In this document: positions 1 through 64,000 of the stretch, piece by piece
How positions within the stretch are numbered: position 1 is the stretch's first letter
Layout: every line of letters begins with the position of its first letter
Assembly: GCF_019355395.1 (NCBI RefSeq)
Contig: NZ_CP048829.1
Span: 3,203,001 to 3,267,000, forward strand
Direction of reading: 5' to 3'
DNA length: 64,000 nt
DNA from: Chordicoccus furentiruminis
GTDB taxonomy: Bacteria > Bacillota > Clostridia > Lachnospirales > Lachnospiraceae
Program-made: the position numbers and the translations under genes
The notes under the pieces: generated by a model
Databases searched by the model: none
Seen by the model: the letters and a program-made list of their open reading frames with translations, nothing else
Told to the model about the DNA's origin: nothing

Positions 1-229
1 CACGGTCTGGCGCCCGAACGTGGCGGTCTTCGCGTCCATGCTCTTCGGAAGTCTCTACATCCTCTATCTGTTCATTCCCACGGGGACGAATCTTGCGGTG
101 AAGGAGCTCTATAAGATGCTTCCGTATGTGGTCACGATCTTCGTTCTTATTCTGATCAGTCTCCGGAACCGGAAGGAGAACCAGCCGCCGGCATCGCTCG
201 GAAGGCCGTATTTCCGGGAGGAAAGGTGA
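1..229 (+). CDS. ABC transporter permease, C-terminal fragment (probable nucleoside/simple-sugar type)
   Basis: The reading frame is already open at the window edge (codon phase from base 2) and stops at TGA 227-229, so only about 75 C-terminal residues are visible. They contain two hydrophobic segments (around FASMLFGSLYILYLF and MLPYVVTIFVLILISL), followed by a polar tail ending in PPASLGRPYFREER. That tail is typical, from memory, of the second membrane subunit of BmpA-dependent nucleoside ABC importers in Firmicutes (YufP/YufQ type). The assignment therefore rests on the tail and the hydrophobic pattern only. The rest of the transporter operon would lie upstream. A long hairpin follows the stop codon and probably ends the operon. 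Confidence 0.6.
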   Translation, partial: TVWRPNVAVFASMLFGSLYILYLFIPTGTNLAVKELYKMLPYVVTIFVLILISLRNRKENQPPASLGRPYFREER

Positions 230-286
230 CCGGACCGCGGCTTGCGGATACAGCTTTTAAACAGGATCGTCTGCCGGACGGAACCG

Positions 287-344
287 CCCGGACACAGGAA
301 GCCCCGCTTCACATCGGTGAAAGCGGGGCTTTCCTGTGTCCGGG
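287..344. terminator. Long hairpin terminator after the ABC permease
   Basis: Bases 287-312 and 317-344 are inverted copies of each other, about 26 bp with two single-base bulges and a 4-nt loop. The core is GCCCCGCTT/AAGCGGGGC, flanked by CCGGACACAGGA/TCCTGTGTCCGG. There is no clear U-tract, so termination is inferred from stem strength and from its position between the permease and the gdhA promoter. Confidence 0.7.
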
Positions 345-525
345 GAAGAACGCTTCCTGCGGAAAGAAGAGGACGCATACATCAGGTGAATCTATGTATG
401 AACAGAGAAACATAACAGCGGATTATCCGCCCGGTATTGGAATTGTCAAAGGGGAGAACATTCGGAACATGATTGTTTTGCATATAAAAAAGTACAATAA
501 TTCTTTCTGTGTCCGAATTTTCGTG
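345..525. other. Intergenic stretch upstream of gdhA, no gene seen
   Basis: This AT-richer stretch lies between the permease hairpin and the gdhA promoter. I see no convincing coding region: an open frame through 226-531 crosses the hairpin, has no ribosome binding site and no recognisable protein. The AT-rich part around 465-520 could act as an UP element or regulator site for gdhA, but I see no specific operator. Confidence 0.4.
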
Positions 526-554
526 TTGTAGCACGGTAAAGCAGATGCTAAAAT
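526..554 (+). promoter_or_regulatory. Promoter of gdhA
   Basis: The -35 TTGTAG is at 526-531 and the -10 TAAAAT at 549-554, with a 17-bp spacer, in an AT-rich region 39 bp before the gdhA start. A GGAGGG ribosome binding site lies just before ATG 593. Confidence 0.65.
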
Positions 555-571
555 GACATCGTTTGAGTTAA

Positions 572-1927
<1,356 letters not shown>

Positions 1928-1963
1928 TCTGCAGCAGGCGGACGGAACCGGCGGAACGCGGGT

Positions 1964-1999
1964 CCTGCCGTCTCTCTTCGGAGAGGCGGCAGGGCTTTT
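1964..1999 (+). terminator. Rho-independent terminator of gdhA
   Basis: A 13-bp stem (1964-1976 with 1981-1993, one G-U pair) is closed by a UUCG tetraloop and followed by GCTTTT. It lies 36 bp after the gdhA stop. Confidence 0.85.
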
Positions 2000-2129
2000 G
2001 CGCGTCCGCCGGTTTTTTTGCGAGGGAGATCCGTCTGTGAAAACTATGTGAAACGAAAGAATAAAAAGGAATTCGGGCAGGGCACGCGGAATAATAAAAT
2101 GTAAGGTTTTCGTCGAGGAGGTGATTCCT

Positions 2130-3140
2130 TTGCTGATCCGTGAAGAACTGGAAGCCAATGAACGGCGGATTCTGGATCCGTCCGCATCCTTCTCCGACGC
2201 GTCCGGAGGCCGTCCGCGCAAGGAAGAACCCTGTGACATCCGAACCTGCTATATGAGAGACAGGGACCGGATCGTTCACTGCAAATCGTTCCGCAGGCTG
2301 AAGGACAAGACGCAGGTCTTTCTTTCGCCTCAGGGCGATCATTACCGCACCCGCATGATGCATACGCTGGAGGTCAGCCAGACGGCCCGGACGGTAGCGA
2401 AGTGCCTTAGGCTCAACGAGGATCTGGTGGAGGCCATCGCGCTGGGCCACGACCTCGGGCATACGCCCTTCGGCCACGCCGGAGAACGTGCGCTGAACGC
2501 AGTCTGTCCATTCGGCTTCCGTCACTATGAACAGAGCGTCAGGGTGGCTCAGGTGCTCGAGAAGGACGGGCGCGGACTTAATCTGACCTTTGAGGTCGCC
2601 GACGGCATGCTCAATCACGGTACCGCGCGTCATCCGTCCACGCTGGAGGGCCAGGCGGTCCGTCTCTGCGACAAGGTTTCCTATATTCATCATGACATGG
2701 ACGACGCGGAGAGGGCGAAAATTCTCCGGGAAGAGGATATTCCCGCTCATTTAAGAGACCTGCTCGGCCATTCCACGAGAGAGCGGCTTAATACGTTCAT
2801 TCATGATATTGTCAGCGCCTCCGGAGATCACCGCGAGGTCCGGATGTCGGATGAGGTGGCGGCGGCGATGAAGGAAATGAGAGCCTTCATGTTCGAAAAC
2901 CTCTATGTCAACCCGGCGGCCAAACGGGAGGAGACGAAGGCTGTCTCCATGATCCAGCAGATGTATGCCTACTATGTCCGCCATCCCGAGAAGATGGCGG
3001 AGGAATACATCCGCCTGATCGACGAGGGCGGATGGGAGAAGGAACGGGTTGTCTGCGACTACATCTCGGGCATGACAGATCAGTATTCGAAGGCGAAATT
3101 CAGTGAACTGTTCATACCGAAATCCTGGAGCGTCTACTGA
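2130..3140 (+). CDS. Deoxyguanosinetriphosphate triphosphohydrolase-like HD protein
   Basis: This is a cytoplasmic HD-domain dNTP triphosphohydrolase of the Dgt-like family, which hydrolyses dNTPs to nucleoside plus triphosphate. The metal-binding signature is visible as RTRMMHTLEVSQ, then ALGHDLGHTPFGHAGE, with a further downstream Asp in KVSYIHHDMDD. The opening CYMRDRDRIVHCKSFRRLKDKTQV matches the family. Start choice: the AGGAGG at 2116-2121 is 8 nt before TTG 2130, whereas the in-frame GTG at 2121 overlaps the ribosome binding site, so TTG is preferred (336 residues). It lies 2 bp upstream of dnaG, as is common in Clostridia. The expected role is dNTP pool control alongside replication genes; substrate preference cannot be read from sequence. 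Confidence 0.9.
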   Translation: MLIREELEANERRILDPSASFSDASGGRPRKEEPCDIRTCYMRDRDRIVHCKSFRRLKDKTQVFLSPQGDHYRTRMMHTLEVSQTARTVAKCLRLNEDLVEAIALGHDLGHTPFGHAGERALNAVCPFGFRHYEQSVRVAQVLEKDGRGLNLTFEVADGMLNHGTARHPSTLEGQAVRLCDKVSYIHHDMDDAERAKILREEDIPAHLRDLLGHSTRERLNTFIHDIVSASGDHREVRMSDEVAAAMKEMRAFMFENLYVNPAAKREETKAVSMIQQMYAYYVRHPEKMAEEYIRLIDEGGWEKERVVCDYISGMTDQYSKAKFSELFIPKSWSVY

Positions 3141-3142
3141 GA

Positions 3143-4945
3143 ATGCAGTATTCGGAAGAAATTATAGAAGAAGTTATCGCCCGGAACAATATCGTCGACG
3201 TAATCGGCGAGCATGTGGCGCTGAAGCGGCGCGGCGCGAACTATTTCGGACTGTGCCCTTTCCACAACGAGAAAACCGGCTCTTTCAGCGTCAGTGAGCA
3301 GAAGCAGATGTATTACTGCTTCGGCTGTCACGCGGGCGGCAACGTCATTACCTTCGTGATGGAATACAATCACTTCACTTTTGTGGAAGCGCTGCGGTAT
3401 CTGGCTGAAAGGGCCGGCATGACGCTGCCCGAGGAGGCGCTCTCCCCGGCACGGCGCGCGGAGGCGGAGAAGAGAAAGCAGCAGCTGGCGGCACTGAAGC
3501 AGGCGGCGGGATTCTACTATTACCGGCTTCATACGGAGGCCGGCGCGCCGGGACTTGCCTATCTCAGAAAACGGGGGCTCACGGATGAAACGATCCGCCA
3601 TTTCGGTCTGGGATACGCGGACAAATACGGTTCGACGCTGTACCGCTATCTGAAGCAGAAGGGATATTCCGATGAGATTCTCCGGGGAACCGGACTGTTT
3701 GAGTTTGATGAGAAGCGGGGTGTCAGCGACCGTTTCTGGAACCGGGTGATGTTCCCGATTCTTGACGAGAGAGGACGCGTCATCGGATTCGGCGGGCGCG
3801 TCCTGGGCGACGGGAAGCCGAAGTATCTGAATTCGCCCGAGTCTTCCGTCTTCAACAAGAGGATGCATCTCTACGCGCTCAATTACGCGCGCTCCAGCCG
3901 CAAAGGGTACCTGATCCTCTGCGAAGGCTATATGGATGTGATCACGATGCATCAGGCGGGCTTCACCAACGCCTGCGCTTCGCTCGGAACGGCGCTGACA
4001 GCGGAGCAGGCGGGGCTTGTCCGGCGCTTTGCGGGAGAGGTCCGGCTGCTCTATGACAGCGACGGGGCCGGGATCGGAGCCGCGCTCCGGGCGATCCCGA
4101 TCCTGAAGGAGGCCGGCATCGCCTCCCGTGTCGTCAGCCTCCGTCCGCACAAGGACCCGGATGAGTTTCTGCGGGCCGAGGGGGCGGAGAAGTTTGAGGA
4201 ACGGCTGGACGCGGCCGAAAACGCGTTCCTCTTCGAGGCGGACCAGCTGGCGTCCGGCGTCCGGCGTGACGATCCTGCCGCCTGGACAGAATTCGAGAGA
4301 AAGCTGGCGGACCGCCTCACGGCCATTTCCGAACCGCTCGAGAGGCGGAATTATACAGAGGCCGCGGCCGCGCGCTTCTCCATCCCGCAGGATGAGCTTG
4401 AGGATCTTGTGCGGCGCCGGGCCGCGATGGGCACGCCGGCCGAAACCTTCCGGAAGCCCCGGTCCCTTAGGCGGCCGGAGGAGAAGGAAGACGCGGACGT
4501 CACCGCGCAGAAGCTGATGCTGGCGTATCTGGCTGCCTATCCGGAGGCCTACCAGGAGACGAAGGAACTGATCGACGCATCTGATTTCACGGATCCTCTC
4601 TGCTCGGCTCTCTCGAAGGCGCTCTATGCGCAGCTGGAGGAGGGCGGTCCGGCCGAGGCCCGTCTGGTGGCGATGTTCGATGATCCGGAGGAGCAGTCCA
4701 GGGCGGCGGCGCTTTTTCACACGTCGATTCCGGTTCAGTCCGCGGCCGAGCTCGACAGGGCTTTTACCGACACGGTGAGAAGAATGATCCGCTCGGGGAG
4801 CGAAGCGGCCATGCGTCAGGCGGCCGGTCAGAATATGGCCGCGCTCAGCCGCTTCATCGCCAGAAAGAAGATTCTGGAGCAATTTGACCGGGGCAAGCTG
4901 CTTTCGCTGCATGACCCCCGATTCGAGAATGAGAAAAGAAGGTAA
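3143..4945 (+). CDS. dnaG: DNA primase
   Basis: DnaG synthesises RNA primers at the replication fork and binds DnaB helicase. The 600-residue protein has the CHC2 zinc finger with C38, H41, C59 and C62. The catalytic TOPRIM domain follows, with LCEGYMDV and YDSDGAG as the acidic metal-binding motifs. A C-terminal region of about 150 residues would be the helicase-interaction domain. ATG 3143 is 2 bp after the dgt-like stop, implying translational coupling, and the gene is followed 16 bp later by the sigma factor gene. This is the classic macromolecular-synthesis arrangement (dnaG-sigA). A long open frame on the opposite strand is a composition artefact. Confidence 0.97.
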
Positions 4946-4961
4946 ACGGAGACATCAGTCT

Positions 4962-6098
4962 ATGAACAACAGAGAAGCTGCATTTTCCGAAAAGCTCAGC
5001 AATATGGTGCTGTCCGCGAAAAAAGACAAGAGCACGGTGACCTATGACGAAATCGCGGAGGAATTCAAGGATTCCGCGCTCCGCGACGGGGATATCGACA
5101 AAATCGTTGAATTCCTCGAGTCGAACGGCATCGATGTTCTCAGGACCGGCGATCCATCCGATGACGAGGACGTCCTGATGATGAGCGACGAGGAGGAGGC
5201 CGGCGAGGATGAGAGCGAGATGGACCTCAGGAACATCGACCTGAGCGTGCCGGACGGTGTCTCACTTGAGGACCCGGTGCGGATGTACTTAAAAGAGATC
5301 GGCAAAGTTCCGCTGCTCACCGCGGATGAGGAGATTGCGCTGTCGAAGCAGATGGAGGAAGGCGGCGAGCGCGGACTGCAGGCCAGACAGAGACTGGCCG
5401 AGGCGAACCTCCGCCTTGTGGTGTCGATCGCAAAGCGCTATGTGGGACGCGGGATGCTGTTCCTTGACCTCATACAGGAAGGCAATCTCGGACTGATCAA
5501 GGCAGTTGAGAAATATGACTACCGCAAGGGGTTCAAGTTCTCCACCTACGCCACCTGGTGGATCCGCCAGGCCATCACGCGGGCGATCGCCGATCAGGCG
5601 AGGACGATCCGGATCCCGGTTCATATGGTGGAGACAATCAACCGGCTGATCCGCGTACAGCGCCAGCTGCTTCAGGAGCTTGGCCGGGAGCCCACGCCGG
5701 AGGAAATCGCGAAGGAGATGGATATTCCGGTGGAGAAAGTCCGTGAGATCCAGAAGGTCTCTCAGGAGCCGGTTTCCCTCGAGACGCCGATCGGCGAGGA
5801 GGAGGACAGTCATCTCGGCGATTTCATTCAGGACGAGAATGTTCAGGTGCCCGCCGAGGCGGCCGCCTACACGCTGCTCAGAGAGCAGCTCGATGAGGTT
5901 CTGGGTACGCTGACCGAGCGGGAGCGCCAGGTGATCCGTCTCCGGTTCGGACTGGACGACGGCAGGGCGCGGACGCTGGAGGAGGTCGGACGGGAGTTCC
6001 ATGTGACAAGGGAACGGATCCGTCAGATCGAGGCAAAGGCTCTCCGGAAGCTCCGATCTCCTTCCAAGAGCCGGATTTTAAGGGACTATCTCGACTGA
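4962..6098 (+). CDS. rpoD: RNA polymerase primary sigma factor (first of two tandem copies)
   Basis: This group 1 sigma-70 factor (SigA/RpoD) directs RNA polymerase to -10/-35 promoters. At 378 residues it has a short region 1.1, then an acidic linker rich in D/E. Region 1.2 is [11 protein letters not shown]. Region 2 contains [20 protein letters not shown], the -10-melting stretch [18 protein letters not shown], and [11 protein letters not shown]. Region 3 follows, and region 4 has the helix-turn-helix [20 protein letters not shown] chose ATG 4962 because region 1.1 begins there; upstream in-frame ATGs at 4884 and 4929 overlap dnaG and lack a ribosome binding site. The same operon carries a close paralog 53 bp downstream, which is unusual. 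Confidence 0.95.
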
Positions 6099-6151
6099 CA
6101 GAAGGATGAAGGCACGGGCCCGAAAAGAGCCTGATGAAAGGTCGTGAATGG

Positions 6152-7296
<1,145 letters not shown>

Positions 7297-7297
<1 letters not shown>

Positions 7298-8067
7298 TGG
7301 CGGCGCGGCTGTCAGAGCGTCTCGAGACCGTAATCCGGATGGTGACGCCGGGACATGCGGTGCTTGACGTGGGATGCGATCACGGATTTACGGCCATCCG
7401 TCTGGTAGAGGACGGTATCTCTCCCTGCGCGGTGGCTTCCGACGTCCGGGAAGGACCGCTGGCCGCGGCCAGACAGCATGTGGCGGAGGCGGGTCTTTCG
7501 AAACAGATCGCGGTGACACTGGCGGACGGCGTGCCGGCCGGCTTCGCCGGCATAACCGGGACGCGGCCGGTCACGGTGATCCTTGCCGGTATGGGCGGCC
7601 TCCTGATGACGGATATCCTGAAGGCGGCGTTTCGCCGGGGCAACTCCTTCAGTGAGCTGGTGCTTTCGCCCCAGCGGGACGCGGAGGCACTGCGGGGATG
7701 TCTCGATGAAAACGGATATCGGATCGAGGCGGAACGGTTCATACGGGAAGACGGGAAGTTTTATCAGATCATCCGGGCTGCAAAACGGGAAAACGGAGGG
7801 AGTGAACGCCCGCTTGCGCCGGAGGAGCTGCGGTACGGGCCGCTGCTTCTTTCGGAAGGCGATCCCGGAATGACCACGTACATAAGCAGTCAGATCACCC
7901 GTATGACAGATCTTTTAAGCCGGATCGACGACCGGGCGGCATCAGAGCGGGCAAAGGCCCGCCGGAGAGAACTTGAAGAGGAGCTTGCGCTCCTTCGGCG
8001 GGCGCTTGCCCGTATCCGGAACGGAGCGCGCGGAAGGGAAGTGACGAGCGATGACGGTGATGATTGA
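7297..8067 (+). CDS. trmK: tRNA (adenine(22)-N1)-methyltransferase
   Basis: TrmK methylates N1 of adenosine 22 in tRNA using S-adenosylmethionine. The 256-residue protein starts with a class I methyltransferase fold: VLDVGCDHGFTAIRLV is motif I, and VILAGMGGLLMTDIL is the conserved active-site region of this family, followed by LVLSPQRDAEALR. The C-terminal part is a charged, probably coiled-coil helical domain, as in Bacillus TrmK (YqfN). ATG 7297 shares a base with the preceding sigma stop codon, so translation is coupled. Its position just after sigA is conserved in Firmicutes. The end overlaps the next gene by 17 bp. Confidence 0.92.
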
Positions 8068-9700
8068 CGGCAGGAAAACAGACTGCCCGGAGGATACGAC
8101 ACTGAAGGAACTGGCGGATCGTGAGGCGGGGAAGGAAACCTGTCCGGCCGCGCTTGCCTATATGAACGGGCGGCTGACCGAGCTCTTTCACAGAGCGGAA
8201 GACGGTGCGCGGATCTCCTTCGTGACGGTGTCCGACGGTATCGGCTACGAGACGATGAGGCGGAGCTGCACGATGCTGTTTCTGGCCGCGGCCGACCGGG
8301 TCCTGGGGCATGACAGGGGACGCGCCGTGCTCCATTTTTCCATCGGTCACGGCTTCTTCTTTACGTTCGGGGAGGACGTCTCCGTGAATGGGGAGCTGCT
8401 TGATAAGCTCGCGCGGGAAATGCAGTCCATGACTGACGCGAAACTCCGTTTCATCAAGCAAAGCGTCCCCACGGACGAGGCCAAGCGAAAGTTTGCGGCA
8501 CTCGGCCTGCATGACAAGGAGAGACTTTTCCGGACCCGGATTGCCTCTGACGTGAACATCTACCGTCTCGGCACCTTCGAGGATTACTTCTACGGCTATA
8601 TGGTCTATGACGCTTCAGTTCTCACGCATTGGAGTCTCATCGCCTATCACGGCGGGATCGTGATGCAGATGCCCGCCCGTGGATGCCCGGACATGCTGCC
8701 GGATTTCCGGCCGTCCGAGAAGCTGATGAACGCTCAGCTTCAGGGCGAGGCGTGGGCTGAGAAGCAGCATATCGGCACCGTGGGAGAGCTGAACGCGGCG
8801 GTCATCCGGGGCGACGTTTCACGGATGGTGCTGGTGTCCGAGGCGCTGCAGGAGAGCGCGATCTCGGATCTGGCGAAGGAGATCGCGGAACGGGGAGGCG
8901 TCAAATTCGTGATGATCGCCGGTCCGTCCTCTTCCGGCAAAACCACGTTCTCCCAGCGTCTGATGATTCAGCTCGCCGCCCACGGGATGACGCCTCATTA
9001 CATCGGGACGGACAACTATTTCCGGAACCGCTCCGAGCTGAAGCCCGGTCCGGATGGAAAGCCTGATTTTGAGAGTCTCGACGCGCTGGACGTGGAGGCG
9101 TTCGGAAGGGACATGAATACGCTGCTTGAGGGCGGAACGGTCAATATGCCGGTCTTCGACTTCGTCTCCGGCAGGCGGATTCTGAGCGGAGAGATGCTGA
9201 CGCTCAGGGAAGGGGAGATGCTGGTCATTGAGGGGATTCACGGGCTCAATGACGAACTCTGCGGATCGATTCCGAAGGACAGCCGGTTCCGCATCTACAT
9301 CAGCGCGCTTACCCAGCTCAATCTCGATGAGCACAACCGGGTGCCTTCCGGGGACGGACGGCTGATCCGGCGGATCGTCAGAGACTACCGGACACGCGGA
9401 TACTCGGCCTCCCAGACACTGGGCATGTGGCGCTCGGTGCGGAACGGAGAGGAAAAGTATATTTTCCCGTTTCAGGAATCGGCGGATGCATTTTTCAATT
9501 CCGCCCTGCCCTACGAGATCGCCGCGCTCAAGACCTTCGTGCAGCCTCTTCTGTTTCAGGTGGGGGAGGATGATCCGTCCTATTACGAGGCAAAGCGGCT
9601 TCTCAAATTCCTTGAATACGTGATCGCGATTCCGCCGGAGGACATCCCGATGAATTCACTGATCCGCGAGTTCATCGGCGGAGGCTGCTTCCATCTGTAA
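8051..9700 (+). CDS. TGS-domain uridine kinase-like nucleoside kinase
   Basis: This two-part protein of 549 residues has an N-terminal TGS-like ubiquitin fold (about residues 1-60) and a threonyl-tRNA-synthetase-like second domain, including HFSIGHGFFF and a conserved stretch near YRLGTFEDYFYGYM. A C-terminal P-loop kinase of the uridine kinase/phosphoribulokinase family follows, with GPSSSGKTTFSQRL around residue 293 and the acceptor-site region TDNYF and FDFVSG. The architecture is common in Clostridia and is usually annotated as nucleoside kinase; the substrate is not established from sequence. The start overlaps trmK by 17 bp, indicating coupled translation. It is the last gene of the dgt-dnaG-sigma operon: the pyrB promoter follows at once. 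Confidence 0.85.
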   Translation: MTVMIDGRKTDCPEDTTLKELADREAGKETCPAALAYMNGRLTELFHRAEDGARISFVTVSDGIGYETMRRSCTMLFLAAADRVLGHDRGRAVLHFSIGHGFFFTFGEDVSVNGELLDKLAREMQSMTDAKLRFIKQSVPTDEAKRKFAALGLHDKERLFRTRIASDVNIYRLGTFEDYFYGYMVYDASVLTHWSLIAYHGGIVMQMPARGCPDMLPDFRPSEKLMNAQLQGEAWAEKQHIGTVGELNAAVIRGDVSRMVLVSEALQESAISDLAKEIAERGGVKFVMIAGPSSSGKTTFSQRLMIQLAAHGMTPHYIGTDNYFRNRSELKPGPDGKPDFESLDALDVEAFGRDMNTLLEGGTVNMPVFDFVSGRRILSGEMLTLREGEMLVIEGIHGLNDELCGSIPKDSRFRIYISALTQLNLDEHNRVPSGDGRLIRRIVRDYRTRGYSASQTLGMWRSVRNGEEKYIFPFQESADAFFNSALPYEIAALKTFVQPLLFQVGEDDPSYYEAKRLLKFLEYVIAIPPEDIPMNSLIREFIGGGCFHL

Positions 9701-9707
9701 CTCGTCC

Positions 9708-9736
9708 TTGATTTGACGGGTGCAGTAGTATATCAT
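9708..9736 (+). promoter_or_regulatory. Probable promoter of pyrBI
   Basis: TTGATT (9708-9713), a 17-bp spacer and TATCAT (9731-9736) lie 58 bp before pyrB. I see no PyrR-type leader or terminator between promoter and gene. An imperfect GGATCC repeat at about 9754-9771 is the only other structure. Confidence 0.45.
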
Positions 9737-9794
9737 GTGCGGGATGGATGAGGCGGATCCGGACAAGGATCCCGCATGATGAATAGGAGGCATA

Positions 9795-10724
9795 ATGGCA
9801 CCAAGACATCTGATGAGCCCTCTCGACTTTTCGGTGGAGGAAACAGAAATACTGCTGGATCTTGCCAGCGACATCGAGAAACATCCTGAGAAATACAGTC
9901 ACGCATGTGAAGGAAAGAAGATCGCCACTTTGTTCTATGAGCCGAGCACGAGGACGCGCCTCAGCTTTGAGGCGGCGATGATGAATCTCGGAGGCAAGGC
10001 GCTCGGCTTCCACAGCGCGGACACCTCTTCGGTTTCGAAGGGAGAGACGGTCGCCGATACGATCCGCGTCATTTCCTGCTTCGCCGACATCTGCGCAATG
10101 CGGCATCCCAAGGAGGGCGCGCCGCTGGTCGCGTCGATGAAATCTTCGATTCCGGTGATCAACGCAGGCGACGGAGGTCATCAGCATCCGACACAGACGC
10201 TGACCGACATGATGACGATCCGGTCGCTGAAAGGCCGGCTTGATCATCTGAGAATCGGGCTCTGCGGCGATCTGAAATTCGGACGCACCGTTCATTCACT
10301 GATCGCCTCGCTTTCAAGATATCCGGGCGTCTCCTTTGTCCTGATTTCGCCGGAGGAGCTCCGGGTGCCGGGCTATGTCCGGGAGGATATGCGCGCGAAA
10401 CAGATCCCGTTCGAGGAAGTCGTGCGTCTCGACGCCGGCACAATGAAAGACCTGGACGTGCTGTATATGACCCGCGTTCAGAAGGAGCGCTTCTTCAACG
10501 AGGCGGATTATATCCGGATGAAGGATTTCTATATCCTGGACAAGGACAAGATGGCGCTCGCGCCGGAGGATATGATCGTGCTGCATCCGCTTCCCCGTGT
10601 CAACGAGATCGCGGTGGAGGTGGATGATGATCCGAGAGCCTGTTACTTCAGACAGGTTCAGTACGGCGTCTACGCGCGGATGGCTCTGATACTTACGCTG
10701 CTTGGAATCGAGGTGAACGGATGA
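9795..10724 (+). CDS. pyrB: Aspartate carbamoyltransferase, catalytic chain
   Basis: PyrB condenses carbamoyl phosphate with aspartate to give carbamoyl aspartate, the first committed step of pyrimidine synthesis. The carbamoyl-phosphate loop [11 protein letters not shown] lies near residues 53-63. HPTQTLTD and the C-terminal [10 protein letters not shown] are the usual active-site motifs. Length is 309 residues, as for class B catalytic chains that pair with a regulatory chain. AGGAGG lies 8 nt before ATG 9795. The stop overlaps the pyrI start by four bases (ATGA), so the two chains are translationally coupled, as expected for a stoichiometric complex. Confidence 0.97.
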
Positions 10725-11197
10725 TGGAGAAGATGACGGGTTCAAAGCTGGACGGAAGCACGCTGAGCATCGGCGCCCTGGAGGAGGGATTCGTCCTCGA
10801 CCACATCGAGGCCGGTCACGCGATGACCATCTACCGCTACCTGAAGCTCGATCAGCTGGACTGCACGGTGGCGATCATCAAGAACGCCACTTCCAGCAAG
10901 ATGGGGCGGAAGGACATCATCAAGGTCGCCTGCCCGATTGACTATCTGGATCTCGATGTGCTCGGCTTCATTGACCACAACATCACGGTCAATGTGATCA
11001 AGGACAGCCGGATCATCGAGAAGAAGGAGCTTTCGCTGCCGAAGGAGATCACCAATGTGATCCGCTGCAAGAATCCGCGGTGCATCACCTCCATCGAGCG
11101 GGGGCTGGATCAGGTATTCGTTCTGAAGGACGAGGAGAAGGAAGAGTACCGCTGCAAGTACTGCGATGAGAAGTGGGACGGCGTTCTGAAGAAATGA
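10721..11197 (+). CDS. pyrI: Aspartate carbamoyltransferase, regulatory chain
   Basis: PyrI binds nucleotide effectors and holds catalytic trimers together in the dodecameric holoenzyme. The 158-residue length fits. An N-terminal allosteric domain is followed by a zinc domain with four cysteines in the family pattern: RCKNPRCI and [13 protein letters not shown] 10721 overlaps the pyrB stop; ATG 10724 is an alternative start one codon later. Presence of PyrI implies feedback control of the enzyme by CTP/ATP (family knowledge). A perfect 21-bp hairpin lies about 60 bp downstream. Confidence 0.96.
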
Positions 11198-11250
11198 TCC
11201 GGTCCGCGCCGTCTATAGTGGTGCGCCGGGACAGATCGCAGGCCGTCTCC

Positions 11251-11309
11251 GTGACGAAAGAGGGGGAGGGACATGTGCTGTACACATGTCCCTCCCCCTC
11301 TTTCACGTC
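11251..11309. terminator. Bidirectional hairpin between pyrBI and rnpB
   Basis: A perfect 21-bp inverted repeat (11257-11277 with 11283-11303), core GAGGGGGAGGGACATGTG, has a 5-nt loop and flanks ending AAAG/CTTTC on both sides. It sits between the convergent pyrI and rnpB genes and can end both transcripts. U-tracts are short, so the assignment rests on stem strength and position. Confidence 0.7.
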
Positions 11310-11351
11310 ATCTGACGGAGGATCCGTCCGCAAAATTTTATCTCTGATCCG

Positions 11352-11696
11352 GAAGTGGCAGAGCGATAAGCCGGGTTCTGTCGTTGTGCGGTCATCTGTC
11401 TAGCACGCCCGTTGCCGGACGCGTCAAGCAGCCTACCTGAAGCACAGCGGGCCGCTGTATCGCTTCTGCTTGGCCTTGCTTCGGATGGGGCTTGCATATG
11501 CCCGCGGCGTTGCCGTCGCGGCGGTAGTCTCTTGCACTGCCTTTTCACCCTTACCTGCGTGCAGGCGGTTGTTTTCTGTTGCGCTTTCCCGAGGGTTGCC
11601 CCTGCCGGACGTTATCCGGCATCCTGCCCTGTGAAGCCCGGACTTTCCTCGCCGCGCGTCTTCGCGCGCGCCGCGACCGCATGCTCTGCCACAAAG
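11352..11696 (-). ncRNA. rnpB: RNase P RNA (bacterial class A)
   Basis: This is the catalytic RNA of ribonuclease P, which matures tRNA 5' ends. Read on the minus strand, the conserved GAGGAAAGTCCGGGCT is present near the 5' end (plus 11635-11651). The P4 region and central core follow, and the 3' conserved GACAGAACCCGGCTTATCG ends the molecule. The first and last bases form helix P1, GTGGCAGAG (5') with CTCTGCCAC (3'). Length is about 345 nt. Ends are set from P1 and from a promoter placed at the correct distance, and are accurate to a few bases. Open frames through this stretch on both strands are artefacts. Confidence 0.97.
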
Positions 11697-11700
11697 CCCG

Positions 11701-11729
11701 ATTGTAGCGTATTTCTTCCGCATTTGCAA
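11701..11729 (-). promoter_or_regulatory. Promoter of rnpB
   Basis: On the minus strand, TTGCAA (11724-11729), a 17-bp spacer and TACAAT (11701-11706) place the start point about 7 bases on, at the first bases of RNase P helix P1. Confidence 0.85.
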
Positions 11730-11837
11730 CAAAAATCGTAGACAGCGCGGCGGAATGCGGGCGGACGGAACATCCGGAGACAAGGTAAAATGTTCTTTAC
11801 AATCGCCGAAACGGTGGAGTTTTCGGATTCGATGTGC

Positions 11838-11843
11838 GATAAT
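11838..11843 (+). promoter_or_regulatory. Extended -10 element at the chorismate mutase start
   Basis: TGCGATAAT (TG at 11835-11836, GATAAT at 11838-11843) looks like an extended -10. A start site 6-7 bases downstream would coincide with ATG 11850, giving a leaderless mRNA. The matching -35 (TGGAGT) is weak. Confidence 0.35.
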
Positions 11844-11849
11844 GCCAGT

Positions 11850-12128
11850 ATGTCAGACATAAAAGAACTTCGAAGTCGGATAGACCGGATCGATGCCGAA
11901 ATCCAGCGTCTCTTTGAGAAACGCATGGAAATCAGCGGAGAGATCGGTGCATGGAAGGCATCCTCCGGGATGCCCGTTTTCGATGCCGCCAGGGAAGAAG
12001 AACTGATCGCGGAGCTGAAAGGACGCGCATCCAGCCCGGAAAACGCGGAGGCCATCGAGACGCTGTACCGAACGGTATTTGAGGTGAGCCGCGAGCGGCA
12101 GCACCGTCTCGCCGGCCGGCAGCAGTAA
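11850..12128 (+). CDS. Chorismate mutase (AroQ-type)
   Basis: This small all-helical chorismate mutase converts chorismate to prephenate, the branch to phenylalanine and tyrosine. The 92-residue domain begins SDIKELRSRIDRIDAEIQRL and continues through RMEISGEIGAWK to a C-terminal helix, the usual AroQ monofunctional layout. Start is ambiguous: ATG 11850 gives the standard N-terminus but has no ribosome binding site and sits beside an extended -10. ATG 11790 adds 20 unrelated residues but has AAGG 5-6 nt before it. Chorismate synthase (aroC) lies 14 kb away, on the other strand. The gene is followed by ppx after 42 bp. Confidence 0.85.
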   Translation: MSDIKELRSRIDRIDAEIQRLFEKRMEISGEIGAWKASSGMPVFDAAREEELIAELKGRASSPENAEAIETLYRTVFEVSRERQHRLAGRQQ

Positions 12129-12170
12129 GCAGCAGAAGAATCTACCGGATACTGGAGGAAGACAATCATC

Positions 12171-13712
12171 ATGGCAGTTACAACCTTTGCCGCAATTGAC
12201 GTCGCGTCCTACGACGTCTCCATGGAGATTTTCGAGCTGTCGAAGAAAAACGGCATGAAATCTCTCACCCGGGTGCGGCAGAACATCGAGCTCGGCAAGG
12301 ATACCTATGCCCTCCGCAGAATTTCGATGGAGACGCTTCAGGCGCTGACGGGCATCCTGCTCGACTACCGGCGTCTCATGAAGGAATTCGGCGTCTCGGC
12401 CTACCGTGCCTGCGCCAAGTCCGCGATCCGGGACGCTGGGAACCGGCTTCTCGTGCTGGACCATATCAGGCGGAATACCGGAATCGAGATCGACGTGCTC
12501 TCGAATTCCGAGCAGCGCTTTCTCGGCTACAAGTCCATCGCGGCAAAGGGCGAGGAATTTCAGCGGTTCATCCAGAAGGGCACGGCGATCATCGACGTGG
12601 GCGGCGGCAGCACCCAGCTGTCCCTGTTCGATCACGACGCGCTGGTGATGACCCAGAATATTCCGCTTGGGTCCCTCCGTGTGCGGGAGCGCCTTGCCTC
12701 CTTCACCCGCGAAACCGTCCACTATGACCAGCTGGTCGCCCAGCTTGTACACAAGGATCTCCTGAATATCCGGAACATGTATCTGAAGGACCGGAAGATC
12801 CGGAACATTATCCTCGTCGGCGACTACTTCACGAACCTGATCTTCGAGAACCGGAACGACCTGAACAAGACCGAGACGAAGGCTGAATTCATGGAATGGT
12901 ACAACCATGTGGTCTCGAGCTCACCGCGGGAGATTGCGGAGGAGATGGGGATCTCGGCGGCTATGTCCTCGGTTCTGATTCCGACCGCTACGGTCTACCG
13001 GATGCTGATCGAAGAGCTGGATGTTGAGACGATCTGGCTTCCCGGCATCCAGCTCACCGACGGCATCGCCTACGATTACGGTCTCAGGCAGAAGATCATC
13101 CGGTCGACTCATGACTTCAACCGGGACATTCTGATGGCGGCGAAGAACAGCGCGAAGCGCTTCGGAAGCTACCGTCCGCATAACGAGAAACTGATGGAGG
13201 CGGCGGACGCCGTCTTCGATGTGGTGAAGAAGCAGGCGGGTCTCGACGAGAGAGCGCGGCTTCTGCTCCGCGTAGCCTGTCATCTTCACGACTGCGGAAA
13301 ATACATCAGCATGGTCAATGTAGCGGACTGTTCCTACCACATCATCATGTCCACCGAGATCATCGGATTGTCCGACCGGGAGAGACGCATCATCGCCAAC
13401 GTGGTGCACTACAACACGGAGCCTCTGGATGACATGCAGCATGAGGAGGAAACAGAGGGCCTTGCTGATACGGACTATATGCTGGTTCAGCAGCTGGTTT
13501 CAATCCTGAGAGTCGCCAACAGTCTTGACCAGAGCTATCGTCAGAAGGTCGAGCGGCTCCGCGTGGCAAAGCGCGAAGGCGAGCTGATCGTAACCGTGGA
13601 CGTGAACAGCGACTATACCTTCGAGCGTGGGATCTTCGGCGAAAACGTGGATCTGTTTCAGGAGATCTTCGATCTGCGCCCGGTGCTGAAAGTCAGATAT
13701 CTGAGGGGATGA
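12171..13712 (+). CDS. ppx: Exopolyphosphatase, Ppx/GppA family with HD domain
   Basis: Ppx releases phosphate from the end of polyphosphate (some relatives hydrolyse pppGpp). The 513-residue protein has two actin-like ATPase lobes: FAAIDVASYDVSMEIF forms the first phosphate loop, and IIDVGGGSTQLSLF the second. The C-terminal third is an HD-type helical domain with LRVACHLHDCGKYI. Opening with DVASYDV rather than the usual DIGSNS is a subfamily feature often seen in Clostridia. It lies 4 bp upstream of polyphosphate kinase, so synthesis and breakdown of polyphosphate are expressed together. GppA-like activity cannot be excluded. Confidence 0.9.
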   Translation: MAVTTFAAIDVASYDVSMEIFELSKKNGMKSLTRVRQNIELGKDTYALRRISMETLQALTGILLDYRRLMKEFGVSAYRACAKSAIRDAGNRLLVLDHIRRNTGIEIDVLSNSEQRFLGYKSIAAKGEEFQRFIQKGTAIIDVGGGSTQLSLFDHDALVMTQNIPLGSLRVRERLASFTRETVHYDQLVAQLVHKDLLNIRNMYLKDRKIRNIILVGDYFTNLIFENRNDLNKTETKAEFMEWYNHVVSSSPREIAEEMGISAAMSSVLIPTATVYRMLIEELDVETIWLPGIQLTDGIAYDYGLRQKIIRSTHDFNRDILMAAKNSAKRFGSYRPHNEKLMEAADAVFDVVKKQAGLDERARLLLRVACHLHDCGKYISMVNVADCSYHIIMSTEIIGLSDRERRIIANVVHYNTEPLDDMQHEEETEGLADTDYMLVQQLVSILRVANSLDQSYRQKVERLRVAKREGELIVTVDVNSDYTFERGIFGENVDLFQEIFDLRPVLKVRYLRG

Positions 13713-13716
13713 GAAT

Positions 13717-16002
13717 ATGACACAGAAGGAATCGGGACGGCCGGCGGCCGCCCCGGAGACAGAGAACAGAAAGAACGGAAAGACGGCCGCGGTCCGCACA
13801 CCGGATTTCGGCGCGCCGGAAAATTTCTACAACCGCGAGCTGTCCTGGCTGAAATTCGACGCCCGCTGCCTGAGCGAAGCGAGGGATACAAAAATCGTCC
13901 CGCTGTTTGAGCGTCTGAAGTTTCTCTCGATTACCGCATCGAATCTGGATGAATTCTTTATGGTCCGGATCGCTTCGCTGAAGGATCAGGTGCACGCCGG
14001 CTTCAAGGGGACGGACATCGCCGGCATGACGCCGGAGCAGCAGCTCGATGCGCTGAGTGCAAGTGTGCACGAGTTCGTCCGGGATCAGTACAGCACCCTG
14101 AACCGGTCTCTGATTCCGGCCCTGTCAAAGGCGGGGCTTTCCGTCGTGCTCCGCTATGAGAATCTGACGGAGATGCAGAGCCGGTTTCTTGACCGGTACT
14201 TTGAGACGGAGATCTATCCGGTCCTGACGCCGATGGCGATGGACTCCTCCCGCCCGTTCCCGCTGATCCGGAACAAGACGCTGAACATCGGTGCGCTGAT
14301 TTCGGCGAAGCCGACGGAAGGACTCGCCCAGAAGACAGGAAAGAAAAAGAGAAAGAAGGAAGAACTGGAATTCGCGACGGTTCAGGTTCCGTCCGTTCTG
14401 CCCCGTGTGGTTACCCTTCCTGACGCGGAGGACGGATCAAAGGCCGTGATCCTTCTGGAGGAGGTCATCCGGAAATACATCGACCGTCTGTTTGAGCACT
14501 ATCATGTGATCTGCACATGCCCGTACCGGGTGATGCGGAATGCGGATCTGACCATCGACGAGGAGGAGGCGGAGGACCTGCTCATCGAGATCCAGAAGCA
14601 GCTGAAGAAGAGGCAGTGGGGTGAGGTGATCCGTCTGGAAGTGGCCGATGACATCGACGGCCGGCTGCTCGCGATCCTGAAGAAGGAATTCGCGATCACC
14701 GATCCGGATCTCTACTATATCAGCGGACCGCTCGATCTCACGTTCTGCATGAAACTGTACGGTCTTTCCGGTTTTGAGCAGTACAAGACGCCTGCCTACA
14801 CGCCGGCGCCGGTCCGGGAGTTCGCGGAGACGCCTGACCTCTTCGAAGCAATCCGGAAGCAGGACATACTCGTGCATCACCCGTACATGAGCTTTGATCC
14901 GGTGGTCAACTTTGTCCGTCAGGCCTCAAAGGATCCCCAGGTGCTGGCGATCAAGCAGACCCTCTACCGTGTCAGCGGCAATTCGCCGATCATCCACGCG
15001 CTGGCGCAGGCTGCCGATAACGGGAAGCAGGTGACCGTGCTGGTCGAGCTGAAGGCCCGTTTTGATGAAGAGCACAACATCGCATGGGCGAAGACGCTGG
15101 AAAAGGCGGGATGCCATGTGATCTACGGCCTCGTCGGCCTCAAGGTACACAGCAAGATCACGATGGTGGTACGCCGGGAGGAGGACGGCATCCGGCGGTA
15201 CGTCCATCTCGGCACCGGCAACTACAACGATTCCACAGCCCGGCTGTACACCGACCTCGGTCTTTTTACCTGTGACGAGGCGATCGGAGAGGATGCGACT
15301 GCCGTCTTCAACATGCTGTCCGGCTATTCGGAACCGGACCGCTGGTACAAGCTGCTGGTTGCGCCGATCTGGATGAAGAACGAGTTCCTTCGGATGATCG
15401 AACGGGAAGCCGTTCACGCGAAGGAGGGACGGCCCGCCTTCATCAAAGCCAAGATGAATTCGCTCTGTGACCCGGCCGTCATCCGCGCACTCTACGAAGC
15501 GTCGGCGGCCGGTGTGGAGATCGACCTGCTGGTGCGCGGCATCTGCTGTCTCAAAGTCGGCATACCCGGCGTGTCGGAGCATATCCGTGTCCGTTCCATC
15601 GTGGGCAATTTCCTTGAGCACTCGCGGATTTTCTGGTTCCACAACAACGGCGACGATGAAATTTTCATGGGCTCCGCCGACTGGATGCCGCGAAATCTTG
15701 ACAAGCGGGTGGAAATCGTATTCCCGGTCGAGCAGGAGAATCTCCGGAAGGAGGTCTGCCACATCCTTGACACAGAGTTCGAGGACAACGTGAAAGCACA
15801 TGTGCTGATGCCGGACGGAAGCTACGAGAAGCCGGACAAGAGGGGACGGGTTCTTGTCAATTCGCAGGAGCAGTTTATGGAGGAGGCCTGGTCGCGCGTA
15901 CCGAAGCCTCACAAGCCCGTTGAGGAGAGACGGTTCGTTCCCGCCGAGCCCATCGAGGCGGATTCAGAAGAAGAAAGGGAAATCGGAGAAGAGCATGTAT
16001 GA
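13717..16002 (+). CDS. ppk1: Polyphosphate kinase 1
   Basis: Ppk1 polymerises the gamma phosphate of ATP into polyphosphate. The 761-residue protein has the N and H domains (FYNRELSWLKFDARCL), then two phospholipase D-like C domains. The first carries KVHSKITMVVRRE with the autophosphorylated histidine and GTGNYNDSTARLYTD. The second carries HSRIFWFHNNGDDEIFMGSADWM. A basic low-complexity N-terminal extension of about 30 residues and a KKKRKKEE insertion near residue 210 are extra to the core. It is 4 bp after ppx and overlaps glf by 8 bp, so the three genes form one transcription unit. Confidence 0.96.
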   Translation: MTQKESGRPAAAPETENRKNGKTAAVRTPDFGAPENFYNRELSWLKFDARCLSEARDTKIVPLFERLKFLSITASNLDEFFMVRIASLKDQVHAGFKGTDIAGMTPEQQLDALSASVHEFVRDQYSTLNRSLIPALSKAGLSVVLRYENLTEMQSRFLDRYFETEIYPVLTPMAMDSSRPFPLIRNKTLNIGALISAKPTEGLAQKTGKKKRKKEELEFATVQVPSVLPRVVTLPDAEDGSKAVILLEEVIRKYIDRLFEHYHVICTCPYRVMRNADLTIDEEEAEDLLIEIQKQLKKRQWGEVIRLEVADDIDGRLLAILKKEFAITDPDLYYISGPLDLTFCMKLYGLSGFEQYKTPAYTPAPVREFAETPDLFEAIRKQDILVHHPYMSFDPVVNFVRQASKDPQVLAIKQTLYRVSGNSPIIHALAQAADNGKQVTVLVELKARFDEEHNIAWAKTLEKAGCHVIYGLVGLKVHSKITMVVRREEDGIRRYVHLGTGNYNDSTARLYTDLGLFTCDEAIGEDATAVFNMLSGYSEPDRWYKLLVAPIWMKNEFLRMIEREAVHAKEGRPAFIKAKMNSLCDPAVIRALYEASAAGVEIDLLVRGICCLKVGIPGVSEHIRVRSIVGNFLEHSRIFWFHNNGDDEIFMGSADWMPRNLDKRVEIVFPVEQENLRKEVCHILDTEFEDNVKAHVLMPDGSYEKPDKRGRVLVNSQEQFMEEAWSRVPKPHKPVEERRFVPAEPIEADSEEEREIGEEHV

Positions 16003-17092
16003 TTATCTGATCGTCGGAGCGGGGCTCTACGGCGCCGTCTTCGCACAGGAAGCCATGAGACACGGAAAGTCCGTCCTCGTGATCGACCGCCGGCCTCACA
16101 TTGCCGGCAATATCTACTGCGCCGAGGAGGAGGGGATCCTGATCCATCGCTACGGTGCGCATATCTTCCACACCTCCGATGAGAAGGTATGGGCGTATGT
16201 GAACCGGTTCGCGGAGTTCAATCATTTCATCAACAGTCCCATCGCGGTCTACGGAGACGAGACCTACAACCTCCCCTTCAACATGAATACCTTCTCGAGG
16301 ATGTGGAGCATCCGTACGCCGGCCGAAGCGAAGAAAATCATCGCGGATCAGATCGCGGAGCTTGGCATCGGCGAGCCGAAAAACCTCGAGGAGCAGGCGC
16401 TGAAACTGGTCGGGCGCGATGTCTACGAGAAACTGATCAAAGGGTACACGGAGAAGCAGTGGGGACGCCCGTGCAGCGAGCTCCCGGCCTTCATCATCCG
16501 GCGGCTGCCGCTTCGCTTCACCTATGACAACAACTACTTCCGCGATCCGCATCAGGGGATTCCGACGGAAGGGTATACAACGCTTGCGGAGCGGCTCCTT
16601 GAGGGCGCGGAGATCCGGCTGAACACGGATTTCCGGACGCTCAGGGATTCCGCCGTCTCGCTCGCGAAAAAGGTCGTTTACACCGGTCCGGTCGATGAAT
16701 ATTTTGATTTCCGCTTCGGCCATCTGGAGTACCGGAGCGTCCGGTTCGAGGACGAGCATCTGAATACGGACAATTATCAGGGAAATGCAGTTGTCAACTA
16801 CACCGCCTCCTCTGTTCCCTTCACGAGAATCATCGAGCACAAGCATTTCGCCTTCGGAACTCAGCCCACGACGATCATATCGAGGGAATATCCGAGCGAG
16901 TGGAAGCCGGGCGCGGAACCGTACTATCCGATCAACAACGAGCGGAACAATGAACTGTACGGACGCTACCGGGAGCTGGCGGAAAAAGAGAACGGCGTGA
17001 TTTTCGGAGGCCGTCTCGGCACATACAGATACTACGACATGGACAAGGTCATCGCGGCCTGCCTTACGGATACGGAGAAAGAATTTGGCTGA
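15995..17092 (+). CDS. glf: UDP-galactopyranose mutase
   Basis: Glf is an FAD enzyme that interconverts UDP-galactopyranose and UDP-galactofuranose for cell-surface glycans. ATG 15995 begins directly with the Rossmann motif IVGAGLYGAVFAQEA. RRPHIAGNIYC, RYGAHIFHTSDEKVW and YNLPFNMNTFSRMW are hallmark stretches. The family arginine is in RIIEHKHF, and FGGRLGTYRYYDMD is near the C-terminus. Length is 365 residues, as usual. The start lies inside the last codons of ppk1 and the stop overlaps the TTG start of guaD. No other cell-wall glycan gene is adjacent, so the functional link to polyphosphate genes is unclear. Confidence 0.96.
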   Translation: MYDYLIVGAGLYGAVFAQEAMRHGKSVLVIDRRPHIAGNIYCAEEEGILIHRYGAHIFHTSDEKVWAYVNRFAEFNHFINSPIAVYGDETYNLPFNMNTFSRMWSIRTPAEAKKIIADQIAELGIGEPKNLEEQALKLVGRDVYEKLIKGYTEKQWGRPCSELPAFIIRRLPLRFTYDNNYFRDPHQGIPTEGYTTLAERLLEGAEIRLNTDFRTLRDSAVSLAKKVVYTGPVDEYFDFRFGHLEYRSVRFEDEHLNTDNYQGNAVVNYTASSVPFTRIIEHKHFAFGTQPTTIISREYPSEWKPGAEPYYPINNERNNELYGRYRELAEKENGVIFGGRLGTYRYYDMDKVIAACLTDTEKEFG

Positions 17093-18353
17093 TTTTGCAC
17101 TTCACGGAGCGGTCCTCACGAGCGAGGACCGTTTTCATCTGAAAGAATATGAGGATGCGTATGTGGTCTGCGAGCACGGACGCTGCGCCGGCGTCTTTGA
17201 GACGCTGCCGCCGAAGTACGCTTCCCTTCCTGTGGAAGATTTCTGGGACAAACTGATCATTCCCGGACTGGTCGATCTGCATACGCACGCGCCGCAGTTC
17301 GCCTTCCGGGGAACCGGCGGCGATCTGGAGCTGCTGGATTGGCTGAATGCCTGCGCGTTTCCGGAGGAGAAAGCATACGGAGATCTGGACTACGCGGAAC
17401 GGGCCTACGACTGCTTCGTCGAGGACCTCTACATCGGGGCGACGACACGGGCCTGCGTTTTCGGGACGAAGCACAGGAAAGCGACCGCCGGTCTGATGGA
17501 GATGCTGGACGAGACCGGCCTTGTCACCTTTGTCGGCAAAGTCAATATGGACCGGAACGTGCCGGAGGACTATGTGGAGACCACGGAGGAGTCCGTCGCA
17601 GAGACAAAGAAGTGGCTGGGTCATGTGCGACGGATGAACCTGAGGCACACCTCGCCGATCATCACGCCCCGTTTCACCCCTTCCTGCAGCCGTCCGCTGA
17701 TGGAGGAGCTGGGGCGGATCGCGGAAAAACTGGATCTTTCCGTGCAGTCTCATCTCTCCGAAAATCAGGATGAGATCGAGTGGGTGAAAAAGCTGGAGCC
17801 GGACTGCCGCTGCTATGCGGAGACGTATGACCGGGCGGGCCTTCTGCGCAAGGAACGCACCGTGATGGCCCACTGTGTCTGGTCGGACGAGGAGGAACTT
17901 GCGCTTCTGAAGAACCGCGGCGTCGTGATCGCCCACTGCCCGGGATCGAACATCAACGTCCGGTCCGGCGCGGCGCCTGTGTCGAAATACCTCGATATGG
18001 GGCTTAAGGTGGGACTCGGAAGCGATGTGGCCGGCGGTCCTTCTTCCTCGATGTTCGCGGCCATGCGGGACGCGGTCACGGTATCAAAGCTCCGGTGGCG
18101 GCTGACGGATCAGTCCGTGCGCCCGCTGACCTTTCCCGAGGTCTTCTATATGGCGACGATGGGCGGCGGCGCGTTTTTCGGAAAAGTCGGCGCGTTTCTC
18201 GAGGGCTACGAATTCGACGCGGTGGTGCTGGACGACGAGAATCTGCAGACAATCCGCGCGTTCTCACCGGCCGAACGGGCGGAGCGCCTGATGTATCTGA
18301 TGGACGACCGGAACGTCACGGGCAAGTATGTGCAGGGCCGAAAGCTCTACTAA
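17085..18353 (+). CDS. guaD: Guanine deaminase
   Basis: GuaD is a zinc amidohydrolase that converts guanine to xanthine and ammonia. The 422-residue TIM-barrel enzyme shows GLVDLHTHAPQFAFRG (metal histidines 66 and 68), SHLSENQDEIEWV, the later AHCVWSD histidine, and the catalytic aspartate in GLGSDVAGG. The start is TTG 17085 (GGAG about 8 nt upstream), overlapping the glf stop by 8 bp; no ATG lies in a suitable place. The product xanthine would feed a xanthine dehydrogenase. None is in this window, but the yqeB-yqeC-mocA maturation genes lie 2 kb downstream. Confidence 0.92.
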   Translation: MADFALHGAVLTSEDRFHLKEYEDAYVVCEHGRCAGVFETLPPKYASLPVEDFWDKLIIPGLVDLHTHAPQFAFRGTGGDLELLDWLNACAFPEEKAYGDLDYAERAYDCFVEDLYIGATTRACVFGTKHRKATAGLMEMLDETGLVTFVGKVNMDRNVPEDYVETTEESVAETKKWLGHVRRMNLRHTSPIITPRFTPSCSRPLMEELGRIAEKLDLSVQSHLSENQDEIEWVKKLEPDCRCYAETYDRAGLLRKERTVMAHCVWSDEEELALLKNRGVVIAHCPGSNINVRSGAAPVSKYLDMGLKVGLGSDVAGGPSSSMFAAMRDAVTVSKLRWRLTDQSVRPLTFPEVFYMATMGGGAFFGKVGAFLEGYEFDAVVLDDENLQTIRAFSPAERAERLMYLMDDRNVTGKYVQGRKLY

Positions 18354-18401
18354 AATCTCCCGTATTGTGCTACACTGGCACATAAAAGGAGAGGCATACA
18401 G

Positions 18402-19040
18402 ATGGAATTCAGAAAACGCGAACCGAAAAAAAAGGAAGAAGGTCCGGATCTCCAGCAGAAAATGCTGAACTGGCCCGACTGCTACTATCGCGAGCGCGAG
18501 CCGCGGATCCGGAAGCAGCTCCTCGATGAGGCGGACCGGCAGCATCTGACGCCGGAGGACAACGGGATGCGGAGAAAGCTGTTTACGCTCCGTTACGGTG
18601 ACGGAAAGCTGACAGGCGAATCCGTTCCGGACAATTATATCAAGGCATGGATCGAGATGCGCTTCCTGTCTCAGAACGGAGGATGCGGCCTCTTCTCGAA
18701 AGGTCCGAATCCGAAGAAGATCCGGAAGCTTTTCGAGTCGATCGGATACTACGATGCCGCAGACCAGAGCGAGCGGAACCTGTTATACCAGGAATTCTAT
18801 CATCTCGGCATGCTTTATATCGCTCTCTGCCAGGAGGACAAGCAGTACAACACGGTGGTTCTCGGATTCGGACGGATCTCGGAGGATTCGCAGGCGAGAA
18901 AAATCGCGGGCGAGTTCCGGACCGTAGCCCGAGACGTTCCCGAGGCGTACCATATGTCGGAGGAACTGGAGCTTTTTTCACGGGCCGTGTCGGACGCCTA
19001 CCGGGACATGTTCCCCGACTACGCCGATCTCCTTGACTGA
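18402..19040 (+). CDS. Conserved hypothetical protein of 212 residues
   Basis: I do not recognise an assigned function; it resembles an uncharacterised family seen in Lachnospiraceae (possibly DUF6553, not verifiable here). The protein is soluble, highly charged and mostly helical, opening with a KREPKKKEE stretch. It has no signal peptide or membrane segment. Conserved-looking islands are LTPEDNGMRRKLFTLRY, WIEMRFLSQN, and a C-terminal LGFGRISEDSQARKIA. A good AAAGGAGAGG ribosome binding site precedes ATG 18402, and codon use matches its neighbours, so it is a real gene. Its last bases contain the serC promoter. Function unknown. Confidence 0.8.
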   Translation: MEFRKREPKKKEEGPDLQQKMLNWPDCYYREREPRIRKQLLDEADRQHLTPEDNGMRRKLFTLRYGDGKLTGESVPDNYIKAWIEMRFLSQNGGCGLFSKGPNPKKIRKLFESIGYYDAADQSERNLLYQEFYHLGMLYIALCQEDKQYNTVVLGFGRISEDSQARKIAGEFRTVARDVPEAYHMSEELELFSRAVSDAYRDMFPDYADLLD

Positions 19041-19062
19041 AGATTTCGCGCGATGCTATCAT
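19033..19062 (+). promoter_or_regulatory. Promoter of serC
   Basis: TTGACT (19033-19038), an 18-bp spacer and TATCAT (19057-19062) lie 54 bp before the serC start and overlap the final codons of the preceding gene. Confidence 0.6.
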
Positions 19063-19116
19063 GAAAACAGGAAACAGCGGGCGTCGGCCCGCATGTGCGT
19101 AAAGGAGGAGAAAAGA

Positions 19117-20205
19117 ATGCTGGATGGTAGAATCTACAACTTTTCGGCCGGTCCGTCAATGCTGCCGGAACCGGTGCTCTTGAAGGTGCAGCAGGAACTG
19201 CTCAACTGCGGCGGATCCGGTATGTCCGTGCTGGAGATGAGCCACCGCTCCAAGGTCTTCGATGACATCATCAACGAGGCGGTACAGGACGTGAAGGATG
19301 TGCTGAACGTGCCGGACAACTACAAGATTCTGTTCCTTCACGGCGGCGCGTCCGGTATGTTCGCGGCGATTCCGATGAATCTCGGGGGCAGGAGCGGATC
19401 AGCCGACTACATCGTCAGCGGCAATTTCTCCGGTCAGGCTCTGAAAGAAGCGAAAAAGTATCTGAAGGATGCCCGCAACGCCGGTTCCTCCGAGGCGGAC
19501 CATTTCAATCATATTCCGCGGCAGGACGAGCTGACGCTGAATCCGGACGCGGATTATGTCCATGTCTGCTGGAACAACACGATCTTCGGAACGACATACA
19601 AGTACATTCCGGATACCGGAAATGTGCCGCTGGTGGCCGATATGTCCTCCAGCATCATGTCCGAGCCCGTGGATGTCTCGAAGTTTGCCATGATCTACGC
19701 CGGCGTGCAGAAGAATCTGGCGCCCGCCGGTCTCGCCCTTGTCATCATCCGCGAGGATCTGCTCGGGCATGAGATGGGCATCACGCCGAAAATCTGGAAT
19801 TTCAAGACCGAGGCGGAGAAGAATTCGATGCTCAACACACCGGCCACCTTCCAGATCTACATGGTCAAGATGGTCATCGATTATCTGAAAGAACAGGGCG
19901 GACTCGAGGCGATGAAGCGCCGCAACATCGAGAAGGCCAGGATCCTCTACGACTATCTCGATTCCCAGGACTTCTACAAGACTTCTGTCAATCCGGCGGA
20001 TCGCTCGATGATGAACGTCACATTCCGGACAGGAGACGATGAGCTGGACAAAGAGTTTGTCGCCGGGCAGGCGGCGCACGGCTTCTCCAACCTGAAGGGG
20101 CACCGTCTCGTCGGAGGCATGCGCGCTTCAATCTACAACGCGATGCCGAAGGAAGGCGTCGAGGCGCTGGTGGAATACATGAAAGAGTTTGCCGCCGCGC
20201 ACTGA
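19117..20205 (+). CDS. serC: Phosphoserine aminotransferase
   Basis: SerC is a PLP enzyme that makes 3-phosphoserine from 3-phosphohydroxypyruvate (serine synthesis, also pyridoxal phosphate synthesis). ATG 19117 follows AAAGGAGG and opens with the family start YNFSAGPSMLPEPVL. The 362 residues include MSHRSKVFDDII, LFLHGGASGMFAAIP and the PLP-lysine region YAGVQKNLAPAGLALVI. The C-terminal GHRLVGGMRASIYNAM carries the phosphate-binding arginine. The gene has its own promoter and strong terminator. No serA or serB is adjacent. Confidence 0.97.
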   Translation: MLDGRIYNFSAGPSMLPEPVLLKVQQELLNCGGSGMSVLEMSHRSKVFDDIINEAVQDVKDVLNVPDNYKILFLHGGASGMFAAIPMNLGGRSGSADYIVSGNFSGQALKEAKKYLKDARNAGSSEADHFNHIPRQDELTLNPDADYVHVCWNNTIFGTTYKYIPDTGNVPLVADMSSSIMSEPVDVSKFAMIYAGVQKNLAPAGLALVIIREDLLGHEMGITPKIWNFKTEAEKNSMLNTPATFQIYMVKMVIDYLKEQGGLEAMKRRNIEKARILYDYLDSQDFYKTSVNPADRSMMNVTFRTGDDELDKEFVAGQAAHGFSNLKGHRLVGGMRASIYNAMPKEGVEALVEYMKEFAAAH

Positions 20206-20274
20206 CGCGGGCGGCCCGCAGGTGACGCAAAAACGGACGGACAGCGCAATATGCCGACAGCGGCTGCGTTTTCA

Positions 20275-20319
20275 GGCACGGACGGCGCGGCGATGAGCCG
20301 CGCCGTCCGTGCCTTTTTT
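20275..20319 (+). terminator. Rho-independent terminator of serC
   Basis: A perfect 16-bp stem (20275-20290 with 20298-20313), 7-nt loop and six Ts (20314-20319). It lies only 26 bp before yqeB. Confidence 0.92.
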
Positions 20320-20344
20320 ATAAGAGAGAGGTGCAGACTGAAAT

Positions 20345-21160
20345 ATGAGACCGATCGTAGTGCGAGGGGCCGGAGATCTGGCGACGGGAACGATCATTCG
20401 TCTCAGCCGGGCCGGATACAGCGTGATTACGCTGGAATGCGGCCGGCCGACGGCAATCCGCAGGGAGGCGGCCTTCTGTGAGGCAGTCTATCAGGGCAGT
20501 AAGACGGTGGAAGGACTGACCTGCGTCCGCGCCGGTACGCCGGAGGCGGCGCTTGCCGCTGTGACGCCGGAGAATCCGCAGCTTCTGATCGATGAAAACG
20601 GCTCGTCCATTCCGGTTCTGAGGCCTGACGTTCTGGTCGACGCGGTCATTGCCAAGCGGAACGTGGGCACAAGAATGGACATGGCTCCCCTCACGGTCGC
20701 CCTTGGCCCCGGGTTCACCGCAGGCCGCGACGTGCACGCCGTCATCGAGACGATGAGGGGACACGATCTCGGACGGATCATCCGGGACGGAAGCGCGCTG
20801 TCCAACACCGGCGTACCCGGACTGATCGCCGGATTCGGGCGGGAACGGGTGATCCATGCCCCGGCGTCCGGGCGGCTCCATACGCTGCATGCGATCGGCG
20901 ATCTTGTCAGAAAAGGAGAGGCGATCGCGTGGATCGAACGGGACGGCGGCGGACGGACGGAGGTCCCGGCCTCTCTCAGCGGCGTGCTGCGGGGCATTCT
21001 TCCGGACGGCTTCGATACGCCGGAGGGCATGAAGATGGCGGATATCGATCCGAGGGCGGAGCAGCGGAAGAACTGCTGCACGGTCTCGGACAAGGCAAGG
21101 TGCATCGCCGGAAGCGTGCTGGAGCTGGTCTGCGCTTTTGAGCATCATCATGTGTCCTGA
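20345..21160 (+). CDS. yqeB: Selenium-dependent molybdenum hydroxylase maturation protein YqeB
   Basis: This belongs to the YqeB/EF2563 family, found with selenium-dependent molybdenum hydroxylases (for example labile-selenium xanthine dehydrogenase); the exact biochemical step is not established. The 271-residue protein opens with VVRGAGDLATGTIIRLSRAG, a nucleotide-binding-like glycine pattern. It has PLTVALGPGFTAGRDVHAVIET in the middle and a lipoyl-like C-terminal part (HAPASGRLHTLHAIGDLVRKGE). It follows the serC terminator by only 26 bp with no clear promoter, so expression may depend on read-through or on a promoter I cannot see. It is followed by yqeC and mocA, the normal genetic partners. 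Confidence 0.9.
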   Translation: MRPIVVRGAGDLATGTIIRLSRAGYSVITLECGRPTAIRREAAFCEAVYQGSKTVEGLTCVRAGTPEAALAAVTPENPQLLIDENGSSIPVLRPDVLVDAVIAKRNVGTRMDMAPLTVALGPGFTAGRDVHAVIETMRGHDLGRIIRDGSALSNTGVPGLIAGFGRERVIHAPASGRLHTLHAIGDLVRKGEAIAWIERDGGGRTEVPASLSGVLRGILPDGFDTPEGMKMADIDPRAEQRKNCCTVSDKARCIAGSVLELVCAFEHHHVS

Positions 21161-21830
21161 CGCGCGGCATGAGACGGACTGGATTCCCGAGCCGCTTTTT
21201 CATCTGCCTTCCGGTTCCCGTCTCTATGTCTGCGGCGCCGGCGGCAAGACCACACTGATTCACGTGCTGGCTTCCTTTTATCTCGCAAGAGGCAGAAAGA
21301 CAGCCGTCACCACGACGACCCATATGATGAGGGAGGAGCCGCTGTGTACGTCTGTCAGGGCGGCCGCGGAGGCGCTTCGGACAGATGGATATGCTTTTGC
21401 AGGCAGACTGGATCCGGTGCATCCCGAAAAAATCTGTTCTCTTCCGGAAGAAGAACGAAAAGAGCTGGCGGGGGAGGCGGATCTCATTTTGACGGAGGCG
21501 GACGGTGCGCGGCACATGCCGTTCAAGGTGCCGTATCCGTGGGAACCGGTCGTGGATCCCTGGGCCACCGATATCGTCATCGTCTACGGTCTCCGGGCGG
21601 CCGGCATGAGGATACGGGAGAGCTGCTACCATCCGGACGGCGTGGCGGAGCTGCTCGCGGGCCGTTTCCCGGAAGCCGCGGAGAAGGGGACCGAAACACG
21701 TCTCTCGGAGGAGATGCTGCGTTATGCCGTGGAGAAGGCCTATCTTATGCCTCTCCGCGCCCGTTTTCCGGACGCACATCTTCTCACCGCGGCGGCACAC
21801 CGGAGGGAGAATTCGACATGTTTCACCTGA
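21150..21830 (+). CDS. yqeC: Putative selenium cofactor biosynthesis protein YqeC
   Basis: YqeC is a P-loop protein consistently linked to selenium-dependent molybdenum hydroxylases. LYVCGAGGKTTLIHVLA is the Walker A loop near residue 30; VTTTTHMM and ILTEADGARHMPFKVP are further family motifs. Start is uncertain: ATG 21150 lacks a good ribosome binding site, and an in-frame TTG at 21138 is 13 nt after GGAG. It overlaps yqeB by 11 bp and mocA by 13 bp, so the three genes are tightly coupled. Function in selenium insertion is inferred from genome context in the literature. Confidence 0.88.
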   Translation: MCPDARHETDWIPEPLFHLPSGSRLYVCGAGGKTTLIHVLASFYLARGRKTAVTTTTHMMREEPLCTSVRAAAEALRTDGYAFAGRLDPVHPEKICSLPEEERKELAGEADLILTEADGARHMPFKVPYPWEPVVDPWATDIVIVYGLRAAGMRIRESCYHPDGVAELLAGRFPEAAEKGTETRLSEEMLRYAVEKAYLMPLRARFPDAHLLTAAAHRRENSTCFT

Positions 21831-22396
21831 TCTATCTCGCGGCCGGGTACAGCCGGCGGTTCGGATCGAATAAACTGCTGTATCCGGTCGGGGGACGGCC
21901 GATGTACCGCCATCTGCTTGACCGGCTGACCGGCATCGCGGAGAGCGATTCGTTCCGTGCGGATCTGACCGTTGTCACACAGTATGCGGAAATTGCGGAT
22001 TCAGTCAGCGGCGGGCCTGCCCGCGCCGTTCTGAACGAAGATCCTTCACGCGGCATTTCCTCCTCCCTTCAGACCGGCATCGGTTTTCTTCAGAGAACGG
22101 GTGCGCTGAAAGACGAGGATTACCTCGTCTTCTTCACGGCGGATCAGCCATATCTGACGAGAGAGACCGTCGAAGGGTTTCTGAACGCGGTGGAACTGCA
22201 TCGTCCGCCGCTGGCTGCTGTCGGATACGCGGGTGAGATGATGAATCCCTGCGCTTTTCAGGCTGCCTGGGTTCCGGATCTGATGGCGCTTTCCGGTGAC
22301 CGCGGCGGCCGGCAGATTCTGAGACGCCATCCGGAGGATGTTCTCCTTTTTGAGACGGATTCTCCCGGCGAACTGGCGGATGTCGACCGATTGTGA
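21818..22396 (+). CDS. mocA: Molybdenum cofactor cytidylyltransferase-like NTP transferase
   Basis: This MobA-like nucleotidyltransferase is expected to make molybdopterin cytosine dinucleotide, the cofactor of xanthine dehydrogenase-type enzymes. Its N-terminus YLAAGYSRRFGSNKLLYPVGGRP is the nucleotide-binding signature. DEDYLVFFTADQPYL contains the metal-binding aspartate, and MMNPCAFQAAWVPDLMALSGDRGGRQIL is the usual C-terminal block. The 192-residue length fits MocA. GGAGGGAGA precedes ATG 21818. It ends the yqeB-yqeC-mocA unit. Confidence 0.9.
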   Translation: MFHLIYLAAGYSRRFGSNKLLYPVGGRPMYRHLLDRLTGIAESDSFRADLTVVTQYAEIADSVSGGPARAVLNEDPSRGISSSLQTGIGFLQRTGALKDEDYLVFFTADQPYLTRETVEGFLNAVELHRPPLAAVGYAGEMMNPCAFQAAWVPDLMALSGDRGGRQILRRHPEDVLLFETDSPGELADVDRL

Positions 22397-22522
22397 TAGT
22401 ATGATGGCATCAGCTGTCTGCGGCGCGGGTGCCGTCGTTCACGCGGTTCTTAATCGGATCCGGCACGAGTAACGGTAACGGGACGGCGGCTGAAAAACAA
22501 GGTCAGGCAGCGGAGGTTAGCG

Positions 22523-23872
22523 GTGACGAGATCCAGGTCCAGGCGATTCTTAGGCATTCCCGATGAATTCTGGGTCGGCTTCGTGGTGATGGTCGGCTTT
22601 TTTCTCAAGCTGGTCTATGACATCGAGCTCGGCTATACACGCGGCACCGTCAGCGCGGGCGTCTGGAAGGCGATGAAGGATGGTGTCCCCAACAGCGGCC
22701 AGATCGGTGTCATTCAATACTATTTCACCACACACCATCTCCCGGATTTCGACCCGAGATCCGTTTCCTGCTTCTCAAATCCTCCTTTTTACTATATTGT
22801 CAGCGCCCTGTATCTGGAGATTATCCACCGGTTGCTCCGATGGGATATCGGCATCGCGCTGCATGTCGTACAGTGCATCAACGTCGTCTATGTACTCATC
22901 GGCACAGGAGCGTGCATCGGCATCCTGGGCAAGTTCGGCATCCGGGGCCGGAAGATGGTGATCTCCATCCTCTTTCTCACGTTCTTCCCCACGTTTTATC
23001 TTCTGAGCGGCGCGCTGGAGCCGGCAGCGATGAGCTATATGTTCATGATGCTGTCATTGCAGTCCTCCCTCAGCTGGTACAATTCGCGCAGAGCCGGATC
23101 GCTGACCCGGACTGCGGTGCAGATCGGGCTCGGACTGATGACGTCCCCCGGCTGTCTGACGGTACTGCTTCCGGTTCTGTTTCTGATGCGTCATGCGGTC
23201 ACCGACGGAAGGAGAAGCAGCGTACCTTTCAGCCGGCAGTTCCGGAAATTTGCGCTGATCACCGCCGCGCTCGGGCTGTGGTGGCCGCTTTACCGGCTGA
23301 TCCGGTTCGGCGTCCCGCTTCTTTACTGGGAGACGGCATCAGGAGAACCGATCCGCCAGTCCCTGATCTCAAGGCTCCGGATTCCGTCCCCTGCGATGCT
23401 CGCCCATCTCCATACGGTCTCCGGAGGAAAGACGGAATCCAATATCTGGGCTCAGATCTTCAAGACCGCGCTGGTCGGATTTGACTCCCTCGATATCTCT
23501 CTCAGAGGAACTTACATCGTGACGATGCTCGCGCTGTACCTCTCGATTCTGATCTGTCTGATCTTCCACGTGATGCTGATCTACACGCTGTTCACAGAAC
23601 GTCTGGACACAGTGCGCAAACGCTTCATTCTGATCGGTTACCTTTCCATCCTCGTCTCCTTCATTCTGGCGGCAGGATGGTTCCCGAATACCGGAACGGT
23701 CGATTTCAGGTATATGGCCCCGATCCTTGTATTTCCGCTGATCGGTTTCGGTCTCTGCGGAGGCGCCGACGGGACGGACAATCTCTTCGAGAAGATTACG
23801 CATGCGGCGGTCAGTCCGATGGTACTGATCTTCTCGCTGATTTCCGCATTTCTGTTCGGCTTTTACCTGTGA
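22523..23872 (+). CDS. Polytopic membrane protein, possible GT-C type glycosyltransferase
   Basis: This 449-residue protein has about ten hydrophobic segments spread through its length, such as EFWVGFVVMVGFFLKLVYDI and GIALHVVQCINVVYVLIGTG. A polar loop after the first segment contains SGQIGVIQYYFTTHHLPDFD and then SNPPFYYIVSALYLEI. An early loop with acidic and aromatic residues followed by a (N/H)PPFYY motif is typical of GT-C fold lipid-linked sugar transferases; this is an inference from pattern. Start is GTG 22523, with GGAGG 6-7 nt upstream. It appears to stand alone, and the true donor and acceptor are unknown. Confidence 0.65.
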   Translation: MTRSRSRRFLGIPDEFWVGFVVMVGFFLKLVYDIELGYTRGTVSAGVWKAMKDGVPNSGQIGVIQYYFTTHHLPDFDPRSVSCFSNPPFYYIVSALYLEIIHRLLRWDIGIALHVVQCINVVYVLIGTGACIGILGKFGIRGRKMVISILFLTFFPTFYLLSGALEPAAMSYMFMMLSLQSSLSWYNSRRAGSLTRTAVQIGLGLMTSPGCLTVLLPVLFLMRHAVTDGRRSSVPFSRQFRKFALITAALGLWWPLYRLIRFGVPLLYWETASGEPIRQSLISRLRIPSPAMLAHLHTVSGGKTESNIWAQIFKTALVGFDSLDISLRGTYIVTMLALYLSILICLIFHVMLIYTLFTERLDTVRKRFILIGYLSILVSFILAAGWFPNTGTVDFRYMAPILVFPLIGFGLCGGADGTDNLFEKITHAAVSPMVLIFSLISAFLFGFYL

Positions 23873-23952
23873 GCGGACACGATGATCCCGCAGGGAGACG
23901 TCTGAGATCCAGTCCGTTTCGTTTACGAAAACAGCAGGAAGGGTGAGTGCAT

Positions 23953-25116
23953 ATGGAGCTCTATATCGCCGGAGGATGCTCGGAACACGGACGGAACTGC
24001 TTTCATGTCAAAGGGGAGAACCTTTCCTTTCTCGTTGACGCGGGTCTGATGAAGGAAAAGCCGGAGGTGCCGTATCCGGATCTGACGGAGGAACAGATCG
24101 GCGGAGCGGATTACCTGTTTCTGACTCATGCCCACAGCGATCATGCGGGAGCACTGCCCTGGCTCCTGAAACACGGCTTCCGGGGCGTGGTGGTCGCCAG
24201 CCGGCCCACCTTTGATACCATACCGGCGTTCAGAGGCCGGCGGAAAACGCTGGAGGATCTGTCCGGGCCGCTGGAGGAGTGCATGCTGAGCGGAGGGATC
24301 GCGGTGACCTGGGGACGCAGCGGGCATTGTTTCGGCAGCGTCTGGTACCGATTCCGGGCCGAGGGAAGACGCCTTGTCTTCACCGGGGACTACGAGGAGA
24401 AATCGCTGGCCTACCGCTGTGACCGCATCCGTGACGTGGAGGCGGATCTTGCCGTGGTCGACTGCGCTTACGGCGTGGAGACAGAGAATGCCTCGGTCAA
24501 CCGGGACCGGGCGCGGAAGGCGGTCCGGCACTGGAGGAAGAAAGCCGTTCCGCTCTTTTTTCCTGTTCCGGCCAACGGGCGGGGACTTGATGTGATTCGC
24601 CTGCTGGCGGACGCCGGCGTGCCCGTTGTCTTTCCCGATGAGACGGCTTCTCGCCTTCGTGATACGCCGGAGACCCGTTTCTGGCTGAAAAAGGGTTTCC
24701 TGCACTCGGCTGCATCGCTGAGAAGGGCAGACGGAAAGGAATTCGCGTCCTTCCTCTCGGAATGGGAGAAGGGGCCGGCTGCATTTCCCCGGGGACTTCG
24801 GAGAGCCGCTATCCTTGTGAGCGATTCGCAGCTGGCAAGGCCCGAGAACCGGAAGGCGGCGGACGCGGTCACGGCGGCCGGAGGACAGGTGATTCTCACC
24901 GGTAAGCAGGATCCGGCGAGCTGCGCAAAGAGGCTTCTGACGGAGCACAGGGCGGAGTTCGACCGTCTGTCGGTTCATCAGAACGCGGAGGAAATGGAGG
25001 CACTGGACAAAAAGAACCGGTTCCGCTATGTGATCCCTTACCATTCGCGCCAGTCCCTCCGGTTCGACGACCGGCGTATCCTGGTTCTTGAAACCGGCGA
25101 CAGAGTGAAATTCTGA
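23953..25116 (+). CDS. Metallo-beta-lactamase fold protein (beta-CASP-like)
   Basis: The metal-binding motif THAHSDHAGALPWLL is followed by a second metal histidine in SGHCFGSVWYRF and a third-region aspartate in LVFTGDYEEKSL. The N-terminus ELYIAGGCSEHGRNCFHV resembles the start of beta-CASP/CPSF-type RNases and related hydrolases. The middle (HWRKKAVPLFFPVPANGRGLDVIRLL) also resembles the beta-CASP insert, but C-terminal motifs are weak, so nuclease activity is not secure. ATG 23953 is preferred over GTG 23947 because of its spacing from AGGAAGGG. The 388-residue protein has no signal peptide. No partner gene is obvious. Confidence 0.75.
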   Translation: MELYIAGGCSEHGRNCFHVKGENLSFLVDAGLMKEKPEVPYPDLTEEQIGGADYLFLTHAHSDHAGALPWLLKHGFRGVVVASRPTFDTIPAFRGRRKTLEDLSGPLEECMLSGGIAVTWGRSGHCFGSVWYRFRAEGRRLVFTGDYEEKSLAYRCDRIRDVEADLAVVDCAYGVETENASVNRDRARKAVRHWRKKAVPLFFPVPANGRGLDVIRLLADAGVPVVFPDETASRLRDTPETRFWLKKGFLHSAASLRRADGKEFASFLSEWEKGPAAFPRGLRRAAILVSDSQLARPENRKAADAVTAAGGQVILTGKQDPASCAKRLLTEHRAEFDRLSVHQNAEEMEALDKKNRFRYVIPYHSRQSLRFDDRRILVLETGDRVKF

Positions 25117-25124
25117 GGAAATGG

Positions 25125-25153
25125 TGGAAAGCCTTTCTGCGTTGGCATATAAT
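25125..25153 (+). promoter_or_regulatory. Promoter of the lactonase-family gene
   Basis: TGGAAA (25125-25130), a 17-bp spacer and a perfect TATAAT (25148-25153) lie 36 bp before the ATG. Confidence 0.65.
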
Positions 25154-25188
25154 GACAGTAACACGTTTGAATGCGGGGGTGACCTAAG

Positions 25189-26349
25189 ATGGCAGTGAAG
25201 GATGAGCAGTATGTAGCGTATGTCGGCACCTATACCAACGGGACCAGCAAGGGAATTCATATCTATGACGTCGATGTGAAGGAGGGACTGCTGCATCTCC
25301 GCAAGGTGGTGCCCGTCAACAATTCCTCATATCTTACCCGGTCGAGAAACCGGAAGATTCTCTATTCCATCGCGGATGAAGGCGTCTGTGCGTTCGCAAT
25401 CCAGCCGGACGGCGATCTGAAGCCGATCAACGAGATCGACATCAACGGCATGCGCGGCTGTCATATGTCCGTGGATCTGGACGGCAAGTATCTCTTCGTT
25501 GCCGGCTATCACGACGGGAAGGTGACAGTTGTCCATACTCACCGCGACGGGCGGCTCGGCAATCTGATGGACGGCGTGTTCCACAAGGGCATCGGCGCGG
25601 TAAACGAGCGCAGCTTCCGGCCTCATGTATGCTGCGTCCGCGTCACACCGGACAACCGCTTCCTGTGTGCGGTGGACAACGGCATCGACCAGATTGTCCT
25701 GTACCGGATCAACCACACCTACAACAAGCTTCAGAAGGTGGACATTCTCCGGATGGGGAGGGAAGCCGGTCCGCGGAGCATCCACTTCAGCAAAAACGGA
25801 AAGCAGGCTTACGTCCTCTGCGAGATCATGAACGTGGTCCGCGTCTACGATTATTCCGTGACGGACGGCTATCCGAACTTCGATCTCCGTCAGGAAATTT
25901 CGACGCTGTCCGACGCCAGAGATCCCCACGATGCGGCGTCCGCGCTCCGTATTTCCTACGACGGCCGTTATCTGTTCTGTTCGACGGCGGGGGATGATTC
26001 CGTCGCCTGCTATCAGATCGATCCCCAGACCGGTCTCCTCACGAGACTGTTCTCGCTTCCGACGGCCGGTATTTACCCGAAGGATCTCGCTCTTTTCCCG
26101 GATCAGAAGCATATCGCCGTGGTGAACAACGGTTCGGGAACGATCACGACCTTCGCGATTGATTACGAGAAGCATACGCTGGTCATGAAGGGCCGTCCTC
26201 AGACGCTGGACACGCCGAACTGCATGGTATTCCAGCAGATTGAAAAAAGGCCTGATGATGTCCGTGAGGTGACGGAAGAGGAGGCGGAAGCCGCCGCGAA
26301 GCCGCTGCCGCGGAACTATATGCCGACTCCGATCGGAGAGATGTGCTGA
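25189..26349 (+). CDS. Lactonase family protein, 6-phosphogluconolactonase (Pgl/YkgB) type
   Basis: This 386-residue seven-bladed beta-propeller opens with YVAYVGTYTNGTSKGIHIYDVD, the standard start of cytoplasmic Pgl-type lactonases. Repeated blade signatures follow: LDGKYLFVAGYHDG, PDNRFLCAVDNGIDQI, KNGKQAYVLCEIMN, YDGRYLFCSTAGDDS and KHIAVVNNGSGTI. In the family, members hydrolyse 6-phosphogluconolactone in the pentose phosphate pathway, but many are uncharacterised. No glucose-6-phosphate dehydrogenase gene is nearby, so the substrate is left open. The last 30 residues (EEEAEAAAKPLPRNYMPTP) form a charged tail beyond the propeller. It has its own promoter and a terminator shared with aroC. 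Confidence 0.85.
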   Translation: MAVKDEQYVAYVGTYTNGTSKGIHIYDVDVKEGLLHLRKVVPVNNSSYLTRSRNRKILYSIADEGVCAFAIQPDGDLKPINEIDINGMRGCHMSVDLDGKYLFVAGYHDGKVTVVHTHRDGRLGNLMDGVFHKGIGAVNERSFRPHVCCVRVTPDNRFLCAVDNGIDQIVLYRINHTYNKLQKVDILRMGREAGPRSIHFSKNGKQAYVLCEIMNVVRVYDYSVTDGYPNFDLRQEISTLSDARDPHDAASALRISYDGRYLFCSTAGDDSVACYQIDPQTGLLTRLFSLPTAGIYPKDLALFPDQKHIAVVNNGSGTITTFAIDYEKHTLVMKGRPQTLDTPNCMVFQQIEKRPDDVREVTEEEAEAAAKPLPRNYMPTPIGEMC

Positions 26350-26403
26350 GAGCGGACTCCCGGCCGGAACGAAATGAACCGATGCGGATGAGAAGACAGG
26401 AAC

Positions 26404-26428
26404 GCCCCGGGACACCACGTCCCGGGGC
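26404..26428. terminator. Bidirectional terminator between lactonase gene and aroC
   Basis: A perfect 10-bp stem GCCCCGGGAC/GTCCCGGGGC (26404-26413, 26419-26428) with a 5-nt loop sits between two convergent genes. T-rich flanks are short on both sides. Confidence 0.75.
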
Positions 26429-26448
26429 CTCTTCATGTGAACGGCCGC

Positions 26449-27489
26449 TCAGTGGTCCGGCCTGCGGTAAAAGGCTTCGAATGCGTCCATTCTGGCCGAC
26501 TGATTGATCATCATCTCATCGGTCAGCGTCAGCGCCGCCATCGCCTCCACCACCACCGCGGCGCGTGGTCCGATGACCGGGTCGTGCCGTCCGCGGATCC
26601 GGACCTGCGTTTCATCTCCGCCGTCCGTCACGGTCTGCTGCATAAGGGAAATCGAAGGTGTCGGCTTGAAGCTGACGCGGATCAGGATGTCGGCTCCGTC
26701 GCTGATGCCGCCCAGAATGCCGCCGGCGTGGTTGGCGGCCGTCACCGTCCGTCCGTCCCGGATCCGGAACGGATCGTTGTTTTCCGAGCCCGAGGAAGAG
26801 GCGGCCTGTACGCCGTCGCCGATCTCCACGGCTTTCACTGCGCCGATGGAAAAGAGAGCGCCACCGAGCCGCGCGTCAAGCTTGTCGAAAACCGGCTCTC
26901 CGATGCCGGCCGGAACGCCGCGGATCACGCATTCCACCACGGATCCCAGCGAATCGCCGGCGGCGCGGGCCGCCGCGACGGCTTCCTCCGCCTCTGCCAT
27001 CGGGCGGCCGCCGACGGAGACCACCTTCGTCTTGAACGTGACGCCGACGCGCGCGAGAATCTTCTCCGCGATGGCGGCGGCCGCGACGCGTCCGGCCGTC
27101 TCGCGGCCGGAGCTGCGGCCGCCGCCGCGGTAATCACGGATGCCGTACTTGGCCGCAAAGCCGAAATCCGCGTGGCCGGGACGGAAGATGTGAGCGATCG
27201 GGCCGTAGTCGGCCGAATGCTGGTCCGTGTTCCGGATCAGAAGGGAGACGGGCGTGCCGGTGGTCTTTCCTTCGAAGACGCCGGAGAGGATTTCAACCTC
27301 GTCGGCCTCTTTCCGCATGGTCGACATCGGACCGGCATTCGGCCGGCGCCGCTCCATCAGCGGACGAAAGTCGGCCGGAGAGAGCGGAAGTCCGGCGGGG
27401 CAGCCGTCGACGACGGCGCCAAGGGCGGGGCCGTGGGATTCTCCCCATGTGGTAACGCGGAATATGCAGCCAAAGGATGATCCAGCCAT
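26449..27489 (-). CDS. aroC: Chorismate synthase
   Basis: AroC converts 5-enolpyruvylshikimate 3-phosphate to chorismate using reduced FMN, the last step of the shikimate pathway. The 346-residue protein has TTWGESHGPALGAVVDGCPAG at the N-terminus, RRPNAGPMSTMRKE, and DYRGGGRSSGRETAGRVAAAA, with the invariant histidines and arginines of the family. AAGGAG lies 8 bases before the start on the minus strand. It is the only aromatic-pathway gene here besides the separate chorismate mutase, and it is transcribed away from the rhomboid-like gene. Confidence 0.97.
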   Translation of the reverse strand: MAGSSFGCIFRVTTWGESHGPALGAVVDGCPAGLPLSPADFRPLMERRRPNAGPMSTMRKEADEVEILSGVFEGKTTGTPVSLLIRNTDQHSADYGPIAHIFRPGHADFGFAAKYGIRDYRGGGRSSGRETAGRVAAAAIAEKILARVGVTFKTKVVSVGGRPMAEAEEAVAAARAAGDSLGSVVECVIRGVPAGIGEPVFDKLDARLGGALFSIGAVKAVEIGDGVQAASSSGSENNDPFRIRDGRTVTAANHAGGILGGISDGADILIRVSFKPTPSISLMQQTVTDGGDETQVRIRGRHDPVIGPRAAVVVEAMAALTLTDEMMINQSARMDAFEAFYRRPDH

Positions 27490-27568
27490 TTATAGTCTCC
27501 TTTTCCTGTTCAACAGATGCCACCATCATATCACATCGGACCGCCCTCCTGCCAGATCGCATCCGTGA

Positions 27569-27597
27569 TTGACAGCGATTGACGGATTTTTTATAAT
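27569..27597 (+). promoter_or_regulatory. Consensus promoter of the rhomboid-like gene
   Basis: TTGACA (27569-27574), exactly 17 bp and TATAAT (27592-27597): a perfect sigma-A consensus 28 bp before ATG 27625. Another TTGACG lies inside the spacer (27579-27584). Confidence 0.9.
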
Positions 27598-27624
27598 GAA
27601 CACAGTTTACGCTTCGAGGTATGC

Positions 27625-28596
27625 ATGAATAATCTGTTCAACAAGCTTGAGAGAAAATTCGGGAAATACGCCATCCCGCATCTGACGTTCGTGATGATCG
27701 GCTGTTATGTGGTCGGCTATCTCCTTCAGGCCGTGAACCCGGAGTTCCCGGCCGCGTTTCTGAGTCTTGATATCAGCCAGATTCTGCGCGGCCAGATCTG
27801 GAGGCTGTTCACATGGATCCTGATTCCCCCTTCGTCGCTCGATGTCTTCACGCTGATCATGCTGTTCTTTTATCTCAGCATCGGCGTCTCGCTGGAAAGA
27901 GCATGGGGAGATTTCTACTACAATCTGTATCTGATCGGCGGGATGATCATCTCCGTCGCGGCGGCCTTCATCTCCTACGGGGTGTTCTCAGCGCTGCGTC
28001 CGGGCTTCGGCACGGCGATCGGACAGTGGATCGGGTACGCGTTTTCCACCTACTATATCTGCATGTCGCTGATGCTCGCCTATGCCGCCACTTTCCCGGA
28101 CGCCACCGTTCTCCTGATGTTTGTGATCCCGGTCAGAATGAAAGTGCTCGGATGGATCTACGGCGCGTATATGGCTTACGATGTCATCACGCTGATCCGC
28201 TACGCCGTCAGCGCGCATCAGATTCTCTACTGGATCAATGTCATCGCAATCTGCGCGTCGCTGGCCAATTTCCTGATTTTCTTCCTTTCCGGCCGCAGGG
28301 GAAGCCGTCTCACGAGAGAACAGCGGAGGATGCGCCGCTCCTTCCGTGACGCACAGAGGGCTGCCCGCGGCGCGCGTCCCCGCACCGTGGACGGAACCGC
28401 ACGGGAGGCGGATGTGGAGAAGATCAGACCGTACCGGCACCGATGCGAGGTCTGCGGGCGGACGGATGTATCGGATCCGGATCTTGAGTTCCGATACTGC
28501 TCCAAATGCGACGGCGCTCACGAATACTGCATGGACCATCTGTACACCCACACCCATGTGAAGGGACCGCACAGCGCGGATGAAGGCGGACACTGA
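27625..28596 (+). CDS. Rhomboid-like membrane protein with C-terminal zinc ribbon
   Basis: This 323-residue protein has about six membrane segments in residues 15-230, followed by a cytosolic tail. The first part resembles rhomboid-fold proteins (QIWRLFTWILIPP, then LSIGVSLERAWGDFYYNLYL). I cannot see the GxSx serine motif or the partner histidine of an active rhomboid protease; the expected region reads YICMSLMLAYAATFPD. It is therefore probably a pseudoprotease or Derlin-like relative. After a strongly basic stretch (SRLTREQRRMRRSFRDAQR), the tail carries a zinc-ribbon-like set: CEVCG, YCSKCD, then CMDHLYTHTH. It is driven by a perfect consensus promoter and is 35 bp upstream of the diaminopimelate decarboxylase gene. 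Function unknown. Confidence 0.7.
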   Translation: MNNLFNKLERKFGKYAIPHLTFVMIGCYVVGYLLQAVNPEFPAAFLSLDISQILRGQIWRLFTWILIPPSSLDVFTLIMLFFYLSIGVSLERAWGDFYYNLYLIGGMIISVAAAFISYGVFSALRPGFGTAIGQWIGYAFSTYYICMSLMLAYAATFPDATVLLMFVIPVRMKVLGWIYGAYMAYDVITLIRYAVSAHQILYWINVIAICASLANFLIFFLSGRRGSRLTREQRRMRRSFRDAQRAARGARPRTVDGTAREADVEKIRPYRHRCEVCGRTDVSDPDLEFRYCSKCDGAHEYCMDHLYTHTHVKGPHSADEGGH

Positions 28597-28631
28597 CCCG
28601 GAAAGGCACAGAGAAAAACGAGGCACTGAAT

Positions 28632-29912
28632 ATGAAAAGACCGTTTACGACAAAAGAGAAGCTCGAGGAAATCAGCAGGGAAATCCCCACGCCGTTTCAC
28701 ATCTATGACGAGAAGGGAATCCGCGAGAACGCGAGACTTGTGAAGAAGGCTTTCTCCTGGAACAAAGGATTCCGCGAGTACTTTGCCGTGAAAGCAGAGC
28801 CGAATCCTGTCATTCTGAAGATCCTGAAGGAAGAGGGCTGCGGCTGCGACTGCTCCTCGCTGACCGAGCTGATGATGGCGAAGGCCATCGGCAATGACGG
28901 CGAGATGACGATGTTTTCTTCGAACGACACACCGCCTGAGGAGTATGTTTACGCCCATGACATGAACGCCATCGTCAATCTTGACGATTTTACCATGATC
29001 GACTGCTACGCGCAGGCCGTCGGGTCTTTCCCGAAGAAGATGTGCTGCCGCTATAATCCGGGCGGCGTCTTCAAGGTTTCGAACGGCATTATGGACACGC
29101 CGGGTGAATCGAAGTACGGCATGACGGACGAACAGCTGTTCAAAGCGTTCCGCATTCTGAAAAAGAACGGTGTGGAGGAGTTCGGGATTCACTCCTTCCT
29201 TGTCTCCAACGCGATGACCAACGACTACTATCCGATGCTGGCCAAGCTGCTGTTCCAGCTGGCTGTCGAACTTCATCGCGACACCGGATGCCACATCACG
29301 TTCATCAACCTTTCCGGAGGCGTCGGCATCCCCTATAAGCCGGATGACAAGGCGAATGACATTCTTGCGATCGGCGAGGGCGTGCGGAGGGCCTACGAGG
29401 AGGTGCTTGTCCCTGCCGGGATGGGTGATGTGGCGATCTACACGGAGATGGGCCGCTTTATGACGGGTCCATACGGGGCTCTCGTCACCCGGGCGATCCA
29501 TGAGAAGAACATCATGAAGCATTACATCGGCGTGGACGCCTGCGCCTGCAACCTGATGCGCCCGGCGATGTACGGCGCCTACCATCACATTACGGTGATG
29601 GGCAAGGAGGACGCGCCTCTGACGAATATCTATGATGTCACCGGTTCGCTCTGCGAGAACAACGACAAGTTCGCCGTGGATCGGATGCTTCCGAAGATCG
29701 AGATCGGTGATCTGCTTTACATCCACGACACGGGCGCCCACGGCTTTTCAATGGGCTATAACTACAACGGAAAGCTCCGGAGCGCGGAGGTCCTGCTTCA
29801 TGAGGACGGCAGCTTCGAGAAGATCCGCCGGGCCGAGACGCCGGCCGACTACTTTGCCACTTTCAGCGAGCTTCCGATCTATGACCGTCTGATCGCCAGG
29901 GCTGTTTCATGA
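28632..29912 (+). CDS. lysA: Diaminopimelate decarboxylase-family PLP enzyme
   Basis: LysA decarboxylates meso-diaminopimelate to lysine. The 426-residue fold type III protein shows the PLP lysine in YFAVKAEPNPVIL, the glycine loop LSGGVGIPY, and YTEMGRFMTGPYGALV. The second-subunit active-site residues are in TGSLCENNDKFA, and HDTGAHGFSMGYNYNG is the tyrosine/glycine region near the end. The exact spacing and the CENNDKF version (not CESGD.) fit a subfamily common in Clostridia, so a related diamino acid substrate is possible. It ends with a clear terminator before the insertion sequence. Confidence 0.88.
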   Translation: MKRPFTTKEKLEEISREIPTPFHIYDEKGIRENARLVKKAFSWNKGFREYFAVKAEPNPVILKILKEEGCGCDCSSLTELMMAKAIGNDGEMTMFSSNDTPPEEYVYAHDMNAIVNLDDFTMIDCYAQAVGSFPKKMCCRYNPGGVFKVSNGIMDTPGESKYGMTDEQLFKAFRILKKNGVEEFGIHSFLVSNAMTNDYYPMLAKLLFQLAVELHRDTGCHITFINLSGGVGIPYKPDDKANDILAIGEGVRRAYEEVLVPAGMGDVAIYTEMGRFMTGPYGALVTRAIHEKNIMKHYIGVDACACNLMRPAMYGAYHHITVMGKEDAPLTNIYDVTGSLCENNDKFAVDRMLPKIEIGDLLYIHDTGAHGFSMGYNYNGKLRSAEVLLHEDGSFEKIRRAETPADYFATFSELPIYDRLIARAVS

Positions 29913-29945
29913 AGAGAAATTAAGATAGGTTACATCTCAGTTTTT

Positions 29946-29995
29946 ATCGGGGATAGCGATTGATATACATGTCAATTGCTACCCTCGATTTTTTT
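29946..29995 (+). terminator. Rho-independent terminator of lysA
   Basis: An 18-bp stem with one mismatch and two G-U pairs (29946-29963 with 29972-29989) is followed by seven Ts. Confidence 0.85.
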
Positions 29996-30059
29996 GCATT
30001 GTAGAGGTATAATGTCTTTATAGTATAGGTATATGCCACCTATACAGAAAGGAGGCATT

Positions 30060-30641
30060 ATGCAGAAGCTGGATAAAGTCTATCCAGAGTGGGTGCAGAA
30101 GTTTCGGACGAAAGGAACTACTGTGAAGAAAAAAGGAGACGCTTATTATCTTTACAAGCGTACTTCAAAACGTGTGCCTGGCAAAAAATACCCGCAGCCG
30201 GTCGACCGTTATCTCGGAAAGATCACACCGGACGGAGTGATCAAAAGTGACATGAGGAAAGTATCTGTCAGTTCCATTGAGGTAAAGGAATACGGTTTTT
30301 CAAAAGCAGTATGGGATCTTTGCCCGGAAGATTGGAAAAAACCTCTTGGGGATGATTGGGAAGATGTCCTTCGGATCCTGATCAAAAAGGATTCTCCGAA
30401 TACATTTCTGGGAAAGGAGTATGTCATCAAAGATGAGGATGAATTCCGCTATCAGTTCGCGGCGCAGAAGTCATCTCTCATCCGGCGGATCTTCAAGGCA
30501 ACGGGGATCGAATGGGAAGAACTCACTTCCCTGAATACGATATATAAAGTTTATCTGGAGAAAGAGGCAGTCATCTCCAGGATCACATCCGAGCAGAAAG
30601 CCCTGTTGGAACGGGCCGGGATAGAACTGGAGGTCGGCTAA
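30060..30641 (+). CDS. Accessory ORF of the insertion sequence (transposase N-domain-like)
   Basis: This is a 193-residue protein. Residues 8-60 (WVQKFRTKGTTVKKKGDAYYLYKRTS...KYPQPVDRYLGKITPDG) look like the small N-terminal domain found at the start of some IS1634/IS4-type transposases. The rest is helical and charged. AAAGGAGG lies just before ATG 30060, so it is well translated. It lies in the same reading frame as the transposase and is separated from it by one TAA and ten sense codons. It may be a DNA-binding partner of the transposase, or the front half of a protein made by stop-codon read-through. Confidence 0.7.
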   Translation: MQKLDKVYPEWVQKFRTKGTTVKKKGDAYYLYKRTSKRVPGKKYPQPVDRYLGKITPDGVIKSDMRKVSVSSIEVKEYGFSKAVWDLCPEDWKKPLGDDWEDVLRILIKKDSPNTFLGKEYVIKDEDEFRYQFAAQKSSLIRRIFKATGIEWEELTSLNTIYKVYLEKEAVISRITSEQKALLERAGIELEVG

Positions 30642-30671
30642 GCTGTTGGGGCTGCCTGCTATGTAAGGCCG

Positions 30672-31931
30672 TTGATCGAGTTCCTTCGGACAGTTCCGGA
30701 CCCAAGAAAAGAACGGAACCGGCGCCACGACCATGCGGAGATACTGCTGTGCCTGGCTATAGGATATGCGGCGGGAAAGACATCCTATCGCAGGGCGATG
30801 GAGTGGTGCGAACGCCATATATCATTTCTCCGTACAGGGATGACATTGAAAAACGGGGTCCCATCCGTATCAACGGTCAGCAGGCTGATGTCTTCGATCG
30901 ACGAGGAGTTGTTTCTTTATGCCTTTATGGAATGGATCGGAGAGATCCTGGACTCACGGGGACTGCATCTGATCATTGATGGGAAAGCGCTGCGCGGGGC
31001 AACATCAAAGGTCCGGGGCGAACGGACCCCTATGATCATGAATGTGATCGACGCGCAGACGAAGCTCGTACTGTGCCAATATCCCATTGATTGTAAGGAA
31101 AACGAATGCGCGGCGATACCGAAGTTACTGAAGCTGCTGAATATCCGGGGAAGTACAGTGACTATAGACGCGATCGGCACCAATACTGGTATCATGGAGC
31201 AGATCGTGCAGGCGGGCGGTCATTATGTATTGACCGTAAAAAGGAACAATCCAGAGACATATGAAGATCTGGTCAGAACTTTTCAGGAACTGGGAAAGAC
31301 CTACGAAGACAGTCAGGCAGATGGATCCTGTAAAAAGCGGTACCAGGAACTCCTCGCAAAGTATGAGCAGGATGACCACTATGAAAAAAACAGGGAACGG
31401 CATGAACATCGATACTACCAGGTGTGTCATGACCCGACGGTATTGGAACGGACCATGAGGGACTGGGGATCTGTAAAAACGGTCGGATGTGTACGGCAGA
31501 TACGGATACCAGTCCGGAGAAATGAGAAAGGCGAGGAGACAACGCCAGATGAAAAGACATTTTTACAAAACAGGGAAAAAACAATAGGGGCAGACGCTGA
31601 TGACGGGAGATCGGCAAAGGTCCAGATGGTCGGGGTGGTATCAGACAGAGAGCTCAGTCTGGATGAGATGGCAAAGATCAAACGGCAGCACTGGATGATA
31701 GAGAACAGTCTTCATCATGTGCTGGACGATACATTCCGGGAAGATCGCTCACCAGCTAAAAGATCCAGGAATAATCTGGCCCTGATCAGAAAGATCAGTT
31801 ATAACGTGTTGAGGATAGCCTTTAAGGAAGAAATATCCCCAGGCGTTATGACTGAAAGGATGGACATATTTGCTGATAGTCCGGATCTGATCACGAAATA
31901 TTTCTTCTCACCCATACTGAGCCTCAATTAA
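30672..31931 (+). CDS. ISAs1 family transposase
   Basis: This DDE transposase of 419 residues appears intact. IEFLRTVPDPRKERNRRHDHAEIL is the usual N-terminus. Catalytic residues lie in LHLIIDGKALRGA (first Asp), STVTIDAIGTN (second Asp) and QHWMIENSLHHVLDDTFREDRS (Glu). The only possible start after the upstream in-frame stop is TTG 30672, with AAGG only 3 nt before it, a weak ribosome binding site. This suggests low-level or coupled translation, or read-through from the accessory ORF. Confidence 0.92.
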   Translation: MIEFLRTVPDPRKERNRRHDHAEILLCLAIGYAAGKTSYRRAMEWCERHISFLRTGMTLKNGVPSVSTVSRLMSSIDEELFLYAFMEWIGEILDSRGLHLIIDGKALRGATSKVRGERTPMIMNVIDAQTKLVLCQYPIDCKENECAAIPKLLKLLNIRGSTVTIDAIGTNTGIMEQIVQAGGHYVLTVKRNNPETYEDLVRTFQELGKTYEDSQADGSCKKRYQELLAKYEQDDHYEKNRERHEHRYYQVCHDPTVLERTMRDWGSVKTVGCVRQIRIPVRRNEKGEETTPDEKTFLQNREKTIGADADDGRSAKVQMVGVVSDRELSLDEMAKIKRQHWMIENSLHHVLDDTFREDRSPAKRSRNNLALIRKISYNVLRIAFKEEISPGVMTERMDIFADSPDLITKYFFSPILSLN

Positions 31932-32009
31932 AGTATAGGTAATCCGGAAGGCTCTGTAAAGGTAGAGAGGGGTATTTTGCGCTTTTTCATGAGGGAAAAA
32001 GGGTGATAT

Positions 32010-32084
32010 TCCGGACGCACCCGCCCAATAAGGAAGAAACGTCGCGGAAGCGACGTTTCTAGGAATCAAACCCGCCCGTCCGGA
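32010..32084. other. Structured non-coding patch between the insertion sequence and tRNA-Leu
   Basis: The stretch 31942-32173 has no gene. Inside it, an outer 8-bp inverted repeat TCCGGACG/CGTCCGGA (32010-32017, 32077-32084) encloses an inner perfect 11-bp stem AGAAACGTCGC/GCGACGTTTCT with a GGAA tetraloop (32035-32045, 32050-32060). The arms between the two stems are near mirror images around CCCGCCC and AGGAA. No T-tract follows. It may be a remnant of a small mobile element or a folded RNA; nothing identifies it. Confidence 0.4.
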
Positions 32085-32173
32085 GCAGGGGAATGTAAAA
32101 ATGACGTGATTCATAGTATAAAGCGGGTCGGAACAGTATTCATGAAACAACCCTGTCTGATCGCTGAAACGCG

Positions 32174-32202
32174 TTGAGTGATCACGCTTTCTGTGCTATA
32201 CT
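32174..32202 (+). promoter_or_regulatory. Promoter of tRNA-Leu
   Basis: TTGAGT (32174-32179), a 17-bp spacer and TATACT (32197-32202) lie about 75 bp upstream of the tRNA. Confidence 0.7.
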
Positions 32203-32276
32203 TGACTGTGCCTGCGGGCCGGAGTTTCTCTGATGAACATGTATCTGCGGGATGCTCCGTCGCGGCGCAGCGCTTC

Positions 32277-32360
32277 GCCGGCGTGTCGGAACTGGCAGAC
32301 GAGGCAGACTCAAAATCTGTTGACCGAAAGGCCGTGCGGGTTCGATTCCCGCCGCCGGCA
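32277..32360 (+). tRNA. tRNA-Leu (anticodon CAA)
   Basis: An 84-nt class II tRNA. The acceptor stem is GCCGGCG/CGCCGGC with discriminator A at 32360. The anticodon loop CTCAAAA sits between GCAGA and TCTGT, giving CAA, which reads UUG. A long variable arm follows. The T arm is GCGGG TTCGATT CCCGC. CCA is not encoded. A terminator hairpin starts 8 bases later. Confidence 0.95.
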
Positions 32361-32367
32361 TGATCCC

Positions 32368-32410
32368 AAAGAGCCGAAAAACCCTCACGGGTTTCCGGCT
32401 CTTTCTTTCT
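32368..32410 (+). terminator. Terminator after tRNA-Leu
   Basis: AAAGAGCCG (32368-32376) pairs with CGGCTCTTT (32396-32404), and the inner AAACCC pairs with GGGTTT. The hairpin ends in CTTTCTTTCTT. Confidence 0.85.
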
Positions 32411-32511
32411 TCCGGGTCAAAATCGTGCGTCAGCCGTAATGCAGAAACGGATGCGGAAATCCGGAACGGAGCGGGACGACCGGACGGGACCGGGTTTTCG
32501 CCACGGACCGC

Positions 32512-32540
32512 TTGAAATGGAGAACCGGATCGGCTATAGT
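32512..32540 (+). promoter_or_regulatory. Promoter of the Rrf2 regulator gene
   Basis: TTGAAA (32512-32517), a 17-bp spacer and TATAGT (32535-32540) lie 43 bp before ATG 32584. Rrf2 proteins often autoregulate, so the operator may overlap. Confidence 0.6.
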
Positions 32541-32583
32541 ATGATCGTAAAAAACAAAGTGACAACACATTCGGAGCGGAATT

Positions 32584-33030
32584 ATGCAGGTATCGACGAA
32601 ATTTACGATTGCCCTTCATATCCTTGCGGCGACGGAATACTTCGGAAAGGATCAGAAAATCACAAGCGAGCTTCTTGCGTCCAGCATCGGGAGCAATCCG
32701 GTTATCATACGGAATATCATGGGATCGCTTCGAAACGCGGGACTCATTGAGATCAAACGCGGGCCCGGAGGCATCACGATCAGCCGCCCGCTTGATCAGA
32801 TCACGTTTTATGATGTCTACGAAGCGGTGGAGACAAACAAGGACACGCTGTTTCATTTCCATGACGACCTGAATCCGAATTGTCCGGTCGCCCGGAACAT
32901 GCACGGCGCGCTGGACGGCAAGCTGACGGAGATCCAGAGACAGTTCGGGGAAGATCTGAAGCGGTTCACCGTCGGCGATGTGGTGAGGGACCTTTACAGG
33001 AACATCGAAGGCGAGAAGAAGATCAGCTGA
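32584..33030 (+). CDS. Rrf2 family transcriptional regulator
   Basis: A 148-residue winged helix-turn-helix DNA-binding protein. MQVSTKFTIALHILAATEYF is the family N-terminus, ITSELLASSIGSNPVIIRNIMGSLRNAGLI is the helix-turn-helix, and KRGPGGITISRP the wing. Only one cysteine is present in the segment that carries three in IscR/NsrR (here NPNCPVARNM), so iron-sulfur sensing is unlikely. It resembles the YwnA-type Rrf2 branch. GGAG lies 10 nt upstream of ATG 32584. It is followed by an HD hydrolase and a zinc-finger membrane protein, which may be its targets. Confidence 0.9.
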   Translation: MQVSTKFTIALHILAATEYFGKDQKITSELLASSIGSNPVIIRNIMGSLRNAGLIEIKRGPGGITISRPLDQITFYDVYEAVETNKDTLFHFHDDLNPNCPVARNMHGALDGKLTEIQRQFGEDLKRFTVGDVVRDLYRNIEGEKKIS

Positions 33031-33037
33031 AGGGACG

Positions 33038-33688
33038 GTGAAAGACCGGATGCCCGGCAAGGAAAGACAGACGACCATCACGACATACACCGGAAAACGC
33101 TTCGATCCGGTTCATCCGGATCCGGATCTGATTGATATCCGGGATATTGCGCACGCGCTGTCTCTGATCTGCAGAGGCAACGGACAGGTGAGGACATTCT
33201 ATTCGGTGGGACAGCACTGCATCGCCTGTGCCAGGGAGGCGGAGACGAGAGGATATCCGCCCCGTCTCGCGCTCGCCTGCCTGCTTCATGACGCGGGCGA
33301 GTGCTATCTGTCCGACGTCCCGAGCCCGTTCAAACGTGTTCTGCCGGATTACCGGGCGTATGAGAACCGTCTGCTGGAACTGATCTATCGCCGTTATCTC
33401 GGCTCTCCGCTCTCGGACAAAGAGCAGTCCGATCTGGACGGGATCGATCATGCCATGCTGGATCGGGATCTCGCGTGTCTGCTGGGAGAGACACAGGCGG
33501 AGAAGCCGGATCTGCTCACACGGCCTGATTATACAGTGCGCCCGTTCGAACGGGTGGAGCAGGAGTTTCTGACGCTGTTCCGCCGCCTTGCCGGGGCGGT
33601 GAGGGAGACCGGGAAGGGAGAACCGGCGCACACGGAGAGCCGGTATGTCCATGAAGCAGACCGGGAGAAGGGAGAGGGGAGAGCGTGA
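33038..33688 (+). CDS. HD-domain phosphohydrolase (YfbR-like)
   Basis: A 216-residue HD hydrolase. TYTGKRFDPVHPDPDLIDIRDIAHALSLICRGNG is a recognisable N-terminus of this family. VGQHCIACAREAE gives the first histidine and ACLLHDAGECYLSD the HD pair; a later D lies in LDGIDHAML. Relatives (YfbR type) dephosphorylate deoxynucleoside monophosphates, but the substrate here is unknown. Start is GTG 33038 or ATG 33050; neither has ideal ribosome-binding spacing. The last 30 residues are polar and lie outside the HD fold. It ends in a GTGA overlap with the next gene. Confidence 0.85.
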   Translation: MKDRMPGKERQTTITTYTGKRFDPVHPDPDLIDIRDIAHALSLICRGNGQVRTFYSVGQHCIACAREAETRGYPPRLALACLLHDAGECYLSDVPSPFKRVLPDYRAYENRLLELIYRRYLGSPLSDKEQSDLDGIDHAMLDRDLACLLGETQAEKPDLLTRPDYTVRPFERVEQEFLTLFRRLAGAVRETGKGEPAHTESRYVHEADREKGEGRA

Positions 33689-34074
33689 AACTCGAATGCC
33701 GCGACGCGCAGCGCATGGTGCCCGATTATCTCGCGAAGAAACTCGACGACAAGGAGTGCGCCGCCTTCCTTTCGCATGTGAAGAGCTGTCCGCGCTGCAT
33801 GGAGGAGCTGGAGACCAGCTTTATGATCGACTATTTCCTGCGGTATCTGGACGAGGATACGGACCGGTCCTTCGACATCCGGAGGCTTCTTAAGGAAAAT
33901 ATCCGGAAAAGCGAGCTTCGGATCCGGCGGCACAGGCTGCTCGCGCTTCTTTTCTGGATTCTGATCCTCGTGCTCGCGGCGGTCATCACGCTGATCGTGC
34001 TGGTTCTTTTCTTCCCTCGGCTTCTGCCCCATATGTGGGACACGGTTCTTCGTGCATTAACCCGCTTCTTCTGA
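33685..34074 (+). CDS. Zinc-finger (zf-HC2-like) single-pass membrane protein
   Basis: A 129-residue protein. The N-terminal cytosolic part has C5, H31, C35 and C38 (HVKSCPRCMEEL), the ligand pattern of anti-sigma factor zinc fingers. A strongly hydrophobic helix follows around residues 84-110. No extracellular domain remains beyond about 20 residues, and no ECF sigma gene is adjacent, so an anti-sigma role is only an analogy. GTG 33685 overlaps the preceding stop (GTGA). It ends in a terminator. Confidence 0.7.
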   Translation: MKLECRDAQRMVPDYLAKKLDDKECAAFLSHVKSCPRCMEELETSFMIDYFLRYLDEDTDRSFDIRRLLKENIRKSELRIRRHRLLALLFWILILVLAAVITLIVLVLFFPRLLPHMWDTVLRALTRFF

Positions 34075-34100
34075 GCCGCTTCGCGCGCGGCTCCGTTTTT
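34073..34100 (+). terminator. Terminator before polA
   Basis: A 7-bp stem GAGCCGC/GCGGCTC (34073-34079, 34087-34093) starts at the stop codon of the preceding gene and is followed by CGTTTTT. Confidence 0.8.
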
Positions 34101-34188
34101 CATTCTGAGGAACGGCGCCGGAAAACCCGGACCGGATCCGGGACGGTTCACCGATCCGGCCTGCATGTCCCGAAAATAAAGGAGAATG

Positions 34189-36840
34189 ATGAGCAGACTA
34201 TTACTGATTGACGGACACAGTATTCTGTTTCGTGCGTTTTATGGTATGCCGCTTGCGATGACGGCGCCCGACGGGCGTCACACCAACGCGGTATACGGCT
34301 TTCTGGCGATTGTCGGAAAGGTTGTGGAGGAGGAAAAGCCGGATTTTCTGGCGGTCGCCTTCGATCTTGCCGCGCCTACGTTCCGCCACAGGCTGTACCC
34401 GGAGTACAAGGGGAACCGCGCGCCGGCGCCGGAGGAATTTCATGAGCAGGTGCCTGTGATGAAGCAGCTGCTTGCCGATATGGGGATTCCGGTTGTCACC
34501 TGCGAGGGATGGGAGGCAGACGACATTCTCGGCACGCTGGCCTCGAAGGCGGAGAAGGACGGCACGGAGGTGACGATCCTGTCGGGCGACCGGGACCTTC
34601 TGCAGCTTGCGGACGATCATACCCGGATCGTGATCCCGAAGACGAAGGGGGGACAGACCGCCTATGAGCGCTACACGCCGGCGGAGGTTCAGGCTGCGTT
34701 CGGAGTGAGCCCGGAGGACTTCATCCAGCTGAAGGCTCTGATGGGGGACAGCTCTGACAATGTGCCGGGACTTCCCGGTGTCGGGCCGAAGACCGCTCTC
34801 AAAATCATGCAGACCTTCGGATCGATCGAGTCGGCTCATGAGCATGTCGGGGAAATCAGACCGAAGAAAGCCATGGAGGCGATGCGCGACCATTATGACG
34901 ATCTGATGCTGAGTCTCGATCTGGTGACGATCCGGCGGAACGCGCCGGTCGAATACGATCGCAAGACCTTCGCATTCGGCAGTCCCTGGACGGAAGCGGC
35001 GCTCCGGGACTGCCGCGAGCTCGGCTTCCGCTCCATCGTCAGCCGCTATGAGGACAGCGGGAAGAAGCCGGAACCACAGCCGGACGATTTCCGCCGCATC
35101 ACGGAACTGGCCGCCTTCGAGGAGACGCTCCGCGCCGCTGCGGCTGCGCCGGCTGCCGGCGTTTCCGCGGAAACCGCGGGGGGCCGACTGTTCGCGGCCG
35201 CTGTGGCCTTCGGCGATGAGACCGCGGTCGTCGCCCCCGGAGGCTTTCTGACTCAGGAGGTGATACGGGACGGTTTCCGCCGTCTGCTGCATAAGCGGAC
35301 GGCGGAGACCGCCTGCATGCACGCCAAAGAGCTGATCCGGTTCTGCGGCTTCACGGACGCCTCGAGACTTTTTGACTGCGTGATCGCGTCCTATCTTCTG
35401 GATCCGCTGAAATCGGACTGGGACTACGAGGCCATCGCGCAGGGTGCGCTCGGCCGCTCCGTCCCTTCGGAAGACGATCTGCTGGGAAAGAAAGGTCTGG
35501 CCGGACTGAACGGGATGACGGACGAGGAGGCGGAAGAGAAAGCGGTCCTGCTTGCCGGATATGAGGCATCCGTTGCTCTGCAGGCGGAGAAACCGCTTGA
35601 GGAGAAACTGAAGGAGACGGGAATGCTGGCTCTTTTCGAGTCGGTCGAGATGCCTCTGACAGCGGTACTGGCATCCATGGAAGAAGCCGGAATCCGGGCG
35701 AGCCGCGAGGCGCTGGCCCGGTACGGGAACGAACTGGACGCTCATATCAAAGAGCTCACCGGACGGATTTTCGCGGAGGCAGGAGAAGAATTCAATCTCA
35801 ACAGTCCTAAGCAGCTGGGCGAGATTCTGTTCGGAAAGATCGGCATTCCCGGCGGCAGGAAGACAAAGACCGGCTACTCGACGGCGGCGGGCGTTTTGGA
35901 GAAGCTGTCGGACGATTACCCGATCGCGGCGGACATCCTGGATTACCGCACCTACTCGAAGCTCAAATCCACCTATGCGGACGGCCTTCCGTCCTTCATC
36001 GGACCGGACGGCCGAATTCACACTACATTCAATCAGACGGTCACGGCCACAGGACGTCTATCCAGCACGGACCCGAACCTCCAGAACATCCCGATGCGGG
36101 AGGAGCTGGGCCGGCGGATCCGGAAGTGCTTCTGTCCGGAGGAGGGAAATGTCTTCGTCGATGCGGACTACTCACAGATTGAGCTTCGGATCCTCGCCCA
36201 TATGTCCGGAGACGAGAAACTGATCGAAGCGTACCGTCAGGCGAAGGATATCCACCGGATTACGGCATCCCAGGTCTTTCATGTGCCGTTTGACGAGGTG
36301 ACGGACCAGCAGCGCCGGAACGCCAAGGCGGTCAATTTCGGCATCGTGTACGGGATCAGCTCCTTCGGTCTGTCGCAGGGACTGTCGATCTCGACGAAGG
36401 AGGCGCAGGAGTATATCCGGCAGTATTTCGCAGCCTACCCGAAAATCAAGAGCTTTCTGGACGGGCTCGTCTCAAGCGCGAAGGAGAAGGGCTATGCCGT
36501 CTCTCTTTTCGGACGGAGACGGCCGGTGCCCGAGCTGAAGGCTTCCGCCTTCGCCCAGCGCTCCTTCGGCGAGCGCGTCGCGATGAACAGCCCGATTCAG
36601 GGCACTGCGGCCGATATCATCAAGATCGCGATGATCCGCGTCTTCCGCCGTCTGGCGGAGGAAGTGCCGGAGGCGCGTCTGATCCTTCAGATCCACGACG
36701 AGCTGCTGGTGGAGGCACCGGCGGAACGGGCGGAAGAGGTCATGCGGATCCTCACGGAGGAGATGGGAAAGGCAGCCGACCTCTCTGTCTCTCTTGAGAC
36801 GGACTGCCATACCGGCTCGGACTGGTATGAGGCGAAATGA
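34189..36840 (+). CDS. polA: DNA polymerase I
   Basis: PolA fills gaps and removes RNA primers. The 883-residue protein has an N-terminal 5' nuclease (LLLIDGHSILFRAFYG, CEGWEADDILGTLA, GDSSDNVPGLPGVGPKTA). A middle exonuclease-like domain follows (about 295-480), then the polymerase. Polymerase motif A is VDADYSQIELRILAHMSGD, motif B is RRNAKAVNFGIVYGIS, and motif C is QIHDELLVEAP. The middle domain lacks the DxE metal motif of 3'-5' exonucleases (it reads SAETAG), so proofreading is probably absent, as in other Firmicutes. ATG 34189 is better spaced from AAAGGAG than ATG 34186. Confidence 0.97.
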   Translation: MSRLLLIDGHSILFRAFYGMPLAMTAPDGRHTNAVYGFLAIVGKVVEEEKPDFLAVAFDLAAPTFRHRLYPEYKGNRAPAPEEFHEQVPVMKQLLADMGIPVVTCEGWEADDILGTLASKAEKDGTEVTILSGDRDLLQLADDHTRIVIPKTKGGQTAYERYTPAEVQAAFGVSPEDFIQLKALMGDSSDNVPGLPGVGPKTALKIMQTFGSIESAHEHVGEIRPKKAMEAMRDHYDDLMLSLDLVTIRRNAPVEYDRKTFAFGSPWTEAALRDCRELGFRSIVSRYEDSGKKPEPQPDDFRRITELAAFEETLRAAAAAPAAGVSAETAGGRLFAAAVAFGDETAVVAPGGFLTQEVIRDGFRRLLHKRTAETACMHAKELIRFCGFTDASRLFDCVIASYLLDPLKSDWDYEAIAQGALGRSVPSEDDLLGKKGLAGLNGMTDEEAEEKAVLLAGYEASVALQAEKPLEEKLKETGMLALFESVEMPLTAVLASMEEAGIRASREALARYGNELDAHIKELTGRIFAEAGEEFNLNSPKQLGEILFGKIGIPGGRKTKTGYSTAAGVLEKLSDDYPIAADILDYRTYSKLKSTYADGLPSFIGPDGRIHTTFNQTVTATGRLSSTDPNLQNIPMREELGRRIRKCFCPEEGNVFVDADYSQIELRILAHMSGDEKLIEAYRQAKDIHRITASQVFHVPFDEVTDQQRRNAKAVNFGIVYGISSFGLSQGLSISTKEAQEYIRQYFAAYPKIKSFLDGLVSSAKEKGYAVSLFGRRRPVPELKASAFAQRSFGERVAMNSPIQGTAADIIKIAMIRVFRRLAEEVPEARLILQIHDELLVEAPAERAEEVMRILTEEMGKAADLSVSLETDCHTGSDWYEAK

Positions 36841-36868
36841 TTCGGCGGAAACCGAAAGGGGAACAGCT

Positions 36869-37501
36869 ATGTATGTGATCGGCGTGACGGGCGGCATCGG
36901 ATCGGGAAAGTCCGCCGTGCTTGCGTATCTTGAGGAACGGTACGGCGCGTTCGTGCTCCGTCTGGACGATGAGGCGCGGGCTCTGACCATGCCGGGAGGC
37001 GGCTTTTACCCGGAAGCCGTCTCGATGCTGGGAAAGGAATTTCTCCGGCCTGACGGCACACTGGACCGGGAAGGTGTCGCCCGGCTTATTTTCGGCGACG
37101 AAGAGGCGAAGCGGCGCTGGAACGCGCGTCTTCTGCCCATGGTCCGGAGACGCACGGAAGAGAGGCTGAGGGAGAAGCGGGCGTCCGGCGTCCCGCTTTT
37201 TGTGATCGAATCCGCCATTCTCCTGGAAGAGAAATACGATGCATTCTGCAACGAACTGTGGTATATTTATGCGGATGAAGCCACAAGATACGGCCGTCTT
37301 TCGTCCGCGAGAGGCTACAGCGCGGAACGGATCCGCCGGACGATGGCGCAGCAGCTGCCGGAGAACCGGTTTCGTGCGCGCTGCGATGTGGTGATCGATA
37401 ACAGCGGTTCCTTCGATGAGACGAAGAGAGCCGTCGATCTGAGAATGAAAGAACTGGAAAGAAAGGGGTCGTTCTCCGGCGCGGAGGACACGCTTGAATG
37501 A
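36869..37501 (+). CDS. coaE: Dephospho-CoA kinase
   Basis: CoaE phosphorylates dephospho-CoA in the last step of coenzyme A synthesis. ATG 36869 follows AAAGGGG and opens with the P-loop VIGVTGGIGSGKSAVL. RLDDEARALTMPGGG and IESAILLEEKYDAF are further family motifs, and the LID arginines lie near RIRRTMAQQLPENRF. The length of 210 residues fits. It is 28 bp after polA, a common pairing. It overlaps the next gene by four bases (ATGA). Confidence 0.95.
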   Translation: MYVIGVTGGIGSGKSAVLAYLEERYGAFVLRLDDEARALTMPGGGFYPEAVSMLGKEFLRPDGTLDREGVARLIFGDEEAKRRWNARLLPMVRRRTEERLREKRASGVPLFVIESAILLEEKYDAFCNELWYIYADEATRYGRLSSARGYSAERIRRTMAQQLPENRFRARCDVVIDNSGSFDETKRAVDLRMKELERKGSFSGAEDTLE

Positions 37502-38295
37502 AATTCTGCAGTATTGCGAGCGGGAGCAGCGGGAACTGCATCTACGCGGGAAGTTCGGAAACGTCCGTGCTGATTGACGCGGGCATCTCGGGAAAACGGA
37601 TTGAGCAGGGCCTCAATTCCATCGAACAGAGTACCTTGGACATCAACGGGATTCTTGTCACGCACGAGCATTCCGACCATATCAAGGGCCTCGGCGTTCT
37701 CGCCCGGCGTTACGGCATTCCGGTATACGGAACGAAGGGGACGCTGGACGCTTTGAAGGAGATGACCTCGATCGGAAAGCTCCCGGAAACGCTCCTGCAT
37801 ACGGTGAAGGCCGATGATCCCTTTTCTATCGGAGATCTGGAGATTCATCCTTTCACGATCTCCCACGACGCCGCCGAGCCGGTCGGGTACAGGATCTCCC
37901 ACAACGGCCGGTGCTGCGCCGTCGCCACGGATATGGGCTGCTACGACGAGTATATGGTGAAGGAGCTGACTGGTCTTGATGTGCTCCTTCTCGAGTCGAA
38001 TCACGACGTCCACATGCTGGAGGCAGGCCGTTACCCGTACTATCTCAAGCGCCGCATTCTCGGTGAGAGGGGGCATCTTTCCAACGAGACGGCCGGCAGA
38101 CTGCTGTCACGCGTGCTTCACGACGGGATCCGCGAGATCTATCTGGGACATCTGAGCCAGGAGAACAATTACGAGGCGCTGGCCTATGAGACGGTGAGAG
38201 ACGAGGTGACGCTCGGCGACAATCCCTACCGGGCAGATGATTTCCGGATATCCATCGCGCACAGGGACCGGCCGGGCGAACCGGTAGTCTTCTGA
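37498..38295 (+). CDS. MBL-fold hydrolase, WalJ/YycJ type
   Basis: This 265-residue metallo-beta-lactamase-fold protein opens with the diagnostic FCSIASGSSGNCIYAGSSETSVLIDAG. The metal motif THEHSDHIKGLGV and the downstream HDAAEPVGY, ATDMG and LLESNHD complete the di-metal site, and YLGHLSQENN is near the end. It resembles YycJ/WalJ, reported to act as a 5'-3' exonuclease or in cell-wall-linked processes in Bacillus. Here it is coupled to coaE and polA rather than to walRK, which fits a DNA-repair link, but that is inference. Confidence 0.88.
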   Translation: MKFCSIASGSSGNCIYAGSSETSVLIDAGISGKRIEQGLNSIEQSTLDINGILVTHEHSDHIKGLGVLARRYGIPVYGTKGTLDALKEMTSIGKLPETLLHTVKADDPFSIGDLEIHPFTISHDAAEPVGYRISHNGRCCAVATDMGCYDEYMVKELTGLDVLLLESNHDVHMLEAGRYPYYLKRRILGERGHLSNETAGRLLSRVLHDGIREIYLGHLSQENNYEALAYETVRDEVTLGDNPYRADDFRISIAHRDRPGEPVVF

Positions 38296-38372
38296 AGGAC
38301 AGACATACCCGGGCGGCATCCGCCGTATCCGGAGACGAACGAGCTCTTACGCATACGCTGGAGGAGAATAGC

Positions 38373-38645
38373 ATGCAGAAAACGATCATCACAGTTGTCG
38401 GGAAGGATACGGTCGGCATTATCGCGAAGGTCTGCACGTATCTTGCGGAGCATAACTGCAACATTCTTGACATCTCGCAGACCATCACGGGAGGCTATTT
38501 CAACATGATGATGGTCGTGGACATCACGGCTTCCAGAAAACCGTTCATGGAGGTCAAGCACGATCTGGATGAGATCGGTCAGGGGATCGGCGTCTCCATC
38601 CATGTTCAGAGAGAAGAGATCTTCGATATGATGCACCGGATCTGA
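38373..38645 (+). CDS. ACT domain-containing protein (UPF0237)
   Basis: A 90-residue single ACT domain: [21 protein letters not shown], then [22 protein letters not shown]. It binds small ligands (usually amino acids) and is almost always next to a DUF711/PFL protein, as here. GGAGGA lies about 10 nt before the ATG. A terminator-like hairpin separates it from the PFL gene, although the two are probably co-regulated. Its ligand is unknown. Confidence 0.92.
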
Positions 38646-38654
38646 ATCCGGGCG

Positions 38655-38678
38655 GCGGGCCGTGCCCGCTTTTTCTTT
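38655..38678 (+). terminator. Short terminator after the ACT gene
   Basis: A 6-bp GC stem GCGGGC/GCCCGC with a 3-nt loop is followed by TTTTTCTTT. It lies inside the ACT-PFL pair, so it may attenuate rather than end transcription. Confidence 0.55.
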
Positions 38679-38743
38679 GTTCCAGCCATCGAGAGTGCGC
38701 ACATGCCCGGCATCAGCCGGACGGAACCGCGCGGGGAGACGCC

Positions 38744-40108
38744 ATGATCAACATCAATGAAGTAACGGAAACGAACCAGATGATCGAGAAGGAGAACTTC
38801 GATGTCCGCACCATCACGATGGGCATCAGCCTTCTCGACTGTATCGACAGCGACGTGCAGAAAACCTGCGCGAAGATCAGGGAGAAAATACTCGGGCGGG
38901 CCGAGAGGCTCGTGAAAACCGGCGACGAGATCGCGGCGGAATTCGGCGTTCCGATCGTCAACAAACGGATCAGCGTCACACCGGTCGCGCTGATCGGAGG
39001 CGCCTCCGCGAAGCGTCCGTCCGATTTCGTCACGATCGCCCGGACACTGGATGAGTGCGCGAAGACAGTGGACGTCAATTTCATCGGAGGATACTCCGCC
39101 CTTGTCTCCGAGGGCATGACGCCGGCGGACCGCATGCTCATCGAGTCGATTCCGGAGGCTCTGGCGGTGACGGAGCGGGTCTGCAGTTCGGTCAACGTCG
39201 GATCAACGAAGCAGGGCATCGACATGGATGCCGTGCGAATGATGGGCGAGGTGGTCGTAAGCACCGCGGAACGGACCCGGGAGCAGGACGGCCTCGGATG
39301 CGCGAAGCTGGTCGTATTCTGCAACGCACCTGACGACAATCCCTTTATGGCCGGCGCGTTCCACGGCGTGACGGAGCCTGATACGGTCATCAATGTAGGC
39401 GTTTCAGGACCCGGCGTGGTGAAGGCCGCGCTGGAGGATGTGAGGGACGCGGATTTCGGTACGCTCTGCGAGACAATCAAGAAGACGGCCTTCAAGATCA
39501 CACGGGTCGGTCAGCTGGTGGCGCAGGAGGCGTCAAGACGTCTCGGTGTTCCCTTCGGCATCTGCGATCTGTCGCTGGCTCCGACGCCGGCCATCGGCGA
39601 TTCCGTCGCGGATATTCTGAAGGAAATCGGCGTGGATCAGGCGGGCGCGCCGGGAACCACAGCGGCGCTGGCGCTCCTCAACGATCAGGTGAAGAAAGGC
39701 GGCCTGATGGCATCCTCCTATGTCGGCGGACTTTCCGGCGCCTTCATCCCGGTGAGCGAGGATCAGGGCATGATCGAGGCCGCGGAGGCAGGTGCGCTGA
39801 CACTTGAAAAGCTGGAGGCGATGACATGCGTATGCTCTGTCGGCCTCGATATGATCGCAATCCCCGGCGACACGCCGGCCGCGACCATCTCCGGCATCAT
39901 CGCCGACGAAATGGCGCTCGGCATGATCAACCAGAAGACGACAGCCGTCCGTCTGATCCCCGCGCCGGGAAAGCAGGTCGGCGATCAGGTATCCTTCGGG
40001 GGACTTCTGGGCCACGCGCCGGTGATGCCGGTCAATTCCTTCGGCTGTGACCGCTTCGTCAGCCGGGGCGGCCGGATCCCCGCGCCGGTGCATTCATTCA
40101 AGAACTGA
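38744..40108 (+). CDS. PFL family protein (UPF0210/DUF711)
   Basis: A 454-residue protein of the DUF711 family. It opens with [31 protein letters not shown] and includes [38 protein letters not shown] and [21 protein letters not shown]. The fold is related to glycyl radical enzymes, but I see no C-terminal radical glycine motif, so it is not a functional formate lyase. Its constant ACT-domain neighbour suggests an amino acid-controlled enzyme. No catalytic activity is assigned. Confidence 0.9.
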
Positions 40109-40124
40109 CAGGAAACGGACCACC

Positions 40125-41324
40125 ATGAAGACAGCTGCGATCATTGGCGAATTCAATCCTTTTCACAACGGACACAAACTGATCATCGAAAAAGCCCGCC
40201 GGCTGGGCGCTGACCGTGTCATCACGCTGGTGAGCGGCGACTACATGCAGAGGGGCGTGCCGGCCGTCACGGACCGACATGTACGGGCCGAAATGGCTCT
40301 TCTGGGCGGCGCCGACGTCGTGCTTTCTTATCCGACGCGTTATTCGACCTCATCGGCGGAATCCTTCGCGTCCCACGCGGTCGGCATTCTCGAACGGCTC
40401 GGCTGTGTCGACATGCTGCTATTCGGCAGCGAGTCGGGTGATCTCGCCGAGCTCTCAAGATGCGCCGATGCGCTCATCAGCGAGACCGACGGATATAAGG
40501 AAGCGCTAAGGGAGGCGCTCCGAAGCGGACTGTCCTTTCCGAAGGCCAGGGCGAAGGCACTCCCCGAATACGCGGAGATTCTCCGATCCCCGAACAACAT
40601 TCTCGGGATCGAATACCTGAAGGCGCTGAAGCGAAGCGGATCCCGGATTCAGCCGCATACCTGCGTACGCGAGGGGGGAAGCTATCTTGACGATAAGTCG
40701 CTGACCCGTCTTTCCTCCGCAGCCGCCGTGCGGCACGCGCTGGCTGTCGGAACCAGCTTTCCGGGTCTTTCCGTCGCGCTGCCGGAGGATTGTCTGGAGG
40801 TACTGAAGAAGGACATCGGACTTTACGGGATCACCACCGAAAACGATTATTCCCTTCTTCTCATCGACCGTCTCTGGAAGCTCGGCGAGCCGGAGCTTCT
40901 CGTACACTATCAGGATGTGACGGAGGATCTGGCGCATACGATCGTGAAGCACCGGAACCTCTTCACCAACTTTGATGAGTACGCTCAGCGCTGCTGTTCG
41001 AAGAACCTCACGCTGTCGCATGTTTACAGGGCCTTTCTTCACATCATCCTCGATTTCCGCGAGGATCCGGGGCTGGATCGGGCGCTTTACACCCAGGTGC
41101 TCGGCTTCCGGAGAGAAAGCGAGGATCTGCTCGCCCTGATCCGTGAAAAGGCGGAGATTCCGGTCATCGTGAATCCGCCTCAGGAACGGGAGACGCTGCC
41201 TCCGGATGTGCGCCGTCTGTTCGACGAGGAGATGCGCGTTTCGAATCTCTATGAGTCGGTGCGCTCCCAGAAGTCCGGCGTTCCGTTCCGCAATGTACTG
41301 ACGAAAGAACTGGTAAAAGTCTGA
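40125..41324 (+). CDS. tmcAL: tRNA(Met) cytidine acetate ligase
   Basis: TmcAL (YlbM) uses acetate and ATP to make N4-acetylcytidine at the wobble position of elongator tRNA-Met. The HIGH-like nucleotide site IIGEFNPFHNGHKLIIEKA is at the N-terminus. LVSGDYMQRGVPAV and SPNNILGIEYLKAL are conserved blocks. Length is 399 residues, as usual. ATG 40125 is chosen because the domain starts there. The gene precedes pta-ackA, as in many Firmicutes; acetate made by AckA is its substrate, which gives a plausible reason for the linkage. Confidence 0.93.
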   Translation: MKTAAIIGEFNPFHNGHKLIIEKARRLGADRVITLVSGDYMQRGVPAVTDRHVRAEMALLGGADVVLSYPTRYSTSSAESFASHAVGILERLGCVDMLLFGSESGDLAELSRCADALISETDGYKEALREALRSGLSFPKARAKALPEYAEILRSPNNILGIEYLKALKRSGSRIQPHTCVREGGSYLDDKSLTRLSSAAAVRHALAVGTSFPGLSVALPEDCLEVLKKDIGLYGITTENDYSLLLIDRLWKLGEPELLVHYQDVTEDLAHTIVKHRNLFTNFDEYAQRCCSKNLTLSHVYRAFLHIILDFREDPGLDRALYTQVLGFRRESEDLLALIREKAEIPVIVNPPQERETLPPDVRRLFDEEMRVSNLYESVRSQKSGVPFRNVLTKELVKV

Positions 41325-41331
41325 TTATCGC

Positions 41332-41359
41332 TTGTCGTTTGCAGACCGCGCGATATAAT
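41332..41359 (+). promoter_or_regulatory. Promoter of pta-ackA
   Basis: TTGTCG (41332-41337), a 16-bp spacer and TATAAT (41354-41359) lie 40 bp before the pta start. Confidence 0.6.
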
Positions 41360-41399
41360 GGAATATATGTATACAAAAGTGAAAGGAGAGTATGACACG

Positions 41400-42395
41400 A
41401 TGGGATTTATTGATGAGATCAAGGCGAAGGCAAAGGCTGATCTGAAGACGATCGTTCTTCCGGAGTCGATGGACAAAAGAACGTTCGAGGCGGCGGAGAA
41501 GATTCTGAAGGAGGGCATCGCCCGTCTCGTGATCATCGGCACGCCTGAGGAGATCGAGAAGAACGGGAAAGGCTTCGATCTGACGGGGGCTGTCTTTGTC
41601 GATCCGTTCAACGATCCGAACAAGCAGAAGTATATCGACAAGTTCGTCGAGCTCCGTGCAAAGAAGGGCGTCACGCCGGAGAGCGCGAAGGAGCAGATGG
41701 AGAAGGATTATATGTACTATGCCTGCCTGATGTGCAAGTGCGGCGACGCGGACGGCGTGGTTTCCGGCGCCTGCCACTCCACGGGCAATACGATCCGTCC
41801 GGCGCTTCAGCTTCTCAAGACGAAGCCGGGCGTTCATTCGGTCAGCGGCTTCTTCCTGATGGAGGTTCCGGACTGCGACATGGGCGAAAACGGACGCTTC
41901 GTCTTCGCCGACTGCGCGGTGAATACGGATTTCGATTCCGAGAAGCTGGCTGAGATCGCGGCTCTGTCGGCTGCCTCTTTCCGCAGCTTTGTCGGCGCCG
42001 AGCCGAAGGTCGCGATGCTTTCCTATTCGACGAAGGGCAGCGCGAAGCATGACGACGTGACCAAGGTGGCCGATGCCGTGAAGATCGCGCATGAGAAGTA
42101 CCCGGATATCGCGCTGGACGGCGAGCTTCAGCTTGACGCGGCGCTGGTTCCGTCCGTCGCGGCTCTGAAGGCGCCGGGCAGCTCTGTGGCAGGACATGCC
42201 AACACCCTTGTCTTCCCGAGCCTTGAGGCGGGCAATATCGGCTACAAGCTGGTCCAGCGGCTCGCGAAGGCCAACGCCTACGGCCCGGTGCTTCAGGGCC
42301 TCGCGATGCCGGTCAATGACCTCAGCCGCGGATGCTACGCGGACGACATCGTCGGCGTGGTCGCGATGACCGCGGTTCAGGCGCAGATGCAGTAA
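41400..42395 (+). CDS. pta: Phosphate acetyltransferase
   Basis: Pta converts acetyl-CoA and phosphate into acetyl phosphate. The 331-residue short form opens MGFIDEIKAKAKADLKTIVLPES. DADGVVSGACHSTGNTIRPALQ, SYSTKGSAKHDDV, GELQLDAALVP and VFPSLEAGNIGYKLVQRL are the conserved active-site stretches. ATG 41400 is preferred over the in-frame ATGs at 41358 and 41367, which sit in the promoter region. It is 30 bp upstream of ackA: together they give acetate and one ATP, the standard fermentative exit. Confidence 0.97.
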   Translation: MGFIDEIKAKAKADLKTIVLPESMDKRTFEAAEKILKEGIARLVIIGTPEEIEKNGKGFDLTGAVFVDPFNDPNKQKYIDKFVELRAKKGVTPESAKEQMEKDYMYYACLMCKCGDADGVVSGACHSTGNTIRPALQLLKTKPGVHSVSGFFLMEVPDCDMGENGRFVFADCAVNTDFDSEKLAEIAALSAASFRSFVGAEPKVAMLSYSTKGSAKHDDVTKVADAVKIAHEKYPDIALDGELQLDAALVPSVAALKAPGSSVAGHANTLVFPSLEAGNIGYKLVQRLAKANAYGPVLQGLAMPVNDLSRGCYADDIVGVVAMTAVQAQMQ

Positions 42396-42425
42396 AGAAG
42401 AAATGAAGAAGGAGAAAAAGACAAG

Positions 42426-43622
42426 ATGAAAGTACTGGTCATTAATGCCGGCAGTTCCTCGCTGAAATATCAGCTGATCGATATGGAGGACGAATCCGTC
42501 AGAGCGAAGGGACTCTGCGAGCGCATCGGGATTGAAGGATCCCGTCTGACCCACAAGGTTCCCGGCAAAGAGGATTTTGTCGTGGAGGAGCCGATGCCGA
42601 CCCATCAGACCGCGATTGAGCTGGTTCTCAGGGCGCTGATCGACCCGGAGCATGGTGTGGTGAAGTCCGTCGATGAGATCGATGCCATCGGCCACCGGGT
42701 ACTGCACGGGGGCTCCACCTATACGGAGTCGACGCGCGTGAATGAGGACGTGAAGAAGGTGATCCGTGAATGCTTTGATCTCGGACCGCTTCATAACCCG
42801 GCCAACCTGATGGGCATCGAGGCGTGCGAGAAGGCGATGCCGGGCAAGCCGAACGTCGCGGTCTTCGACACGGCCTTCGGCATGAGCCTCAAGCCGTTCG
42901 CTTACCGCTACGCGATTCCGGAGGAGTACTACACGAAGTACAAGATCCGCCGCTACGGCTTCCACGGGACAAGCCATATGTATGTGTCCGCGGAGACGAT
43001 CAAGTATCTCAATCTCCCGGAAGGCCACCAGAGAGTCATCGTCTGCCATCTCGGCAACGGTTCCTCCATCTCCGCCAGCATCGGCGGCAAGGCGGTCGAC
43101 ACGTCTATGGGTCTGACCCCGCTTGAGGGCCTGGTCATGGGCACCCGCTCGGGCGACATCGATCCGGCCGTCGTTCAGTTCATCTGCGATCATGAGCATA
43201 TCTCTGTCGATGAGATGCTGACGATTCTCAACAAGAAGTCCGGAGTCTACGCGCTGTCCGGCAACCTCTCCAGCGACTTCCGGGATCTCGCAAAGGCCTC
43301 TTCGGAAGGCAACGAGAAGGCCACACTGGCTCTGGATGCGTTCCGCCACAAGGTCGTGAAGACGATCGGCGGCTATCTCGGCGTGCTGAACGGCGCCGAC
43401 GCCATCGCCTTTGCCGGCGGTATCGGCGAGAATGACGCCGAGATGCGCGCGGATATTATGAAGCAGTTCACCTACGCGGGGATCCGGATCGATCCGGAAG
43501 CCAACCGGGTACGCGGGAAGCGGGCTGTGATTTCCACCCCCGACTCCACCGTGAAGGTCATCGTGCTGCCGACCAACGAAGAGCTGGCCATCGCGCGCGA
43601 GACGGTTCGTCTGACGCAGTGA
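42426..43622 (+). CDS. ackA: Acetate kinase
   Basis: AckA makes ATP and acetate from acetyl phosphate and ADP. The 398-residue protein has KVLVINAGSSSLKYQLIDM, GHRVLHGGSTYT, FDTAFG, YGFHGTSHMYVS and HLGNGSSISAS (catalytic histidine region), and FAGGIGENDAEMRADI near the C-terminus. These are all standard ASKHA-fold signatures. AGGAG lies just before ATG 42426. It shares a promoter with pta. No terminator follows, but a separate strong promoter starts rpmF 40 bp later. Confidence 0.97.
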   Translation: MKVLVINAGSSSLKYQLIDMEDESVRAKGLCERIGIEGSRLTHKVPGKEDFVVEEPMPTHQTAIELVLRALIDPEHGVVKSVDEIDAIGHRVLHGGSTYTESTRVNEDVKKVIRECFDLGPLHNPANLMGIEACEKAMPGKPNVAVFDTAFGMSLKPFAYRYAIPEEYYTKYKIRRYGFHGTSHMYVSAETIKYLNLPEGHQRVIVCHLGNGSSISASIGGKAVDTSMGLTPLEGLVMGTRSGDIDPAVVQFICDHEHISVDEMLTILNKKSGVYALSGNLSSDFRDLAKASSEGNEKATLALDAFRHKVVKTIGGYLGVLNGADAIAFAGGIGENDAEMRADIMKQFTYAGIRIDPEANRVRGKRAVISTPDSTVKVIVLPTNEELAIARETVRLTQ

Positions 43623-43662
43623 TCCGGTTTGCAGAGAATGCAGGTTCAGGCCACAAAAGTGG

Positions 43663-43692
43663 TTGACAAAGGGTTTCCATGCCCTGTATAAT
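43663..43692 (+). promoter_or_regulatory. Strong promoter of rpmF
   Basis: Perfect TTGACA (43663-43668) and TATAAT (43687-43692) hexamers with an 18-bp spacer, 28 bp before ATG 43721. The strength suits a ribosomal protein gene. Confidence 0.9.
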
Positions 43693-43720
43693 ACAAAAAG
43701 TGCGTTAAGGAGGTGTGAAA

Positions 43721-43906
43721 ATGTCCATTTGTCCGAAGAACAAACATTGCTCTGCACGGCGCGACAAGACGAGAGCTCATTGGAAGATGAGCCATCCGAC
43801 ACTGGTCAAGTGCCCGAAATGCGGCGCATTGATGATGCCGCACAGAGTCTGCAAAGCCTGCGGAACTTACAATAAACGCGAAATCGTGAAACAGGCTGAA
43901 GACTGA
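43721..43906 (+). CDS. rpmF: 50S ribosomal protein L32
   Basis: A 61-residue basic protein of the large subunit. SICPKNKHCSARRDKTRAHWKM is the L32 N-terminus. KCPKCGALMMPHRVCKACGTY gives the C4 zinc ribbon, so this is the zinc-binding version. AAGGAGG lies 10 nt before ATG 43721; an in-frame GTG at 43715 is not needed. The yceD/DUF177 gene that usually precedes rpmF in Firmicutes is absent. It has its own promoter and terminator. Confidence 0.97.
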   Translation: MSICPKNKHCSARRDKTRAHWKMSHPTLVKCPKCGALMMPHRVCKACGTYNKREIVKQAED

Positions 43907-43932
43907 TTTTAATCTGCAGAAACAAGCATGCG

Positions 43933-43970
43933 AAAAGCTGCCGCCGTCTGAATCGGCGGCAGCTTTTTCC
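43933..43970 (+). terminator. Terminator of rpmF
   Basis: A 14-bp stem AAAAGCTGCCGCCG/CGGCGGCAGCTTTT (43933-43946, 43954-43967) with a 7-nt loop and T-run. Confidence 0.92.
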
Positions 43971-44093
43971 ATTCGTTCAGGAGTACCAGATATCATAATT
44001 GCGCCGGAAACAGCATGCACCGCTTCCCGCCCGGCGCGGACGACATCCGCGCAGACGAACCGCCGGGAAGCGGAGCCGGAAAGGAGTCATCTC

Positions 44094-45134
44094 ATGGATA
44101 TCATCAGAGTCGCGGTCGACGCGATGGGCGGCGATCACGCCCCGGAAGCTCCGGTCAGAGGAGCCATAGAGGCCGTTACGGAAAACGAGCAGCTCCGGAT
44201 CATCCTTCTCGGCGACGAGCCGGCGATCCGTTCCATCATCGGAACGTTGCATTACCCGGAAGACAGGGTGACGGTCCAGCACTGCACGGAGCGGATCGAG
44301 ATGGCCGAGCCGCCGGTGGCTGCCATCCAGAAGAAAAAGGATTCTTCCATTGTCCGGGGCATGATGATGCTTCGGCGCGGAGAGGCGGACGCGTTTGTCT
44401 CGGCCGGATCCACCGGCGCCGTGCTGGTAGGGGGGCAGGTGCTGGTCGGCCGGATCCGGGGTGTGGAGCGGCCGCCGTTGGGCGCACTGATGCCGACTGA
44501 AAAAGGCATGTCTCTTCTGATCGACTGCGGCGCCAACGTGGACGCCCGGCCGGCCTGGCTTCTTCAGTTTGCGGAGATGGGATCCATCTATGTGGAGCAC
44601 GCCCTCGGCATTCCCCATCCGACCGTCGGCATCCTCAACATCGGCGCGGAAGAGGAGAAGGGAAACGCCCTCGTGAAGGAAACGATTCCGCTTCTGAAGG
44701 AATGCGGAAGTATCAATTTCATCGGGTCGGTGGAAGCGAGAGACATTCCCGCCGGCGCGGCGGACGTCATCGTGACGGATGCGTTCAGCGGAAACATCGT
44801 CATGAAGATGTACGAAGGCACCGCGACGACGATCTACCGGATTGCGAAGAACGGACTCAAAAAATCGGTTCCCGGCATGCTCGGCGGACTTCTGGCCAAG
44901 GGCACGCTGAAAAAGGCGCTGAAGGATTTCGATGCGTCGAAATATGGCGGAGCGCCGCTTCTCGGTCTGAAAGGACTGGTCGTCAAGGCGCACGGAAGCT
45001 CCCAGGATACCGAATTCCGGATCGCCGTGAATCAGTGCGGGATTTTCTACAGGGAGAACATCAACGGTCTGATCAAAGAACGGATGGAGGCAGAGAGCGC
45101 GAAGATCCGCGCGCTGAAGCAGAATGGAAACTGA
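44094..45134 (+). CDS. plsX: Phosphate acyltransferase
   Basis: PlsX converts acyl-ACP to acyl-phosphate for phospholipid synthesis with PlsY. The 346-residue protein starts IIRVAVDAMGGDHAPEAPVRGA. It has VSAGSTGAVLVGGQ, GCNV-like DCGANVDARP, and TDAFSGNIVMKMYEG. AAAGGAG lies 8 nt before ATG 44094. It begins the plsX-acp-rnc-smc-ftsY unit, overlapping acp by 11 bp. Since its substrate is acyl-ACP, its neighbour's lack of the attachment serine is notable. Confidence 0.95.
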   Translation: MDIIRVAVDAMGGDHAPEAPVRGAIEAVTENEQLRIILLGDEPAIRSIIGTLHYPEDRVTVQHCTERIEMAEPPVAAIQKKKDSSIVRGMMMLRRGEADAFVSAGSTGAVLVGGQVLVGRIRGVERPPLGALMPTEKGMSLLIDCGANVDARPAWLLQFAEMGSIYVEHALGIPHPTVGILNIGAEEEKGNALVKETIPLLKECGSINFIGSVEARDIPAGAADVIVTDAFSGNIVMKMYEGTATTIYRIAKNGLKKSVPGMLGGLLAKGTLKKALKDFDASKYGGAPLLGLKGLVVKAHGSSQDTEFRIAVNQCGIFYRENINGLIKERMEAESAKIRALKQNGN

Positions 45135-45345
45135 GATCGTCATCGGAATCGCCGCCGGAGTTCTCGGCGTGGAAGCGGAATCGCTCCGCAGCTCGACGGA
45201 TCTGGTCCGCGACCTCGGCGCGGACAATCTTGACCTTTTCGCGATCGCGGTAGCAGTCGAGGAGAAGATCCGTCGGCCGCTGGACAGGGAAAAGCTGCAC
45301 ACAGCGCGGACAATCGGAGAGATCGCCGCGCTGATGACGGCATAA
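45124..45345 (+). CDS. Acyl carrier protein-like protein lacking the phosphopantetheine serine
   Basis: A 73-residue ACP fold in the normal acpP position between plsX and rnc. Motif 2 reads DLGADNLDLF, where functional ACPs read DLGADSLD. Residue 35 is asparagine, encoded by AAT at 45226-45228; a single base change from AGT would restore serine. No other serine lies nearby, so holo-ACP synthase should not be able to attach 4'-phosphopantetheine. Helices I, III and IV keep an ACP-like pattern, but helix II is altered (FAIAVAVEEKI for the usual VELVMALEEEF), with fewer acidic residues. The frame is intact and tightly coupled to plsX. It is either a non-carrier regulator or a decaying duplicate; the working ACP must be elsewhere. 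Confidence 0.85.
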   Translation: METEIVIGIAAGVLGVEAESLRSSTDLVRDLGADNLDLFAIAVAVEEKIRRPLDREKLHTARTIGEIAALMTA

Positions 45346-45361
45346 GACAGCAGGACACGAG

Positions 45362-46048
45362 ATGAAAAATTTACATGAGCTGGAGAAGGCCTGCGGCTAT
45401 GTATTCCGCGACCCGTCTCTTCTGACGATGGCGGTGACCCATACTTCCTATGCGAATGAGCACCGCCGGAACAAAACGGAACACAATGAACGGCTCGAAT
45501 ATCTCGGCGATGCGATTCTGGATCTCGTCGCCGCCGAGTATCTCTACCGGAAATATCCGGAAAAGCAGGAAGGCGAACTGAGCAAGATGAGGGCCAGTAT
45601 GGTCAGCGAACAGCCGCTGGCGAAGTGCGCCCGCGACATCGGACTGCCTTCCTATCTTTTTCTCGGCAAAGGCGAGGAGATGATGGGCGGACGGGAGAAG
45701 GATTCCATTATCTCGGATGCCACGGAGGCCGTGATCGGAGCGATCTATCTCGACGGCGGTTTTGACGAGGCCAGACGCTTCGTGATGAAGCATGTTCTGC
45801 TTGATCTGGACAAGGAGGATCTCTTTACTGATGTGCGGACGCCGCTGCAGGAAATCTTTCAGGACAGGCAGAAGCAGGTGCTTTACCATGTGACAGGCGA
45901 AAGCGGACCGGACCACGACAAACGCTTCGAGGTCACAGCCTATGTGGACGGTCAGAAAATCGGGAGCGGATGGGGCAGAACGAAGAAGGCCGCAGCCCAG
46001 AGCGCCGCGCAGGACGCCATGAACCGGATCGGACGGAAGAACGGGTAA
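45362..46048 (+). CDS. rnc: Ribonuclease III
   Basis: RNase III cleaves double-stranded RNA in rRNA processing and mRNA turnover. The 228-residue protein has the catalytic motif HNERLEYLGDAILDLVAAEYL and the second acidic site DATEAVIGAIYLDGG. A C-terminal double-stranded RNA-binding domain begins near DVRTPLQEIFQDR and contains GSGWGRTKKAAAQSAAQDA. It is 16 bp after the ACP-like gene and followed by smc after 18 bp, the conserved order. Confidence 0.97.
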   Translation: MKNLHELEKACGYVFRDPSLLTMAVTHTSYANEHRRNKTEHNERLEYLGDAILDLVAAEYLYRKYPEKQEGELSKMRASMVSEQPLAKCARDIGLPSYLFLGKGEEMMGGREKDSIISDATEAVIGAIYLDGGFDEARRFVMKHVLLDLDKEDLFTDVRTPLQEIFQDRQKQVLYHVTGESGPDHDKRFEVTAYVDGQKIGSGWGRTKKAAAQSAAQDAMNRIGRKNG

Positions 46049-46066
46049 GGAGAAGACAGAGCGCAG

Positions 46067-49000
46067 ATGTATTTGAAATCAATCGAGGTACAGGGCTTCA
46101 AATCCTTCGCCAACAAGCTGAAGTTCGAGTTCCAGAAGGGCATCACCGGCATCGTGGGGCCGAACGGTTCGGGCAAATCCAATGTCGCCGACGCGGTGCG
46201 CTGGGTGCTGGGCGAGCAGAGCGCGAAGCAGCTGCGCAGCGGCAGCATGCAGGACGTGATCTTCGCCGGTACCGAGACCCGGAAGCCCCAGAGCTTCGCT
46301 TCCGTTGCGATCACCTTCGACAATGCGGATCACCGTCTTGATGTGGATTATGAGGAGGTCACGGTGACGCGGCGTCTCTACCGCTCCGGAGAGAGCGAGT
46401 ACCTGATCAACAACGCGCCGGTCCGACTCCGGGATATCAACGAAATTTTCTATGACACAGGCATCGGGCAGGAAGGCTATTCGATCATCGGCCAGGGTCA
46501 GATCGACCGGATCCTCTCCGGCAAGCCGGAGGAACGGCGCGAGCTCTTCGACGAGGCGGCCGGCATCGTCAAATTCAAGAAGCGGAAGGCGGCTTCGCTG
46601 AAGAAGCTTGAGGACGAGCATCAGAACCTCGTGCGGGTCAATGACATCCTGAAGGAACTGACTGACCGGCTTGAGCCGCTGAAGAAGCAGTCCGAGACGG
46701 CGCGGATCTATCTTGATCAGAAGGAGAAGCTGAAATCGCTGGACATCAATCTGTTTCTGATCGAGGAGGAGCGAACGGACCAGCAGTTGGCGGAGATCTC
46801 AAAGCGTCTCGATATTGTCGGAGACGATATGGCCGAGACGAAGGACCGCTTCGATCAGACGAAGAGCGAGTATGAACGCGTCGATCATGAACTGGAGGAT
46901 CTCGACGGCCGGATCGCCTCTCTTACGGAAAAAGCGGCAAAAAACGCGCTGCTCCGCGAACAGCTGACCGGCCAGATCGCGCTGCTCCGCGAACAGATCC
47001 GGACCGTGGAGGCTCAGAGAGCGCAGAATGAAGAAAGACTGAACCGCCTGGAGGAGGATATTCGTTCGCATGAGGAAGAAATCCGCCGGCGGACGGATGA
47101 GATGGAGGCGCAGAAGGCGGGCGACGGAGAGGTGAAGGCCCGCGAGCGGGAAGCTGTCAGCCGTCTTGAAGAGACGGACAGGGCGATCGCGGAGATCACG
47201 GACCGGATCGAGCAGGCCCGCCGGAACATGATCGGGATGCTGGAGGACCGGGCGCAGGTTAAAGGCAAGGTGCAGCGCTACGACACGATGCTGGAGCAGA
47301 TGGGGATACGCCAGTCCGAGATCGGCGGGCGGCTGCTCCGTCTGAAGGAGGAACAGCAGCGAGCCGGTGAGGAAGCCGGACGGAATGACGGCGAGATTGC
47401 GTCCATCCGTCAGAAAATCGAAGCGTGCGGGCGGGAGGAAAACGAGGCGGCCGGAAAAACCGGTGAGCTGACCGCCCGCATGACGGAAACCAGCTCACGC
47501 CTGGACGAGACCCAGACCGGCTATCACCGTGACAGCTCGCGTCTCGAGTCTCTCCGGTCGATGGCCGAGCGCTACGACGGGTACGGAAACGGCATCCGCC
47601 GCATCATGGAACAGAAAAAGCAGAACCCCGGCATCCGGGGCGTCGTGGCGGATCTGATCCGCGTGCCGAAAAATTATGAGACCGCCATCGAGACTGCGCT
47701 GGGCGGAAGCATCCGGAACATCGTCACCGACAACGAGGCAACCGCAAAGCATCTGATCGAGTATCTGAAGGCGAATAAACTCGGGCGCGCCACCTTTCTT
47801 CCACTGACAAGCATCCGTCCGCGTTCTCTGAACAATGAGGAAGCTCTTCGGGAAAAGGGCGTGATCGGAGTCGCATCCTCTCTTGTCGAAACGGATGAGG
47901 AGTACCGCAGCCTGGCAGGCTTTCTGCTTGGACGGATCGTGGTGGTGGACACCATTGACAATGCGATCCGGATCGGCCGAGCCTACCGTCACAGCCTTTT
48001 CATGGTGACGCTTGCCGGTGAGTCCTTCGCCCCGGGAGGTTCGATCACCGGCGGCGCGTTCAAAAGCAATGACAATCTTCTCGGCCGGAAGCGGGAGATT
48101 GCGGAGCTGACCGAGCGGACAGCCCGGCTCAAGAAAGAGACGGAGACGCTTCGCGTAAAGCTGGACGCTCTGAGAAACGAACGGAACGCGTCGAGGGATA
48201 AGCAGGCAGCCGTCCAGGAGTCGAGGCAGAAGCTTCTGCTGCGTCTCAATACGCTTGAGATGACGAAGAAACAGGCGGAGGAACAGATGACGGTGAGCCG
48301 GCTGCAAAGCGGCTCGCTGGAGAAGGAGCACGCCGAACTGGAACGGCAGATCCGGGAGGTCCGTGAGAAAAACGCCGCGATTGCCCGGACGATCGCCGAT
48401 TCGGAGCACGAGGAGTCGAAAGTCAACGAGCAGGCAGATGAGCTGAGGCAGAGAGAAGACGAGCTGAAAGCAAGGCGGGCGGAGGAGGCGAAGAATCTGG
48501 AGTCGATCCGGGTCGAAGCCGCTTCCTGGGCTGAGCAGAAGGCGTTCCGCGCCGAGACGATGAAGCGGCTTTCCGATGAGCTGGGACGGCTGCGAAATGA
48601 AAAGACTTCTCTTGAGGCTTCGTTTGCCTCGGCCGGTGAGGAGAAGAACGGAAAGGCGGAGCAGATCGCCGAAGTGGAGGCGGCCATTCGCCGCGGAGAG
48701 GAAGAGGCGGCCGGAACCGAAGAGGAGAAGCGAAAGCTGGCCGCCCGGAGAAAAGAGCTGCAGGACAGCCACCGCGAATTCTTCAACCGGCGGGACGAGC
48801 TGTCGGACCGGATGGGACGGCTTGACCGGGAGCATTACCGCCTGACGTCCCAGCGGGAGAAAATCGAAGGCGGAAAAGAAGAACGTGCTTCCTATATGTG
48901 GGAGGAATACAGCCTGACGCCAAGCGAGATCCGCGGCATTGCGCTGACGGAAAGAAGTGAGGACCGCGCGGCTGTCAGGAAGGAGATCACCGGCATCCGA

Positions 49001-49627
49001 AACCTGATCCGGGGGCTCGGAAACGTCAATGTCAACGCCATCGACGAGTACAAGGAGCTGCTCGAGCGGCATACCTTCCTTTCCTCGCAGCATGAGGACC
49101 TTGTGAAGTCGGAGGAGACGCTGAAAGGCATCATCACAGAGCTGGATCAGGGGATGAGAAAGCAGTTCACCGAGAAATTTGCCGAGATCCGGACGGAATT
49201 CGACAAGGCGTTCCAGGAGCTTTTCGGCGGCGGTCACGGAACAATCGAGATCGATCCGGACGCGGATATTCTTGAGGCGGGCATTTCCATCATCGCCCAT
49301 CCGCCGGGCAAGAAGCTTCAGAACATGATGCAGCTTTCCGGCGGCGAGAAGGCGCTGACAGCGATCGCGCTGCTGTTTGCAATTCAGAACCTGAAGCCGT
49401 CTCCGTTCTGTCTTCTTGACGAGATCGAGGCCGCGCTCGATGAAGGCAATGTGGTCCGGTTTGCCGGCTACCTGCACAATTTGACAAAGAATACGCAGTT
49501 TATTATCATAACGCACAGACGCGGCACCATGATGGCCGCGGACAGACTGTACGGCATCACGATGCAGGAGAAGGGCGTCTCCACGCTGGTGTCCGTCAAT
49601 TTGATCGAGGATAAGCTGTCCTCCTGA
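46067..49627 (+). CDS. smc: Chromosome segregation protein SMC
   Basis: SMC is the ATPase core of bacterial condensin and organises the chromosome with ScpA and ScpB. The 1186-residue protein has the N-terminal Walker A GPNGSGKSNVADAVRWVLGE. A long coiled coil follows, then the hinge (about residues 525-650, with GGSIRNIVTDNEATAKHL and a glycine-rich GGSITGGAF). After the second coiled coil comes the C-terminal head with signature LSGGEKALTAIALLFA and Walker B CLLDEIEAALDEGNV. AAGGAG-type spacing precedes ATG 46067. Large open frames on the opposite strand are shadows caused by its codon bias. Confidence 0.98.
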   Translation: MYLKSIEVQGFKSFANKLKFEFQKGITGIVGPNGSGKSNVADAVRWVLGEQSAKQLRSGSMQDVIFAGTETRKPQSFASVAITFDNADHRLDVDYEEVTVTRRLYRSGESEYLINNAPVRLRDINEIFYDTGIGQEGYSIIGQGQIDRILSGKPEERRELFDEAAGIVKFKKRKAASLKKLEDEHQNLVRVNDILKELTDRLEPLKKQSETARIYLDQKEKLKSLDINLFLIEEERTDQQLAEISKRLDIVGDDMAETKDRFDQTKSEYERVDHELEDLDGRIASLTEKAAKNALLREQLTGQIALLREQIRTVEAQRAQNEERLNRLEEDIRSHEEEIRRRTDEMEAQKAGDGEVKAREREAVSRLEETDRAIAEITDRIEQARRNMIGMLEDRAQVKGKVQRYDTMLEQMGIRQSEIGGRLLRLKEEQQRAGEEAGRNDGEIASIRQKIEACGREENEAAGKTGELTARMTETSSRLDETQTGYHRDSSRLESLRSMAERYDGYGNGIRRIMEQKKQNPGIRGVVADLIRVPKNYETAIETALGGSIRNIVTDNEATAKHLIEYLKANKLGRATFLPLTSIRPRSLNNEEALREKGVIGVASSLVETDEEYRSLAGFLLGRIVVVDTIDNAIRIGRAYRHSLFMVTLAGESFAPGGSITGGAFKSNDNLLGRKREIAELTERTARLKKETETLRVKLDALRNERNASRDKQAAVQESRQKLLLRLNTLEMTKKQAEEQMTVSRLQSGSLEKEHAELERQIREVREKNAAIARTIADSEHEESKVNEQADELRQREDELKARRAEEAKNLESIRVEAASWAEQKAFRAETMKRLSDELGRLRNEKTSLEASFASAGEEKNGKAEQIAEVEAAIRRGEEEAAGTEEEKRKLAARRKELQDSHREFFNRRDELSDRMGRLDREHYRLTSQREKIEGGKEERASYMWEEYSLTPSEIRGIALTERSEDRAAVRKEITGIRNLIRGLGNVNVNAIDEYKELLERHTFLSSQHEDLVKSEETLKGIITELDQGMRKQFTEKFAEIRTEFDKAFQELFGGGHGTIEIDPDADILEAGISIIAHPPGKKLQNMMQLSGGEKALTAIALLFAIQNLKPSPFCLLDEIEAALDEGNVVRFAGYLHNLTKNTQFIIITHRRGTMMAADRLYGITMQEKGVSTLVSVNLIEDKLSS

Positions 49628-49649
49628 TTTCAATACGAAGGAGTGCGCG

Positions 49650-50576
49650 ATGGGTTTTTTTGACCGTCTGAAAAAGGGACTTACCAAGACACAGCATGTG
49701 CTTGTCCGGGGCATCGATGACGTGATGGCGCGGCATGACCGGATCGACGAGGACTTCTACGACGATCTGGAGGAAATCATGCTCCGCGGCGACATCGGCG
49801 TACGGACGACCGAGGCGATTCTTGACGAGCTTCGTGACAATGTGAGGGAAAAGAGGATCCGCCAGCCGAAGGACTGCGCGGATATTCTCATCGACAGCAT
49901 CCGGAGCAGGATGCAGGTGACCGACGACGACTACCGGTTCGAGCGCGAAAAATCCGCCGTTCTTGTGATCGGCGTGAACGGGGCAGGCAAGACCACCTCC
50001 GTTGGCAAACTGGCCAGCATGTACCGGAAGCAGCACAAAAAGGTGATCCTCGCGGCTGCGGATACTTATCGCGCGGCGGCAAACGAGCAGCTCTCCGAGT
50101 GGGCAAACCGCGCAGGCGTGCAGATGATCTCCGGTCAGGACGGAGCGGATCCGGGCTCTGTCGTCTACGACGCCATTGCGGCTACGAAGGCACGGAATGC
50201 CGATATTCTTCTGATCGACACGGCCGGCCGCCTTCACAACAAGAAGAATCTGATGAATGAGCTTCACAAGCTCTACCGCATTCTGGAGAAGGAGTATCCG
50301 GACGCGATCCGGGAGACGCTGCTGGTTCTGGACGGCACAACCGGGCAGAACGCGCTGATTCAGGCGAAGGAATTCTCGGAAGCGGCCCAGGTCACGGGCG
50401 TGATCCTCACGAAGCTTGACGGTACCTCGAAGGGCGGCATCGCCATCGCCGTTCAGTCGGAGCTTGGCATTCCGGTGAAGTACATCGGGGTCGGAGAGAA
50501 GCTGGAGGACATGCAGCGCTTCGACGCGGACGAATTCGTCAATGCGCTGTTCAATCAGCCGCAGAGCACGAAATGA
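49650..50576 (+). CDS. ftsY: Signal recognition particle receptor FtsY
   Basis: FtsY is the SRP receptor GTPase, targeting membrane proteins. The 308-residue protein is an NG core only: the N domain MGFFDRLKKGLTKTQ..., then G1 VIGVNGAGKTTSVGKLA, DTYRAAANEQL, DTAGRLHNKKNLM, TKLDGTSKGG and GEKLEDMQRFD. The acidic A domain of E. coli FtsY is missing, as in many Gram-positives; the amphipathic first helix probably binds the membrane. It closes the smc operon. Confidence 0.97.
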   Translation: MGFFDRLKKGLTKTQHVLVRGIDDVMARHDRIDEDFYDDLEEIMLRGDIGVRTTEAILDELRDNVREKRIRQPKDCADILIDSIRSRMQVTDDDYRFEREKSAVLVIGVNGAGKTTSVGKLASMYRKQHKKVILAAADTYRAAANEQLSEWANRAGVQMISGQDGADPGSVVYDAIAATKARNADILLIDTAGRLHNKKNLMNELHKLYRILEKEYPDAIRETLLVLDGTTGQNALIQAKEFSEAAQVTGVILTKLDGTSKGGIAIAVQSELGIPVKYIGVGEKLEDMQRFDADEFVNALFNQPQSTK

Positions 50577-50630
50577 CACATTCATAACAGCATGGACCGC
50601 ATCGCTCATGCGCACAAAGGGGATAGAATT

Positions 50631-51842
50631 ATGCTGACATTGGACAAATTTGAGGAAGCGGCGGAAAAAATCCGTGAGGTCACGCTTCCGACGCCGCTGC
50701 AGTACAGTGAGTACTTCAGCCGGCAGACCGGCAACAAGGTGTACCTGAAGCCCGAGAACATGCAGCTCACCGGCGCCTACAAGGTCCGCGGCGCGTACTA
50801 TAAGATCAGTACGCTGAGCGAGGAGGAGAAAAAGAAGGGTCTGATCACCGCCTCCGCCGGAAATCACGCCCAGGGCGTGGCCTATGCGGCGCGCCGCTGC
50901 GGTGCGAAGGCGGTCGTGGTGATGCCGACCACAACCCCTCTCATCAAGGTGGAGCGCACGAAGAATCTCGGCGCGGAGGTCGTCCTTTACGGGGACGTCT
51001 ACGATCAGGCGTGCGAGCACGCGCTTGAGCTCGCGAAGGAGCACGGCTACACCTTCATTCATCCTTTCAATGATCTCACCGTCGCAACCGGTCAGGGTTC
51101 CATTATGATGGAGATCATCAAAGATCTCCCGACGGTCGATTATGTGCTGGTTCCGGTCGGCGGCGGCGGGCTCGCGACCGGCGTATCGACGCTCGCAAAG
51201 CTGCTGAACCCGCATATCCGTGTCATCGGCGTGGAGCCTTCCGGAGCCGCCTGCCTCACAGCCTCTCTCAAGGCGGGCAAGGTCGTCACGCTTCCGTCGG
51301 CTTCTACGATCGCCGACGGCACAGCCGTGCTCACGCCGGGCGACCAGCTCTTCCCGTATCTTCAGAAGAACCTTGATCAGGTTCTGACCATCGATGACGA
51401 CGAGCTGATCGCCGCGTTCCTCGATATGGTTGAGAATCACAAGATGGTGGTGGAAAATTCGGGTCTGCTGCCGGTCGCCGCTCTGAAACATCTCGATGTG
51501 AAGAACAAGAAGGTGGTCTGCATTCTCTCAGGCGGCAACATGGATGTCATCACGATGGCTTCCGTCGTTCAGAACGGTCTGATCATGAGAGACCGGATCT
51601 TCACGGTCTCCGTCCTGCTTCCCGACAAGCCGGGATCTCTGGTCCGCGTCGCCCAGGTGATCGCAAATCAGAAGGGCAATGTGATCAAGCTGGAGCACAA
51701 CCAGTTCTACACCACGAACCGCAGCGAGGCCGTCGAGCTCCGTGTTACGATCGAGGCCTTTGGCACTGCCCACAAGCAGGCGATTCTTTCGGATCTGGAA
51801 AAGAACGGATTCCGTCCCCGTCTCGTATCGGCGAATCTCTGA
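50631..51842 (+). CDS. ilvA: Threonine ammonia-lyase (threonine dehydratase)
   Basis: This PLP enzyme converts threonine to 2-oxobutanoate and ammonia, feeding isoleucine synthesis or fermentation. The PLP lysine lies in TGAYKVRGAYYK, the phosphate loop is PVGGGGLATG, and SAGNHAQGVAYAA is the substrate loop. A single ACT domain (about residues 325-400) follows, giving 403 residues; this size is shared by TdcB-like and short IlvA forms, so biosynthetic or catabolic use is open. ATG 50631 follows AAAGGGGA. leuB, ilvD and ilvB lie 8 kb downstream, which favours biosynthesis. Confidence 0.93.
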   Translation: MLTLDKFEEAAEKIREVTLPTPLQYSEYFSRQTGNKVYLKPENMQLTGAYKVRGAYYKISTLSEEEKKKGLITASAGNHAQGVAYAARRCGAKAVVVMPTTTPLIKVERTKNLGAEVVLYGDVYDQACEHALELAKEHGYTFIHPFNDLTVATGQGSIMMEIIKDLPTVDYVLVPVGGGGLATGVSTLAKLLNPHIRVIGVEPSGAACLTASLKAGKVVTLPSASTIADGTAVLTPGDQLFPYLQKNLDQVLTIDDDELIAAFLDMVENHKMVVENSGLLPVAALKHLDVKNKKVVCILSGGNMDVITMASVVQNGLIMRDRIFTVSVLLPDKPGSLVRVAQVIANQKGNVIKLEHNQFYTTNRSEAVELRVTIEAFGTAHKQAILSDLEKNGFRPRLVSANL

Positions 51843-51882
51843 TTCTGTCAGGTTTTTGTCTGCGGGAGTTTGTCACGAAGCG

Positions 51883-51936
51883 CAAACGGGCCATCCGCGG
51901 TCCGGCTTGAAGGCCGGATCACGGATGGCCCGTTTG
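51883..51936. terminator. Bidirectional terminator between ilvA and hflX
   Basis: A 15-bp outer stem (51883-51897 with 51922-51936, core ACGGGCCATCCG) and an inner 6-bp stem TCCGGC/GCCGGA lie between convergent genes. Confidence 0.8.
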
Positions 51937-51956
51937 AAGCTTTCGCGGCGCTCCGC

Positions 51957-53234
51957 TCAGACCCTGTATTTTCCGAATCTCTCCGCATCCTCGCGCGTAA
52001 GGGAGGCCCGGACCCGGGTTCCGTCTTCCGTGTATTCCTCAACGGATGCTCCGGCACTCTCCATCAGATAGTTCAGCACATGCCCGGCGCTGTAGGGAAG
52101 AAGAAGCTCCGCATCGATCCGGTCCGCGCCCAGCATCTCTTCGATGCGGGACGTGAGCCGGACAATATCCTGATCGAAGCGGGCCGACATCGTGATACGG
52201 CGGTCACCGGAGGACATCCCCTCCACCGAGATCCCGGAGGAGACAGGCGCATCAAGCCGGTCCGCCTTGTTGAAGACGAAGAGGCGGGGAATCTGCCCCG
52301 CGCCGATCTCCGACAGCGTATCCAGTGTGGTCTTCAGATGCTCACGGTAGTCCGGATCCGAGACATCTGAGACGAGCAGCAGAAGATCGGCGTAGACCGA
52401 TTCCTCAAGCGTGGAGCGGAAAGCCTTCACGAGCGTCGCCGGGAGCCGGTCGATGAAGCCGACCGTGTCGCTCAGGAGGAAAGGCCGGCGGTTCTCATCC
52501 GGCACGATGCGCCGGACCGTGGTGTCCAGCGTGGCAAACAGCATATCCTTCTCGAAGACGATCCGCTCCGGATCCTCCCCGTAAAGACGGAGCATCCCGT
52601 TCATGATGGTCGATTTGCCCGCGTTCGTGTAGCCGACTAGGGCGACCCTCGCCAGACCGGAGCGCAGCCGCCGGTTCCGCTGGGTCGCCCGTTCGCGGTC
52701 AACCTCCTCCAGCTCTTTCCGGAGTTCCGCCATCCGGCGTTCGATATGCCGGCGGTCCAGATCGATTTTCTTCTCCCCGAGACCCTTATTGGACATCGCA
52801 CCGCTGGCGCCGCCCTGACGGCCGAGATCGGAATGCATGCCGACCAGCCGCGGAAGCAGATAGGAAAGCCTGGCGGACTCCACCTGCAGCGCCGCCTCCC
52901 TTGTCCGGGCCCGGTCCGCGAAGATCTGCAGAATGACTGCCGTGCGGTCCAGCACCTCGGCTTCAAGCGAAGCGGCCAGATTCCGGAGCTGCACCGGCGT
53001 CAGAGCATTGTCAAAGACGACCAGATCGATGCCGGTCATCTGAAGATACGCGTGGATTTCTCCGATCTTGCCCGTGCCGATCAGCGTGCCCGTGACGGGC
53101 TTCGGAAGGTTCTGGGTAAAGGTTTCCGCCACGGCAAGATCCGCGGCTTCACAGAGAGCGCGCGTCTCGGAGAGGGCCTTTTCGAGTCCCTCTCCGCCGC
53201 TGATGGACAATCCCGCCAGTACGCACTGTCTCAT
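51957..53234 (-). CDS. hflX: GTPase HflX
   Basis: HflX is a ribosome-binding GTPase that splits or rescues stalled ribosomes. The N-terminal HflX domain contains GTGKIGEIHAYL and FDNALTPVQLRNL, then a coiled-coil linker. The G domain has GYTNAGKSTIMNGM (G1), ATLDTT (G2), DTVGFI (G3) and FNKADRL (G4). Start at 53234 gives 425 residues; GGGAG is 11 bases before it, just inside the end of the upstream gene. The upstream gene's stop is 4 bases away, so the two are co-transcribed on the minus strand. Confidence 0.95.
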   Translation of the reverse strand: MRQCVLAGLSISGGEGLEKALSETRALCEAADLAVAETFTQNLPKPVTGTLIGTGKIGEIHAYLQMTGIDLVVFDNALTPVQLRNLAASLEAEVLDRTAVILQIFADRARTREAALQVESARLSYLLPRLVGMHSDLGRQGGASGAMSNKGLGEKKIDLDRRHIERRMAELRKELEEVDRERATQRNRRLRSGLARVALVGYTNAGKSTIMNGMLRLYGEDPERIVFEKDMLFATLDTTVRRIVPDENRRPFLLSDTVGFIDRLPATLVKAFRSTLEESVYADLLLLVSDVSDPDYREHLKTTLDTLSEIGAGQIPRLFVFNKADRLDAPVSSGISVEGMSSGDRRITMSARFDQDIVRLTSRIEEMLGADRIDAELLLPYSAGHVLNYLMESAGASVEEYTEDGTRVRASLTREDAERFGKYRV

Positions 53235-53238
53235 CCGT

Positions 53239-56200
53239 TCATTCTCCCGCGGAAACCTTTGCGGCTCCGCTTTCCTTTTCAAGATTCCGTTCCGCCGTCG
53301 TCAGCATCAGCTTGATCCGGTTCAGCTGGTTCACCTCTGAAGCGCCGGGATCATAGTCGACGGCTGCGATGTTGGCTTCCGGGTAACGCCGCCGGATCTC
53401 CTTTATGACGCCCTTTCCCACGATGTGGTTCGGCAGGCAGGCGAAGGGCTGGATGCAGACGATATTCGGCACTCCCTCACCGATCAGCTCCAGCATCTCA
53501 CCGGTCAGGAACCAGCCTTCGCCCGTCTGATTGCCGTTCTGGGCGATGGGCGAGGCGGCCTTCGCCAGCTCGGCGATCTTTGCCGGAGGATTGAAATGCA
53601 CGCTCCGCGCGAACTCCTTCGAAGCGGCTCCGCGGATCTTTTCGACAGCCGCCACGGCCGCGTTCATCTTCAGCTTGTAGGCTTTTGAGAACCCGAGCTT
53701 GTCCGCCTTGAAGTTGCCGTTGTAGAAGCTGTACTGGAAGAAATCAAGCAGATCCGGCACCACCGGCTCGGCGCCTTCCTTCTCCAGCAGCTCCGCAAGA
53801 TGGTTGTTGGCGGTGGGGGAGAACTTGACCAGGATCTCGCCCACGATGCCGACCCTCGGCTTCACCTCGTCGGTGATGGGAAGCCGGTCGAAGTCATGGA
53901 TGATGCTGCGGCAGATCTGGCTGTACTTCCGGAAGCTGACGCTCGTGCTCAGGAAGCGCTTGCAGTAAGCGTTCCACCGGCGGTACAGCTTGTCTGCGGA
54001 CCCCTTCGTCTGCTCGTAGGGCCGCATGCGGTATAGGCACTTCATCATGATATCGCCGAACACGACCGCGTAAACGAGTTTCACCAGCAGACGCGGCGTG
54101 ATCTGAAAGCCCTCCTGCTTCTCGAAGCCGTTGAAGTTGAGGGAGAGTACCGGGATATAGGACATCCCGGCCTTCGCAAGCGCCCTGCGGATGAAGGCAA
54201 TGTAATTGGAAGCGCGGCATCCGCCGCCCGTCTGAGTGATCACGACCGCGGTCCTGTGCAGATCGTATTTTCCTGACTTGAGGGCCGCCATCAGCTGCCC
54301 CACGACGAGAAGAGACGGATAGCAGGCGTCGTTGTTGACATACTTAAGCCCCATATCGATGGCGGAGCGGTTGTCGTTGCCGAGAATCTCCAGATTGAAA
54401 CCCTCCGACCGGAACGCTTCCTCCAGCAGTTCAAAGTGAATCGGCGACATCTGCGGGGCCAGGATGGTATAGCGTTCCTTCATCTCCTTCGTGAACGGAA
54501 CTTTCTGAATCGAGGAGGGCGCGATGCGTTCCTCCGGCTTCTTCTCCGCCCGGGCCCGGATCGCTGCGATCAGCGAACGGATCCGGATCCTGGCCGCGCC
54601 CAGATTGCTGACCTCGTCGATCTTCAGACAGGTATAGATCCGCCCGCTGCCGGACATGATTTCCTGCACCTCGTCCGTGGTCACGGCGTCCACGCCGCAG
54701 CCGAACGAGTTGAGCTGGATGATGTCAAGGTTCTCATGCTTCTTGATGTAGTTCGCCGCGGCGTAGAGGCGCGTGTGATACATCCACTGGTCGTTGACGC
54801 GGAGCGGCCGCTCCAGTTCGCCGAGATGGGAGATGGAGTCCTCGGTCAGCACCGCCATCCCGTAGGTATTGATCATCTCCGGGATTCCGTGGTTGATCTC
54901 CGGGTCGATATGATAGGGTCGTCCGGTGAGAACGATGCCGTGGCGTCCGGTCTCTTCCAGATAGCGGAGCGTCTCTTCGCCCTTCCGTTCGATGTCCCGG
55001 CGAGCCTTCGACTGCTCCTCCCACGCGGCCATTGCCGCGTTGACCACCTCGACCTTCGGAAGGTCATGGAAAATCTCCACCATGCGGTCGCTGAAGATCT
55101 TCTCATTGGTGAGGGAGAGGAAGGGATTCATGAAACGGATTGAGGGATCCCTGAGTTCCTCCACGTTATTCTTGATGTTCTCCGCGTAGCTGGTGACAAT
55201 GGGGCAGTTGTAGTGATTCACCGCGTCCGGAAATTCGTTCCGCTCGTACGGAATGCAAGGATAGAAGATGAAGCGCACACCCTGGCGGATCAGCCACGTC
55301 ACATGTCCGTGGGCCAGCTTCGCCGGATAGCATTCCGACTCGCTCGGAATCGATTCGATGCCCAGCTCATAAAGCTTGTGGGACGAGGTCGGAGAAAGCA
55401 CCACCTCATAGCCCAGCTTCGTGAAGAAGGTGAACCACAGCGGATAGTTCTCGTACATATTGAGCACGCGGGGAATGCCGACCTGACCGCGGGGCGCCTT
55501 GTCGGCTGTCAGCGGCTTATAGCCGAAGATTCGCTTGTACTTCCACTCGTAGAGGTTGGGAAGATGATCCTTGTTCTTTTCCTTCCCGATGCCTCGTTCG
55601 CAGCGGTTGCCGGAGATGTAGCGGCGGCCGCCGGGGAAATGATTGATGGTCAGACGGCACTGATTCGTGCAGCCGTGGCAGTGCGTCATCGTCGTCTTGT
55701 ACTCGAAGGCGTTGATCTTCTCGAGCGAAAGCATCGTCGTCGGACGGCCCTCGATGCGTCGGTCTCTGGCGATCAGAGCCGCTCCGAAGGCGCCCATAAT
55801 GCCCGCGATATCCGGACGGATCACCTCGCAGTCCGCGATCTTCTCGAAGGCGCGGAGCACCGCGTCGTTGTAGAATGTTCCGCCCTGCACCACGATATGC
55901 TTTCCGAGCTCGGAGGCGTCGGATACCTTGATGACCTTGTAGAGCGCGTTCCGGATGACCGAATAGGCAAGGCCGGCGGAGATGTCGGCCACTGTGGCGC
56001 CCTCCTTCTGGGCCTGCTTCACCTTGGAATTCATGAAGACCGTGCAGCGGGTACCCAGATCGATCGGATGCTCGGCAAAAAGAGCCGCCTTCGCGAAATC
56101 CTGAACGGAATACCCCAGCGTTGTCGCGAAGTTCTCGATGAAGGAGCCGCACCCGGAGGAGCAGGCTTCGTTGAGCATCACGTCATCCACGGCGTGGTCC

Positions 56201-57546
56201 CGGATCCGGATGCATTTCATATCCTGACCGCCGATGTCGAGAATGCAGTCCACATCCGGATCGAAGAACTGCGCCGCAGTGTAATGCGCGATCGTCTCCA
56301 CCTCACCCTCGTCGAGAAGCAGGGCGGCTTTGATCAGCGCTTCGCCGTAGCCGGTTGAGCAGGCACCCGCGATCACCACGTCGGAAGGCATATGAGCGTA
56401 TGTTTCCTTGATTGCGCGGATCGAGGTCGCCAGCGGATCGCCGTGGTTGCTGTCGTAGAAAGAGTAGAGGAGACGCCCGTCTTCGGCAATCAGCGCGGTC
56501 TTCGTCGTCGTCGAGCCCGCGTCGATGCCGAGATAGGCCCGTCCGTGGTAGCCGGCCAGATCCTCCCGGGCCACCTGGTACCGGCCCTGCCGTGCAAGGA
56601 AGGCGTCATAGTCCTCCCGCGACGGGAAAAGCGGATCCATCCGGTTGACCTCGAACTGCATGCGGACGCCGTGCTCCAGACGGTCCGTCAGATCCTTCAG
56701 AGAGACCAGCTGTTCGCCCGGCACAAAGGCGCGTTCCGCGATCTTCGCCTCTGATTTCGCGGCCTCGACTGCGTTCATCGCGGCGCCGGCCGCCGCGAAC
56801 AGGTGAGAGTTCCCGGGTACGATGGCATGCTCCTCATCGAGACGCAGCGTACGGATATAAGCCGCGCGGAGCTGGTCCAGGAAATGCAGCGGTCCGCCGA
56901 GGAAGGCGACATGGCCGCGGATCGGCTTGCCGCAGGCGAGTCCGGAGATGGTCTGGTTACAGACGGCCTGAAAGATGGAAGCGGCCAGATCCTCCTTCGT
57001 CGCTCCCTCGTTGATCAGCGGCTGGATGTCCGTCTTGGCAAAGACGCCGCAGCGGGCCGCGATCGGGTAGATCGCCTGATAATGGCGCGCGTACTCGTTG
57101 AGTCCCGAGGCGTCGGTCTGCAGAAGGTCCGCCATCTGGTCAATGAAGGATCCGGTGCCGCCGGCACAGATACCGTTCATGCGCTGCTCGACATTGCCGT
57201 TCTCAAAATAGATGATTTTCGCGTCCTCGCCGCCCAGCTCGATGGCCACATCCGTCTTCGGACAGAAGGACTTGATCGCCGTGGCGACGGCTACCACCTC
57301 CTGGACGAAGGGGACGCCCAGATTCTTCGCGAGCGTCAGACCGCCGGACCCGGTGATGGCCGGGGACACCTTCACATCGCCCGTCCGGTCATAGGCCTCC
57401 CGGATCAGCTTCGCCGCCGTAGTCTGAATTTCCGCAAAATGACGCTGATAATCCGAAAACAGGATCTGTCCGCTCTCGTCCATAAGCGCGATCTTCACTG
57501 TCGTCGAACCGATATCGATACCAAGTGTATAGCTGTGTTCTGTCAT
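53239..57546 (-). CDS. Giant acyl-CoA dehydratase activase-related protein (tandem BcrAD/BadFG + DUF2229)
   Basis: A 1435-residue protein with two consecutive activase (BcrA/BadF/HgdC) ATPase domains. Domain 1 (about 1-270) has GIDIGSTTVKIALMD and carries C127 (GICAGGTGSF) and C166 (ARCGVFAKTD). Domain 2 (about 338-610) has GIDAGSTTTKTALI with C462 (EACSSGCGSF) and C501 (TRCTVFMNS). A CHGCTNQC...NRC cluster motif follows near residue 650. The C-terminal half is DUF2229 and dehydratase-like, with GRPYHIDPEINHG and a late FACLPNHIVGKGVI. In the family, activase homodimers bridge one [4Fe-4S] cluster and use ATP to energise electrons for a dehydratase. Here both halves lie in one chain. The substrate is unknown. 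hflX follows. Confidence 0.88.
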   Translation of the reverse strand: MTEHSYTLGIDIGSTTVKIALMDESGQILFSDYQRHFAEIQTTAAKLIREAYDRTGDVKVSPAITGSGGLTLAKNLGVPFVQEVVAVATAIKSFCPKTDVAIELGGEDAKIIYFENGNVEQRMNGICAGGTGSFIDQMADLLQTDASGLNEYARHYQAIYPIAARCGVFAKTDIQPLINEGATKEDLAASIFQAVCNQTISGLACGKPIRGHVAFLGGPLHFLDQLRAAYIRTLRLDEEHAIVPGNSHLFAAAGAAMNAVEAAKSEAKIAERAFVPGEQLVSLKDLTDRLEHGVRMQFEVNRMDPLFPSREDYDAFLARQGRYQVAREDLAGYHGRAYLGIDAGSTTTKTALIAEDGRLLYSFYDSNHGDPLATSIRAIKETYAHMPSDVVIAGACSTGYGEALIKAALLLDEGEVETIAHYTAAQFFDPDVDCILDIGGQDMKCIRIRDHAVDDVMLNEACSSGCGSFIENFATTLGYSVQDFAKAALFAEHPIDLGTRCTVFMNSKVKQAQKEGATVADISAGLAYSVIRNALYKVIKVSDASELGKHIVVQGGTFYNDAVLRAFEKIADCEVIRPDIAGIMGAFGAALIARDRRIEGRPTTMLSLEKINAFEYKTTMTHCHGCTNQCRLTINHFPGGRRYISGNRCERGIGKEKNKDHLPNLYEWKYKRIFGYKPLTADKAPRGQVGIPRVLNMYENYPLWFTFFTKLGYEVVLSPTSSHKLYELGIESIPSESECYPAKLAHGHVTWLIRQGVRFIFYPCIPYERNEFPDAVNHYNCPIVTSYAENIKNNVEELRDPSIRFMNPFLSLTNEKIFSDRMVEIFHDLPKVEVVNAAMAAWEEQSKARRDIERKGEETLRYLEETGRHGIVLTGRPYHIDPEINHGIPEMINTYGMAVLTEDSISHLGELERPLRVNDQWMYHTRLYAAANYIKKHENLDIIQLNSFGCGVDAVTTDEVQEIMSGSGRIYTCLKIDEVSNLGAARIRIRSLIAAIRARAEKKPEERIAPSSIQKVPFTKEMKERYTILAPQMSPIHFELLEEAFRSEGFNLEILGNDNRSAIDMGLKYVNNDACYPSLLVVGQLMAALKSGKYDLHRTAVVITQTGGGCRASNYIAFIRRALAKAGMSYIPVLSLNFNGFEKQEGFQITPRLLVKLVYAVVFGDIMMKCLYRMRPYEQTKGSADKLYRRWNAYCKRFLSTSVSFRKYSQICRSIIHDFDRLPITDEVKPRVGIVGEILVKFSPTANNHLAELLEKEGAEPVVPDLLDFFQYSFYNGNFKADKLGFSKAYKLKMNAAVAAVEKIRGAASKEFARSVHFNPPAKIAELAKAASPIAQNGNQTGEGWFLTGEMLELIGEGVPNIVCIQPFACLPNHIVGKGVIKEIRRRYPEANIAAVDYDPGASEVNQLNRIKLMLTTAERNLEKESGAAKVSAGE

Positions 57547-57618
57547 GCCGCTCCTTTAACTGCCTGACTGCCGGTGCTTCTACTTAATTAATGCATGCCG
57601 GCCCGAGTTACGTCTGCG

Positions 57619-57647
57619 AGTATAAGGCATGGAGAGGAAAATAACAA
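57619..57647 (-). promoter_or_regulatory. Promoter of the activase-hflX unit
   Basis: On the minus strand, TTGTTA (57642-57647), a 17-bp spacer and TATACT (57619-57624). Its -35 lies 8 bp from the divergent tgt -35, so one factor could control both. Confidence 0.65.
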
Positions 57648-57655
57648 GAAACACA

Positions 57656-57683
57656 TTGCCGAAAGCGTTACCTGTGCTATGAT
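57656..57683 (+). promoter_or_regulatory. Promoter of tgt
   Basis: TTGCCG (57656-57661), a 16-bp spacer and TATGAT (57678-57683) lie 54 bp before tgt. Confidence 0.55.
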
Positions 57684-57737
57684 AGGTCTAAATGCGCGGA
57701 ATCTGATGATTTTCTGTATCTTAAGCAGGGAGGCACA

Positions 57738-58910
57738 ATGGCATCATACGAAATTCTGAAGGAGGAAGGCCGGGCGAAGCGGGCCCGCTTCAAAACGGCT
57801 CACGGTACGATCGAGACACCGGTTTTCATGAACGTCGGGACGGCGGCGGCCATCAAGGGCGCGGTGTCCTCGCCGGAACTCAGGGAACTCAAGTGTCAGG
57901 TCGAGCTGTGCAATACCTACCACCTGCACGTCCGTCCGGGCGACGACGTCGTAAAGGAGATGGGCGGCGTAAGAAAGTTCATGTGCTGGGACGGGCCGGT
58001 TCTCACGGACTCAGGCGGCTTTCAGGTCTTTTCTCTTGCGAAGCTCCGTCAGATCAGAGAAGAGGGCGTGACGTTTCATTCCCATGTGGACGGCCGGCTG
58101 ATTTTCATGGGTCCGGAGCAGAGCATGCAGATCCAGTCCAACCTCGGCTCCACGATTGCGATGGCTTTTGACGAATGCCCGGACGCGCTGGCGGACGCCT
58201 CCTACATCGACCGTTCCATCGAGCGGACGACCCGGTGGCTCGTCCGCTGTCAGGCGGAGATGAGGCGTCTCAACTCGCTTCCTGATACGGTCAACCCGGA
58301 TCAGCTGCTTTTCGGCATCAATCAGGGCGGCATCATCGACGGGCTGCGGATCCGCCATGCACGCCAGATCGCCTCGCTCGGTCTGGACGGCTACGCGGTG
58401 GGCGGGCTCGCCGTGGGAGAGACGCATGAGCAGATGTACCACGTGCTGGAGGAAGTCGTTCCGGCCCTTCCGCGCGACAAGCCGACCTACCTGATGGGTG
58501 TGGGAACGCCGGCCAATATCCTGGAGGGTGTGGAGCGGGGCATCGATTTCTTCGACTGCGTCTATCCTTCCCGCAACGGGCGGCACGGTCACGTCTACAC
58601 GAGCCGCGGCCACCTCAATCTGTTCAACGCGCAGTACCGGACCGATCCGCGTCCGATCGACGAATCCTGCGGGTGCCCTGTCTGCCGGACTTTTTCACGC
58701 GCGTACCTGCGCCATCTGCTGAAATCCGGTGAGATGCTGGGAATGCGCCTCTGCGTGATGCACAACCTGTACTTCTACAACAGTCTGATGGAGAGCATCC
58801 GGCTGGCTCTGGACGAGGGCCGGTTCGCCGAATTCAAGAAGGATACGCTGGCTGCCTACGGAGAGCATCCGGTTCACAACACCGTCATGCACGCGGACTG
58901 GCGGCCCTGA
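57738..58910 (+). CDS. tgt: tRNA-guanine transglycosylase
   Basis: Tgt exchanges guanine 34 for the queuosine precursor in tRNAs with GUN anticodons. The 390-residue TIM barrel has LTDSGGFQVFSLAKL, FDECPDALA, INQGGIIDGLR, GGLAVGETHEQM and FDCVYPSRNGRHGHVYTSRG with the catalytic aspartate. The zinc site is CGCPVCRTFSRAYL, closing with LCVMHNLYFY. GGGAGG precedes ATG 57738. queA and ruvB, frequent neighbours, are not next to it here; yajC follows after 89 bp. Confidence 0.97.
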   Translation: MASYEILKEEGRAKRARFKTAHGTIETPVFMNVGTAAAIKGAVSSPELRELKCQVELCNTYHLHVRPGDDVVKEMGGVRKFMCWDGPVLTDSGGFQVFSLAKLRQIREEGVTFHSHVDGRLIFMGPEQSMQIQSNLGSTIAMAFDECPDALADASYIDRSIERTTRWLVRCQAEMRRLNSLPDTVNPDQLLFGINQGGIIDGLRIRHARQIASLGLDGYAVGGLAVGETHEQMYHVLEEVVPALPRDKPTYLMGVGTPANILEGVERGIDFFDCVYPSRNGRHGHVYTSRGHLNLFNAQYRTDPRPIDESCGCPVCRTFSRAYLRHLLKSGEMLGMRLCVMHNLYFYNSLMESIRLALDEGRFAEFKKDTLAAYGEHPVHNTVMHADWRP

Positions 58911-58927
58911 AGCCCCGGGAAAAGCAC

Positions 58928-58956
58928 TTGCGGGGACGGGACGGAGAGTGTATGAT
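58928..58956 (+). promoter_or_regulatory. Probable promoter of yajC
   Basis: TTGCGG (58928-58933), a 17-bp spacer and TATGAT (58951-58956) lie 43 bp before ATG 59000. Confidence 0.5.
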
Positions 58957-58999
58957 TGACATGTTCTACGAATTCAGATAAACGGAGGCATCTACAATT

Positions 59000-59365
59000 A
59001 TGATCAATGCGATTCTTCTCGACTCCGCCAGCGCGAGCTCCGGAAGCGGCGCTGCGGGCTGGGGCACCATGCTGATCTGGCTTGTGGTCATGATCGGCAT
59101 CATGTATTTCCTGATGATCCGTCCGCAGAGGAAGGAGCAGAAAAGGCTTCAGTCCATGCTGAACGACATGGCCGTCGGCGACAGCGTGGTCACCACAAGC
59201 GGCTTCTACGGCGTGCTCCTCGACATCACGGACGACGATGTGATCGTCGAGTTCGGCAACAACAAGAACTGCCGCATTCCCATGCGCAAGTCGGCCATCG
59301 CCGAAGTTGAGAAGGCGGATGCCGCCTATGCTGCGCCGGAGTCCAGGGAAAAGGACCGGAAGTAA
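59000..59365 (+). CDS. yajC: Preprotein translocase subunit YajC
   Basis: YajC is a small single-pass membrane partner of SecDF and YidC. The 121-residue protein has a serine/glycine-rich start, one membrane helix (about 18-38, [17 protein letters not shown]), and the signature [15 protein letters not shown] cytosolic domain follows, with [26 protein letters not shown]. The usual secDF gene does not follow; leuB does. A terminator-like hairpin lies 22 bp after the stop. Confidence 0.95.
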
Positions 59366-59386
59366 TCCAGTATAGCATTACGATAC

Positions 59387-59421
59387 GGAGATGGCATATG
59401 CCGTCTCCTTTTTCAAAGGAG
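59387..59421 (+). promoter_or_regulatory. Terminator-like hairpin overlapping an SD-sequestering hairpin in front of leuB
   Basis: GGAGATGG (59387-59394) pairs with CCGTCTCC (59401-59408), followed by TTTTT: a terminator for yajC. The right arm continues as CTCCTTT (59405-59411), which is the exact complement of the leuB ribosome binding site AAAGGAG (59415-59421). The two structures share bases and cannot form together. Confidence 0.6.
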
Positions 59422-59427
59422 CATAAG

Positions 59428-60516
59428 ATGAACGTTCAAATCGCACTGATACCGGGCGACGGAATCGGACCGGAGATTGTCTCGCAGGCGAAGCGGGTGC
59501 TTGACCGCGCCGCAGAGCTGGGAGGTCACACATTCCATTACCGGGAGGTACTGCTGGGCGGCTGTTCCATCGACGCCGCCGGCGTACCGCTCACGGACGA
59601 AACCGTTGCGATATGCCGCGCGTCGGACGCGGTGCTGATGGGTTCCATCGGCGGCGACGCCGCCACTTCGCCGTGGTACCGCCTTCCGCCGGAAAAGCGG
59701 CCGGAAGCGGGGCTTCTCGGGATCCGGAAAGCGCTGGGGCTGTTCGCGAATCTGCGCCCGGCTGTTCTATATCCGGAGCTGAAGGGAGCCTGCCCTCTGA
59801 AGGAATCGGTGATCCGGGACGGCTTCGACCTCATGATGGTGAGGGAACTGACCGGCGGCCTGTACTTCGGAAAACGTTACACGAAGGACGTAAACGGCGT
59901 CCGCACGGCGGTGGATACGCTTTCCTACAACGAGGAGGAGATCCGCCGCGTGGCGGAGCGGGCCTTCGGGATCGCGGAGAAGCGGAGACATCATCTGACG
60001 CTGGTTGACAAGGCCAATGTGCTGGATTCGTCGAGACTGTGGCGTGACGTTGTGACGGACACGGCGGCTTCCCACCCGGACGTCCGTTTCGACTGGATGC
60101 TGGTGGACAACTGCGCGATGCAGCTTGTGAAGAATCCGGGTCAGTTCGACGTGCTTCTGACGGAGAATATGTTCGGCGACATCCTGTCCGACGAGGCCAG
60201 CATGATCGCCGGCTCCATCGGGATGCTGCCCTCCGCCTCGCTGAACGGGACGGGTTTCGGCCTCTACGAGCCGTCGGGCGGTTCCGCTCCGGATATCGCC
60301 GGCAAAGGGATCGCCAACCCTCTGGCGACGATTCTGTCCGCGGCGATGCTGCTCCGGTACAGCCTGAACCTTGACCGGGAAGCGGACGCCGTCGAGCGGG
60401 CCGTCCGGCGGGTGCTGGCTGACGGATACCGGACCGCCGACATCATGAGCGATGGGTGTACGCAGACGGATACCGCCGGGATGGGTGACCGGGTTCTGGA
60501 GCGCATGGAGCTCTGA
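59428..60516 (+). CDS. leuB: 3-isopropylmalate dehydrogenase
   Basis: LeuB oxidatively decarboxylates 3-isopropylmalate in leucine synthesis. The 362-residue protein opens [81 protein letters not shown] and the cofactor region [16 protein letters not shown] match NAD-type LeuB. ATG 59428 follows AAAGGAG by 6 nt; ATG 59398, inside the terminator hairpin, would add ten residues that the family lacks. It begins a leuB-ilvD-ilvB series. leuA, leuC and leuD are not present in the window. Confidence 0.95.
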
Positions 60517-60671
60517 GGCGCGGTCCGAACATACCCGGAGTCCCGGATGGCTTTGCCGATCTCTCCGCGTTTCGCTGACCGGAGATACCGGCGCAGAGAA
60601 AAGCCGAAGAACAGGCCGCAAAACGGATGGGCGGCAGGAAGAATCCGGATACCGCAAAGGAGAAGACAGCT

Positions 60672-62342
60672 ATGAGAAGTGATACAGTCAGAAAAGGACT
60701 TCAGCAGGCACCGCACCGTTCCCTCTGGAACGCACTGGGCGTCACGAAGGAGGAGATGGAAAAGCCGCTGGTCGCGGTTGTCAGTTCATGGAACGAAATC
60801 GTTCCGGGCCATATGAACCTCGACAAGATCGCCGAGGCGGTGAAGCTCGGTGTCGCCGAGGCCGGCGGATTCCCTGTCGTGATTCCGGCGATCGCCGTCT
60901 GCGACGGCATTGCCATGGGACACACCGGAATGAAGTATTCCCTGGTGACAAGAGATCTGATCGCCGACTCCACGGAATCGATGATCATGGCTCATCAGTT
61001 CGACGCGATGGTCTGCATCCCGAACTGCGACAAGAACGTGCCGGGTCTTCTGATGGCGGCCGCGCGTCTCAATATTCCCACCGTGTTCGTGAGCGGCGGA
61101 CCGATGCTTGCCGGTCATGTAGGCGGAAAGCGCACCTCGCTTTCCAGCATTTTCGAAGCGGTGGGCCGCCGTCAGGCCGGTACGCTTGACGAAGCGGGAC
61201 TTGAGGAATATGAGGAGTACGGGTGCCCCACCTGCGGTTCCTGCTCCGGCATGTACACCGCCAACAGCATGAACTGCCTCACGGAGGCCATCGGGATGGG
61301 GCTCCGGGGCAACGGCACGATTCCGGCCGTCTACTCGGCCCGCCTAAGACTCGCGAAGCACGCCGGCAATCAGGTTATGGAAATGCTGCGCCGGAACATC
61401 CGTCCCCGTGACATCATCACGGAGGCGTCGATCCGGAACGCACTGACCGTGGATATGGCGCTCGGATGCTCCACGAACACGATGCTCCATCTTCCGGCCA
61501 TCGCGCATGAGATCGGCATGAACCTCGACATGCGGATGGCGAACGAGTACTCGGCCCGGACTCCGAACCTCTGCCATCTGGCGCCCGCCGGTCACACCTA
61601 TATGGAGCAGCTGAACGAGGCCGGCGGCGTTTACGCCGTCATGCACGAGCTGGCGAAGAAGAATCTTCTCAATCTGAACTGCATGACCGTCACGGGCCGC
61701 ACCGTCGGGGAAAACATCGAGCACGCCGAGAACCGTGACCCGGAGGTGATCCGTCCGATTGATCACCCGTACTCGGAAACCGGCGGACTCGCGGTCCTCT
61801 CCGGCAACATCGCGCCGGAAGGCGGCGTGGTGAAGCAGAGCGCGGTTGCACCGGAGATGCTGGTCCATGAGGGACCCGCTCGCGTCTTCGACTGCGAGGA
61901 CGACGCGATCCGCGCGATCCTCGGCGGTCAGATCCGCAAGGGCGACGTCGTGGTCATCCGTTACGAAGGTCCCAAGGGCGGTCCGGGCATGCGCGAGATG
62001 CTGAATCCGACTTCCGCCATCGCGGGAATGGGTCTCGGATCGACGGTCGCACTGATCACGGACGGCCGTTTCAGCGGCGCCTCCCGCGGCGCTTCCATCG
62101 GCCATATTTCACCCGAAGCGGCTGTCGGCGGCCCCATCGCCCTGATCGAGGAGGGAGACATCATCGAGATCAATATTCCGGAGAAGACGATTCACCTCCG
62201 TGTTTCCGATGAGGAGCTCGCAAAGCGGAAGGCCGCGTGGAAGCCGAGAGAACCGAAGATTACAACCGGTTATCTCGCGCGTTACGCGGCGATGGTCACA
62301 TCCGGAAGCCGCGGCGCAGTGCTCGAGGTTCCGAAGCGCTGA
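60672..62342 (+). CDS. ilvD: Dihydroxy-acid dehydratase
   Basis: IlvD dehydrates 2,3-dihydroxy acids to 2-keto acids in valine and isoleucine synthesis. The 556-residue protein carries the iron-sulfur cysteines in [11 protein letters not shown] and [19 protein letters not shown], plus the [11 protein letters not shown] and [13 protein letters not shown] motifs. AAAGGAG lies 8 nt before ATG 60672. The 155 bp between leuB and ilvD hold no clear gene or terminator. An oxygen-labile cluster is expected, in keeping with an anaerobe. Confidence 0.97.
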
Positions 62343-62355
62343 CCGGACGGAGCGT

Positions 62356-62378
62356 GCCCGCCGCGAAGAACGGCGGGC
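62356..62378 (+). terminator. Hairpin between ilvD and ilvB
   Basis: A perfect 8-bp GC stem GCCCGCCG/CGGCGGGC with a 7-nt loop is followed by GCCTTTA, a weak T-run. It may attenuate transcription into ilvB. Confidence 0.5.
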
Positions 62379-62419
62379 GCCTTTACAAAGCACGCTGATT
62401 CGGAAAGGAGAGAAGCGTC

Positions 62420-64000
62420 ATGCAGCTGACTGGAGCACAGATCGTCATCGAATGCCTGAAAGAGCAGGGCGTGGACACCGTCTTCGGCTACCCGGGCGGC
62501 ACGATTCTGAATATTTATGACGAACTTTACAAGCACAGATCTGAAATCCGCCATATCCTGACCTCTCACGAGCAGGGCGCGGCCCACGCGGCAGACGGAT
62601 ACGCACGTGCCACCGGCCGCGTCGGCGTGGTGATGGCCACATCCGGTCCCGGCGCCACCAATCTCGTCACCGGAATCGCCACCGCCTACATGGACTCGAT
62701 TCCCGTCGTGGCGTTCACCTGCAACGTGGGGGTCTCCCTTCTGGGCAAGGACAGCTTTCAGGAGGTGGATATCGCCGGCATCACGATGCCGGTGACAAAG
62801 TACAGCACCATCGTCCGCGATGTGACGCAGCTGGCCGACACCGTGCGGCGCGCGTTCCGGATCGCGAAGAGCGGCCGGCCCGGCCCGGTGCTGATTGACA
62901 TCACCAAGGATGTCACGGCCGCGTCCGCGGAGTACACGCCGGAAAAGCCGCTTCCCGTTCCGGTGAAGACCGATACGATTCGCGAGGAGGACCTGCGCAG
63001 AGCGGCAGAGATGATCGAAGACGCGAAGCGGCCGGTCATCTTTGTAGGCGGAGGCGCCGTTCTGTCCGGCGCGTCCGATGAAGTCAGGGAACTCGCGCAC
63101 CGGATCGACGCTCCGGTTACGGATACGCTGATGGGCAAAGGCGCCTTTCCCGGCACGGATCCTCTCTATATGGGCATGCTGGGAATGCACGGAACCAAGA
63201 CAGCCAACAACGCGGTGCACCGCTGCGATCTGCTGATCACGCTTGGAAGCCGTTTCTCGGACCGGGATACAGGCAAGACGGACATGTTCGCGCATCAGGC
63301 GAAGATTCTCCAGATGGACATCGACGAAGCGGAGATCAACAAGAATGTCCTCGTGGACCAGACGGTGGTCGGCGACCTGAAGGCCTCTCTCCGGAGGCTC
63401 CTTCCTCTTGTGAAGGAGCAGCGTCATCCCGAGTGGATCCGCGATGTGAAGGCCTACGCGGAAGCTCATCCTCTCCGCTACGAGTATCCGCGGCTCACGG
63501 GGCCGTACATCATCCGCCGGCTCTGGGAACTGACTGGCGGGGACGCGATCATCTCGACGGATGTGGGCCAGCATCAGATGTGGACCGCGCAGTACTTCAC
63601 CTTCACGGCTCCGCGGACCTTCCTTACCTCGGGAGGGCTCGGCACGATGGGCTACGGGCTCGGCGCCGCAATGGGCGCGAAGGCGGCTTTTCCTGACCGG
63701 ACCGTCGTCAACATCGGAGGGGACGGCTGTTTCAGGATGAACATGAATGAGGTGATCTCCGCGGTCCGCAACGGACTCAACGTGATTGAAATCGTGATGA
63801 ACAACCAGGTGCTCGGCATGGTCCGCCAGTGGCAGCACCTGTTCTACGGCGAGCGCTACTCGAGCACCGTGCTCACGGACGGATGCGATTTCGTGAAGAT
63901 CGCGGAAGGGATGGGCGCGCTGGGGCTTCGGCTCACGAAGCCGGAGGATGTGGACCGGGTGCTCACGGAGGCGCTTCATGCCGGCCGGCCGGTCGTCATC
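62420..64000 (+). CDS. ilvB: Acetolactate synthase large subunit (3' end beyond window)
   Basis: This is a thiamine diphosphate enzyme making acetolactate or acetohydroxybutyrate, the first common step of branched-chain amino acid synthesis. AAAGGAG lies 8 nt before ATG 62420, and the frame stays open for 527 codons to the window end. The catalytic glutamate is in SHEQGAAHAADGYARATG, and SGPGATNLVTGIA and DSIPVVAFTCNVG follow. The cofactor motif is GGDGCFRMNMNEVISAVRNG...NNQ. About 20-40 C-terminal residues are missing. The small subunit ilvN may follow outside the window. This completes leuB-ilvD-ilvB. Confidence 0.95.
   Translation, partial: MQLTGAQIVIECLKEQGVDTVFGYPGGTILNIYDELYKHRSEIRHILTSHEQGAAHAADGYARATGRVGVVMATSGPGATNLVTGIATAYMDSIPVVAFTCNVGVSLLGKDSFQEVDIAGITMPVTKYSTIVRDVTQLADTVRRAFRIAKSGRPGPVLIDITKDVTAASAEYTPEKPLPVPVKTDTIREEDLRRAAEMIEDAKRPVIFVGGGAVLSGASDEVRELAHRIDAPVTDTLMGKGAFPGTDPLYMGMLGMHGTKTANNAVHRCDLLITLGSRFSDRDTGKTDMFAHQAKILQMDIDEAEINKNVLVDQTVVGDLKASLRRLLPLVKEQRHPEWIRDVKAYAEAHPLRYEYPRLTGPYIIRRLWELTGGDAIISTDVGQHQMWTAQYFTFTAPRTFLTSGGLGTMGYGLGAAMGAKAAFPDRTVVNIGGDGCFRMNMNEVISAVRNGLNVIEIVMNNQVLGMVRQWQHLFYGERYSSTVLTDGCDFVKIAEGMGALGLRLTKPEDVDRVLTEALHAGRPVVI

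Follow-up and report, generated by a model that had tools for sequence, protein, structure and literature searches.

Is an acyl carrier protein (ACP) that has lost its phosphopantetheine serine a redundant gene being discarded, a protein with a task that needs no cargo, or an error of sequencing? The question is raised by an ORF between plsX and rnc in Chordicoccus furentiruminis, analysed in a window of 64,000 nucleotides (contig NZ_CP048829.1, positions 3,203,001 to 3,267,000). The 73 amino acid product of this ORF is referred to as the Asn35 ACP and the genome encoding it as its own genome; G and L numbers are codes for genomes of the genus and for loci, respectively.

The ORF and its place in the ACP family

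The genes surrounding the ORF (Table 1) are taken to be plsX, rnc, smc and an rpmF-like gene. The last 11 bases of plsX overlap the start of the Asn35 ACP ORF, which ends 16 bases before the start of rnc, and smc follows rnc. The protein sequence begins METEIVIGIAAGVLGVEAESLRSSTDLVRDLGADNLDLFAIAV and aligns column by column with ACPs that have serine at position 35; its motif reads LGADNLDLF as compared to LGADSLDL in ACPs, and no serine was found near the start of helix II in the 73 residues. The GC content at the three codon positions (0.69/0.42/0.73) resembles that of plsX (0.62/0.42/0.76) and rnc (0.62/0.37/0.70), as expected for a real coding frame.

Table 1. Positions in the window of the Asn35 ACP and its neighbouring genes.
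Feature	Position	Strand	Basis
Asn35 ACP, plsX/rnc-linked, without phosphopantetheine serine, 73 aa	45124..45345	+	profile match, predicted structure
Codon 35 of Asn35 ACP, AAT (Asn) where Ser is conserved	45226..45228	+	sequence, alignment
plsX (presumed)	44094..45134	+	name from earlier note
rnc (RNase III; presumed)	45362..46048	+	name from earlier note
smc (presumed)	46067..49627	+	presumed name
rpmF-like small ORF, 5' of plsX (presumed)	43721..43906	+	presumed name

The Asn35 ACP passes the Pfam PP-binding profile PF00550 with 33.8 bits (cut-off 20.8), a match it has in common with canonical AcpP of type II fatty acid synthesis. Its score of 26.9 bits is below the curated cut-off of 70.45 for NCBIfam TIGR00517, and all other NCBIfam ACP models among the matches listed are also below their own cut-offs. 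An AlphaFold2 model, built from 55 aligned rnc-linked ACPs, predicts a four-helix ACP fold (pLDDT 91.5) with helices at residues 2-14, 35-49, 55-60 and 64-72, so that helix II begins at residue 35. The top Foldseek matches of this model are ACP chains (best E 4.5e-5, TM-score up to 0.91), and the predicted fold appears to be shared with AcpP, as the TM-score to E. coli ACP structures is ~0.9. The profile match, the predicted fold and the AAT codon bear out the earlier note, made from the sequence alone, which described an ACP with asparagine in place of the serine; its remark that the ORF is not obviously a pseudogene also stands, as the frame, predicted fold and codon signal are all intact. 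Unlike canonical AcpP, the Asn35 ACP is weakly acidic, scores below the NCBIfam ACP cut-offs and lacks the serine which, in a type II ACP, opens helix II and takes up 4'-phosphopantetheine. Post-translational phosphopantetheinylation of the protein is therefore not predicted.

Helix II of the Asn35 ACP is NLDLFAIAVAVEEKI. The note had also stated that this helix is less acidic than normal, which holds for the whole protein (net charge at pH 7 of -5.4, with the canonical ACPs of its own genome at -14.3 and -16.4) but less clearly for the helix, where D37, E46 and E47 are retained. It took the loss of acidity as a sign that selection for AcpS and acyltransferase binding had been lost. Serine-bearing sisters are also weakly charged; G017 at -2.3 (without the first four residues) and G028 at -1.3 (for the full length of a longer frame). 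Low acidity is thus not a consequence of serine loss.

Distribution and history of the serine

The genus sample comprised 42 genomes, with an rnc match in 38 and readable upstream sequence in 37; the counts leave out four genomes without an rnc match and G003, where rnc lies at a contig edge and a plsX-linked ACP with its serine present is found on a different contig. An ACP precedes rnc in 24 of the 37 loci, and has serine in 21, asparagine in one (its own genome) and alanine in two, G033 (GANAMDL) and G015 (EVHALDL), both with intact frames. The serine is therefore missing from 3/24 rnc-linked ACPs, and from 3/12 of those with plsX directly upstream. Conservation of Asn35 in relatives, which the earlier note had proposed as a check, was not found, as the sister genome G017 has serine and two other genomes alanine. 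The remaining 13 loci have no rnc-linked ACP; 12 of these have plsX as the direct neighbour of rnc, with 25-255 bases between the PlsX match and rnc, and G039 has rpmF in that place. Serine change or gene loss was seen at 15/24 loci with plsX directly upstream vs 1/13 without (Fisher p 0.0016, a value that ignores kinship). As a control, other small ACP-like ORFs, chosen among the matches listed and read by eye, have the serine in 40/40 cases from 33 genomes of the genus.

Several further observations were made on these loci. No plsX match at E 1e-5 was found in 15 of the 42 genomes, some of them incomplete, with G030, G013 and G035 (97% complete) as examples. Of the 13 loci that lack plsX directly upstream, 12 still have an ACP with an intact serine beside rnc, and at L081:2327-3672 the gene order is rpmF, ACP, rnc. 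Diverged plsX matches (41-43% identity) lie away from rnc at G020:C73:22480-23268 and G034:C139:7598-8143, the latter with a stop; both genomes have an rnc-linked ACP with no plsX in the upstream stretch examined. L189 (G032:C122) contains an ACP-like ORF with the motif LSSYAL where ADSLDL is expected.

Outside the genus sample, the 80 nearest named rnc loci were examined, which come from Lachnospiraceae, other Clostridia, Firmicutes and one 'uncultured bacterium'. An ACP is present in 78, L076 (no ACP) and L086 (incomplete) being left out, and all 78 have the serine. The nearest of these loci is from the MAG RUG11216, which shares an identical ACP with G028. Six of the named-locus ACPs are identical to ACPs of the genus sample, and the other 72 (70 distinct, which may include genus members) all keep the serine. 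In a further 29 homologue loci from across the family, 18 with both plsX and rnc, the serine is present in all 29. The Asn35 ACP and the rnc-linked ACPs of Lachnospiraceae (e.g. Butyrivibrio, Faecalicatena and Eisenbergiella) are orthologous by position, as they share their place by plsX/rnc and are similar in length; they differ in that the latter keep serine in all of these named loci.

A genus tree was made from Rnc, the SMC N-terminus and PlsX with a quick method and eight outgroup loci. It places the own genome as sister to serine-bearing G017 (SH-aLRT 93) and alanine-bearing G033 as sister to serine-bearing G028 (SH-aLRT 100), and the four form one group (SH-aLRT 91). As each has a serine-bearing sister, the serine losses of the own genome and G033 are separate, and the direction is taken to be loss because all eight outgroup loci have the gene with serine. 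Parsimony gives at least three serine changes and at least nine presence/absence changes, or at least 11 with the three states together.

Selection on the gene was examined with a branch codon model in which branch lengths were fixed from plsX and rnc. Omega on the own branch was 0.106 compared with 0.086 in the background, which is not a significant increase (LRT 0.70), and omega of 1 was rejected (LRT 92), with silent sites saturated at ~7 neutral changes per codon. Most of the time on this branch, and hence of the averaged constraint, may precede the serine loss. Omega is significantly raised on the G033 branch (0.173, LRT 8.35), which is thus under weaker constraint. A model that frees the serine codon alone was better than one that lets the whole gene turn neutral in the last part of the branch, with a lead of 5.4, 5.0 and 3.1 lnL for three branch scalings; the optimum of the serine-codon model was at the longest tail tried, and that of the whole-gene model at 0.3-0.5 neutral changes per codon. 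These models leave out stops, insertions and tandem changes (TC to AA), and the strength of constraint at the serine column was chosen manually, with G033 masked there. They provide modest evidence that selection continued to act on the remaining residues after serine loss. Faster evolution of the Asn35 ACP was rejected, as its 14 listed pairs do not stand out from the spread of the reference pairs (z -1.6 to 0.9; 12 of the 14 negative). The change of the aspartate before the serine to asparagine (G028, G033 and G011) was likewise discarded as a mark of decay, since many other serine-bearing ACPs of the genus read NSF.

Other carrier proteins and known systems

The own genome is one contig of 3,267,205 bases (98% complete) and contains six PP-binding sites, five of them above cut-off, and one AcpS-family match. 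The search for a second ACP with DSL, suggested by the note, yielded two. One, with the motif QADSLDVV, is in a fatty-acid cluster and adjoins ORFs which from reading their translations are accB, accC, accDA-like and ketoacyl-synthase-III-like; the other is a solo ACP with the motif GADSLDLY. Their presence agrees with the idea of an inactivated paralogue, and removes the argument that the lack of any other ACP gene would point to a sequencing error. It also implies that the Asn35 ACP is auxiliary, and with two DSL ACPs and one AcpS match the genome would need no carrier function from it. The six sites are completed by the Asn35 ACP and three DltC-like carriers, recognised by reading. A dlt-like set at L157:2132-7721 (own genome C1 ~1,861,131-1,866,720; names from reading translations) comprises AMP-ligase-like, PLP-decarboxylase/racemase-like, small carrier (DSFG), MBOAT-like and further membrane-anchored ORFs, among which the amino-acid enzyme looks unusual for a dlt operon.

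The closest known system is AcpB of Enterococcus faecalis, described in PMC6509188 as a plsX-linked, auxiliary and non-essential ACP, which receives acyl groups from acyl-phosphates via PlsX, keeps its serine and carries phosphopantetheine; homologues are reported there from Lactobacillales. The Asn35 ACP is likewise a second ACP adjoining plsX in a genome whose fatty-acid cluster encodes a further one, it has a divergent helix II, and FakA-like and DegV family matches are present in its genome. By position it would be the counterpart of AcpB, but it differs in having no serine, and transfer of an acyl group from acyl-phosphate via PlsX is predicted to be impossible without it. In E. coli, ACP S36T is reported to be unmodified and non-functional (PMC3340395), and inactive ACP domains made by mutation are described inside a large synthase (PMC5067506). 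The titles and abstract openings of the literature matches listed mention no free-standing ACP that lacks the serine.

Loss of the exogenous fatty-acid route was rejected as a cause as far as presence of its genes goes, since FakA-like (PF21645) and DegV (PF02645) matches are above cut-offs in all 42 genomes. The FakA-like match is, however, much weaker in G001, G003, G014 and G015 (67-69 bits vs 95-117 elsewhere), and those of 67 bits are at G014:C37:1801-2031 and G015:C18:133347-133577. Of these two genomes, G015 has a serine-less rnc-linked ACP and G014 has none.

Competing readings of the serine-less ACP

We consider, with a probability of roughly 0.68, that the Asn35 ACP is a redundant auxiliary plsX-linked ACP, unable to carry acyl chains, which this lineage repeatedly discards. 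The serine modified by AcpS would have been lost on the species' own branch, after which no holo-ACP could form and no acyl group be carried; that the protein cannot be modified would follow from the known chemistry of AcpS together with the E. coli S36T variant. Lipid synthesis would depend on the two serine-bearing ACPs encoded at other loci. The rnc-linked ACP appears dispensable in the genus and is repeatedly discarded, in most cases as a complete gene and in three cases through loss of the active serine. It is from the 13/37 absences, the three serine losses and the existence of other ACPs that we infer redundancy as the cause and a vestigial status for the protein. A statistical association with the solo ACP was not supported; the rnc-linked ACP is lost in 12/21 genomes with a solo ACP (including three weaker solo-like matches; G009, G014 and G015) vs 4/16 without (p 0.093), nor is it seen in independent pairs. 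The intact frame, predicted fold, codon signal and remaining constraint, the last of these modest evidence, count against retirement.

These same features are what would be expected of an ACP which has kept a job in its apo form, as a cargo-free binding partner that, for example, occupies the ACP site of PlsX or of a different ACP-binding protein and tunes phospholipid synthesis. We regard this as possible but doubtful, and the earlier note's suggestion of PlsX, SMC or RNase III as partners as speculative. The frame overlaps plsX, the four-helix model is confident, the codon models prefer a freed serine codon with the other residues still constrained by 3-5 lnL, the asparagine codon is at least two changes from TCN, and G033 and G015 are also serine-less with intact frames. 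There is a precedent in E. coli MukB, whose ATPase is stimulated equally by apo- and holo-AcpP according to PMC8602292. Against such a role, the replacing residue varies (Asn, Ala, Ala), the sister genome keeps serine, the gene is often absent, the constraint is an average across a long branch and could predate the loss, and the G033 branch is less constrained. That the ORF is a translational spacer, which merely couples plsX to rnc while its protein is irrelevant, would fit the plsX overlap and the short gap before rnc; it is improbable, as 12 loci of the genus have plsX directly before rnc with no ACP between them and the codon models indicate protein-level constraint. A sequencing or assembly error concealing Ser35 is very unlikely. 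Only one assembly of the species is available, which leaves room for such an error, and the earlier note had expected AGT as the true codon. However, the serine codon is TCN in all 21 serine-bearing rnc-linked orthologues of the genus (97/99 overall), so AAT is at least two changes away and does not fit a one-base error; a mistake would need two adjacent bases to be miscalled in a nearly complete single-contig genome, and serine is also missing on separate branches in two other genomes. With this distance from TCN, the change must have passed through an intermediate codon or have altered two bases at once.

Retirement of a redundant auxiliary ACP is the simplest account, and an ACP kept for its surface the bolder one. 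The bolder account can be extended, as an unlikely and tentative proposal, to the plsX-linked ACP of this genus becoming a binding-only pseudo-ACP more than once independently, perhaps as a regulator of PlsX; if true, it would relate to ACPs as pseudokinases do to kinases. The serine is held to be indispensable in carrier proteins, yet it has been lost three separate times in one genus, and these losses, amid many losses of the gene, are natural replicates with which to ask whether a carrier can be kept for its surface alone. The case is also a caution that fold and position can lead to an 'acyl carrier protein' annotation which is functionally wrong, and the pattern suggests that many of these bacteria do not need the plsX-linked ACP.
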